A stretch of DNA of 64,000 bases from Dermatophagoides farinae (lineage: Eukaryota; Arthropoda; Arachnida; Sarcoptiformes; Pyroglyphidae): positions 2,170,001-2,234,000 of the forward strand of contig NC_134682.1 of the NCBI RefSeq assembly GCF_024713945.1. The letters are read 5' to 3'. Positions within the stretch are counted from its first letter, which is position 1, and every line of letters starts with the position of its first letter. The position numbers and the translations under genes are program-made. Below the pieces are notes generated by a model. It ran no database searches. It saw only the letters and a program-made list of their open reading frames with translations, and was not told the origin of the DNA. Shown one piece after another: positions 1 to 64,000 of this stretch.

Positions 1-2861
1 GTGGATCCAATAGCCGATGGTTAGATGATGATGATGTGGAAATCAAAGAATTTTTCATCAATTGCTTTTCACAAAGTCAAATCCTCCAACTATGAAATAG
101 TGGAAGAATTATCTGGAAAAATTTTTCTTTCTTAAATTTTGGAATTTTTTTTCATCTTTTTTTTCGGCAATGTCCATTTTTTTAAGAAGCCTTAGTCGTT
201 GATTAGTCCTTTGGGTTTATTTTTTTCTTTGAGAAAAAAATTCGAATACTTTCATTGATGATGATGATGATGATGGTATATTGGTTATTAATAAAAACGT
301 TATCATCACAAATATATAGCCATTGTAATAATGTTAATAAAAAAAAATATTAAATAGTGGTGCAAAACAGAGAAAAAGGTTAATCGATATGAAATCGAGG
401 AACAATTTTGTGTTTTTTTTAGAATCGGATTTTTTTTCTTATTTTTGATTTCGTTTTGGTTCCATTGGATCTTGGGAGCAATATAATGTGATATTTTTTT
501 CGTTTCTTTCTTTTTTCTTTGGATTTTATTTTTGCAAAGTTTTTATGACCATTTTCTCAATTTTCGTTGATTGTCATCATCATCATCATCGTCATCATAA
601 AAGTTATTATTACCTTCTTCTAAAGGAGATTAAATGAAAATGGTGGTAGTATGAATCTCCCCATTTTACAAGTTTTTTTTTGTTACCCACCAATCTTATA
701 CGTAATTTTAATTGAGATTTAGTTTAGCGCCGTAGTTGGTGGCAACATTGAGACATTTTCTCTCCACACACGCACACACTATATTCTTTGGAACTTTTTT
801 TTTCATTTCTCAAGTTTTTTTTTCTTTCTTTTTTTCAAAGCAAAAAAAAAATCAATATAATGGCCTTATGTTTATTGTAATAATATCAATTTGATTGGTT
901 TTTTTTTGAACTTTTTTGTAAAGTGGAATAGAGCCAAAAAAAAATTCAAAATTTATGGGGTCATATCTTGATAAGCATCAAATGAAAGAAAGAAAAAAAA
1001 CTCGGTAATAATAACGGCAAAAAAGAGGAAAAAAAATTTCCAAAAAATAATAATAAAAACATTTGTAATATTAAAAAAAAATCCGGGAAAATTTTCTCAT
1101 TTTTCATCATCATCATCATCATCTTCCGAATTTGCCTTCGATATATACGTATAAACCTATTGCAAAGAACCTATTCTCATTGCCCAGGAAAATAAAATAG
1201 AAATTAATTTCCCTTTAATTAAATTCAGTTTCATCATAATCACCATTTTTCTTTCTTTTTTTTCTTCCTGTTCATCATTCATCGTTATCATATCAAGAAT
1301 GTGACTCCAGTAGAAAGAAGCAAAAAAAAAAAAGAAGTAAAATTGTATTGAACAAACGATTCATTCGCCTTTTATACATAGAAATTGATTGAAATTCAAT
1401 CTAAATCAATGTGTGTCTGCGTGTGTGTGTGAAAACTGGCATGAATGAATGAATGATGTGGATCAATCTTTTTCCATCATCATCAAAAATAAGAAAAGAT
1501 GAAAAAAAACGCTAAATATGGTTGCGTAATGAACTACGATGAACTTTACATCATCATCGTAATAAGTTTGCAGCTATGATGTGATTAAACACTAATGGTA
1601 AATTTGATTCATAAAATAAAACTTTATATTGATCAAGTATACGCCAAATACTCGATGGATATTGTTAATTTATGGTGGGTTTAGATTCAAATCAATCAAT
1701 TAGAAACATTCATTAGATCAAACATCAAACATTCAATATACAAAAACATCACACACTTTGATCATTTACATTTCCAAAACAATCATGTTGTTTTCGATTT
1801 CAAATATTTCATATATATGCTCATAGAATTTAAATTGAGATTCTTCTATATTCAATCATTTCGATAACTTGCCGTGTTTCATTTAGTTTGTCATTTGTGT
1901 GTGTGTGTGTGTGTGCGTGTCTGTGATATTTAATAGTAAAAAACAAAAACAAAAAAAAATTGGAAAATGGATTCTCAAACTTTTTTTCCGATTCGTGCGT
2001 CATGAATATCATCGTTTTATGATGATGATGATCATAATGATGAAGAATCAAAAAAAAAATTTTCACTATTTTCTCAATATAGATAAAATAACGTAATAAG
2101 AATAAAAAACAAACTTTATTAAGAAAATCTAGAACAAAGTTTGATAGTTCAAGGCCTGTAGATGAACAAAAAAAAAGTAGTGAACAAAATTGAAATTGAA
2201 ATTAAACGACAGAATTTTCATCATCATCATGATGATGATCATGAAATGATATGGTTTAAACAACAAAAAAAAGTGAAAAGAAAAAAAAATTCCAAGTAAT
2301 TTTTTTTCATTGGCAAGTGAGATATATACAAATCAATCACCGATTATCTAAAAATATCAGGAATGAAAAACAAGATCAAATTAGCATAATTTAAAATCAA
2401 TATTCACCATGTCATTGAACAGTGTTCAATCAATATTGAATTGTTGTTGTTGTTGTTGTTGCCGCTGCTGTTCTAGTATATTCATTCTAATACAATATTC
2501 AAAACATTGATTCAATCAATGCTCGTGCTTTTTTATTTTATTCTTTCTCTCTGATTTTAATTATTCTATGACATTCTCGATTTGCTTTTTTTTCCAACCA
2601 CCACCACTGTCACCACCATACCACAACTTTTTCTTTTTCATTTTATTATGTATTTCTTTATCATGGAAATTTTTTTTCTCTTTGTTATCATTCATGTTTC
2701 GAGAACAAGAAAAAGACAAATTCCATTCTCAAACAAAGAAAAAATGTGAATAAAGAATATTGCGATTAGTTTGCTGTTAGCTGAAAAGAAGAAAAAAAAT
2801 TCTACTGTTCATCAAAATAAAAATTGATTTTTTTCACTTTGTTTATTTTTTTTTCTATTAG
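1..2861. other. Non-coding DNA, probably intron of the Sidestep-like gene
   Basis: No exon is recognisable here. The stretch is AT-rich with poly-T/poly-A runs and short ATG/CAT, GT (about 1896-1914) and TTG (about 2441-2462) repeats. The first exon seen at 2862 begins in mid-codon and in mid immunoglobulin domain, so the preceding exons lie to the left of the window and this stretch is most simply one long intron. A small upstream exon could have escaped notice. Confidence 0.55.
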
Positions 2862-5800
2862 ATGTACAAGAACAAAATATCACCAAAGTGATTATCGAAT
2901 CTGTGAATGCTAATCATCGTGGCCGTTATCAATGTTTAGCTGTTAATCAACAAGGAATGGCACATTCAAATTCAATACATGTGGATGTTCAATGTAAGTT
3001 TTTTTTCGTTTGCTATCGGTTAATTCATTAATCAGTGATAAAATTTTTTTTTCAGATGTTCCATTCTGTAGGAATCAATATCCAGATGATAATGATAATA
3101 AAAAATCTTCATTCGTTAGCGGTTACAATGAAATGACAATTACTAAATCAATAATGAATAATCAGAATCAGAATCAGAATAACAATCGACAACAAAATCA
3201 ATATGCCTTAGCTATAAATGAATCAATAAGATTACGTTGTGATGTACAATCAAATCCTATAGCAACAAATTATTATTGGACATTAAATACTAACGTTGCT
3301 GATGGACATGATCATGAATGGCTTGATGAAACAAAAATTATTGCTCAATCAAAATCACAATATGATAATGAATTATTATATCAAATTCGATCTACGAATA
3401 ATTATGGAAAATTATCCTGTTGGTCAAGCAACATGATCGGTATGCAACGTAAGCCATGTATATTTTGGATACAAAAAGCTGGTCCACCATCATCATTACA
3501 TGAATGTTCAGTAACAAATAAAACGACAACAAGTCTTACGGTTGAATGTTATCCAGGTGATAATGGTGGTTCAAAACAGATATTTTTTGCTTATGTTTAT
3601 CAATACGAACAAAATGATAATAATCATGATGATGATGACGATAATGATGGCAATGATAATGATGAAAATGAATCAAAATCAACGTTCAATGATAATGGTG
3701 ATGGAAGAAAAATTATCTATTCAATTCGTAATAAGCAATCATCGACGAAAAAGACAACAACAAATCAACAGCAGCAACAACAACTTAAAACGGCTAATAT
3801 TATCGGTAGTGATGATGGCATTGAAAATGTAAAAATAAATCTTACATCGGAAACAAGTCCAATATTTTATCTGAATAATTTGAAACCTGGAACAACGTAT
3901 CGTTTAGAATTATTTGCACGTAATGAACGTGGTAAAAGTGATGTCGAAAGATTAACAGTGACAACATTGTTTACGAAAAATACTAAATTAAGTATGTAAT
4001 GAATGGATTTTTTTTTTTGTTGATAATTGATTAATTAACTTTTAATTTTTTTTTAATTTCACAATTACACACTTGAACATATATATTTATATATAGTTTC
4101 AAGCTCATTACAAGAATATGATTATGAATCCCGATATTCAATGATGATTGTTAGTTTTTTACTTACAATTTTATTGATTGTAATCATTGTTTATATTGTT
4201 TGTCGTGTAAGACAACGACAAATAACAAGAAAAAATCGTCGTAAAGAAGAACAAATTAAACAAAAGTAAGCAATTTCATTTTTATTTTTTTCCTCATTGA
4301 ATGTGAAAGCGTTGTAGTTTTTTTTTTCCCCCATTGAAAATCTTCATTTGAGATTTTTGATCAATAATAATAACTCACGAACCATCCAACCAACCAGTAG
4401 TTGGTCAATCGATCAAACCACATTATTTTTTATCAGATAGTGGATAGACAACCAAAAAAAAAAAAAAAAAAGACAAACACACGCCCATATGAATTAATCA
4501 ATCCCAAAAAAAAAATGATTTATCGATGATTGTGTTATGAATTCCAAGTATTATATTTTTTTTGGGTAGGGGCGTTTATCCCTCTCTATCTCTCACTCTG
4601 TATTTTATTTTCATTTTTTCGTTTTTGTTTTTTTTTGTTTTGTTTCACTTTCTCCACATCTACACCCGACATAATTTAATGTCTTAAGTTTGAATTGATG
4701 ATTAAATGAATAAATGAGTAATTGTGTGTGTGTGTGCGAGTGGGTGTGTCTCCTTGGATAAAAATTGATAAAAAAAAATTATTTTTTGACAATTCCAAAA
4801 AAATGTATTATTATTTGCAGTTTTGCTTTTTGTCCACCCAATACTACTACTACGACAACGACAACGACGACGACGACCACCACCACCACCACCACAACCA
4901 CCATGACTACCGGTTCAAATTCAAATCAAACGATAAATCAATCATTCAAACAAAATCATGCAATCAATTATGACTATGATAATAACTGTGATGGTGTTAG
5001 TAAAAAAGATGGCAAACGAAAAACGAAACAACAACAACAACAACAACGATCGATTAAATCAGATTCTTCTTCACAGCCAGATTCTTCATTGATGACGATG
5101 ACGATGATAGTAAATGATGATGTTGATGATCATGGTGATAATCATGGTGATAATGATAAAACATTCATTACTACAGATCAAATGATGATGACGCCAATGA
5201 TGATGATGACGACGAATAATAATAAACCAGATATTATTTCATTTACTGGTAAGTTTATTTTGATTTAATTTTGTAGTGGCTATTTTTTATCATGCATTAC
5301 TACAAAGATCTTGAAAATTTGTCGCCAGAAAAAAAATCCATTCAACGATTATGACGATGACGATGATGATGATTGATGAAACCAGAAAGTATAGAAATAT
5401 TTGAAACAACAAAAAAAACGAATTACAAACAAAGTTGAGTAATTCAATTCACAATACATATATACAATATTAAGGTACAATGCAAACAAAAAAAAAACAC
5501 ACGCATACTAGGGACCTACAGTGTGACTAGGTGATGATGAATCACTTCTGGCCCTAAATATATATATTTTTTTATATGGTACAACGGCAAACTTGGTTGA
5601 AAACAAAACATAAAAAAAATTCAGTTATCGAATCTAATATTAGAATAAATCTTAAGCACAAAATAAAACAATGAAATACAAACAACGACGATCATCATCA
5701 TCATCATCATCATCACATGATAATAATCGAGAACTGTAAGTTGTATTCCTCTTCGTTGTCGTCGTCATCATCATCATCATCATCATAGTTGTTTGTACAT

Positions 5801-6067
5801 TCTATAACCAAACAAGATTAGAATTGAAACAAAAAAAAGAATATTCTTGTGTGTCAAAGTGAGAGAGAGAAAAAAAAAGTTTCTGAATTCAATCGAATAT
5901 TGAAAATTATCAGATAGAATGAATATATATAAAAAAAGAAGAAAATATCCGTATTGAATGGAAAAAAAGTACACTTTATTATTAAACTTTGTGCAAGAAA
6001 TGGACACATACACACGAATCGAATCGATCGAGATCGATAATTCCATTGCATTATTATTATAGTTTTG

Positions 6068-6098
<31 letters not shown>

Positions 6099-9000
6099 TT
6101 TTTGGTTCATCATTTGTTTGTGCGTAATTCAATCATCGAGTATATTCACACAATGTAACAGTCCATTCGATGATGATGATGATTTGTATGGTAGAATGGT
6201 AGAAACAAAACAAAAAAAAATCCGATTTGATACAATGTATTTAATTTTGCACCATTTTTTTGCATCTTTTTTTTGTAGATATAAAAACAAAAAAATCTAT
6301 TGCTACTGGATCATCATCATCAACATCAACATTATCAAATTCAACAACATCAACTGCAACAGTGTCTGATTTAAATAATAAGCTTAGCTTATTTGTGATT
6401 AAAGAAAATCTTTCATCATCATCATCATCACCGTTTGTATCATCGAGAATACAACAACAACAACAACAATCACTTATTGGTGGCAATGGTACGTTAAATC
6501 GTCATAAACAACAACAATCTACATTATCAACAACCGGATTAATACATTCCGATTCACCATTATTAGAAAATCATCATTATAATAATAATCATTTTAATCA
6601 TCATCAATTACAACAATTAACACTAGCGGAAACGACGACAGCATTCCCATCGGATCATATTATTGATGATCATCATCAATCGATATCGGCAAATTATCAA
6701 TTTGATACACAGCAACAATTTTTTAATACAATTAATAATACAACAACAAATAGTAGTAGTAGTGCATCGGCAACACCACCATTACATCATCAGGTTGCAT
6801 TTTTAACACCAACATCTGGTTGTATAATACCTACTCACCACCACCACCATCAACAACAACAACAACATCTTCCATCATTTTCACAAATTTTTCATCATCA
6901 ACAGCAACAACATTCATTATCAACACCAAGTTCATCGATAACTGATACACCACCACCATCAATGATTCAACAGCAACAGCAACAACAACAACAACAACAA
7001 CCACATTATTTTATTGATACAACCGCTACAACATTACCGGAACAAACAGCAACAATATTGTATACAGCATCACCACAGATTTTATCATTAAATGATAAAG
7101 TAAGTGATTGAGTGATTTTTTTATTCTCTCGCTCTTGTTCATTTGACATACAAATTAAAACAACAAAACATGTCTGGAATATATAGGAAATTTTATTTTT
7201 TCATTGTTTATTATGGACTATGCAAACATGGACCTTTGATTTTCAAACAACACAAACAAAATGAAACTTTTTTTCCACTGTGTTTCTTAATTCCTAATAT
7301 ATATGTTATGATGATCATGATCATCTATTAGATGATTCTTCTTCAAGCTTTAAGTTTCAAGTTTTATTATATTATATCATTATATTTCTTCATACACACA
7401 CAGTGTGTTGAATCAGATGTGTAAAAAATAAGAATATTTTCATCAACCGATGAATTCCATAATAAAAGTTTTTTTTTCTTTCTAATAATCATACATGCAC
7501 TCACACACATACACATGCATTAGTTAACTTGACTATATTCTTGAATATTGTAGTTGTTTTTTTTAGAATCCAATTCACGTTAAGAATCCAATGTATACAT
7601 ATGATATGTCTCCCAAAGGTACAATATATAATGACAAAATGTTGTTGTTGTTGTTGTCTTAGACATTAGAATTATGACCAAACAACAACAATAACAGATC
7701 ATAATTGTCGTTGTTGTTGTTGTTTGGCCATAATAATCCATAATCTCATTAAGAATATTCACAGATTCCATAATAATAACAATAATAATATCTTAGGCTA
7801 GAATGGAGAATATTCTGTGAGTTGTTGCTAACAATATAGCTGCTCATCATCATTTGAATTTATTCTTGATTCTCTTTGTTATTATTATTATTATTATTAT
7901 GATCATCATTATTCAACGAACAAGTGATGCAAATATCTAGGCATAACGTATGGTTTGGATTGCCCCTAGTGACAATGTCAGATCAGACAAGGATGAAAAG
8001 TCGATGACAGACGAAAGTACTTCAATTACATCAAAATTCCTTCTGTTCAATCACTGTTATTGCCATCATCATTCATCATCATTTTTTAATCTATTGGTTT
8101 ATTCACATATTATCACACAATAATTTATCCAATCATATCAATTCTGTTAACCAATTATAAATTAATAATAAAGTCCATTTATTCGAAACACACAAGAATC
8201 ATAAGAATAAAAATGTATGTCCATGAAAAAGAAGAAGAACCATATGCATAGGAATGCAAAAAAAAATTCTTCGGTTTATTACTCGCCATTATGTTTCTAT
8301 TTTGTTTTTTTGTCTATTTGTTACGGTCCATTTAAAAATTTTTTTTCCTGTCTGGTTTTTTTTGGATATGATTCCGGTGTGTGGTTAGATTTAGCTTCAA
8401 TCGACAGTTACGATGTTAGTGTGTGTGGTTGTGCAACATTAGTAAAAATAGCCATAATTTTATTGATAAGAAGCAAAAAACTTTTCGTTTTTTTCCGGTT
8501 AATATTTCTGCTGTCCCCCCATAGTATCATTTTTCCCGACGCACACCCACACCCACACACACACTTTCCGGTGTTCAATCACATAATTCTTATTTTCTTT
8601 CTTTTTTTTCTTCAAAATCAACAGATCGATGGTTTTTTATTATCAGCAAGTAATGTTGATAGTAATACTGTAAATGGTTGTATTAGTGATTATTATGGAC
8701 AAACATCACAATCATCATCATCAACTTTGGCTACTGCTCCTGATGCTGCTGCTACTGCTGTACCGGAAGGAACAACAACGACGACGACAACAACAACAAT
8801 ATTTTTACATCATCCAAATATCAATAATCCAATGGAAATATCTTCATCGGCCGATGAGGTAATTTTTTTCCTAGATCATCATTTTGATACAAAAAAAAAT
8901 AAGAATACACAATGAATACCAAGATTTTTGAAAAAAAACACACTAAACACAAGTATGCACCATAACGGAAATTTTCTCAATATTTGGTATTCAGTCAATT

Positions 9001-11196
9001 TTTTCTTTTTTTTCGTTGTTGTTGTTGTTGTTGTCGAGTAATAAATGAGATCAAACACCCAAGAGAGAGAGTGTGTGTGTGTGTGTGTGTGTGCAAGTTG
9101 CTTGTGTTATCAAATAAACACGATGGCCAAATGGCTGCAGAAAAAAAATATCTATTCTTTCAAATGTAAAATAAAATGTAAAGAAAAGTGATGACCGAGA
9201 AAAAAAAATGCCGAAAATGGAAGAAAGAAAAAAATCGAAAGTGTCTATGTGTGTGTGTGTGTAGTGCAAATAATAATAATAATAATAAAATGAACTAGCC
9301 AGCCAATCCATTCATCGAACCCCAATGGCAGAAATAAAATAAAAAAGTCGATTGTGTTATATATATGTGTGTGTAGTAGTTTCAAATGAAAAATTTTCAT
9401 GTTTTTTTTTCATTCCATTTTCATTTCCATTTCATTTTCGTATCCCAAATCATCGTTTGGCTGACCATCATCATCACAAGTGATGCAATTTTCTTTCTTT
9501 TTTTTCTGCAGCCATTTTGTAATGTGTGTGTGTGTGTGTGTGTGTACAACAACAATCGACGTGTGTTTGGGTGTTTATTATTTGAATTTGCTGCTGCTGC
9601 TGCTGATGTGTGTGTGTGTATGTTATATGGTCATGGTTTTTTTTACGAAATAATTTTTTTTTTTTTTTTTTGGTTAAATTCATCTCACGCAAACACAGAC
9701 AACAACAACAACAAAAAAAAACCGAATCAAACACATCATGTGATGTTGAAGAATAAAATGGCCATTTTTTTCACACATAAATATACTGTGTTTGTTTTGG
9801 AAGATTCACGGGTTTTTTTTTTGTTGTTGAGAAATTAATGTCCGTTAGCGGTGTGTGTGTGTGTGTGTGTGTATGTGTGTATGGATGCGAATATGAAAAA
9901 TATCCAAAAAAAAGTACCATAATGATATTACGTTTGTCTGCATGTGTGTGTGTGTGTGTTGTTGCCGGTATTTTTATTTGCAAATAAAATGATGATGAAT
10001 CTTCGTTGCACACACACACACACACACACACACATTCTAATATGTTTGAACATCTTCTTTTTATTAATATTGCTGTTGTTGGCTGGTTTGCCAATTTTTT
10101 TTCACCATTTCTTACCACCACCACAATCATCATGTTAATAATAACCTAGAATGATAACTACCGTTTCCGTTGTTTTATTTTTTTCAACTTTATTTCCGTT
10201 TTCTACATAGTTTTGTCCATATTCATCTTCAATTTGAATTAGTTGATGTTTTTTTTCTCTTTTTGATGAAAAATGATTTTTCTACGTTTCGATTATTTAA
10301 TGATTACAGTGATTCTTATTCCGGATTTATTATTATTATTATTATTGAACCGGTCATTGAATATTTTCATCTTTCGTGATTGAAATAGGACATGGAATAC
10401 GTAGAAACACGTACTTTGTACTTTTTGTTTCTGTTTGTTAAATTTTAATGAAGAATAATGTTATCATTACACATAATATTCTGATCGATTTTGTACAGGA
10501 AAAAATTCATATATGAATTCATTTGTTGTACAAATGAATGAATTGAGATTGAAATTGAAATGAATGATCGTGACCAATAATTGAAAATGAAAATGGTCAA
10601 TGTTTTGTTGTTGTTGTTGTTGTTGTTTATTCGGATTTTCATTATTCGTTATTTCATGGATTTTCGAGTTTACGTGAAATCAAAACTTTTTTGTTTTCTG
10701 GTAAAATCCCATTACCGGGAACGAAAAAAAACGAATCACAATTCAATTCTATTTGCAGTTAATCATTATATTGAAAACAAATAACAAATCGATTTCAATC
10801 GATTTCAATTCAAAATAAAAACCATACCAATTTTTTGTATGTACAATAATTGGTATCAAAATAGCCTAGCATGAAATGTGTGTTGGTATGTGTGTGTCTA
10901 TGTGATCTAATCGATTCGAATGATAATGTGTTTATGTGTGTGTGTGTGTGTGTGTGTGTGGTTGTAAAAGATGTTTCCATTCTGATTTTTTTCTTCTTCT
11001 TCTCCCCTTTTTTTCCATATATTAAGTGTTTTTTTATATATATTCCACAACTTTGTTTCTTGGAATCATTTTCTTACGTTTTTTTTGTTTTGTTTTACGA
11101 AATCGGAATTATTGTTACCCCATTCTTCTTCCATTTTTTTTATACCAACAACCAACCATTAAATCATTTGATGCATTACCTTAACCACCTATCCGC

Positions 11197-11232
<36 letters not shown>

Positions 11233-12219
11233 ATTCGCCAACCATAACAAAATTCATTCGATTCAGACGAAAATGGATGAATAGAAAAAAAAAGTTATGG
11301 ATAATAATGGATTGAAAAAAAAATGATGATGGTTGTGGTGGTAGTGGTGATGGTGGTGGTGTTGCTAGTGGGGTTATAATGACAACATTCTTATAACAAA
11401 AAAAATAATAAAAAATTCCCATCAAATTCAGGAAAGAAATTTTCCCAAATATTTTCATCTTTACTACTGAAAACAAACCAAAAAAATGTTCAAAAAGAAC
11501 ATTATGACGACGATGATGATGATGATGATGACTGCAACGACATATACGCCACAAACATCATCATCATCATCATCAACTCTATCGACGAAAGAAAAAAAAC
11601 AGAATGAGAGAATAAAATACATCAGCAGATTGTTAATGATGATCATTCTAACTCAGAAAAAAAGAGAATAGAATTTTTTGGGATTGGGGTGGATGAAAAC
11701 TAAAAATAAAAAAACCAGGGGCAATATTTTCGTTCATTTTTTTCTGTTTTGTTTTGTTTTGTTTTATTTTATTTTGTTTCCAGCAATTTGTACCAAACAA
11801 AACGAAACGGAAAGAAAAAACCGATGAACCAAAGAGACAAAAAGCAAAAGAAAAAAAACAATTTGAGACAGACATAATCAGTGTGCGTGTGCGTGTGTGT
11901 GTTTGTGTGTTGTGTGAAAGCAAAAGCGAAAAAAAACCATTTAAATGAAATTTCATCAAGAAAATGAAATAAAATTTATGTTTTACCCGTCAATATAAAC
12001 GGATCATCATCATGATGATGATCATCATCATCATTGTATAATGTCACATCTGATTCAATTCAATTCAATCCAATTCAATGATGATGATGATGATGATGAG
12101 AAGTAAAGAAAAAAAGAAAAGAATTTTGAGAAAATTTTCTTCAGAAAAAAATGAAGATTTTCTTTATTTTTTAATAGAATGATTGGGTGGGTGTATCATT
12201 GTTGTAAAAACACAGAGAT

Positions 12220-12250
<31 letters not shown>

Positions 12251-12856
12251 CCCATCATCATGATCATTGAACACCTAAATAGTAAAAAAATCAGTGAAAA
12301 AATACATTAAATTTTTTTTTGTTGAAATGATAAAGTAAGTGAAAAAAGAAAACGTTTTTTTTGGTAATCGTTTCAAAACAGACAGGCAGACAGACAGAGA
12401 AAGAGAGAAAGGAATAAAAGAAACGACAATATAATATACCAATGACACGAACACACACACACACACACGAACAACGAATAGAATCATCATTTCCAAACGA
12501 GATTTTTTGGATTCTAGATTCCAGATTTCTTTGAATCTAGAATCCAAAGAAATTCTAGTATCCCCACCATCTTTTTTTTCCTGAAACTTTTGTTCTTATG
12601 ATTCTTGTGATGATAATTATTCTGGTATTCTTTTTTTTACATGTTTCACTGTTGATGTGCGATGCAGAATATTCTGTATCGCCCACACACATACACACAC
12701 ACACTGATTGTGAAAGGAACAAGTAAAATACCCAAAATCATTATCTAACTAATTTTTCTCATATCTCAATCTTTTTTTTCTCTTTTTTTCCAATTCTTTA
12801 TACTTTGAAATTCATAGGAAATTTGTGACTTTAATCTACAACAGACCGCTGTATAA
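2862..12856 (+). CDS. Sidestep-family Ig/FN3 transmembrane receptor, 3' part (7 exons)
   Basis: Exons deduced: 2862-2993, 3056-3991, 4097-4265, 4821-5248, 6279-7099, 8625-8858, 12818-12856; phases join without a stop, giving 918 codons after a partial first one. Exon 1 holds the end of an Ig domain (GRYQCLAVN). Exon 2 carries a VPFC linker, a further Ig domain ending GKLSCWSSNMIG..RKPC, then an FN3 domain (AGPPSSLHEC ... PGTTYRLELFARNERGKS). The CW..N.IG.QR.PC pattern followed by an AGxP-type FN3 start matches Drosophila Sidestep proteins, the partners of Beaten-path proteins in axon guidance and synaptic matching. Exon 3 encodes one membrane segment (MMIVSFLLTILLIVIIVYIV) followed by a basic stop-transfer region. 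The cytoplasmic tail is long and low-complexity: about 20 Thr after exon 4 begins, then Ser, His and Gln tracts. The FN3 domain has an Asp/Asn/Gln-rich insert of roughly 80 residues. The 5' part is outside the window. Which Side paralogue this is cannot be told. Confidence 0.85.
4266..4820 (+). other. Intron of Sidestep-like gene
   Basis: It starts with GTAAGC after the membrane-segment exon and ends TTATTTGCAG. The phase-2 junction keeps the reading frame into the Thr-rich exon. It contains poly-A runs and a short GT repeat and no other feature. Confidence 0.75.
5249..6278 (+). other. Intron of Sidestep-like gene
   Basis: It runs from donor GTAAGT to acceptor TTTTTTTTGTAG and is phase 1 on both sides. 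It holds CAT repeats (about 5692-5715 and 5764-5785) and a TTTTG pentanucleotide repeat just upstream of the acceptor. Confidence 0.75.
6063..6092. repeat. (TTTTG)6 microsatellite
   Basis: Six perfect TTTTG units are followed by a T run, inside an intron of the Sidestep-like gene. Similar TTTTG/CAAAA arrays recur near 40690, 11745 and 62255. Confidence 0.95.
7100..8624 (+). other. Intron of Sidestep-like gene
   Basis: Donor GTAAGT follows a codon boundary; the acceptor is a long T-rich tract ending in CAACAG before ATCGATGG. It contains several GTT/AAC trinucleotide blocks (7630-7660, 7680-7725). No exon is seen inside. Confidence 0.7.
10938..10961. repeat. (GT)n microsatellite
   Basis: A perfect dinucleotide GT tract of about 12 units. 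It is one of many GT/CA arrays between 9 and 13 kb (others near 9070, 9525, 9850, 10010 and 12220). Confidence 0.9.
11199..11230. repeat. (AC)16 microsatellite
   Basis: A perfect 32-bp AC dinucleotide tract within the last intron of the Sidestep-like gene. Confidence 0.95.
12818..12856 (+). other. Candidate terminal coding exon with PDZ-ligand tail
   Basis: A strong pyrimidine-rich tract ends TTCATAG directly before GAA. In phase 0, matching the donor at 8859, it encodes EICDFNLQQTAV and a TAA stop. The last residues T-A-V fit the class I PDZ-ligand pattern (S/T-x-hydrophobic at the C terminus). Its correctness rests on phase, acceptor quality and the sensible peptide; no transcript was available. 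Confidence 0.55.
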
Positions 12857-14642
12857 ACTTCGAGTAATTTATTTGGCCAAAATGGAATGAAAAAAAAAAC
12901 GTTCACTACGAAGAATATATACCATGTTCCTGGTGTGTGTGTGTGTGTGTGTGTATGTGATGGTTATAATGAAGATGGCACATATCTTGTCTTACCGTTT
13001 CAGATTTCAAACATTCAAACAAACGAACGAACAAACGAAGTTGATTGACTTTATGTTTTATTTCGTATGAATCAAACACACACACACACACAAAGTTGTT
13101 GGCCAAGAGAAAAAAAATTGCATCCGTACACCGACAACCGACAAATACGAAAAGAAAACAAAAACGAAAAAAAAGATTGTCAGAGTCGTTTTCTTTATCT
13201 GGATTTTTTTTCTTCAAGTTCCATTTTCTTTTCTTCTTTTTTTTCCAAACTATCAACTCTGTGATTTCTTCTATATATCATCATCATCATCATCATCATG
13301 GTACAAACAAATTCCAATTCATTGTTGTCGGTTTTTTTTCTGTTTCTTCATTGGATTGTTGTAAATAATTTTTTTTCTTGTTTTTTTTCAATTTGAATTG
13401 TACGAAAAAAAAAAATCACATCACACACAAATATATATACCCATTATTATTATATTATGTTAAAGTTGTTGGCCTTTTTTTTGTCCAAAATAAAAAATAA
13501 TTTGACCTTTAAAAATTTTCTTCTTTTTCCCAGTTGTTGTTGTTGCTGCACATGTATCAATCACACACACACAGAAACACACACACACACGGATTACATG
13601 AATGTATTTTAAAAAAGAAATCATCTATTTCCTATTGAATTGAATTTGAAAAAAAGGAAGAAAATAAATAAATTTGAATTTTTTTTTAATATATAAAAAT
13701 CAATTAAATTTGAATGCGATCGCTAAACATACACACACACACACACACAGACATTCATGGATATTGAATAAAAACCCGCAGGATATATCATCATCATCGT
13801 ATTATCGATGATAAATAATTGAAGCGATAAATTAAAATGCTATGCAAATTAAATAACACATTCACATATGACCAGTGACCTGTATCGATTGTGGACACAC
13901 ACAACTTTTGATAATTTCCTGTCTGGTCTTTTGAATGATGCTTTTTTATTCATCTGTTTCGTTACTATTTACTTGTTTGTATTTGTTTTGTTTGTCAATT
14001 ATGTGAAAAAAAATTTTCCAGTAATCACAAAAAAAATTGGTATCAAAATAGACTGAAAATGAAAGATATGTAAAGCCAGACCGATTTGCCTCGGAGAGAA
14101 TTTTTTTTTTTTGGAACATGATCTACATATCAAACAACAACAACAACAACAACAAGAGAACAAGGCATGAATGTTGTTGTTGTTGATGATGATGATGATT
14201 CTATCTAGTAGTTTTTCAAAAAAAAAAAAAATTCTTGATTTGAAACGACCGTTTTTTTCCTTTTTTCTTTCAAAAGAAAATTTGTAAAGTCGTTGAATCA
14301 TCAATAGATGTGTTTTATTTTTCTCTTGTGCAAATTAAATGAATGAATGAATGAATGAATAGCATGAAATGTATGTATATAATAAGATGATTTAATAACG
14401 AAAAAGAAATAAAAAGTGAATGAAAAGCAAAAAAAAAGGAAACCTAAATGAATTTGATTTAATCATCAATTGAATTAAATTGTTTATGATCTACAAATGA
14501 ATCGGATGAATGAAAAACTAACTGCTAAACTGAATGCTCGTTACGATTCGAATATTTTTGGGAACAGAAATCTAACTGTGTACCTAGAATATGGCCAAAC
14601 CAAATGGTTAAATCCTGATTCCTGATTTTAGACTTGTTTATC

Positions 14643-14675
<33 letters not shown>
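14643..14675. repeat. (GAT)11 microsatellite
   Basis: Eleven uninterrupted GAT units in intergenic DNA. Confidence 0.95.
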
Positions 14676-14676
<1 letters not shown>

Positions 14677-16474
14677 GAGTGCAAAAATGGTCAGCGATGA
14701 ATAAATCAGCATAAAATGAAGATGATGTTCATATTTTTTTTTTGCACTGACCAAATATACCGAAATAATCTTTTTGAATAAACAGAATATCTTAATTGGT
14801 CATTTAGATGTCTATGATGATTTGGATTTGATGATTGAATAAGAGAATCTATCCAAATATATATATAGAAACTTTGTGTTTGAATAATGTAATAATAGCA
14901 GTAGAAAAAAAAAATAAAAAGACAAGATACGATTCTCAATTCTTGATTCTTGATCGTGTTTTTTTTCTGGTTCTACATTTGAATCGAAACTAATTTCCTT
15001 ATTTTCATCAACATCATCATCAAATTAATGAAAATGAAAATGGAAAGCAAATGAATGTGAATCGAACAACTTTGGCAATGATTGATTTTTATCATCATGG
15101 ATAGAAACGAAAAGAATGTTCGGGAAAAATTTTCTTTTCTTTTTTTTTTTTTTGATTATATCGATCCAAATATATGAAAATTTTGTCTACCCAAGATTCT
15201 TACATTTTTTTTTGTCTTTCTTTTTTCCTTGTTTTCTACTACATCATCATCATCATCCAAAGTTCCGGTTAACAATTTCATTGAATCCAACCCGATTGTA
15301 GATCATCGTTGTTGATGTTGATGATGATGATGATGAAACTTGCCGTCATTATCATCATCATCATCATTCGTTCTATGGCTAAAAAAAAGATGATTATGAC
15401 AGCCATTTCTATTCATTTTTTTTTCTTTCTCCGGTTTTTTTTCAATAAAGTTCTTCGTTTTTTTTCCATTTTCTTTGGAATTTTGTTTTACATATGAGTT
15501 GTCACCCGTTATGTCATCATTGTCGTTGGTACATGTGTGTGTGTGTATGAGCGCGTTGGATTGGCTTTTTTTCGGGATTTTCTATTTGGATCGGATTTTT
15601 CTTTTCTCATTTTTTTTCATTCATTCTTTCATTCATTCTTCCACGTTGAGTCTGGTATCGGATTTTATTCCCATTTTCTTTCTCACTTGATCACATCGAT
15701 ATAATAATAATGATGATGATGGGGGCATGGTGAAAAAGTCGTCGATGAAAAAAAAAGGATTGAAAATCTAATCAAATTCAAATTAAATTTTCTCTCTCTC
15801 TCTAGCTTTTTCTTCGGGATGAATAAATGAATGAATGAATGAAGAAAGTAAGCTACAACAACAACAACAACAAAAAAAATCAAAGAATCGGAAAAAAAGA
15901 ATCCTTCGAACGTTCGAATTTTTTTTTCCAATATTTCGGTTTGATATATATAGACTCTATGAACGGGTAGGGGGCTTGATGAATATATTATTGACAAAAT
16001 TTTGCTCGAATTCGAATAATTTTTTCTTTTCTCTCTGTTTTTCTTTTTTTTTTCATTCGTGATCATCATCATCAAATGTATACATTTGATAACGATGAAA
16101 AACGAATGATGGTGATGAATTTAAAATTTTCAATTTACATCATCCATAATAGAAATTCTATTTTTCTTTTCTTTGTTGAAAGTTCAATCACACTTTTTGA
16201 CACATTTCAAATACACACATATGATGAATTTTATGCCTACGGCGGGTGTGTGTGTGTATTCAAATGTATATGAATTTTATTCACTTTCATCAAAAAAAAG
16301 TCGACAAAATCAAGAAAGAAATCATGTCGATATGGTTTTTTTTCACTTTTGAAATGATGAATTTTAAAAACAAAACAAAAAAAAATGAGTAAATGTTTTC
16401 CATTCATCGGTATGTATGTATGTAATGTCAAAGATTTATTTAATATTTTTTCTTTGTTCTTTTTTCTCAAAATC

Positions 16475-17058
16475 TTATTTAAATTGATGATTTTGATCGT
16501 AATTCAAATATTGATCATCATCATCATCATCATCATCATACTCATCGACTATTCCATCATCATCATCATCATTCTTTTTATTACTTTTTTTTTGGTGATT
16601 ATAAAGAAGAATTCTTTGGATCCATCACCATCAAATGAAATGTTTTTGTTTTCATTATGTTCGATGCTAATACATTATGGCTGCATTGCTCATTATCATT
16701 TTCAGCTGCCGATTTAAATTGTTCATTCAATATTGACAACAATTTTTTTTTTGGTTCAAAATTGAAATTTCTTTCCAATATTATTGGTGTCAAATATTCT
16801 TCCTGTAACATTTGCGTGATATATGAAAATTTTGATATCATAATCATTGACAAACGATTTAGATTCATGATCATAAACTTCAATACCTAAACCAGTGAAA
16901 TTGATCATTATCATTGATCATTGGTATGCCATGTGCATTCAATTTTATCATATTTTTGTCTTATCATCATCATCATCAGTATTCATATCATCATTAGAGG
17001 TTCCGTTTCCTTTTTTTTCATTTATCGTTGCTATTATTGAACGTCTACGCAAACATTG
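16475..17058 (-). pseudogene. Possible decayed coding remnant, family unknown
   Basis: The minus strand shows non-repetitive, protein-like reading in successive different frames. From 5' to 3' these are: a stretch starting QCLRRRSIIATINEKKG near 17055; a stretch with KSFVNDYDIKIFIYHANV around 16770-16895; a stretch with LLSILNEQFKSAAENDNEQC around 16670-16760; then an Asp-rich tail ending QYLNYDQNHQFK at a TAA (16475-16477). Each piece uses the codon style of the real genes, but frame changes or stops separate them. This could be a pseudogene, a gene with unrecognised introns, or an assembly with homopolymer indels. I do not recognise the family. Confidence 0.3.
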
Positions 17059-18001
17059 TGAGTAGCATATTTTTTTCAATCAAATGTTTTATTCTCATTT
17101 GAAAAAAAATTCATGCATATTCATCATCAAAATTGTGTGTGATTGATGGTAATTTGAATTTATTTAAATGATTTTTTTTCTATTACACACTGCAAATTCT
17201 TGCAACAAACGGTTTGTTTGTTTGCTATTGCTCTTTTTGTATATTTGGTTCCTAAAAAAGCAACTAAAATCACAACAACAACAACAACAACAACAACAAT
17301 GACGAAAAATCCGGACTCTATTATAAATTTAAAATATATTTTTTTCCACTGTTGTTGTTGTTGCTGTTGTTTTTAAAGTGAATTTTTTTTTATTTAAAAT
17401 TCATCAAATCCTGGAACAAGTACGCGTGTGTTTGTGGGCGTTTAGAACTTTAAAACACTAGATCCAAATGATAACAACAAGAAATAAACGAAAAAAATTA
17501 ATTTTAAATTCTAATTTTTATATTTAGAAAAAAAATGTGGGTGTTACACTCGTTTTTAACTGAAATTTATTACTTTTTTTTATCCGCGAACAAAACCGTG
17601 GATTTGTATTGAATCTGAAAGAATAGAATTCTATAGTCCAAGTATTTCCATCTGGTGTGAAATGTCTGAAACCGAAAAAATGATTTAAATTGAAATTAAA
17701 TTTTTGTTTTGATCAGAATAAAAAAAACAACAACAACCATCATGTCATATAAAAAAAATGGAACTTGATTTGCAAGTCAATTTCGAAACAATCGATTCTT
17801 ACATTTTTTTGTTCAATGAATGATTGTTTGATTGTTATCCATTGAATGGTAATGATTGTGTGTGTGTGTGTACGTTGAATGAACACAAATTCAAAACTGA
17901 AAATAAATTACCAGCAACACGCCCACTAAATTTTCTCTAAACTAATAAAGTTTTTTATTCTTTTTTTCTCTCTCATTGAAACAACATCACCATAAGATCT
18001 A

Positions 18002-21000
18002 ATGGCCCATAATAACCATAATGATGATGATCATAATCGCCGTCATCATACCGACAAAGCTAGTGGTGGTGGTGGTACAATTTCAAATTGCCAAATTCAA
18101 CAACAACAACAACAGCAATCATCAAAAACAATAATGAAACAACAACAGAAACAGAAGAAAAAATCTGTTTCAATTATTCGATCTAATCATAGTAGTAATG
18201 ATAGTTTAACTAGCATTGGAATTGATTCAATTCAACAACAATCATCATCATTATCATTATCATCGTCAATGATACAGCTACCACCAAGATGTGATTTTGT
18301 TGCAAGATTAACACCGGAAGGTTTTTATGGTGATCAATTGCCATCATCATTGTTATTATATGATTGTATTGTTTATGTAATCTATTGTCCTAAACATGAT
18401 CGTATTGCTGTTACAAATTTAAAGAAAATGGGTTGTATTTGGTTACCGTTTGTTGTATTGATGGATAATAATAATAACAACAACAATAATGATAATACAA
18501 CATGGCAACAAGCATCACATAATGGTGTAAATATATTGATTGGTCGTCAAGATCCTGAACAGGATGCAAAAGAAGCTGAACGTTTAGCACCTAAATATCG
18601 TATGCAATATTTACAAATTTTACAAATTCAATTACCATTGAAATTAACCTCAAAGACAAAGACAAAGATGACGACTAAAACGGTGACACGAATCACACAA
18701 TTTATTCATCTACAATCAAATCATCGTAAAAATTGTTGTGAAAATACAATGCGTGTTAATTGGATTGCATTGGCTGATATAAGAGCCAGAAAAATTGATA
18801 AAATATGGGGTCCAGAAATCTATCAAATGGTACAAATGTTACTTACACTAGAATCATCATCATCATCATTATCTACAAAAATCATTGAAGAAATACCATT
18901 ATCAAATGCATTAGGTTTATTAAAACAAACCAATACTGAAGAATTTTATGCATTAGAACATTTCAATTTAGCAAACGATCATGCAGCTATCATTAAAATC
19001 TATGGAAATTTTATAAAACATTGTTATCCATCAACAATGATGTCATATGAATCATTTCGATCATATTTTATTAAAAATGGTGATCCATCATTGGATAAAG
19101 ATCGTTTATTGCCATTATTTCGATCATTTATTTCAATTAATAATCTAGAACAAAACAACCATCATCATTATCAAAAACAAGATGATTTTATTGATTTTCA
19201 TGAATTTCTAATCGGTTTAATAGCTATTGATCCAAAAACATCGGATACATTGATGGCTAGGCTACGTTTCATTTTTCGGTATGGTAATTTTTTAACAATC
19301 AAAAATGTTTTGTATGTGTGTGTGTATACATTGACTGATGATGATTTATTCTTATTTTTTTCCATTTTTCTTTTATCATCATTATTATCATGATTGTTTA
19401 TTTACATGGTTCAATGAATTTTACCTGTACAATATGGCTATAATAATATAGCTATTATGATTATGGGAGAAAAAATTATCTTGATTATATGGATCTAGTG
19501 AAAATGTTCAAAGATATACATCCTGATTTTAATGATTCAATGATCAATTTATTGATGGAACAATTTCGGCAAACACAAACACCATTAACAACAACAGCAA
19601 CAACAACAACAACAAAAACATCAAACAATATGATAATATTTGAGGATTTTGTAAAATTTGTACAAAAAAATCAAACATCATCATCATCATCAACAACAAC
19701 AGCGAAATTCACTCTGAATAATCTATGCCGTATCAAAAAAAGTTTATTGATGCGTTTAATGGAAAAGAAAAATAATGAAAAGGAAAACACGACGAATAAG
19801 AAGAAAATGGAAAGATTGAAATCTAATGCTAAACAACAACAACAACAACAACAAAAAGTGAAAACGACCGAGAATAATAAGAATCAAAATAAAACGAAGA
19901 ATAATAAATCGATGAATAGTAAACGTTATAATAATAATAATGAAGAAGAATGTCAACGTTTTTTTCCATTGAAAAAATGTCAACGTTGTTGTTGTTATTT
20001 TCGTCAACAGTCTTCATTGTTATCACCATCATATCGTATCGGTAGCCATTGTGTTACATTCAATAAGAATGGTCGTTGTGTTGAATCAAAAATTATTTGG
20101 AAAACACAGCAACAACAACAACAACATTCATCTATTGAATGTTGTAATGATGACGATGATGATGATGATGATGATTTATTATTTGATTCAATCGAATTAT
20201 CGAAACGTATGCAGAGGCAACAACAACAACAGAAACAAGAGCGACAAATAGAAATTTCAAAAAAATCAACTGAATCGACAGATTTAATCGACTATGAAAT
20301 GTATGAAAGACGACATCAACAACAGAGACGACGTTATCAATATTCAATGGATTTTATCTTTTCATTTACATCCATTGCAAATATTTTCATTGAATTGATT
20401 CAAGATTTTTATCGAAAAATTCATGAAAATCAAATACTGAATTGTTGTAAAGAAGTAAATAAGAATTTTGATCAACAACCATTATCAACAACAATGGGTA
20501 TAATGGTTGCAACGGATGAAAGGTCAATATTTGCTAAATATTTAAATGTTTTATGCTCAAAATTGGCCAATATGTTGAGTCATGAAGAAAAATTGATCAA
20601 AGTGAATGCACCGGCATTTGTATTTGGTAATATCGATGGAAATCTAGATCGATTGATGCGAATGAATAAATTATTTTTTCAAAGTTTTCCAATCCTTGTT
20701 GAAAATCTGATATTTTTAGGTAAGAACTGATGTTGTCTTTCGAGATTGATTGATTTGATCATCTAATTTTTAGGTAATTATTCTGGTACTAAATATGGTT
20801 TTGGTATAGAATGTTTAGTCTATCTATTTTCCATGAAACTTGTTCAACCGAATAAAGTACATTTATTACGTGGCCAGAATGAATGTCTAGTATTATCGAA
20901 TACGAACAACAAAAACAAATCATCATCACGGTCAAAGAAAAAACTAATTGGTATGAATGAAACAACGATAATGCAACAACCATTGTGGAATGAATGTTAT

Positions 21001-23763
21001 CAAAAATATGGCAAACAATATGGACAAATTATTGGTGAAACATTGGCAAAAATATTTGCTTTACTACCAATAATCATTATTGTCGATGAGAATATTGCAT
21101 GTGTACATTCAGGTATACCATTATCATCAACAACAACTAGTAATAAGAATCTGGAACAACATTTTTATTCATCATCATCATCTTCATCATCGAAACGACA
21201 ACATAACATTAACAACGACATTCCTGTTACCAAACGTGATGATGATGATGATGATTATATGGATCAGATAACTAAACAGGCAAGTTTTATTTAGTTGTTG
21301 TTGTTTTTTCTGTTGATTGTATAATAAAAAAAATTTTGTTTTATTTTATTCCTACACATTTTAGATCCTCACACGATATCCACATGATGATGATGATGAT
21401 GATGATGTAAATTCAACGATCCAAAGATACAAGAAAATTGTTTCAAGGCCAAAATCAACATCAACAACAGTAACCGAAATGGCTACTGACAATAGATCAT
21501 TGTTGAAATTGAATAAAGTTTCCACTAAAATTGTAGTACAACAACCATTACCAATGAAAAAAGATGTGATGATGGTGAAATTACCACCACCAACATCATC
21601 AACATTGGATAAACAAATAAAAATAAATGATCCAAAATTTCATTATACGAAAAGCTGTTCCGGATTTATGACAACAATAATGTTGGCCGAAAAAACTTGC
21701 ATTATGGAAAAGATTTGCTTGAAACAACAATCACCATCAACAACAACATTATCATCAAGAATTCTTAGTTCTTCATCAATAAAAGTAAGAGACCAAAATA
21801 GTATCATAATAATAATCATCATCGGTGTGTCGGTAGTTGTTGTTGTTGTTGTTGTTGGTAACTTGTATTATATTGTATCGTTGAGATGATGATTATTAAT
21901 TAATCGAAAGTGTTTTTCTTATTTCCATCGTGTGTGTGTGTGTATGGTAAGTGTGTGGGTGTTATATTCAGCGATAAAAAATTTTCATCAAACAATATCA
22001 TATGGAACAAAATAACTAAAGTAGCAGCAGCAGTTTTCTTTTATTATTATTATTATTATTTTTAGTATAGAAAATTCAAACAGAAAAAAAAGTTCAAAAG
22101 TCAACATACACACACATATTGTATAACGGTTATTTTTGTTGCTGTTGTGTTATTGTTATTCGACAAAATGATTATTATCGTTTGAAATACATGGAGAGAA
22201 CAGAGAGAAGAGAGAGTTTTAGTTGTGAAGTAAATAAGTCTTATTTTTTTCATCAATTTCAACGAGAAATAAAAAAAAAATAAGAATCCAATATGTTTTA
22301 TTTTCTTAGGTTTCTTTAATTAGGTCTACACAGAAAAAAAAATTTGTACACTGTAATAATAATTATTATTATCATTATCATTTTCTCTTAAACATTGATC
22401 ATAGTAGTATAGAAATGTATTATCGAAAATGTAAAGCTTTTTTTTCAAGGCAAGTCAATTTTATTTTGGAAACAAGGATCGCAAGAATACACTGACATAA
22501 GCGCATACACCCACACACACACACACACACAAATGAAATGTAATCTATCAACAACACATGTAGACGTTTTTTTATATCTATTTACGAGAATCTTTTCATA
22601 TTTATTACTATTTTTTGTAAAAAATATGTTCTTCTTTCAATCATCATCATCATCATCATCTGTATCTGTTGTCCCAATTTATATATTAGTTTGTTATTTA
22701 TTTATCTTAACTAGATTTTTTTTCTCTTTTTTCTAATTCCTTTATTCTAATATTTCATTTTTTCTTCTCTTTTCCTGTTTTTTTTTCATTCATTCATTCA
22801 TTCATTCCATTCAATTTCCTATCATCATGTCCAAATGTTATGTTTGTTTGTTCGTTTGTGTGTATGTATGTGTGTATGCATTTCATAGTCTAATTCATCG
22901 ATTATAAGCTTATGTGATGCTAAAAGTCAACAACAATCATCAACAATGAAACAAGAGGAAAAATCATCATCATCGTCATCATCATTGAATTATCATCATC
23001 ATATATCAATGGCAAACATTAATTTTAAGATTATCAAAGATAATCAGGTTTGTCTGTGTTTATTTTTGTTTTTTGTCTAAATAATAATAACATAGAGGCA
23101 TGATGTTGAATATTCTGAGAATCTGGAAAAAAACTAAATGATCTGATTTTTTTTCTGTGTATTATAAGCCCGATTCTCTTTTTTATATTTACATTTGTAC
23201 TATTTATAACGATGAAAGAATGTGTTGCTTTCCGTTGTTTGTTTTTTTTCTGATTTAAATTTCTAATTTTGTTTTTTTTTAAATTCTCCAAAGATGTTAA
23301 CATTCCTGACTAAATATGATCATAAACGACAAAGACGACAAAAATTACCACCGGTAAGATGTTTCATTCACCCTAATTTTTTGATTATGATTAAATTTTT
23401 TTTTACATATTGATTTTTCAGAAAAGTAAAGATGAAAAATCTGGCAATAAGAATAATCAGACAAAAATCAATCATCATCAAAATTGTTGGTTTGGTCGTG
23501 ATGAATTTGAAAATTTTTTAGCCATTAATAATCTTGAATTTGTTATTCGATCAAACGGCAACGGTATGGAACAAAATATTGATGATGACAATGTTAATGT
23601 TGGTCATCGAGGATTTCGTACAAATTTTGATAATAAATGTCTAACGATTACTACCGATCAAATATCATCATCATCAGTTAATCAACAGAATGATGATCAT
23701 CATAATACATCCATTGTATTTATTGATTCAAGTGATCGTCGTATACGTTTCATAAGATTTTAA
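18002..23763 (+). CDS. NUDIX-like/EF-hand-like/PPP pseudophosphatase (7 exons)
   Basis: Exons: 18002-19278, 19452-20719, 20774-21279, 21365-21784, 22889-23047, 23294-23353, 23422-23763; 1343 aa. The ATG follows an AG-like junction and opens a His/Asp/Gln-rich leader. Residues about 95-280 form a NUDIX-like module lacking the catalytic REXXEE box. Residues about 320-460 resemble neuronal calcium sensor EF-hands (IYGNFIKHCYPS; FIDFHEFLIGL; FRYYDYGRKNYLDYMDL) without complete Ca2+ loops. A long low-complexity linker contains a Cys cluster (CQRCCCYF). The C-terminal half aligns with the PPP phosphatase of the paralogue at 27.7-31.6 kb, but every signature is lost: GDxHG is GNIDG (about 815), GDYVDRG is GNYSGTKYG (about 848), RGNHE is RGQNE (about 878), HGG is HSG (about 958), RAHE is RSNG. 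The fold may persist for binding, but phosphatase activity is not expected. Whether it is expressed is unknown. Confidence 0.8.
21280..21364 (+). other. GC-AG intron
   Basis: The exon ends AAACAG and the intron begins GCAAGT, the known consensus of GC-AG introns; it ends CATTTTAG. Both sides are phase 0, and the frame downstream (ILTRYPHDDDD...) stays open. Without splicing, the frame stops at 21292-21294. No better GT donor is present. Confidence 0.7.
21785..22888 (+). other. Intron of the pseudophosphatase gene
   Basis: Donor GTAAGA and acceptor TTTCATAG join two phase-0 exons. The intron holds GT arrays, TTCA repeats and short TTA tracts. Reading through the donor would add about 34 codons of Ile/Val-rich sequence ending at 21887-21889. 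Confidence 0.65.
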
Positions 23764-23907
23764 TATAATTTAGAACAAATTATAAACATCATCAACCTAC
23801 ACATGTTGTGTCCAACTTTGTAAATTGTGATATAATATACTTGACCATCATCATCATCATCATTGACATTAGAAGAATTTCTTATTTGTCAAATCATTTG
23901 AGAGAGA

Positions 23908-23913
23908 AATAAA
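23908..23913 (+). terminator. Poly(A) signal of the pseudophosphatase gene
   Basis: An AATAAA hexamer about 145 bp after the stop codon, followed by a T-rich stretch. It is a plausible 3'-end signal, but such hexamers are common in this AT-rich DNA. Confidence 0.4.
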
Positions 23914-24465
23914 CATTACTCATTCACAGTTTTTTTTTACTTATGAATGATGCTAAACTCTTCTTGATGATGACTGGCATAACGATGATGATGATGATTA
24001 AAATAAAAACCATTGGGATATAGAAAATGATGGTGACCTTCAATAAATGCTGCTAGACGCTAATGTATTATGTGTGATGTCTGTGTTTGTATCCATAGGA
24101 TTTTATGATATTTTCTATACCATTATATTCATTGCCGCCCTACATTGCCAAAAAAAAGCTTTTTGATGATAGTTGATGAAATCATCAACAACACACACAC
24201 ACACAAACAACTGACTAACGATGTGATTACTTTTACTCTTACTTACTCTTAAATATTTATACTTTTACCATGTAAAAGAAAAAAAAATATTGAAAATCAT
24301 CGTCTGTATTGTTGTTATATGCTATGGTTGTTGTCGCCGTCGTCGTCGTCGTCTATAATGCTCAAAATGTTGATCTCTTTTTGTTGTTGTTGTTGCTCAT
24401 CATGAAAAAATCATAACAAATCATTCTGATCGTTTTTAATAATCGATAAATAAATCATAGATAAT

Positions 24466-24467
<2 letters not shown>

Positions 24468-24519
<52 letters not shown>
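24468..24519. repeat. (TG)26 microsatellite
   Basis: A perfect 52-bp TG tract, about 650 bp upstream of the TatD start codon. Confidence 0.97.
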
Positions 24520-24520
<1 letters not shown>

Positions 24521-25167
24521 TAACCAAGATTCTAAATGTTTCAAGATATTCAAAGCATTTACTAATCATCATAATGAGCATAATAATCAATTGAAAACGA
24601 AAATATTTTGGGTAAACATTTTTCATTTGCAATGCAAAAAAAAATAATCATTTTCAGATGATATAAGGTAAACAACAAGCAGCAGCAACAACAAAATATA
24701 TCCAAAAAAAAAATTGTAATGGCGTTTCCGTTTTATAAAATGGAGTCTTTGGTGTTGTTTCATCATCATCGATGATCATTGTCGTCATCATCCGTCGTCG
24801 TCGTCGTCGTCGTTGTTGTTGTTGTTGTTAATATTACCACTCTTTGATTTGTTTTGATTGGTTTTGTGTGTGTGTCTGTGTGTGTGTGTAAATATAGAAT
24901 ATATCAAGAAAAATATTGATGATCAATAAATTTTTATATATTGATTAGACGAATTTTCTTTTTTTTCGATAAATCATCGTTGTGCATTATCATCATCAAT
25001 AAAATATTGATCCATAAATAAGAAAATTTATATATTTGAAAAACAACAAATTCAACAATCAGTTACATCATCTCATCATTCTCATACATTTGTCTAATTA
25101 ATATCTACATTTTGTATTTACGATAATCCACCATTACCACCAATTGTTGTTTATATATTTATATATC

Positions 25168-26746
25168 ATGAATATTCTAAGCCAAAATGTTCGTGATCTG
25201 GTTAGTCAAGATTTTACCGAATTAAGTTTAGATATTGATGGCCATTATCTACTCATTGATATTGGTGCAAATTTAACGAATAGAAAATTTGCTCGAGATC
25301 TAGAATCGGTATTACAACGTGCACATGATGTTGGTGTGAAAAAAATTATTGTCACTGGTACATCGATAAATTCAAGCCGTGAAGCATTACGATTAGCACG
25401 TTTACATCCAGGTAATACTGAATAAAAAAAAAACATTTCAATCGAAATTTAATTAATTGATTTTTTCCGTGATATTTTATCATTTTACTTACATACAAAC
25501 AAAACTGAACGAAAACTTCATCTTCATGTATAGATATAATCTTTTTCACTGCAGGTAAATATAAACCTTCACACATTTGATCTGGTTCAATTTAATTGAT
25601 TTGTATTTAATTAATTTTTCTATTTATTTTTGTTTGTTTATTGACCAAATCGATCTAGGTGTCCATCCACATGATGCCAAACAATGGACCGAACATTCAG
25701 AATCAATATTAAGAGGTTGGTTATTATTGTTATGAGTTTGTTTGTATAAACCCAAGAATTGAATGTTTAATTCATGAGTAAACATTGAAATCTTTTTTCT
25801 TTTCTTTTTTTTTTTTGGTACAAAATCGCAAATAGAAATGGCATTGAATAGTGAATGTGTAGCAATCGGTGAATGTGGTAAGTGTATCGATGTCGAGTTT
25901 TTTTTTCTTTCAAAAGTAATTAACATTTGCTTATTATTTCTCAATCGAATCAATGTTTTTTTTTTGCTTGTTATCAAATAATTTCTACAAACAAGGCCTT
26001 GATTATAATCGTGATTTTAGTCCAAGAGATATACAACGTGAAGTATTCATGAAACAGATACAAATCGCAATCGACCTTAAACGGCAAGGTATAAATCTTC
26101 CATTATTTCTACATGAACGTGATGCACATGAAGATTTTGTTAACATTCTTGATCAATATAAAGATTGTTTACCGAATATTGTTGTACATTGTTTTACTGG
26201 TAGCCAACAGGAAGCATTAAAATATTTAGATATGGGTTTCTATCTTGGTATCACTGGTTATATTTCAAAAATGAAACCAGAAAACGGTCTGATGCAGCTG
26301 TTTCAGGAGAAAAAAATTCCTCTTGATCGTCTAAGTAAGTATCTGTTTGTGTTCGTGTGTGTGTACTTTGAAAATGTCTGGAAATTAATTTTTGAATTTT
26401 CTTTTTTTTTCATTATATCCATCATCCATAGTGTTGGAAACCGACAGTCCATATTGTTTTCCAAACATACGTAGTAATAAATTGTCACAAAAAATCAAAG
26501 ATTCATTGACGGAAAATTCACTTAGCTATCTTAATCGGTAAAAAAAATGAAGATGAAATTTTTTTTTCAATTCTAATCATTCTTCTTTCTTCGTTTTTTT
26601 TCAGTTATAGTTCATTTCAACGAAACGAACCATCTAGTCTTCCGATTACATTGGAAATTGTTTCAGCGTATTTGGAAATGAAACCAGAAGATGTCGCCCT
26701 AAAGACCACTTTGAATGCATTGAATTTTTTTGGAATTTCTTGTTGA
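25168..26746 (+). CDS. TATDN1: TatD-family metal-dependent DNase, TATDN1-like
   Basis: Seven exons: 25168-25411, 25534-25554, 25659-25715, 25836-25877, 25996-26334, 26432-26537, 26605-26746; 316 aa, close to vertebrate TATDN1. TatD proteins are TIM-barrel metal-dependent nucleases with 3'-5' exonuclease and DNA-repair roles. Visible family motifs in order: an LIDIGANLTN start, where the usual metal-binding His of the first strand is replaced (GAN); VGVKKIIVTGT; AGVHPHDAK; CVAIGECGLDYNRDFSP with the catalytic Glu; LPLFLHERDAHEDF; IVVHCFTGS; and LMLETDSPYCFP with the conserved Asp. It ends RNEPSSLP..LNFFGISC. The ATG at 25168 is the first in frame before conserved sequence. It sits between the two phosphatase-like paralogues and is convergent with the minus-strand one. 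Confidence 0.93.
25534..25554 (+). other. TATDN1: 21-nt microexon of the TatD gene
   Basis: Flanked by ATGTATAG and GTAAAT. It adds the seven codons between LHP and GVHPHDAK (reading DIIFFTAG across both junctions), which are needed to complete the second strand of the TatD barrel. Phase 1 on both sides matches the neighbours. Confidence 0.88.
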
Positions 26747-26930
26747 AGAAAATTGAAATCAAATCATGTGATTGAAAGCGGCCGCAAATATTCGACATTT
26801 GAATTTTTTTTTTTAATTATTTCATCAATTTTTTTCGAACAACAAATGATTCTGCGATATAAATCTCTGTTGTTTTTTTTTTGCTTTTTTTCTTATTGTG
26901 TGGACGATATTTTTTTTTCCTATTCAAATG

Positions 26931-26936
26931 AATAAA
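26931..26936 (+). terminator. TATDN1: Poly(A) signal of the TatD gene
   Basis: AATAAA 185 bp after the stop codon, before a short CT-rich stretch. Confidence 0.45.
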
Positions 26937-27430
26937 AATTGAAGAGATGTTGAATATTCTCTCTCTCTCTTTCTATTGTAACAATAATAACATATATTCA
27001 TTGCACATGAATTTAATTCTGTGTTCACCACCACAACAAGATAAGAATTCATTAACAGTAATGAAAAAAAAAACATGAGTTCCAAGTTCCAGAACTTCTT
27101 TCTTTCTTTTTTTTTTTTGTATTATTATTCTTGTTTGTACACACAAAACACAGATCACTGGAGCGAGCCTAGAGAAAAGAATTGATTCCAAAGAAATTGT
27201 CAATGACCAAAAAAACAGAGTAAACTTTAGGAAAAGAAAAAAAAAATACCGGGAATTTTTAATTTCTTTTGGTTTTTTCCTAAGAAAAGCTACTAAGCTT
27301 TATTGCATTTTCTCTTTCTCTCTCTTTCTGATCTTTTCTTCTTCATTTTTTTTCCTGTAAAGTGATATTCTGGAACCTCATCATCATCAAGATTTGTAGA
27401 TCAAAATCCAAAAATATACACCTATACATA

Positions 27431-27464
<34 letters not shown>

Positions 27465-27640
27465 AAGATAAAAAAAATGATTAGACTTTGCCCTATGTTG
27501 TGTTACTGTTACTGCAGTTGGACTGCAATCATCTCTAGAACCTAATAATTCTTAGAATCGGATTCTGTGTTGTTTGTATGTGTGTGAGCGGCTAGTGGTG
27601 TTTGCCCGCCCGTATATATTCAGTATTTTTCGATTATTAC

Positions 27641-27646
27641 TTTATT
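27641..27646 (-). terminator. Poly(A) signal of the phosphatase gene
   Basis: TTTATT on the plus strand reads AATAAA on the minus strand, about 47 bp past the stop codon. Confidence 0.4.
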
Positions 27647-27692
27647 TTTTTTTTCATTCAATAAAATTTGTCAAATTTTCACCCAATATCCA

Positions 27693-30600
27693 TCAATCAT
27701 TATCATCATCGTTATCTTCGTCATCTTCTTCATCATTGTTTGGTCGTGGTGGCAATGTTTTTCTAGCCATTTTTATCATCGATGTTGCCGTTGTATTCGT
27801 AGTATTTGTATCAATTTTAATAACACGAATTTTCTGATCATTCACAAGACATACGGCCGCTTCATTAATACCGCCACAATAATTTGAACAGCTAAATATT
27901 GTTAAACAACGTCCGCCCATATGATATTGATAACCAGGTGGTATTACTTCATGTGCACGAATCAGATGGCTAAGATGATTATCATCTAAAAATTTTGTCA
28001 ACGCTTGTTCACTATAATAACATGCTGTACCACGTTTTGTATTTGGTAGAAAACCACTTTTAAGTCTTATATGTAATGGATTCGGTTGTTGTTGTTTGCA
28101 TTTAACATCTTTATTATCATGATGATGTTCTGTGTTCATTTTATTCTTGTTGATTTTAATTGCTGATGATGTTTCCAATGAATCTTTATCTGTTGTTGTT
28201 GTTCTATGTTGTTGTTTACCATCATTTAAATTATCATTAATACCATTTGGATTATTATAATTTAAAACAGCCATCATTGTTGTCATTGAACGTGTATTTT
28301 GTAATAAATCACGATATTCTTGATCAGAAACCGGATCATTCCATAGTATTTCATGTGCAATATTGGATTCTTGTTCAGGTTCTTTCATTGGTAATTTTAT
28401 TGCTGCAATTTGTTCCAATTTTTCTACACATGATGGAATTCCTTATTATTTGAAATGAATAAACAAAATAAATAGATGAAAATTCTATGAAATTGACACA
28501 ACATTGCTGATTTTATTGTTACTTACCACCATGTGCACAGAATATTGAATCATCAATAATTGCCACCAATGGCATAACATCAAATACATTATTCATTAAA
28601 TTCCATAATTTTTCTGCATATTTATCGCCAAATTTTATTTTACATTCATCAAAAAATGTAAATTCTTTCTGCAATGAACGACATTCATGATTACCACGTA
28701 ACATATGTATACGATGTGGTGTTAGAATTTTTTGACAAAATAAATATAAAATACATTCAATTGAATAATCACCACGATCAACATAATCACCAAGAAATAG
28801 ATAATTTGCCGTAGATAAATATGATTCATAACCACGGTGATTGATAATTGTATGATCATAGACCAATAGATCATGTAGATTACCATGTAAATCACCGATT
28901 ACATAACAAGGTGTCGATACATTTATAATGGCTTGATTATTTTCACGTTTAAATAAATCAATCATTTTATGACAAATCTGTATGATTAATTCAATACAAT
29001 CTCTTGAATTTGGTTGCCATATTAAGCTGTTAAAATTGCCACTACTACTTTTGCTATTTTCTATTTCTTTTTGATTTCGTTGTTGCTGCTGTCGATGAAT
29101 ATGATGATGATGATGTTTATTGTCAACACTTTCGTCGTTTTCATTAATTCCAGTATAAACAATACCATTTCTATATGCAAATAAACGTATTGCATCAATC
29201 ATACGATTACATATGAATGTTGGATTAAAATTTTGTTTCGATAAATGTCTTCGTATTCGTGGCATTCGTTTTACATCCTGATAATTATTGATCTAATGAT
29301 AATGCAAGAAAAAAAAGCAAAAAACCATCATTAATATTGATATAAAAACGTGTTAGAAAAAAAAAATTCACTAAACTTTCATCGGAAATTTTATTTTCCG
29401 CTGAAAAAACTTTCAAAAAAAAAACTTTTTTTCAGAACAACATTCACAAATCATCAGAAAGATTCACATTCGGGTCATTTCACTATTAATTGAATTGAGA
29501 GAAACAGATTTCGGATTCACGGTTTTGATATTGACATTGATGAGAAAAAAGTTTTTAAGAATAAAATGTGATATCTTCTTTTCAGCGCAAAAATAATCCT
29601 CGGAAACTATGACCAAAAATCATTGAAGATTTTTGGACAAATTTCTTTGGAAAACACAACAACACAGTGTTCGCCGCCACCATTGACATTTGAACTGACC
29701 GAACGAATCACAAATAATCAACATTTACAAAATAAACTTACCATTGGTTCATAGAACCAACCATCAATGGTCATTTTGACCATATGGACAGATAATGTAT
29801 ATCGTTGTTTTTGTGATTTGGCTAACATCATCATATCTTGTTTCACATTATCATTACTTCGTAGAGATTTCAATGATAATAATGATGATGATGATGACAA
29901 ATGTAATGATGATAATGATGATGGACAAGACAACGATGATATTGATATTGAACTTGTCATTGTTGTTGATAATGATAATTGTCGTATTCGTTGTCGTCGA
30001 ATTTGTGGATAACAATCATGCTGTCGCCGTCTAAGATGATCTAATGGTGATTGTTGTTGCTGTGATTTTGTCACTATTATGTCATCATTATTTTTATTAG
30101 TATCAATGTGTCGTCGGCTTTTTTTATTACCATCGCTGTTGTCATTATTGTTGTTATTATTGTCATTTGAAATTTTATTAGTTTCCGCCGATTTAGTTGA
30201 TTTAAGCAATTTATCAATACTTGCTAAACCTAATATGAATTCATTGAAATTCAAGTAAAGCCATTTCGAATTAGAATCATTCGATTTTGTTCGTTGTTGT
30301 TGTTGTTGTTGTTGATTTTCTTGAGAAAATAGTTGACGAAATTTTTCAACGTAATTTCTATCTAAATCATTTAAAATTTTTGAGCCACTACCACCACTAC
30401 TACTACTTTCGATAATCTTTGTCGGTAATTCATATTGCCATTTTTTAAGAAAATTTTTCAACGATAAACTAGTCATAAATTCGGATGGATAACAATGCTG
30501 TAAGAAATCTGAATATAATCGCAATATATCGGTTTCATTATAATTCATTTGTTGTAATAAACGATTTGAATTTTTTGATAATTGAAAAACATTTGATAAC

Positions 30601-31619
30601 ATAGTCATTATGGTTGATTCACGATAATTCAATTTATTATGATCATCGTTATCGTTATCAGTTATTAATATCATTGGTTCTGCACCAAGATAATCATGGC
30701 CATCTGAATGATGACGAACATCATTGATTGTATACCAGGCAATTGTTTTATTTGAATTTATATCCTGTCCACAGATATTCATTGAATCCGTACATTTCAA
30801 TTCGATACGATATACAATACGTGTAATAAATTCCAAATAATCCGGTATTTGTATACGTAAAATGTCCATCAGAATCGGTTCATTATACATTGATTGTGTT
30901 ATATGTTGATTTTGATTTTTATTATTATTATTATTATATTTTGATAATCGAATCAGATTCTGTACTAAACGTTCAGCTGCTGATTGCCATGATTCTTGTC
31001 GTCGAATTGGCGTAAATGGTATGAATAATCCTCTATCTTGTACTTCAACAATGGCCAATCGTTGATGTTGTCGACAATAAAGATAAACAATACAACAATC
31101 ATAAAGATATAGGCCATAATGATTAATATGTTCACCATTATTTTGCTTATTTTTGTTATCTTTCATTAATGATGATGCTTTAGTCGCCATTTGATGATGA
31201 TGATGATCATTCATTATCGCTGCTGTTGTCATTGTTGGTGTAACAAAACGTCCTATTTGTTGTTTTTGTTGTTGTTTCGATGATGTTGATGATATCGATG
31301 TAATCGATTTTGATCGTAGTGGACTATTATTATTATTATTGTTATTATGACCTAAACCTAATGATGAATCAACTTTTTGAATGATTAAATTTGAAGTAGT
31401 TTTCGGTTCATCATCAACATTATTAGCAGCAGCAGCATTGACGTCGTTTTTTATTCGTAATTTTTTCTTCTTACTTTTTGTTTTTCCAATCGAATCAATG
31501 GATTTTTTACTAGACGAATTTTGTTTCATTTTAATTGGTGATGTTGGTGTTTTTGATGTCGCCGTTGTTGATGATGGTGATAATGATTTTTGTCCATGTC
31601 TCATTGGATGTTTGGACAT
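27693..31619 (-). CDS. NUDIX-like/EF-hand-like/PPP serine-threonine phosphatase (3 exons)
   Basis: Minus-strand exons 31619-29742, 29292-28527 and 28441-27693; 1130 aa. The open frame extends upstream to 31724, but I chose ATG 31619 (MSKHPMRHGQKS) because the upstream part has no likely start and looks like UTR. Residues 1-160 are basic/Ser-rich. About 165-345 is a NUDIX-like module (LYDCCIVYLYCRQHQRLAIV; QESWQSAAERLV) without the catalytic box. About 355-475 is a degenerate calcium-sensor-like region (RLYSDFLQHCYPSEF; LYLNFNEFILGLASID). A 150-residue Ser/Asn/Gln linker follows. The PPP domain is intact: GDLHGN (about 760), GDYVDRG (about 795), RGNHE (about 823), HGG (881, split by an intron), RAHE (about 1042) and SCSNYCGG (about 1065). 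It has an insert of roughly 70 residues before PNTKRGTACYY. The phosphatase should be catalytically competent. The substrate is unknown. It is paralogous to the gene at 18-23.8 kb. Confidence 0.85.
28528..29741 (-). other. Catalytic exon of the phosphatase gene and the upstream intron
   Basis: The intron at 29741-29293 (GTAAGT...CATTAG, minus strand) separates the regulatory half from the exon carrying GDLHGN, GDYVDRG and RGNHE. The next intron (28526-28442) interrupts the HGG motif after the first base of its last Gly codon. Both junctions are in phase. The 450-bp intron holds no other feature. Confidence 0.7.
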
Positions 31620-32263
31620 GATTTTTCTCTTTTTCTTTTGTTTGTTTACACTTTTCAAGTTATCCAAAGATCCATGTACTTTTATACACACACACACACT
31701 CACACAAATTAATTGTTTGATCAAATAAATCGTTTCGATAGATCGAATTAATCAAATAATGGAAAAGCCAATTTCGAATTTCGATCAACGTTTTTAACAA
31801 TAATCAAAGAGAGAGAGAGAGAGAGAGAAAAAAAAACAACAAAAAAAATCAGAAAAGATTCTTGAGAAATTCACATTTACTTACAGTGAGTGGAATTTTT
31901 TATTTTCTTCAATGAAAAAAGCGTGACATTATTTTTTTTCGGGTTGTCTTTATCATCATCATCAGCATTATCATTATGATTTTCGAACGGAATTCACCCG
32001 TTTTACAATTTCCAAAATAAAAAAAAAAAATAATAATTTCGTGTGATGCATTGAACAAAATGAACTTGAATGTGGAAAAAAATTTTTTTTTATTGCCACA
32101 AAACAAAAACATAAAGTTTTTATATTTGCCAAATATTTTGAGTAATTTTCAATGACAATGGATGATCATCATCAGCTCAAGAAAATTTGACAAAAATGTT
32201 AGATTCCTGGAAATTTTTTTTTTCTTTATTTATGTGAAAATGAACTATTTATACTTGGCCGAT

Positions 32264-32332
32264 AAGGTCATTGCTACCTGTATGTATTCTTAAGGTCATT
32301 TAATAGAGCATAATAATGATTATGTTGACCTT
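32264..32332. promoter_or_regulatory. Cluster of three nuclear-receptor half-sites
   Basis: AAGGTCA occurs at 32264-32270 and 32292-32298, and its reverse complement TGACCTT at 32326-32332. AGGTCA with a 5' A/T extension is the core for monomeric nuclear receptors (FTZ-F1, ERR, E75/HR3 types). The cluster lies about 0.65 kb upstream of the minus-strand phosphatase start codon. Function is inferred from motif only. Confidence 0.3.
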
Positions 32333-34266
32333 AAAATTATTTGATCAATGAAATGAATGATTATCATGATTATCGTTACAGTGTTAATCCGATCATTACC
32401 TGAACCAAAAAAAAAAGAAAGTAAAACAAAAAACAAAAAAATGATAGCTCACAGATAAAAAATGATGATGATGATGATCTTTGATTAAAGGCGAAAACAA
32501 TAAAAAAAGCTGAAGTTTTTTTTTACCAAAAAAAACGATGATAATAAAAAAAAAGGGGAAAATGATCTAGTAGTCGGCATACACACACACACGATTCATA
32601 CATTAAACCAATGCCCAGAATTTTTTTTTATGAATATCGATAATGGTGATAATGATGATGATGATGATGATATAAAAATAATGATATTTACATAAATATG
32701 GTATATTCAACATCTTCATCATCATCATCATCATCATCGTCGTCATCGTCGTTTTTTTTCTGGGAGCGGTAGATTTATTTTTTGACCTGATTTTTTCTTT
32801 CTGTCCATCTCATGTTTGTAGAAAAACTTTTACTTTTTTGTTGTTGTTGTTTCTATTGTGTGTGTGTACACACAAATACTATTTAGATTTAGTTGTCTCA
32901 TCATCATCATCATCATTATTATATTGTCAATGGAATATATAAAAAATATTAATCCATCATCATCATCATCATAAAAAACACTTATTATCAAGCGCTAAGA
33001 AAAATTTTTTTTTCTTCAAATGTTAATATTCAAACGAATTGAAAATCTGGCATCATCTCTCTGATCACATCATTATTATTGAATACAAAAAACAAAACAA
33101 AAAAAAATTTTTTTAATGATCATTTTAATGATTGAATCCTGGAATTTTTCTCTCTCTTTTTATATTGAGATTTTTTTTTTCCTTCATTTATTCAATTTTC
33201 ACGGTCATTTTGATATGTTTAGAATTTCCAAATTTTTAATTTCTTGTACACACTTTTTGTTCGATGTAAGTAAAAAAAGAATTTGTAAATAACAAAGTGT
33301 TTAGTGTGAAACATTTATTTTTTTTTCTGCCATTGTGGTTGTTGTTGTTGTTGTCGTTGTTATTGCTGGTTTTTTTTACGACTTTAAACCATTTTATATT
33401 ATATATTATAAATGACATGTGATGATGATGATGAGGAATGAGCCAGTTTTTTTTTCTTTAGTTTACAATTTCCTATATAAGAACCATGGAGAAAAAACAA
33501 CAAAGCTCGCGCGACAAGATCAATTCTTATTTCTAATTATAACTAGCTCACACTATAGTACACACATTTGAGAATGAAACGAATGAAATTAGTATCGTAT
33601 ATACAAAACGACGACGACGATGACGACAAAAAAACATAACATTGTAAAATAACAATCAATAATGTTCACCATATGAATGACCCCGAATAAAATATAAATC
33701 ATTCGGTACTTTTTGTTGTTGTTTTTTTTATTATTAGTCAAAAAAAAAACGAAAACGAAAATCTCGTTGTTGTTGTTGTCATTTCATTTTATTTCATGCA
33801 AAACATTTCGCAATGGTCAAAAAAAATATACTTGGTTAGTCTGTAGAATCATAACGAATAAAAAAAACCAAATAGCCCATTATCATCATCATCATCATCG
33901 TAAGCATCATCATGGAAATATAAAAGACCACCAAAGACAATAATAACTAAGGAAGCGATATTGATGATGATGATGATGATGATGATGACCATAAAAATAA
34001 AAACCACACGCGCTTATAGCTCAACAACTATCCATAGGTCCATAAATTATTTTATTATATAACACACACACATACACACACAAACACATCAGGTCAAACA
34101 ATTTTCGAATAAATAACTTTTTGTTGTTCTCATTGGTCATTCGTTTTTTGTTTGCTACATATTTTATTATTGTTTTGTTTCTCTTTTTTTTTCCTTTCTC
34201 GGAAATGACCTTTCAAGTTTTTTTTTTATTTTGCTACAAATTTACAAGATGTGTTCATTGTGTTTG

Positions 34267-34292
34267 ATGTGTGTGTGTGTGTGTGTGTGTGT
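34267..34292. repeat. (GT)n microsatellite
   Basis: A perfect GT dinucleotide tract of about 13 units in gene-free DNA. Confidence 0.9.
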
Positions 34293-35050
34293 CAAAGATG
34301 TTTAAAATAAGGATTCTTTGGAAAATATTCATAAAAAGATTTAAAAAATGTACTAGAATTGCATTTGATGTTCAAAAAAAAATTTTCGTTGATTTTAACA
34401 TCAATTTTCACATTGGCTATTGTCAATAATAATAAATCTTGGATTGTTGATGAGTTTGTGTGTGTGTGATTGCAAAGCCAAAAAAAATCTAGATTCCCTT
34501 TGAACAAGTCCCGCATTATGTTTGCTCAGCAAGAGTAAAATAAAATAGAAAAAAACCTTGAAACCACCACCACCATCATCATCATCATCAGATCCAAAGT
34601 GCAATGGACTTTTTTTTTGGATGCGGAAAAAATGTTTCTATTTGTGTGTGTGTGTATGTGTGGGATAATGAATAAAGTTGCGCGAGCACTAGCTTAGAAA
34701 GAAAAAAAAATTCACTCTGCCCAAAGGCATTAAAAAAAAAACATAATACAGTTCCAGGTAATTGACAAAATACGAATCTAGTGTGTGTGTGTGTATTTGT
34801 ATGTATGACACATAACAACACACTAGCCAATGGTATCACACACACACACATCATTGTGATGTATGGGATCAAACAAACATCACTGAGAAATTTTTAGATT
34901 TCAAACCAATGACGTTCATTGGGCCTACTGCTGATGGTGATATAAACCATAAGCAATATCGAATGATGTAGAGAAAACCAGTGAGAAAAGAGAGGAAAAA
35001 TGGTAATGAAAAGATTTATGTGATATACATGTATGGCTCATTGCAAAAAG

Positions 35051-35160
<110 letters not shown>

Positions 35161-36063
35161 ATGATTCACTATTTGCATCATTTAAAAAGCCAAAGTGATT
35201 CAATTGAGAAAATACCAGAAAAACTTTTTTTTTCCATCAACAACACTCATCATCAGACAAAATACCGACCAGGTTTTTTTTCTTCAGAAAAATAAATGCT
35301 TGAATTATGTCCATATGAAATTATTATGTATTTTTGTTGTTTGGTTCAGTTTTCGGGTTGAATCCGAAGAAATCAAGCAAATGTGGATGCAAATTATTGT
35401 TCATACATCCATCCATTCATCAATATACCGTCGAAGAGAATGAGAGAGGGTGAAACTAAATTGTTTTTTTTTTTGGTTTTATTTTTCTCTTTCAAAAAAA
35501 AAAAAAAAATTGGTCCCTTCCCCTTTGGAATAAAACCTAATGGAACTAACCCCAAGGTCTTTGATCTCATCATTTGTTCTTTTTATTTTTATTTTTATTT
35601 TTTTTGGGACAATTTTTCCCATGGATTTTTTCTTAAAACGTCGATTTTTTTTGTTTTGATTGGAAAAATTTAAAAATTTTTTAAACTGATATGTTTTTTT
35701 TCGCAACCAAATAATCGAATAATCGAATAATGAATGTACATGACAGCCAGAAATAATTTTACCATCGCAAATCGATCATGTATTATAGATTGATGATGAT
35801 AGTCGGATGAAGATATTTTATTTTTTTCGGAAAAAAAAGAAAAAAAAATGAATTTTACCATCAATTTTGTTCCAAATTTTTTCCACATGCGAAAAAATTC
35901 CAACAAACGAAAAAAAAATGCTTGAGAAATAAAGAAAAAAAAGAACAACCACTTAACATTACTGTGTGCGTGTGTTTGTGTGTTGTATAGTTTTTCTACA
36001 GAATTTCTTGAAAATGAATATATTCTATATAGTACGAATGAAGCATCTGACCGAACATAACTG

Positions 36064-36093
<30 letters not shown>
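36064..36093. repeat. (AC)n microsatellite
   Basis: An uninterrupted AC tract of about 15 units. Confidence 0.9.
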
Positions 36094-36095
<2 letters not shown>

Positions 36096-39000
36096 AGTAG
36101 GAAACAACAAGAAAAATCAACAATTTTTTTTTTCGTCAGATTTTCACATGCGCCAAAGTTCCATGAACATGATGATAAAAAATTTTTTTTTCTTGTTTGA
36201 TGCAGATGTGTATGTGTACTGAAACATTCATTTAAGGATTCTGGCGCCTGGTTCTTGGTTTGATCGTTCATTCATTCATTCATTCATTCATTTTTTTTTG
36301 TTGCTTGTTGCAATTTTTTTTGCTTTTTCCTTCAACCAAGGACTAAAACAACAAAAACAGAAAAAAAACTGTTTTTCTGCCCAATGTTTCGATTGTCTAA
36401 GTAAAAAAAAAAAGAAAAAAATGAATGGAAAATGGCCATGTTTTGTTTTTTTTCGTTTTGAGACTGGATGAAGGGCGTTTCAGGAACCAAAGAAATTGGA
36501 ATTTTTGTTGCTTTTCTTTTTTTCCCCCATTTCATTTCTTGGTTTCAAAGCTTTATCTTCATTTTTTTTTGTTTTTTTTTCGGACAAATTTTTCTTTTTG
36601 TTTTTTACTTTTTGTTGTTGTTGTTGTTGTTTTTTGTGTTCATCCACATTTAAAAAATTCTACAACAATACTAGCGCGTACGCATATACGGTTATTATTA
36701 TCATGCAGTGTTTGTGTGTGTTTGTAAAAAACAAAAAAAATTTTTTTTTTTTTTTTTTGATAAAGACCAAACCCCTTTTTTTCCCTAAAACTTTTCAGCA
36801 ACAACCAGTATCTATCAGTAAATATATTCGTTGGTTATATTCACAGTAGTTTTTGATTGTTTCACTATACTATCACTAATGCCACCCCTTTTTGAATTTT
36901 TCGGGTTTGTTCAACCATCATCGGTGCAGCGAAAAAAAAATAAAAACAAAAAAAACAAAAACAAAAAAATAGCCAAAAACGATGGATAAACGGAATAGGG
37001 GAAAGAAAGAAAGAAAAAAAAAGAAAAAAAGAGGGTGAGAGCAGCAAATTCTATTCGTTATTCGTGAAGTTTCTATCGACAGATAATCAATGTCAGCTTT
37101 ACACACACACACACACACACACACGCGAATACACATAATAGACATTAAGAATAGTACAGCGGTATGGCAGCCATTTTTTCGATTTGATCATCATCATCAT
37201 CATCATCGAAATGGTAAAATGAAAGAAAAAACAAAATAAAGCAAGAAAAAAATTTTATTTTCCTCAACTTCTTTCAGATGAAATAAAAAAAATTCAGGCA
37301 AAAGTTTTTTTCCATTCCCTATGTGTATGTGTATGTTTAGTGTCTTTCTGCAAAAAAAAAACAAAAAAGATATCAATATGGACCTAGAAATGGAAAGAGG
37401 GGGAAGAGAGAGAGAAAAAGCAACAAAAAAATGGACGCCTTTTTTTCAGGATAATCTACATTCGCGCAGATGTGAATGGTAGCCATTTTGGATTTTTTTG
37501 TTGTTTTTTTTTTGATCATTTGACACTACCATCACCTTCATCCAGAGAAAAGAATAAGAAAAAAAACGGAAACAACAATAAAAAATTAGCAAAAAATCTT
37601 GGTTGAACAACTCCCAAAGTCGTCTATAACATATAAAAACAAATGGATAATAATAATAACAAAGAAAATAGAATCAGAATGGCAATTTATTCTTTGTGTG
37701 TGTGTGTGTGTTTGCAGTTGCTGAACACAAACACACACACACCTACTTGATTCAATGAATGAATGTACCCAAAACAGAAGAATTGATTATGTGGCGCCAT
37801 TTTTTTTCATACACACACACACAAACCAAATTCACATAATGATTATGATGTCGATGATGATGATGATTTTCAAGCTGAATTTTCTCTTTTTTCCTTTCAT
37901 GTATGTGTCTGTGTGGAAGAAATATGCAAAAAAAAAAGAAAAAAAAATCTTTGCAAAGAAAAAACAAAAATAAAAATAAAAATTCTTCATTTATTCAACT
38001 ATTAAATAGCTAGCAAACTAGCTAGAAAGATAAGATTTTTTTTTTGTTTTTGTTGTTTGTTTGTTTCATCCAATGAATGAATGTATGAATGAATTTGAAT
38101 GAATTGAATACAGAGTACATTCAATTAAGGTTTTTTTTTGTTGCAGTTGTTGTTGTTGTTGTTTTGAAGAAAAATAAAAACAAAAACAACAACAACAACA
38201 AAAAGGGTTGAATGTTGTTTTGGAGCTAGCCTTCACGCATTTATCGATGCGAATTTAGATGCGAACGAAAATGTGGAGAAAAAATAAAACTTTCTGCAAA
38301 TCCAGCATGGTATCGGCATGATTCATTGAAAATTCTATTTTTCTTTTTCTTCTTTACTTTATGGATGATGCGCCTTCAAAATTATTTTGAATAGAATTCT
38401 GTATTATATTTAGCTGATAGTAGTAGTAGTATTATTAGTAATATTATTAGTAGTAGTGGTTATGGTGATAGCGCCGGGCGCCATCATCATCATCATCATC
38501 ATCGGATATTCAAGTTCTTTACTATTTTTTTTTTAATGAAAATTAGATTTTCTGCGCATTTTCTTATGGATTTTCATAATAATAATAATAATAATGATGA
38601 TGAAGATCATCATCATCTTGATCATCATTATAATAAATGTCGATGATCAATGATGATGACGATCCTACCATTATCCCCCAAATCATACATGTACATATAC
38701 ACACATTCAATATATCCATCAAGATGATGATGAGTATGAGGAGGATGATAATTGAACATTACACACATACACACACATATACATCATCATTTTGAAAAGA
38801 AAACACTACATTTATATTAATCATCATTATTATTGATGCGCGAGATTTTACTCCCTTCTTCTCCTTCTTCATTATCATCATTTGGAACAGAACAGTATAA
38901 AGATTCCTACATGGAACATATCATTTCATTTCATGCTATTTTAAAACGTTTTATTTTTTTTCTATTCCATTTTTAATCAGCGAATAGCAGAAATAAATGA

Positions 39001-42000
39001 TTGAAAAAAATTGAATCAAATCATCAAATTGATAATATCGAAAATCGAATGACCAACATATAATTTTTATTGAATTAATGAAATGTACAATGATGATGAT
39101 GATGATGATGTTGTTGTTTCAAGGAAGAATTTTTCGCATACAATTTGATGATGATGGTGATGACGAATGTGAAATGAGGGTGAGTAATGTATGGGAAAGA
39201 GGAACAGAAAAAAAAGAGGAGGTGGAAAAGGAAAAAAAATCGAAAAAAAGGGCGGAAAATGAGAAATTTTCTTCTTGTTGCTGCTACTGCTGTCAGTTAT
39301 AGAGACTCTTGTTGAGCTAAATAATAGCAAAAAATATAGCTAAATAGTATAAATTAGTGTGTGTGTGTGTTTGTGTGTGCGTGTGGAGGGTGAAAAGAAG
39401 AAGAAGAACCCTTAATATAGAGAGAAAAAAAATCTTTCACGAAAAATATATTCGGGTTCATTCATTCATTTGCATTCAAATACATTGTGAAACACAAGCA
39501 GACGATTCATCTATCAGCGATCAAAAAGTGAAAAAACCAGCGATCCACAATTCAACCATAACACACATACACACACATGCACACATTCATTAATCAATGT
39601 ACCCATCATCATCATCATCATCATCATCATCCTCTTCATTCGAAATCTTGCTAAATCGTAAGCAATGACAACAGCAACAAACAGAAAAAAAAACAAAACA
39701 AATAAAAATTATTTTCAAATATAAAAAAAATACCAGCCAATATTCTTTTACAAACCCATTTTGTGAATCAAATCTATTCATATATACTTTAAGTTTGAAA
39801 GAAAGAAACATAACATATACAAAAACATTTGTCAGTAAGTATTTTAGTATAGCAATAGTATATGTGACATATACACACACACATACACATACATAGATAA
39901 ATCGGTAAATGGCAAACAAACCACCACCAACCACCACCACCACCACTACAACCAGACAACCAGATAAATATACCAGAAAATGACTTTTTTTTAGGAGCCC
40001 ATAAGAAAGAAACTAAATTAAAGAAATCCAAAATAACAGAAAAAAATACAATCCAATAACACACACACACACACACACAAACAACCAGAAAAGAACCAGT
40101 TTTTTATTCATTCATTTTTGTTGTTGTTTGTTGATATATTTTTATTTTATTTTCACCGTTTTTTATATATTTGTTTTTTTTTTATTATGGATCTTTGAAT
40201 AAGATGTGTTGGTTGAATAAAACGAAAACGAAAAAAGAATCTATTCCAAAGTAAAGAAAAAAAAACCAGGCTCCTCGCTTTCTGGTATCTCTCTTTCTCT
40301 ATGTGTGCATGTCTATTTTTTTTTATTTTTTTACTTTCAATACCAAAACACACGCATACACACACACACAGTGGTAGTATAAATGAAACATTTTCTTCTT
40401 TTTTTTCTCTATGGCCAATAACCAGGATACCAAATCGCTCTTTCTCTCTTGTCATAATAATAATCATCTTTCCTGACGACGATGACGACGACGACGACGT
40501 CTCCAAAATATGGTGAACAGACAATATTATCATCACTCCATCCATTCGACTAACTAACCAACCAACCAACCAACCAAACAAACAGCCAAACGAAAACCAA
40601 ATCCAATACCAACAATGAACGTAGTTTGAATAAAACTCTCAATCACTACAAATCGACTTTGATTCAACTTGTGTTGCGTTGTATTGGTGTTTTTTGTTTT
40701 GTTTTGTTTTGTTTTGTTGTGCTGTGCTGTGCTGTTGTGTTGTTTTTTTTTTTGGGATTCTCACTTATGCCCCTCTCTGATCATCATCATCATCATTATA
40801 ATAATAATCCACAATAACATCATCATTATCATTATCATCATTTCAATTATTTAGATTTTGTTGTTGTTGTTGTTGTTTTTTGTTTTGTTTTCTTTGAGCT
40901 GTTTTTTTGTGTGTGTGTTGTTATTGATTTATTATTGGTTTTGTGTACGAAAATTATTTATATATCAATAAATCGACTATGAATGAATGAATGATGACAA
41001 AACTTTGATCTAATCCTAATTCTATGGATTTGTTTATTCATTATTGTAACTTTTCATTGATTCTGATTTTGATTGATTGATTGATTGATTTATCAACTAA
41101 CCTACCGATTGATTTGATTAATGATCAATATGTTCAACCTGTTTGATTGATTAGCTATTATTTTGACAACAACAACAACAAGAACAACAATTTTTCCATC
41201 TTTTATCGATGATGAAAATATCAAATATTGAAAATTTACAGTAAGTTTTTTACATTTGTAATCAAAGTGTTCACACCCTACCCATTTTTTTTTCATTTAT
41301 CTTTGATTGATTAATTGATAACTTTGTCTTCAAGTGCATGTGTGTGTGTGTGTGTGTGTGTGTGTTGAGTTTAATTTTGATTTCAATTTTTTTTTTGTAT
41401 TGAAAATCGAAAGTGAATCTCTCTCTCGATTTTTCTTTTCTCTTTCAACAATTTTTTTGTTCTTATATATCAATCATTTGATTTGATTTGATTAACAATT
41501 ATATCGATGAATGTGATGTGAATGTTTTTTTTTGTTCACTCTTTGAATACAAGATTCAAGTTTGTTTTTTTTTGTCAAATAAATCAAAATACAAAAAAAA
41601 CGGTGATATTTGAAACATTTTGCTGAAAAGATATAACAACAAGATTAAACTGAAAAAAATGAGAAAAATATAAATTTTTTTTTTTTACTGATTGGCCATG
41701 GCCTTGAAATAATGAATGCAAAAAATAAAAGTGTGCAAAGAAAACAAACGTACATACACACACACAGGATTGAACACAAAAACTAAACTAAACTAAGATC
41801 ATTTTTTTTTTTTTTTTTGAATTGAACAATTTCTTTTGCTGTCGTTGTCGTTGTTGTTAATGTTTTTTTTTCTGCGATCTGATCATCATCATCATCATAA
41901 TGATGATGATATCGATCACCGATTCAAAACAACAACATAAACATCACATTTCGTGTGGAAAAAAAATTGTAAACAATAAAAATAGTAATTCACACATTTA

Positions 42001-42063
42001 ATTTATTGAAAAATCAATGAATTTTTCATTTATCATCAATCATACCAAACACAAGAGCGCGCT

Positions 42064-42094
<31 letters not shown>

Positions 42095-44907
42095 AGTCAA
42101 ATACGAAAAGAATCGAGAATTGGAAGAGAAAAAAAAAAAGAAAAATTGGGTCAAAACCTCAAACCTCCACCCTCGCTCTATCTCTATCTTGATGGAGGTT
42201 AATTTCTTTTCGTTTTTTCATTTTCCAAAGAATTTTCATTTTTTTTTCGAAGAAGAAGAAGAATAAAAGGAAAGCCATATCGATTTTCATTGTTTGTTGT
42301 TAACAACCGTAGCCAATATATACTTTATTTTATAACAAGAAAGACAATAATAATAATAATAATAATCGAATAAACAAACAAACGTATAAACACAAAAGTC
42401 AAATTAAATTTCATTCGTAGAAAACTAGAAAAATGAATTAATATTGTCGTGGAAAAAGAAGAAGAAGAAACGGCAAAAAATGATACTGAATCCTGGCAAT
42501 GTATATGTCAATGTGTTTCTTAATGATGTATATATTTTATATTTCACATTCGATCGAATATCGTTCATTTTTTTTTATCAGACGTGACATTTTTTTTCTT
42601 GGTATCATCATCATAAAAAAAATTGATGATGAAATTTGAATACAATTGTCGTCAACGAAACACATATACACAGACATCGACATCCGTCTATCAATTCAAT
42701 GCATTTCATTAGAATCTTTTTTGATGATAATGATGATGATGGCATTGACATGGACTGATTTGCACTGCCTAGTGAAATCAATCGATTGATTCATTACAAT
42801 TCAAATTTTGATCCAATTTTTCTTTTAAAAAAAATTTTGATCTGAATTGTCGAATTTTTGTCATTTTTCAAAGAATTTTGTCATTATGAAATTTATTTTT
42901 TTTTTAATTCGATTTATCGACAGAACGAAAAAATTGATTTTATCGATTTTTTTTCGTTTTGTTTTTGCTTGTGTTAGCCAACCAATAAATCAACAAATTC
43001 AATTCGAACATATTCATTTTGCCCGTATAATAATAATGATGATGAAATAGACCTGATAGAGAATATAGAATATTCCCACTAGATCACCACCATCATTATT
43101 GAATGAAAAAATAAATTTTAATATTCTCTTATTCTGTCGATTTGATTTTCATTTAAACTTTCTTTTGATCTTTCATTTAATTATTTACATTTTAAACTTT
43201 CGTTTATTCACCGAATTTGAATTTACATTATCATCATCATCATGAATGATATTTATATGATGATGTTGATGACAAGGTTGACATTGTCAATCGATTTGTT
43301 ATTGATATTCAGGTTTTTTTTTCGTTTTCAACATTCAGTCCAAACAAATATGAAGAATGGTGAGAGATGAGCAAAAAAAAATCGAAACACACAAAAATAA
43401 CCTGAATATTCTTAAGGTAAAAATAGAAGAAGAAAAAAAAAATTCAAGCAATTTTAGTTCATTGATTGAATAATAAATTTTTAGAGAATTTGAAATTTTA
43501 TTCCACGTTAGAACATTGCACTTTTTTTTAGTTGTGCTTTTATATCCATTCATTTTGATTTGTATCAATCCTTGACGGTCACAATATGATATAGACCCGC
43601 TGTTGTTGTGTAATACAATATTTCAATCTATGAAACATCATACATACACATTATTTTAGTCTGTCATAGTCTCGACAAAAAAAAATTCATCTTACGTGCA
43701 ATTTTAGTTCATCCTATTTTTGCATCGCATTAACATTGATCGTCAATCTGTGATATGATGAAAAAAGTTGATATGATTTTTTGTCCTTGTCATTTATTGA
43801 TGAATGCAATTTCAATTTGGTTTGGAGATTTTCATTTTTTTAGAACAATGAAAAAAAGCTTTTGTTGTTGTTCAAAATATTGAGCACTGTTCTCTGGCAT
43901 TTTTTCCCGCATGCTCAGACAACACACACTGAGTAGCTTATACTAAATAGTTATGTTTGTACATGAAAAAAAAAAAAACCAATAAAACAAGAATCAAGCA
44001 AATGGACAAACAAAAATGATGATGATGATAAATTTTTTGATTTTTATGATTTTTTGTCCTTGTCATTTATTTCGTACACTTGAGTTAGTTTTATTTAATA
44101 ATAATGTCGACCATCAACACCACAATGGCATCATCAACATTATTATTATTATTATTATTTGTATAGAATTTCCGAAACATTTTTCGGACATTACATTAAT
44201 AATAATAATAATAATGTTTTTGTGTATGTATCATTCTATGGCCACCATATGGTAAATTTTGTTGTTGTTTTCCACTTTTTTGCATTTCGTTAATTATTAT
44301 TATTATATTTCATAAGCAAGCTGTCATATTATTCAGATTTTGGATTCAGATTCTAATTATTTTTTCAGAAAACGAAATTGATTTTTTTTCAGCAATTTTA
44401 AATTGTATTTGATTATATTAATAATTAAAAGAAAACTTTTTTTTTATTTTTGCCATCATGTTTGATGGTTCATTTCACCATTTGATCATTGCTTACACAC
44501 ACACACACACACAGATTTGTTATTATAATCCACTCGTTGAATTATAAACCTGCAATATTGTTCAATGATAGAGAGAGAGAGAGAAAAAAAAACAAAAATT
44601 TGTTTTATCCAAACGAAATGAACGAAATAAAAACAACATTTGAATAGGCGTCATAATAAATGACGAATTGGCGAAACACAGGACAATGGATACAAAGAAA
44701 AAAACAACAAATGACAATGTTACGCAAATAGTCAAGAAATTGTTATTTTTTTCAAATCACAAAAAGACAACAACGAAAAAATCGAAACAAAATTTGTTTT
44801 CGATTCGCTCGGTAAATGGTAAATAGAGATTTTTTTTTTAATTTTGAGGAAAAAAAATTAGTGAAAATATGCAGCAAATGAAGGACGATGATGATAATAA
44901 AATTTTG

Positions 44908-44908
<1 letters not shown>

Positions 44909-44939
<31 letters not shown>
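44909..44939. repeat. (AC)n microsatellite
   Basis: A perfect AC dinucleotide tract of 31 bp. Confidence 0.93.
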
Positions 44940-44941
<2 letters not shown>

Positions 44942-47865
44942 GTGTTTCTCACGATTTTACATGATGATGTTGGTGATACCTGAATTTGGATTCTGATGAA
45001 TTTTTTCCACCGGTTTGTAGCCCAGAAAAAAAAATTTCATCTCATTATGTTTTTTTTTTTTTGAAATCTTTAATTTTTAATGAAGAAATTACAAAGAAGA
45101 AAAAAATTCAATTTTGATTTTAATATTTCATTTTTTTTCTATTCGTCGTTGTTGTTGTTCAACTTGAATTGAAGATGAATATCTATTTTTGTTTTTTGTT
45201 GTTGTTGTTGTTGTTTTTCTTGTTGTTTATTTTCTGGTTAATGAAACAAGATTTTCTATTTCTAATCACAAATATCAAAAATGATGATTATGATGATGAT
45301 GATGATTAAAATTACCAATGACCATTGGCAATTCGTTAGGTGATCATTTATTTATTTTTTTTTTCTTGTAATTTTTGTTTTTTTTTTGCATCGTTACTCT
45401 TGAATGTGTGTGTGTGTGTGCGAGTGTGCGAGATTCAATGATGCTAATAATAATAATGATAATGAAGATGATTTTTTTTTCTTGTGAAAGAAAGAGAAAA
45501 AATTTTTTTTCCATTCTGATTGATTAAGATTCGATCGATCAGAGTATATTGGTTTTAAATCCAATCAATCAATCAATCGATTAGTGTCATTTCATTTTAA
45601 TTTGAATTAATACTTGTGCTTTTTTTGTTGTTGTTGTTAGCCAATCAAAACAAAAAAAAACAACAACAACAACAAAACTTCTTATTAGGCTATTAAAAAT
45701 CAATAAATTGATTTTTTGTTGTTGTTTTTTAATCTTTAGTCATTATTTTTTGTTGTTGTTGTTGTTGTTGCCAATGTTTTTTTTCTTTGACCATTCAATT
45801 CGATATATTTAGTATACGAATGAACTTGATTGATTAATTATATAACTTTCAAAACACGTGTGAATAACATAATTAACATACTGGCCATCGTTTTTTTTTG
45901 CGTGTGTGTTCCAATTATTTCATATTCCAACATTAATTTCAATTTTAATTTTTTTTTTGATTTATAAATAAATGCAATATTTAAATGGATGTAAGTTTGA
46001 TTTTGCCCAGTAGTCATCATCATTATCATCATCGTCATAATATATACTGTGTGCATCCAATTTGCCAAAAAAAAAATTTTTTTTTTCGCCGTCCCCAACA
46101 AAATAATGCACATGCTGCTGGAACACATACTGGAACATATACACACACTAGAAAATGAAACCTTGGAACTCATCATTATTGGTGATGCAACTTGTTGTGA
46201 TGCGCACAGCACACCAGTTGTTTTTGTTGTTGTTGCTTCTAAAGCATTCTTCTTCGTATAAGAATAATATGTGTACCAAACCGAAATAGATTCTAACTGG
46301 GCAATCGATTGAATTCTTTACATTTGATATATAGCATCATTGGATCTATGAAAAATATCGTTAGTTAGTTAGTTTGCTTTGTTTACAACGCATGATCAAC
46401 ATCAATACGCATTCCAATGAATTTTTTTTTTTTTTTTTTGGTTATACAGAATTTCCCCTCCCACCCCCGATCAGTTCCAGATCAAAACCAGTAATAACAG
46501 ACGAATTTATCAAGCAGATGCTTTTTTTGAATTCTATATATTTCATTTCTATAGCCTTTTTTCATATATCATCATCAATGTCAACCTGGAACCCGGGTAC
46601 GGTTTTCAAAATGAAATATAACGACCAGGGTTCTGGATCCCGGTAGATAACCAAAACCAAATGAAAAGAATTTCATCACATTGACGCATGCACCAAAAGC
46701 ATTGGGTATAGTTAGCATTTTCTTGAGAATTTTTTTTTGTTTTGTTTCACTTTGTTTTGTTTTTATTCATTCGATTTTTTTTTCGTTATGTAACGAAGTA
46801 ATGATTTTTTTTCGGTCATTCATCAATAATAAATAGCAATATATATTCGTAAATTTCCTTGGAAATCTAGATTGTTAACTCATCATATCGTATCTTACAT
46901 TTGTCTTTTTTTCTTCGAAAATCCTGTTCACTGGTTTTTAAATGGCCTTATTCATATTGATTTATTTTTTCTTGAATAATTTCTGATTTTTTTTTGTTCT
47001 TCTTAATCAAACTTATCATGAAAATGAAATTCATATATTCATCACACAAAAACACAGTGCGAAAGAGGAAAACAAAAATTTTCATCATTCCATCATTATC
47101 ATTTAGTCACATAGTCATTTTTTTTGATCTTTGTCCATTTCAATAGGATAGAATTTTTATCTCTTAACTTTTGATGCATTGATTAACGTTTATTATTAAT
47201 TAGAGCTTTACAGACACACACACACACACATAAAAAGATGTGAATTCGGACAGCAAACTTCCTTGGAATTTTTTTTGTTTTGTTTTGTTTTATTTTTCTT
47301 GAGATTCTCTGGAATACTGAATGAATGAATGTGTGCAATCTGTGTGTATCTGTGATATGGCTGATTGAAAATAGAAAATTTGATAAAATTGATTTTTTTT
47401 TGTCCGATAACCACATATATAAACAGGTGAAATAGTCAGAATAAAAAAAAATCAAAACAATTCATTGCCTGGTTTTGTGTTGTGTTCAATATGAATTCTG
47501 TAGAAAATTTTAGTTTCGGTTACATTTAGGGGAAATGTTTTGAGATTGTAATGTTTTTTGTGGTGTGGGAATCTCGATGGATCCAAGTAAAATAGAATCC
47601 GAAATCAAAAATTTATTCTTGGAATTCTTTTTTATTCCTGGTATGTTTTTTTTTGTTGGTACATTTTGTTTTTGTTGTTTCTTCATTTCTTGTGATATTT
47701 TGAAATGGAAAAATTTCTTCAATTTTTTCTTGTTGTTGTTTTTTGTTTTCATCCTGATCAAATCCATTTTGGAAAGAGAAGAAAATTTCGCAGAATATCC
47801 AAATTCTTTTAATAATAAATGAAGCGCATGGCAAAAACCAAAGCCAAATGTTCGAGCAATGTTTG

Positions 47866-47866
<1 letters not shown>

Positions 47867-47899
<33 letters not shown>
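47867..47899. repeat. (TG)n microsatellite
   Basis: A perfect TG dinucleotide tract of 33 bp. Confidence 0.93.
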
Positions 47900-47900
<1 letters not shown>

Positions 47901-49035
47901 CCAGGATCGACTAACGTTCAGAACTTGTTTTCATGTCTTTTTGGCTAAATATTCCAATTCTTTCTTGCGAAATCAATCGGGATTATTTAAATTTTCAAAT
48001 CGAATTGATTTCTGATTAAACTACCTGAATAATGAACATTGAATTTCTTTTACCTTTTTTGCTCATTCAATTCATTGATAAATGTTTTTATTTACAACTT
48101 TTTTTCCACTGTCTGATTGTAGCTTTAATGAATTTTTTTTTATCCAAAAATGAAGAAGAAAAAATACGTTTCAATTTCATTCATTGAAAACTTTCTCCTT
48201 TGTAATCGGTATTTTTTTTTCTTCATTGGAACCCGAATTCAATGACTTTCATTCCAGCCAAAAGTTTCAATTCATTTTTATGAATTTCTCATTGAATCGA
48301 TTCAGTTTTTTTCACCATAATTTTTTTTTATTTTTGTCATCCAATGGCAATTCAACCTCTAACCATAGTGGTGTACAAAGTTTGACTTGAAAAAAACATG
48401 GCACTTGTGAATCAATTCTCTGGAATGTTTTTTACTTTCCAAATTTCTTTATCTATTTATTTTTTACCCCAAAAAAGGGTTAAATTTATCCATTGTGTGT
48501 TTGTGTATAATGGAAAACACTTTGAATCGATTGATGATCGAATTTTTTTTTTCATTGATTCATCGATGATTTTTGGAATTTTTCAATTAGAAAAAAAAAT
48601 TTCCACCTATCAATTGAATGAATGTTTGAATGAATTGAAAAGAAACTGTGTTTGTCATAGAGATTGAGATTGATAACGAAAATTCTAAATTTAGATCATG
48701 GCCACTGGCCATTTGGTACTACTACCACCTTCGTATGGACTGATGAATGGACTGAACAAAACAAAACGGAAAAAATTCTCAAAATTTCACATTTCTTCAT
48801 TTTGAGGAAAAATTGATGAAAAAAAATAGATAGATTCTTGGAATAACTGTGAAAATGAAAAAAAAGGAAATATGCAAAAATCAACGGTACACATTTGTAC
48901 ATGAGAGCCCAGAGGCAATGTTTGAATGGATGAATGAATGAATGAATGAATCTTTATACATTAAAAAAAAGATGACAAGTCAAACAGACAAGCAAACAAA
49001 CAAAGAAAATGAAAAAAAACAAAATATGATATCTC

Positions 49036-49359
49036 TTAATTTACAAGAAAAATATATAAATGTCTATATACCTGTCCACCTTGTTTTCTATTTATAACTT
49101 TATATTGCCCTTTGACCTTCGTTGCTTTTTTTACTGTTGTAAATTTACACCATTCTTTGGTTATATTTTGAATAAAATTGTTCATGCACAAAATGCTGAG
49201 CAAATTTGAAGCGCAAAAAAAAAATTTTACATTAGATTCAAGTCCAATATATGTAAAGATTATATCCTCTAACCCTTTTTTTCCCTTCAATATAATCTCA
49301 TTAACGTTTGTATGTGATGAATAAATAAATGTAATGGCAATGGTAATGGCAATGGCAAT
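49036..49359 (-). CDS. Doubtful minus-strand open frame, signal-peptide-like start
   Basis: The frame is open from above 49362 to a TAA at 49036-49038 and, unlike its surroundings, is mostly non-repetitive. It begins with a hydrophobic run (LIAIAITIAITFIYS) and continues with a Lys-rich part holding three spaced Cys (CASNLLSILC and a later WCK). There is no ATG at the start. A possible acceptor (TTTTTACAAG) lies at about 49375 and a possible donor (ACAG|GTATAT) near 49061, so it could be an internal exon. The hydrophobic run comes from an imperfect GGCAAT repeat, which weakens the case. No family recognised. Confidence 0.15.
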   Translation of the reverse strand: MAIAITIAITFIYSSHTNVNEIILKGKKGLEDIIFTYIGLESNVKFFFCASNLLSILCMNNFIQNITKEWCKFTTVKKATKVKGQYKVINRKQGGQVYRHLYIFLVN

Positions 49360-52041
49360 CAAAAAAAACCTGTCTTGTAAAAAAACAAAAAAAAAAACAA
49401 AAACAAAACGAGTAAGAAAAAAAATGTCATTAAATCTTGACTAAGAAAAAATTGGAGATGAAATATTGAAAAATGAAACATATCGTATGTTCACATCATC
49501 ATCATCATCATCGTCTTCGTTATCATCACATCAACACTGAAAACACTTTCACTGTCAAATTATAAAGAAAATTGAAGAAAAAAAAACGATTTTTCACTTT
49601 AAATTCTATTCAAAGTTTTATTCAGTTTATTTGATGATTATGATCTTTGAATAATTATCGTCGACATCATTATCATCATCATCATCAATTCGTCAGATTC
49701 GATATTCTTGTTTTTTTTTAATTATTTGTTTTCATCAAAAATTCGTTGATCCTCGTTGTTTACATTGAGAATTGCAATTTTTTGTTGTTGTTGTTTTTGT
49801 TTTTGTTTTTGTTGGTTTTTTTTGCGAAATAAGAAAATTATTTTTTTTTCTCAATTTAACCGGTTATTTCCAGTGTAGCTAAAAAGGGAGGATTCTTGCT
49901 AATTCTATGCTTGTACTCGTCATCATGTCTTTAAAAAAAATCCATTTATTTCATCATCAAGCTTTATGGTCAACAACAATATTCGATGATTTGAAAAGTA
50001 GTAAAGCAAACAAAAAATAAAAAAGGAAATTTTTTTTTTGATAAGATTTGTACCATAAAATGATCTCTGATATCATACCATACAATTCTCATTGAAATTT
50101 GGTTGACTTTTCAACTTTTGATTTAGTCCAATGATAATGATTATGATGATGATGATATGACTTGATTGACTTGAATGTCAAGTTTTTAGCCTATTTACCG
50201 GTTTGAATCCGTTGCGAAAGAAATAATTGAAATAAAAATTCAAGTATTTTCTTTTTTTTTCGAAAAATTATTAAATAGTTTGATGATTAAAATCTTCAAA
50301 ATGACAATGTCATTGTCATTGCTATATTGAACACTATTAATATTTACCATTTATTTATTGAATTTCAAATTTATCGATCATTTTTTTTTATTATTATTTC
50401 ATTAATTCAACCAAAATAATTCTTTTCATCAAGATATTATCATTATCATCATTCATGTGATGACGTAAATTTTTTTACCCGGAATATCATATGAGGCTTA
50501 ATAGGCATGATGAATGTTCGCAATCGATCATTCACGCACACAGAAACACAAACAAACAAACACAGAGAGAAATTTTTTTTTTGCGAAAAAAAAATTTTTT
50601 CATTGAAATCACGCATTCAACTACTAGATGTTTTTTTTGCTTTGTTCGTTGACTTTTGTTTTTGTTTTTTTTTTAATTATCAGTAATGTTTTCTATTCCG
50701 TTTTTGAGGATTTGTTCATTCATTTAGGATTACAAACTCGATAATGTCGATTGTCGATTGATGATTTTTGCAATTTCAAGATTCTCGATTTTACTTTTAT
50801 CGTTGTCTTTTACTTGTATTCGATAAAGTCGATTATTTTTCCTCATAACCGGTACAGAGAGAGAAAGAGAGAAAAAAAAATCCGGACATGTTGAATTTCA
50901 AATTAATATCGAGTTTTTCTATGATCAAATCAAGAATAGTAGTGAAAACCAAATTGAGAAGCAAATAATTTCAAAGAAATGAGATGAAAAAAAGCAAAAG
51001 AATAATCGGAGAGATTAAAAAAAAAATGAAAATGGAAATATTTTCATTTTCTTCAGATTTACCCCGTTCATGGAATTCCTGGGAGAGAAAAATTTTCCAC
51101 AGATTTTAGACATTCACGCACACGCACACATAAAGTACATTCAGTCAAAAAAAAAAATTTAATTTTAATTGTTTTTAGTTTATCGTTTGAATTTTTCACT
51201 ACAAAGTGGGGTTCCATTCAAATATTTGTGTACTTGAAAATAAAATCTGTACCATTTCCACTAAATCCATCATCAATCAGTTATTTTGACTATTCTGGCT
51301 TTAACTTTAATAATTTTTCACATCAAACAAAACAAACTTTTTTTTTGTATTCTGGATTTTGATACCAATCAACACACACACATAACAGTACCCGAAATAA
51401 CTATGGTTTCCAAGAAGAAACCAAGGACAAAAAACATTGCAAAAAAAAACTTTTTTTTGCTCCCCAAAAAAACAAGTGTAAATTTATTTATTTTTTTTTG
51501 ATCCTTTCCACCATCATCATCTCTTGATTCCAAATTCACGTTGCAAAATATGACCAAATATAATGATGATCACAGAGATGGTAATAAACAATGAAAATTA
51601 TTCAACTTGAACTTGTTTCTTGTCATTCATTCATATTTAGTATCATTTGGTTGTTTTTTATCATTAAAATGATCATTTTTTCTCTCTTTTTTTGCTATCT
51701 TAAAATAATAAATTTTTTTCCCCAGTAATTTCTTCATGCAAAATTCGCTTATTTACCTTTCAATCAACACTAGCAGTTAAAAAAAGAAAGAAAAACAAAT
51801 AAAGGGTAGAAAAAATGGAAACAAATCGAAAATAGTGGAAATAATGTCAACTTGAAGATAAAGTAGAAACATTATTCATTTTTCATTCTCATCCAGCATA
51901 ATAATAATGTAATAAAGATAAAAAAATAAACCTTTTTTTCACCAGATCTTTATTCTATTCATTTGTGAAAAAAAACAAAAAAAAATTGAAAATTTAATCA
52001 AACACTGAATTTGGTTATTATTATCATTATCATTATTACTG

Positions 52042-52173
52042 ATGGAAGAACTACAAACTAAACAAATCGATCGGATCCATGGTTGTTGTCAAGGTATTAT
52101 TACATTTATGATGATCATGGTTACCCCAGATCCAGGTAGAACAGAAATACATGTCTGGAACTTTCTCACCTAA
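52042..52173 (+). CDS. Doubtful small open frame, 43 codons
   Basis: ATG to TAA, starting MEELQTKQIDRIHGCCQG and ending TEIHVWNFLT. It is non-repetitive and slightly richer in G+C than its surroundings, which is why it stands out. There is no family match that I know, no clear start context and no neighbouring exon. It could equally be chance or a fragment of a mobile element. Confidence 0.15.
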   Translation: MEELQTKQIDRIHGCCQGIITFMMIMVTPDPGRTEIHVWNFLT

Positions 52174-55100
52174 CAAAAAAAAATTTTTTAAACCGATGTA
52201 AAACGGTATTATTAAGCGGGTTTTCCAATAAAAAAAAAATTTTTATTTCTTGTTCTTTTCGACCCTTTTCTGACAACTCTAATGTGTGTGTGTGGTAACC
52301 AGAATAGAAAATCAACCCAAAAAAAAACAAAACAATGGTGTAAGAAATTCTAGAGAAATAATTTTATGAGTTCTGTCATCATCATATAATATTTCAGAAT
52401 TGACAATTTTTTTCTGTTTTTATTTTTCTTTAAACGGTAATGATGATGATGACAACGACAAGAAAAAAAAAATGAAATGAAATGAAGTTCGAATGGCCCC
52501 ACATAATATTATTTTCCTTTTTTTTTGTTTTGCCTGCTATTTTCGTTATATATTCCATTGAATTTACAACAAATGTAAGAATGCAAGAAAAACATAAAAC
52601 TCATCTCTTTATTTTTTGTTTTACTTTTTCCACGTAAAAAAAACACGAATTTCTTATTCAGAAAAAAAATGGGGAAACATGATCCAAGTTCCAAGATCGT
52701 GGTTTTTTTTTGCCATGTGAATAAGGGTGGTGAGAAAAGAGCGAGCAAAAAAAAACAAAAGAATCAGCAGTTGTTTCTAAAATTGATTGTTAACCTTTCT
52801 GTTTAATTTATCGTGAAATTTATTTATTTTTTTTGTCGTTGTTGTTCATTTTAAAAGTTTTTGTTCGGAATTTTTTTTTCACTCTTTCAATCGATTTTGG
52901 CTTCTTTTTCTGTGTGTGTGTCTGTCACATTCTTTGGAACAAAATACTTAAGCAATTACCATTGCTTAATTGGACCATTTTTTCCTCGTTTTTTGTTGTT
53001 GTTGTTGTTGTTGATCATCATTCATTAGAAAAAAAATTGCATAAAAAATTAAACTTTTCAAACAAACAAACAAACAAAAAAAAAACAAAATTTTTTCCAT
53101 TCATTTTGTCGACGTCGTTGTTGTCGTCGACGAGAATTCGTGTACCAGAATGTCGTGTACCAGAATTTAATTGAAATTCTTGATAGATCCCAACTTTAGT
53201 AGTAAAGAACGAAACTAAAAAAAAAATCCAAAGAATCTGAATTTTTTTCTTCTTCTTGTCGATTCTTGATTCTTTATTCCTGTCCATTTATTGTTTATTA
53301 GATATTATTGGTAAGTTTTTCCATGTTTTATAAATATTCTAATGTTCCAAAAATCATAAAATTTACACACATGTATTTTGTCATCAATGAAAAATCAATG
53401 TTATTGCCACACACACACAAAAAAAACCCTTTTTTTCGTTTGATTCATCAGATGACTTGTTATTTTACCAATCAATAATCATCATCATCAGCGAAATGAA
53501 ATCATAATTTTGAGTTGTACAAGTACACATATAGTAATGACGTTTGTTTTTTTTTTGGATTAACAACTCAGAATTATAATCCGGGTTTTCTCTCTCTGTG
53601 TGTGTTTATTAAATGTCACATTTTTCTTTCTCATCTAGGATTCTATTCTAATTCCTACTTTCTTTTTCTTTTGGTAAGATAATCACTTCACTTTTCTTTA
53701 TCTTTTTTTTGATTGAATGGTTATTTTTTTTTCTCACTGATCCAATTGAGACCAAATTATTCGGTTTTTTTTCACAATGCCATACATGAGAGGGAAATAT
53801 TATATTTATAAATTCGTGAAAATTAATTACAATTTTCAGCATGAAAACGCCTACACTAAAAATGATTTTTTTTCCAGAATTTTCGACTGAAAAATCAAAT
53901 TCGTGTATATATAAATGATCATTTTGATGCAAGAATTTTTCTCATTTATTTTTTATTGTTTTTATGATTCTCTACTGAAATTCATATCCGAATATTTTTG
54001 TTGTTGTTGTTGTTGTTGTTTTTTTTCCAGAAAATTTTACTTTGATTAAATGTGTGACATCGAAAAAAAACATCACATTCATAAACAATGTGCGTGTGTG
54101 TTTGTTTGTGTCCTGATTTATAGTGCAAATGTATGACATTCACAATATTCCAATTAATAATTTGTTGATTGTTCGATTATCGTTAATCGTCGTTATATAT
54201 TAAATGTTTGTTTTCTGGTGTAACGAAAAAAAATTCAACAAAAACAACACGAAAAAAAAACAAAGGATTTACTGGGAAAAATATCTGTGTTTCGATTGCT
54301 GTTGCGGTTTGATTTCTTGTTTTTTTCCCCGTACAACAAAACTATTGAATACCAAAAAACAAATATTCTCTTGTATTGTTCAAAGGAATTTACATTCATT
54401 CTTGATGGCGATAGCGATGTATGGTTGGATTTACCTCATATAATTATCATGAGACAATTTTTCCGTTTGTTGTCCATTTGTTGATATTAATCAACAAATT
54501 ATTGTCAATTTTGTCGAACATCGAACTTTTTTTTTGGTTGTTGCTTTAATTCGTATTCGCCTCTTTCATTTTTTTTTCCAATTGATTGATTGATTTCCGT
54601 CATTGATGATGATAATGATGATTATGTCATTGTCGTCCTCTTAATTGATTAATCAATTTGTTTTTTTTTTCGTTTTCTGTTTGTTCACCAGAAACAAAAA
54701 AAAACTGAAAATTTTTTTTTTCAAATCAATTTATTTGTCAGATTATCATCACAACAACGATGACATACTAGCCACTTTGCACTCGGAAACAAAAGTGGTT
54801 TCAGAATTTTTTTTTCGCAGATTACGAATGTAGAATGAAGTAAAAACGATGCAATCATTCAATATGAATCATGTCGATTCTGTCCTATTCACATAGACAA
54901 TTCATTCATTCATTCATTCAAGAGAATGAATCAGACATTTTCATCGTCATTCTCTTTGTTAACGATGAAACAGATTTTTTTTGTTCACAAACTCAGAATC
55001 ATAACATCAATCATTCGTCCTTGTTTTGAATTTTTATTTTTCTCATTTCCATTTTCTATCCTATTCATCCACATTATATTCAGGATTTAAATATTCATCC

Positions 55101-55270
55101 TGAGATTATCTCTCTCTCTCTCTCCCTCACTCACTCATTATTAGTTTTTTTTCTCATTTTACTGCTTGCTGTTTTGATTTACATATATATGAATTTCCGG
55201 TTTTGTTTCTGATTTCAAGTACTTATCGCATTTTTATTTTAAAAATTTTTGTCGTAATATTTGCCTGTGA

Positions 55271-55292
55271 TGGTGGTGGTGGTGGTGGTGGT
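55271..55292. repeat. (TGG)n microsatellite
   Basis: About seven GGT/TGG units, about 0.55 kb before the STAT start codon. Confidence 0.85.
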
Positions 55293-55731
55293 TTTGGTGG
55301 TGACTATGATGATAGCTACTGTCCTTTTTTAAAAAAAAAATTATTGTCCTCGAATTATTTGAAAGGAAATCAAAATGTAATGTCGTCGTTGTTTATTTGT
55401 CTTTTTTTTGTTTTCACAAATCATTTTTTGTTTTTGTTTTATTTAATGATTTGACATTTAAAACTTTAATTTTTCTTTTTCTTCTTCATTTTATGGCCAT
55501 TATGTAATTATTGATTGTGTTTTCATTTGTGTGTGTGTGTGTGGGTGTGAAATTCTCATTTATTTCCAGTCGACATTAAATCTTATTTATTGTTTTTTTT
55601 GTTGTTGTTCTATTTTTATCATAAATTTTCTATAGATTGCTTCATTCAATAATTTGCCGGAATAATCATAATTATCCACCAATAATTGCCATCAAATTAT
55701 ATCATTGATATTATCGTCAAACGCCGGTATT

Positions 55732-55751
55732 TTCAAGGAATTTCACAAGAA
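55732..55751. promoter_or_regulatory. Paired STAT-type palindromes before the STAT gene
   Basis: TTCAAGGAA (TTCN3GAA) at 55732-55740 is followed after one base by TTCACAAGAA (TTCN4GAA) at 55742-55751. Both spacings are known STAT recognition forms. They lie about 0.1 kb before the STAT ATG, just upstream of a probable splice acceptor at 55787-55788, so they would be at the end of a 5' intron or in an alternative promoter. Confidence 0.3.
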
Positions 55752-55852
55752 CCAAATCAAAATCATTATTATTTTCTTTTTTTTCCAGAATAATTTAAAA
55801 AAATAAATTCTACAACTTTACTACAACAACAGTTTTGATCGATTTATTCAAA

Positions 55853-58800
55853 ATGTGGACTGTACAAAGTAATCTGCCTGAAGAATTACAACATCAAATT
55901 AGTTTAGTCTATGGTACAGATGTATTTCCATTAGAAGTACGTACAATATTAGGTGAATGGATTGAAAAACAACCATGGTCAAAAATTGCAACAGAATTAT
56001 GTCCAGAAACCGAAGCATTAGCAACAGCATTGCAACAAGAATTTATATTGAAAATAAATTCATTAGCTCATACATTGGATAATAATCAGCTCAAATATCG
56101 TTTAACACAAGTTGCATTTAGCGCACAACATCGTAATCCAGTTGAATTGGCTAGTATTATTTATTATTCATTACAGAAAGAATCACGAATAATGAGCTAT
56201 GCTCAAAGTGTAAGTTTTTTTCCTGAAAAATTTCATCCAAATCCAAATAATTAATTGTGATAATTTTTTATATTTTAAATTGAAACAAAAAAAAGTGTTT
56301 ATTGGATACGAAACCACCAAGACCAATGCAAGATTCATTTCAAGAAATTAATCGTGACATACAAAGGATTCGTAAAGATTTAACCGAAACAGATGAAATT
56401 ATAAGACAAACGTTCCAGGATCAAGAACAATTAATTGTCAATTATCAGGAACGGCAAAAAACACAAGCATTATTACAGAATGCTCAAACAAATGAACGTG
56501 CAAAAATAATGAAACAATTAGATGTACAGGAGACCAGTTTGCAAACATCTACCGAAACATTAATGAAACAAAGATCCGAATTATTGGATCGTTTACGTGA
56601 ATGTAGTAATGCAATAAATATTTTAATGACAAAAGTATTGGATACAGAATTAGCTAATTGGCATCGTGGTCAACAATTATTAGGAAATGGTGTTATCTAT
56701 ACTGGTTATACATTGGATGATATACAGGATTGGTGTGAAGCATTAGCCGATTTTATATGGCAAAATCGTTTACAAATAAAACGTATGCAAATAACATGTA
56801 CAAACTATAGTCCAAATCAATATCTAAATGATAGTTTGTATAATCTAATGGATGCAAACACTGTCATGTTGAATCGTTTAGTAAAGAATACGTTTGTGAT
56901 TGAAAAACAACCACCACAAGTCATGAAAACGAATACACGTTTTACGGCCACCGTTAGATTATTGGTTGGATGTAAATTAAATCTACATCTAGCACCACCG
57001 AATGTATCGGTACACATTATTAGTGAACATCAGGCGGCATTATTAAGCAATGTGGCCGATAATTCATTATCATTCATACAGAATGAATCGGCCGCAGGTG
57101 AAATTCTTAATAATGTTGGCATTATGGAATATCATGCCGCCACCACTCACCTAAGTGTCCATTTTCGTAATATGCAATTAAAAAAGATTAAAAGAACCGA
57201 AAAGAAAGGTACCGAATCTGTTATGGATGAAAAATTTGCCCTATTATTTAATTCACGTTTCACTATAAGTCAAGAATTTGGTGATATGCCAGTCAGAGTA
57301 AGTTTTCTGGAAGAAAGTTATTCACATTTTAATTATTTCAGAAAATTTTTTTCTATTCCAATCTAATTTAATTCTTGTTTTTTTCTCTTTTCTTTGAAAA
57401 ATTCTTGAAATATTTTTCATTATTATTTGCAGATTCCATGTTGCGTTCAAACATTCTCATTACCGGTGGTTGTAATCGTACATGGTAATCAAGAACCACA
57501 TGCACATGCTACAATCACCTGGGATAATGCATTCGCTGAACAGGTAGGAAAAAAAAGAATTTCAAAATTATTGAATGATTAATTAATTTATGATTTTTTT
57601 TCTCTCACAAATTCAGAGACGAACATCGTTCATTGTACCAGATAAAGTTCCATTCTATCGTGTTGGTGAAGTACTAAGTCAAAAATTCATTGCAAATGTT
57701 GGTAAAGGTTTAAGTCAAGATAATCTAAGATTTTTGGCTGCAAAAGCATTACGTACGAATAATGTTCCCGATTTGAATGTATTGATTACGTGGAGTCAAT
57801 TCAGTAAAGAACCATTGCCGGATCGTAATTTTACATTTTGGGAATGGTTTTATTCAATATTGAAAATAACTAAAGAACATTTACGACCATTATGGAATGA
57901 TAATCTAATACATGGTTTTATTAGCCGTACAGAAACGGCAAATATTCTATCACAATCAGCGATGGGAACATTTTTATTACGATTTTCTGATTCCGAACAA
58001 GGCGGTCTAACCGTAGCATGGAAAGGAAAATCACCAGAAGATAATACAATTGGTTGTTTTATGTTACAGCCATTTAATGCAAAAGATTTGGGCATACGTT
58101 CATTAGCTGATCGTTTAAATGATTTAAAAAATCTAACACATCTATATCCAGATACACCGAAAGATGTTGTATTCTCTAAATATTATACACCGATTGGTGA
58201 AACAACGAAAACAACTACCGGTTATGTTAAACCAGTTCTGGTCACTTGTGTGCCTGGGTATTATTGATATTTTGTTAATTCATTCATTCATTATTTTCAA
58301 TCATTTTCTTTCATTTCTTTTATATTTACTTTTAATTTAACTTTGTTATTTATTCTTTGATTCTATTTTGTTGATAATCAAACAATAATTTCTAATTTTA
58401 ATAATTTCCTTTGAAAAAAAATATATAAAATTCTCATTCTCATTCTGTCTTTGTTCTTTTTTGTCTCATTTTTTTTTCTTTCATTTATCCTATTCATTTG
58501 GTTGTTGTCTATTTGTTTCGGGTATTGTTAATGTTGTTGATAATCATAAAACATATGCAAAATTTTCCAAATATCGCGACCAAATATTCTAAATCATCAA
58601 TCCACTTGTTCGTTGACCACATAGTCTATCTGCAATGTCATTGGAATCATTTCCAAATACACCACAATCATCATTACAGCCACATTCACCTGGTGATTCA
58701 AATTCAATGCCATTCGATTCGAATACAACATCAATGGATTGTACAACAGTCAAGTAAGTTTTGTTTTTTCGTTTTTTTTTTATCACTGAAATCAATTAGG

Positions 58801-59597
58801 TTTCCATCATTTGATTTTTTCCATCACTAATTCTAATTTCTATCTATTTCATTTCTAACATTTTACTCTTTTCTTTCTCTCTTTCCGTTAAAAAAAATCA
58901 ATCTTTTTTGCATCTTTTTTTTCATCATAAACAAAAACAAAACAAAACAAACATCAATTTCAATCAAACAAAAAAAAAAGAGTTACAGGATTTCATATGG
59001 TTTAAACTGTTGATTCAATAAGTATTTAAATAATATTCCATACTATAAACACACCTAAATATACTACACATGATTAATCTTCAATATATCAATCAATCAA
59101 TCACCACCACCACCACCACCATTATCATCAATATAATCATCTGGATCGATTGATAAATAATGCCATTTTCATTCATTTCACACATACCACATTTGCATTC
59201 TGACTAGATTTGAAACAAAAAATCATCATCATCATCATCTATTTCCATTTTTTTTTCTTTGCTTTGATCACGACAAACATTATGGAATACCATTTCATTT
59301 GAATTAATTTCAATATATCAATATATAACTGATACATTTCAATCATTTGTTTCACACACACACACACACACAAACACATATTATCCAATCTAATCATCTA
59401 TTATCAAAATTATTCATGACAGAAAAAAAATTCGTTTATTTATCATATTCAACAACAACAACAGCAAATTTTCTGCTCATTACAATTTAATGATGATAAT
59501 CATTATTCATTATCATTATATAATCATCAAATGTTTGTTATGTGAATCTTTTTTTCTATTTTAATTGAAATTCTTGTGAATTCAATTTTCTCGACCC

Positions 59598-59630
<33 letters not shown>

Positions 59631-60709
59631 ATGGTCAATTGTTTCAATACAAATAGAAATCGAACAAAAATAAAACAGAACAAAAACAAAAAAAAAATGA
59701 AAAAAAATGAAAAAATTTGCTTCAAAATTTAAATTTTTCTTTCTCTTCATGCATATCTTATAGGCGTGTTTACAGACAAACATTATTATCCGATCATTAT
59801 CAAATTATTCTATTGAACAAAATTGAAAATTTGCAAAAAAAAATATTCAAATTTTTCAACAAAACAAAACAAAACAAAAAATGATGAACAAACACGAAAT
59901 TTTTCCTTTTTTTCCCACTTTTTTTTGGCTATTCTTTGATATTATATGAATGTCTTTTCCTTTTTCTTAATATGAATGATAATAATAATTCTGAATTCTG
60001 AATTTTACTTACAAATTGCTGCTTAAATTAATTTTGTTTGTTTATATATGTGTGGGTGGAAAAATTCTTGAAAAGAATTGACAATTTTTTTCTGCTGTTT
60101 TATCTAAGAATTTTCTAATTTTTTTTTCGTTATTTTTTCCCATCACCCTTTTTTTGTCGATTCATCTATCATTCATGATCAACAATCAAACACCCGGTGT
60201 CCACCAACCTTGTTATTTGTTTACAAAAATTTTTTTTTCTTTTTCTCCCCTTTTTTATCTTGAATAGACAAAATGGAATTCATACAACCCCACCACCACC
60301 ACAATCTTCATCGACAACAATACAATCTTCATCATCATCATCATCGACTACGACATCATCATCATCATCATCATCGATTACTAACAATAATATATCAGCT
60401 GATGGTCATCATCATCATCAACATCACCATCATCATCATCATCTTCATCATTCACATCATCATAATAATCAACATCATCTTAATAATCATCATCATAATC
60501 ATAATCTTAATCCAAATCCAAATAATAATCATCATCATCATCATCATCATAATTCAACATCGAATACTAATTCAACAACATTGCCATCATCATTCGAAAT
60601 TATGTCCTATTTACATGATTCAAATGCCGCATCATCATCATCATCATCAGCAGCAGCAACAGCATCTTTGGTGCCGATTGATTTTTCAAGCGATGGATAT
60701 AATTATTGA
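55853..60709 (+). CDS. STAT: STAT transcription factor (STAT5/STAT92E-like), 6 coding exons
   Basis: Exons 55853-56209, 56296-57297, 57433-57543, 57617-58257, 58625-58753, 60268-60709; 893 aa. STATs are cytoplasmic signal transducers. JAK phosphorylates them on a C-terminal Tyr, then they dimerise by SH2 and bind TTCNNNGAA DNA. Order seen: N-domain (1-119, [26 protein letters not shown]); coiled coil (about 125-300); DNA-binding domain (about 310-490, [41 protein letters not shown]); linker; SH2 (about 582-690, [20 protein letters not shown] with its phosphotyrosine-binding Arg); and TGYVKPVL with Tyr693, the expected phosphorylation site. The C-terminal tail has [12 protein letters not shown] and then long His, Asn and Ser tracts, ending SSDGYNY. 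The ATG at 55853 follows AAA and precedes conserved sequence. The acceptor before 56296 lacks a good pyrimidine tract but the frame is continuous. Confidence 0.92.
58258..58624 (+). other. STAT: STAT intron after the phospho-tyrosine region
   Basis: Donor GTATTA splits a Gly codon (GG|T); acceptor CCACATAG. If unspliced, the frame reads two Tyr codons and stops at 58265-58267, which would give a protein without the C-terminal tail, ending ..VPGYY. Confidence 0.7.
58754..60267 (+). other. STAT: Last STAT intron
   Basis: From donor GTAAGT after ..MDCTTV to acceptor TTGAATAG. Phase 2 is kept. It contains ACC, CA and CAT repeats and is otherwise featureless. Confidence 0.7.
59598..59630. repeat. 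(TCA)11 microsatellite
   Basis: Eleven perfect TCA units within the last STAT intron. Confidence 0.95.
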
Positions 60710-63700
60710 GAATTTTGATGACATGAAAAATGAAAATATTTGATTCATTTCATAAAAATTTCGTCTAAAACGAAAAAAAATAAAATTCATTTCTTTAGAA
60801 TAAAAATTGATTGATTTTTCTCTTCTTTGATTGATTTATAGAGATTGATTCATTAGTCATACAGACAAATAAATAACCAAACGAAAAAAAAACCGTTACC
60901 CAGTTTCTTATGGGATTGATTTGATTTTTTTTACAATTTCGAAGAAGATTGAATTTTTGCAAAATCGATAATCATATATTCTGTCCATGTTGTAGAATTA
61001 CCGGCGTTGAAAAAAACGGAAATATTCAAAAAAAAAAATACTTGGAAAAAAGAAAATCAAATTCAATTTTTATTGATCTTAAAATTGATTTGTGAAGAGG
61101 AAATAAAAAAAATCAATTTATCGTCGATATATTGATCTATTTTGCTGGTAAATGATTTTTTTTCTTTGATTTCTATTTTTTTTTGGCCACAAAATTGACA
61201 ACATACAACGGTTAAACATATATTGATTTATGGTCGATTTATAGAATTTCATTCTACTTTTTGGATTGATTCTACTACTATAAAAATAATGTCATGATGA
61301 TGATGATGATGATGACAATGTTTTTGGTCCCATGATGTGGTTTTTTTTGTTTTGTTTTGTTTTAATAATTTTAATTATTATGATGATGATGATCGTCAAA
61401 ACCATTAAATTATGAAATTTTTAAATTAAATAAACAAAAATGGCTATCATTTCATTGTGATGATAATGTTAATGGCTAACGATATGGAGAAAAAGAAGAA
61501 GAAAAAAAACAATTTTTTTAATAATAAAAAAAAACTTGACCCATCAGATCAAGTATGTGGTCATCAAGCATATTTGAATTATGAATAGTATCTCCTTTTC
61601 ACTTTTCCTCTTCCTCCTACACACTTGACCATTGACCATTACCACCACCACCAACATCAACATTGCCATTCAAATATTTCCTTGATACGAATTGAACTTG
61701 TCCACACACACTAAACAAATAAAATAAGATAAGTCTGTTTATGATTGCCCATTTTTTTAATTTTTCAGTTTTTTTTTGTTGTTGTTGTTGTTGTTGCTGT
61801 TTCCGTATTTAATAATGATAATAATTTCACATTTGAAAAAAAGAGATAAACTAAGTGTTTGTTCGAGAATGATCATATACTCAAACAAACAATGAAAAAG
61901 ACTTTGTGTTTTTTTTTTCGTCTGTCCAAGTGTTTTGATAAATGACAATGATGGATACATGGCTTCTTCATCATCATCATCATCATCATCATCATAATCA
62001 TCACATTATGATCCATTGTATTTACATTGAATTGAATTTTTTTTTTCATTCATTTTGAAAGAAAAAAAAATTCAAGTAAAAGTTGCCACCATCATCACTT
62101 TCTTATGACTTTGATATTGTGTGTTGGAATGTTGGTATCATCATATGTATATATAAATCAGCGAGAGAGGAAAAAAAATTACATTGTTTCACTGATATAA
62201 AAAAAAAATATGCTGCCATTATTATCGTTATGAATTTATTTGAATATATATGCAAAACAAAACAAAACAAAAAAGACGTATGATGAATTAATATGGCCAT
62301 GTTTGTGTGTGTGTGTGTGTGTTGGTGGATGCTAAAGATTTAGTTTATTTTGTAACATTATAAACGATGAATGAATGAATGAATGATGCTGAAAGGCCAA
62401 GGCTTCTACTTGACTTCTTTTTTTTTCTTTATTCACTTTTTTTTTCACTGCAAATTGTGATGATGATCTTTACCGGTTTTTTCTTGAAAAAGTCTGCTTT
62501 GTGTGTGCGTGTGTGTGTGTGTTTTGACACTCGAAACAAACAAACAAACAAACAAATGCACAGAAAAAAAATCGATAATAAAATCTGCCTTGATAATGAT
62601 GATGATGATGAAGGCGTTATAATGAATGGAATTGAATAAACGGATTTTTTTTGTTTGTTTGTTTGTGTGAAATACCGGAAAAGATTTTTCATTTATTGAA
62701 TCATCATCATCATCGTCATTGACCGTATGTCATTTGTTATAAATGATGATGTCTTTGATGATGATGATGATTCAATCCATCCACCAACATTCATCACCGA
62801 TAATCATGATGGTTATTTGACACACACATACACACACACACGTGTATCCATAAGATAATATTTCAGTTCCATTGTCATATGATAGTTTGTTTTTCTATGT
62901 GTGTGTGTGTGTGTGTGTAAATTTTTCCTCTACACCAAAGAGCAGAAACCAAACAAAAAAAATATAGTAATCGATCCCGATTGTTCATGTTATAATCTTG
63001 AATTTTCATTTCCATTCATTCAATTGTTGTATGAATGCATCTGATTTTATCATCATCATCATCATCATCATAGTCTTGTGTATTGAAAAAAAATATATCG
63101 ATCGCAAAATAATATGGCCCAGGTATTGACATTTTCATCTTCATCATCATCATCATCACCATCGTGTGATACAGGAAGCAAATCATCAAAAAAAATGATG
63201 CGAAATAAAGAAAGAAAACGCCGAAAAAAATCATTCATCTTTGATTCGGTCATCATAATCATGTTTTTTCGGTTATTTTTTGGATCGAATCGATCGGAAA
63301 AAAAAGAAAAAAAAAGTTTCTCTACATTTATCAAGATCAATCAACACACACACACACAGACACACAGTGGATCACAATTGTAACTTTCCTTCATTCCTTT
63401 GTCCATTATTATATTTCTCAAAAGAAAAAAAATTGGTCAAGTGAAATTTGAAACAAGGAAAAAATGAAAAATTCGTTTTCCTAATGAATCCAAAATCAAT
63501 TGTTTTGATTTATAATGATGGAACTAGAGAAAAAAATCAGAGCAACAACAACAACAACAACATACATTGATGTAAAAATAAGAAACGAAACAAATCCGAT
63601 TATATCACCAAAGTTCAATAGAAAAAAAAATATAATATATCACTGTTTCCGGACTAATGATTGACCGATAAATGATTGAATGAATCTGTGTGTGTGTGTG

Positions 63701-64000
63701 TGTGTGCATGACATTTGACATTCAAACGGGTCAGATTATGTTTTTTTGACAATTTATCAAAAACAAAACAAAAGTTCAACAACAAATCAATCTAGCAAAC
63801 AAATTTTCAATCTGATATATATCTGACAACTATATTATTATATATCTATTTATTTTTCGAGTGAATGTTAAATTTCATCAATATTCACATAATCTATTTT
63901 TTGATGGAAGAAAAAAAAATTTGTGAAAATTTTCAATCGATCGCGAATTGATGCTACAACAACAACAACAACAACAACAAAACGTTTTTCTTTTTTTTCG
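60710..64000. other. 3' flank of STAT, no gene seen
   Basis: Poly-A/T, GT/CA, TTG and CAT repeats fill the stretch, with CAA repeats at the right edge (63958-63980). The open frames present are repeat translations. Confidence 0.65.
60779..60784 (+). terminator. STAT: Poly(A) signal of STAT
   Basis: AATAAA 70 bp after the stop codon; a second AATAAA follows about 20 bp later. Confidence 0.45.

Follow-up and report, generated by a model that had tools for sequence, protein, structure and literature searches.

A fifteen-member family of predicted PPP phosphatases and pseudophosphatases with an EF-hand domain in the mite Dermatophagoides farinae

Introduction

In the 64,000-nucleotide stretch of Dermatophagoides farinae DNA analysed here (the window), two neighbouring genes on opposite strands encode proteins with a C-terminal phosphatase domain of the PPP type. 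The initial annotation described them as an active enzyme and its dead partner, each built of a NUDIX-like part, a degenerate EF-hand-like part and a PPP domain, and proposed that the dead copy competes with or scaffolds the active one. The question raised by this locus is whether the two genes form such a pair, and what their parts are.

Results

Two collinear genes, one with an intact and one with a degenerate active site

The start codons of the two genes (ATG at 18002 on the plus strand and at 31619 on the minus strand) are the exact limits of the 18002..31619 region. The plus copy, hand-spliced at 18002..23763 (plus strand), has seven exons (18002-19278, 19452-20719, 20774-21279, 21365-21784, 22889-23047, 23294-23353 and 23422-23763) encoding 1343 aa with 0 internal stops. 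The minus copy, equally hand-spliced at 27693..31619 (minus strand), has three (31619-29742, 29292-28527 and 28441-27693) encoding 1130 aa, likewise free of internal stops. The predicted introns are GT-AG in both genes, except for one GC-AG intron in the plus copy. A TatD-like gene, named by eye, lies between the two; the GC content of the window is 28.8%, in an AT-rich genome. The plus copy also carries long low-complexity insertions.

The PPP domain of the minus copy is split between 28527..29292 (GDLHGN, GDYVDRG, RGNHE and CAHGG; Pfam Metallophos, 1.7e-22) and 27693..28441 (WNDP, KRGT, RAHE and SNYC; Metallophos, 0.0097, matching the C-terminal half of the domain), with all 11 of the 11 active-site residues retained. 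In the plus copy, where the active-site table and the tree place a dead PPP domain in exons 2-7 (20600..23763), the counterparts of GDLHGN, GDYVDRG, RGNHE, CAHGG and RAHE read GNIDGN, GNYSGTK, RGQNE, VHSG and RSNG. All five motifs are broken, yet some residues within them survive, namely the H in HSG and the R in RSNG (2/11). This bore out the initial contrast between a live-looking and a dead domain, while the stated loss of all five motifs holds for the motifs but not for every residue. The dead domain is nevertheless complete in length: exons that reach 23763 encode its C-terminal end (WFGRDEFENFLAINNLEFVIRS ... RIRFIRF). The two proteins are collinear, with BLASTP E values of 3e-24 in the PPP core and 2e-12 in the N-terminal part, in agreement with the common module order first proposed.

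The two genes belong to a family of fifteen

Searches of the genome, assignable to D. farinae by its Der f 2 gene, with its own sequences revealed 13 further genes of the same layout, giving a family of 15 members, nine active-looking and six dead, the others being spread over C1, C2, C6, C7 and C9. In the common layout, an N-terminal tail with many simple repeats is followed by a conserved domain in the N-terminal part, an EF-hand domain, a CxxC element that the minus copy has lost, and the C-terminal PPP Ser/Thr phosphatase domain. All 11 active-site residues are present in 9/9 active members, whose Metallophos scores include 1.5e-28 (L026), 3.6e-28 (L035) and 4.1e-25 (L030), so that these nine look active and are predicted Ser/Thr phosphatases. 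L027 and L029 show a frame slip in this assembly, which may reflect either broken genes or misassembly. In the PPP tree, the family formed one clade apart from 11 other PPPs sampled in the genome (support 100/99), with the lone PPP L045 on the family side. The PPP exon of the minus copy is 34-46% identical to the main PPP matches outside the family in the same genome. In the literature searched, no paper was recognised as describing such a family.

The idea of an active/dead pair did not survive this broader view. The tree of the N-terminal region alone placed the two window genes in different subfamilies; the closest relative of the plus copy is another dead gene, C1:5668713 (43% identity over the N-terminal exon), and in the trees its closest active relatives do not include the minus copy.

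The N-terminal and EF-hand domains

Family alignments delimited the conserved N-terminal domain to 18347..18844 in the plus copy (plus strand) and to 30654..31118 in the minus copy (minus strand). For this domain, earlier labelled NUDIX-like, the Nudix box GX5EX7REUXEEXGU was found in 0/15 members, and even the loose form REXX[ED]E, present in 16/20 control Nudix sequences, occurred once in the family, in the tail of L050 and outside the domain. Pfam gave no NUDIX match on the exons of the two window genes or in 13 members, and besides insignificant matches the Pfam and NCBIfam scans named only the PPP and EF-hand parts. Scanning the consensus of the domain profile returned only DUF7441, at an insignificant 0.16. 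A profile of 13 rows searched against the PDB reached a NUDIX protein (3fcm) at E = 0.48, behind ribosomal S18 at 0.32, and with 15 rows the NUDIX match was absent. Direct profile alignment with hhalign scored 18.8 against 7 Nudix sequences (probability 1.9%, with mostly the wrong part aligned) and 16.8 against 20 (1.6%), compared with a maximum of 13.5 in 100 column shuffles and with 10.8, 10.4 and 11.3 for the reversed alignment, EF and PPP controls; a full-length collinear alignment appeared only under a relaxed or global setting. Single-sequence AlphaFold models of the domain were of low confidence (pLDDT 34.9 and 37.2). We regard the hhalign score as a lead rather than proof, and a NUDIX assignment as not established by these comparisons.

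The middle part gave a clearer answer. A profile built from 12/15 members, with the minus copy only partly included, matched neurocalcin delta (E = 3.4e-14, profile positions 2-154), KChIP4 (1.7e-12) and NCS-1 (4e-12) in the PDB. Judged by these matches, it is an EF-hand domain of the neuronal-calcium-sensor type. It lies at approximately 18980..19690 in the plus copy (plus strand), a row of that profile, interrupted by the intron at 19279-19451; Pfam EF-hand_7 matched exon 2 of this copy weakly (0.0071, below the gathering score). By the EF alignment the minus copy retains only the first half, at approximately 30180..30540 (minus strand), with low-complexity sequence in place of the loop-3 region. 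Of the two relationships first proposed, profile searches thus recovered the EF-hand one and, at usual thresholds, no NUDIX one.

Loop scoring covered EF2 and EF3. Neither loop has an intact Ca2+ ligand set in the window copies; in the minus copy EF2 is incomplete and EF3 was not located by eye. A complete set was found in EF3 of 4/13 members whose loop was located (L034, L032 and L025, active, and L028, dead) and in EF2 of 1/15 (L035). The degeneracy described for the two window genes therefore applies to both and to most loops of the family, but not to these five other members, each of which keeps a full set in one loop. In 15/15 models the EF-hands precede the PPP domain, so the reported difference from RdgC/PPEF extends to the whole family.

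The dead branch

In 6/6 dead members, N stands in place of the first D in GDYVDRG and of the H in RGNHE, whereas the remaining active-site positions mostly differ among them. All six are nested within the PPP family clade and are, on the evidence of trees and active-site residues, predicted PPP pseudophosphatases by descent and loss of catalytic residues. Five of them formed one clade in both the PPP tree (100/99) and the N-terminal-only tree (100/98), with support falling to 71/93 when the motif columns were removed from the PPP alignment. Of the genes of this clade, 4/5 share an intron that is identical in alignment column and phase, the plus copy being the one without it, and a Cys/His pattern, CxxC ... 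HC ... C, was seen in 5/5 of its proteins and in 0/10 of the others (in the plus copy at approximately 19960..20080, plus strand). The five-member clade is an old one, and catalysis was most simply lost in one ancestor. The sixth dead copy, which one PPP tree placed among the other five (92/69 for all six), probably lost catalysis separately. Mutation bias in this AT-rich genome would be a plain alternative account of why the D-to-N and H-to-N changes are shared, since each can take one base change.

Alternative explanations

The dead copies could be decaying relics that lost catalysis as unneeded and are on their way to pseudogenes. Identity in the PPP core is indeed lower among dead-clade pairs than among active ones (means of 0.42 and 0.54), the branches of L033, L050 and the plus copy are long, L029 has its frame slip and the plus copy its insertions. 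However, 4/5 dead-clade genes run for about 880-1340 codons without a frame break, and the plus frame has no internal stop compared with a mean of 112 (minimum 89) in 300 base shuffles, a figure overstated because the exons had been picked as open. In the five dead pairs examined (of 10 possible; 40-51% identical in the PPP core), there is less divergence at second than at third codon positions in every case (0.28-0.36 vs 0.44-0.59), and the plus copy shows this pattern against three other dead copies; third positions are possibly near saturation, and first positions differ more than third in 2/5 pairs. The ratio of N-terminal domain to PPP identity is 0.83 in the 10 dead-clade pairs (0.62-0.97) vs 0.46 in 36 active pairs (0.31-0.61), so that the N-terminal domain is relatively better conserved in the dead members, and the Cys/His pattern persists throughout their clade. 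We consider decay improbable, and the six dead members still look maintained at the sequence level. That the dead domain instead performs metal-independent or altered-metal chemistry, rather than reading phosphoproteins, would fit a conserved core with two substitutions common to 6/6, but the variation at most other active-site positions includes no common replacement set suggestive of a new active site, and we give this very little credence.

Another possibility is that the family is a single-chain calcineurin, with the EF-hand part acting as calcineurin B in cis and Ca2+ gating, not targeting, as its main point. The EF profile does match calcineurin B (about 4e-7), and a PPP profile of 6/9 active members matched calcineurin A best (about 205 bits, among single-domain chains, with BSU1 and PP1 at 198). 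The margin over PP1 is, however, only about 7 bits, the tree sets the family apart from PP2B, PP2B-like and other sampled PPP classes (100/99), and most EF loops lack ligands. Calcineurin A carries a calcineurin B-binding helix and a calmodulin-binding and autoinhibitory tail, but the nine active proteins end 19-58 residues past the SNYC-like motif, which by length alone leaves little space for these elements. This account appears rather unlikely, though less so than decay. Descent from PPEF/RdgC, by a shift of the EF-hands in mites from behind the phosphatase domain to its N-terminal side, has in its favour the identical pair of domain types and the fact that no PPEF/RdgC gene was seen in searches of the D. 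farinae genome, one of them with an approximate PPEF1 query, so that a replacement is conceivable. Yet the N-terminal EF-hands are invariant, their profile fits neuronal calcium sensors best, and the same PPEF1 query scored best on PP5 copies and matched family members no better than it did other PPPs; we find such a descent hard to credit. Equally doubtful is a specific role of the plus copy as competitor or scaffold of the minus copy. The two genes adjoin and share a layout, but they stand on opposite strands with the TatD-like gene between them and fall in different subfamilies, and the other family members are scattered over C1, C2, C6, C7 and C9. A competitor or scaffold role is a reasonable inference for dead members; nothing singles out these two neighbours for it.

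Discussion

On the reading that we prefer, these genes form a mite PPP subfamily whose active members are candidate Ca2+-tuned phosphatases and whose pseudophosphatase branch is maintained and would bind rather than cleave. In the joint reading that we propose, the active members would be Ser/Thr phosphatases whose N-terminal domain sets substrate choice, and wherever a member has kept an intact loop, the fused EF-hand domain would tune activity by Ca2+, an arrangement somewhat like calcineurin in a single chain. In the dead members the retained PPP surface would serve as a phosphoprotein- or partner-binding module, making them non-cleaving competitors or scaffolds for substrates of the family, and the likeliest setting would be male germ cells. 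Taken together, we judge the chances for and against this reading of one 15-gene family to be about balanced. Its boldest form, a new animal PPP subfamily that lost catalysis at least twice by the same D-to-N and H-to-N changes, yielding permanent Ca2+-modulated phosphoprotein traps that oppose active sisters in mite male germ cells, is unlikely to hold in full.

Among known systems, PP1, PP2A and PP2B (calcineurin A) share their catalytic motifs with the nine active members, to which the family adds its N-terminal domain, the EF-hands and a CxxC element. PPEF and RdgC also combine PPP and EF-hands in one chain; there the EF-hands follow the phosphatase, while in the mite family a calcium-sensor domain of the neuronal type is fused in front, the reverse order. 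Calcineurin (CnA + CnB) pairs a PPP domain with a separate EF-hand protein of broadly this type, whereas in the mite proteins both sit in a single chain, EF-hands first, and the long C-terminal regulatory tail is missing. The EF part of the family matches neurocalcin, KChIP and NCS-1 along almost all of the four-EF unit, including a CPS-like EF1, but here the unit is an internal domain of a phosphatase and most loops are degenerate.

PPP-type pseudophosphatases are scarcely described. In PfPPP8, an experimental case that its authors present as the first PPP-family pseudophosphatase, GDXXDRG is altered to GNLINRG (PMC10317984, available text), and this D-to-N change is common to the mite dead members. 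PfPPP8 is apicomplexan, whereas the mite case is animal and involves a clade of five plus one, EF-hands and active sister genes. A kinetoplastid PP2A-like triplet with altered catalytic residues has also been suggested to comprise PPP pseudophosphatases; it belongs to another lineage, and accessory domains go unmentioned in the available part of that paper (PMC2175518). The present family would thus be a rare animal case of retained dead PPP phosphatases. With nine active-looking and six dead relatives of one layout, it provides a natural comparison set for the surfaces kept after catalysis is lost, and lets one ask whether the dead members act as regulators of the live ones.

A role in males or the germline is suggested only indirectly. 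The main text of a Psoroptes ovis paper does not contain the word phosphatase. In the sister species D. pteronyssinus, the available text of one study reports 24 male-related Ser/Thr phosphatase genes, which this family may help explain; the same text lists calcium-mediated signalling among the terms enriched in males and describes the sperm as aflagellate (PMC12105342).

Two window genes in a family of at least 15 members

Gene models for both window genes were built manually, guided by reading frames and splice signals. The plus copy (18002..23763, plus strand) contained 7 exons coding for 1343 aa, and the minus copy (27693..31619, minus strand) 3 exons coding for 1130 aa, each with 0 internal stops. 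The PPP motifs named in the initial annotation were found as claimed, intact in the minus copy and broken in the plus copy. Over 11 tabulated active-site positions, the minus copy kept 11 and the plus copy 2. The PPP domain of the plus copy is complete through its normal C-terminus, the last part being coded by small exons that extend to 23763. By eye, a TatD-like nuclease gene lies between the two (window 25102-26474) and a STAT transcription factor gene further on (window 55799-58267).

The window is part of contig C6 of a 62.4 Mb genome, most likely that of the astigmatid mite D. farinae: one of its genes codes for a segment matching Der f 2 (PDB 1ahk) at 119/120 residues, and Der p 2 scored lower. 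We have then searched this genome with the N-terminal exon of each window gene and the minus-copy PPP exon. The matches were ordinary phosphatases plus loci with the same part order as the window genes. Twelve such loci were hand-spliced and a thirteenth (L050) was read later, giving 15 members with the two window genes. Using L050, or the PPP exon of the dead member L028, as a further genome query added 0 new members; since six-frame searches score the best candidates only, the family has at least 15. The key facts seen initially hold, and the proposed active/dead pair does not stand as such, the window genes being two of at least 15 family members. The family is a real, unusual PPP subfamily with a new part order and a maintained dead branch. 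Mite phosphatases may carry generic database names, so it may already be known as sequences without description.

The minus-copy PPP exon was 34-46% identical to the main PPP matches of the same genome outside the family. Single open frames spanned the conserved parts of L026, L030, L035 and L050, and the L027 model is without its first exon. Frame slips interrupted the otherwise well conserved L027 (C2:566500-572500) and L029 (C6:4096500-4103000), one of them near a CAA repeat; they could be either assembly errors or real lesions. A lone PPP with intact motifs and a very long branch (L045, C2:1634482) grouped with the family by its PPP domain; N-terminal domain and EF-hands were absent from its open frame.

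Loss of the active site

All 11 active-site residues were present in 9/9 active-looking members, and 6 of the 15 members were dead. In 6/6 dead members the first D of GDYVDRG and the H of RGNHE were replaced by N, the remaining positions mostly differing among the six. The 26-row PPP tree placed the family and L045 on one side of a branch, opposite 11 other PPPs (100/99), and united the five dead copies then known (plus copy, L028, L029, L031 and L033) in one clade (100/99).

Lost motifs could by themselves draw dead copies together, and the trees were therefore repeated without the motif columns. With L050 included, the six dead copies grouped in the PPP tree (92/69); the family-only PPP tree grouped five (71/93) and placed L050 weakly with the active members L034 and L036 (71/92). 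As an independent test, a tree was built from just the N-terminal half (15 rows, 480 columns). It recovered the five copies as a clade (100/98), placed L050 with L036 and L034, and rejected a single clade of all six (p-AU 0.0165), with the warning that long branches meet there. One intron, at the same column and phase, was common to L028, L029, L031 and L033 (4/5 dead-clade genes, the plus copy being without it), another was common to L034 and L036, and the plus copy had one in common with the active member L025. The agreement of trees and introns makes the five-copy dead clade well supported, and a second, independent catalytic loss in L050 is likely. L050 itself (C2:1916003-1918405) is a dead, single-frame gene with a shortened EF part, whose N-terminal half groups with active members and whose PPP domain changes position among trees.

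Apparent maintenance of the dead genes

Codon positions were compared in 5 of the 10 dead pairs, among the plus copy, L028, L029 and L031, with L033 left out. These pairs were 40-51% identical in the PPP core; second positions differed less than third in 5/5, and first positions differed more than third in 2/5. Mean identities of the N-terminal domain, EF part and PPP core were 0.35, 0.28 and 0.42 over the 10 dead-clade pairs vs. 0.25, 0.28 and 0.54 over the 36 active pairs. The N-domain/PPP identity ratio was 0.62-0.97 in dead vs. 0.31-0.61 in active pairs; the pairs are not independent and vary in split age. These means and ratios indicate that the dead-clade PPP core is relaxed towards the level of the other parts, the N-terminal domain being relatively better kept. 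A CxxC ... HC ... C pattern, perhaps a zinc site, occurred in 5/5 dead-clade members and 0/10 others; the plain CxxC element was found in 14/15 members, the minus copy being the exception.

Domain composition

The EF profile (12/15 members; L033, L036 and L050 left out) matched neurocalcin delta at 3.4e-14 over almost the full length, followed by KChIP4 and NCS-1. Pfam EF-hand models matched up to 11/12 members, mostly weakly, with EF-hand_7 exceeding its cut-off in L035 (33.6 vs. 30 bits). A complete Ca2+ ligand set was present in EF3 of 4/13 members (L034, L032, L025 and L028) and in EF2 of 1/15 (L035), five members in all, and in EF2 or EF3 of neither window copy. Scores of the PPP profile, built from 6/9 active members, were ~205 bits for calcineurin A and 198 bits for both PP1 and BSU1, values too close to assign a class.

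The N-terminal domain contained C, H, P, W, G and E positions invariant in the 15 members, with Q and R nearly so. It had been labelled NUDIX-like, which could not be sustained as stated: the Nudix box was found in 0/15 members, and the PDB profile search returned nothing beyond ribosomal S18 (E 0.32) and one NUDIX protein (E 0.48), the latter disappearing once the profile had 15 rows. The hhalign score to Nudix exceeded that of shuffles, yet with a probability of 1.6%, leaving a Nudix-like nature as a lead only. Genome searches with the N-terminal exons found no clear match to this domain outside the family loci.

Relation to known phosphatases and possible role

Calcineurin is a PPP paired with a separate EF-hand protein, and in PPEF/RdgC the EF-hands are located after the phosphatase. 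In contrast, they precede it in 15/15 family members, confirming the unusual placement noted initially. No PPEF/RdgC gene was seen among the genome's PPP matches, and an approximate PPEF1 query did not reveal one in the D. farinae genome either. The portion consulted of PMC8249667 mentions an EF-hand accessory domain for PPEF/RdgC, the order not being given. In the excerpts consulted, PfPPP8 is called the first PPP pseudophosphatase (PMC10317984) and a kinetoplastid triplet of PPPs is suggested to be inactive (PMC2175518). Our searches of open-licence papers listed no animal PPP pseudophosphatase.

PPP enzymes with these active-site residues are established Ser/Thr phosphatases, and the active members are, from their anatomy, predicted to be such enzymes. 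Members with an intact loop may be tuned by Ca2+, as the calcium-sensor domain fused to them suggests. The dead clade, with its PPP core and N-terminal domain kept along with the Cys/His pattern, is best read as a putative binder, competing with or scaffolding active members. Male germ cells may be a candidate setting. In the consulted part of an RNA-seq study of D. pteronyssinus, 24 Ser/Thr phosphatase genes are described as male-related and moderately expressed, all 17 TSSK-like kinases are enriched in males, calcium-mediated signalling is among the male-enriched terms, and the sperm are described as aflagellate (PMC12105342). The word phosphatase was absent from the main text, as consulted, of a Psoroptes ovis paper (PMC6806590).

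Several further PPP genes on small contigs of the assembly (C11, C17 and C21) were single open frames. The set comprised second copies of PP1-, PP4-, PP5- and calcineurin-like genes plus a PPP with a Bsu1/PPKL-like signature (L001, L002 and L055 on C11, L048 on C17, L051 on C21). Their source may be a second eukaryote represented in the assembly, be it symbiont, food or contaminant.
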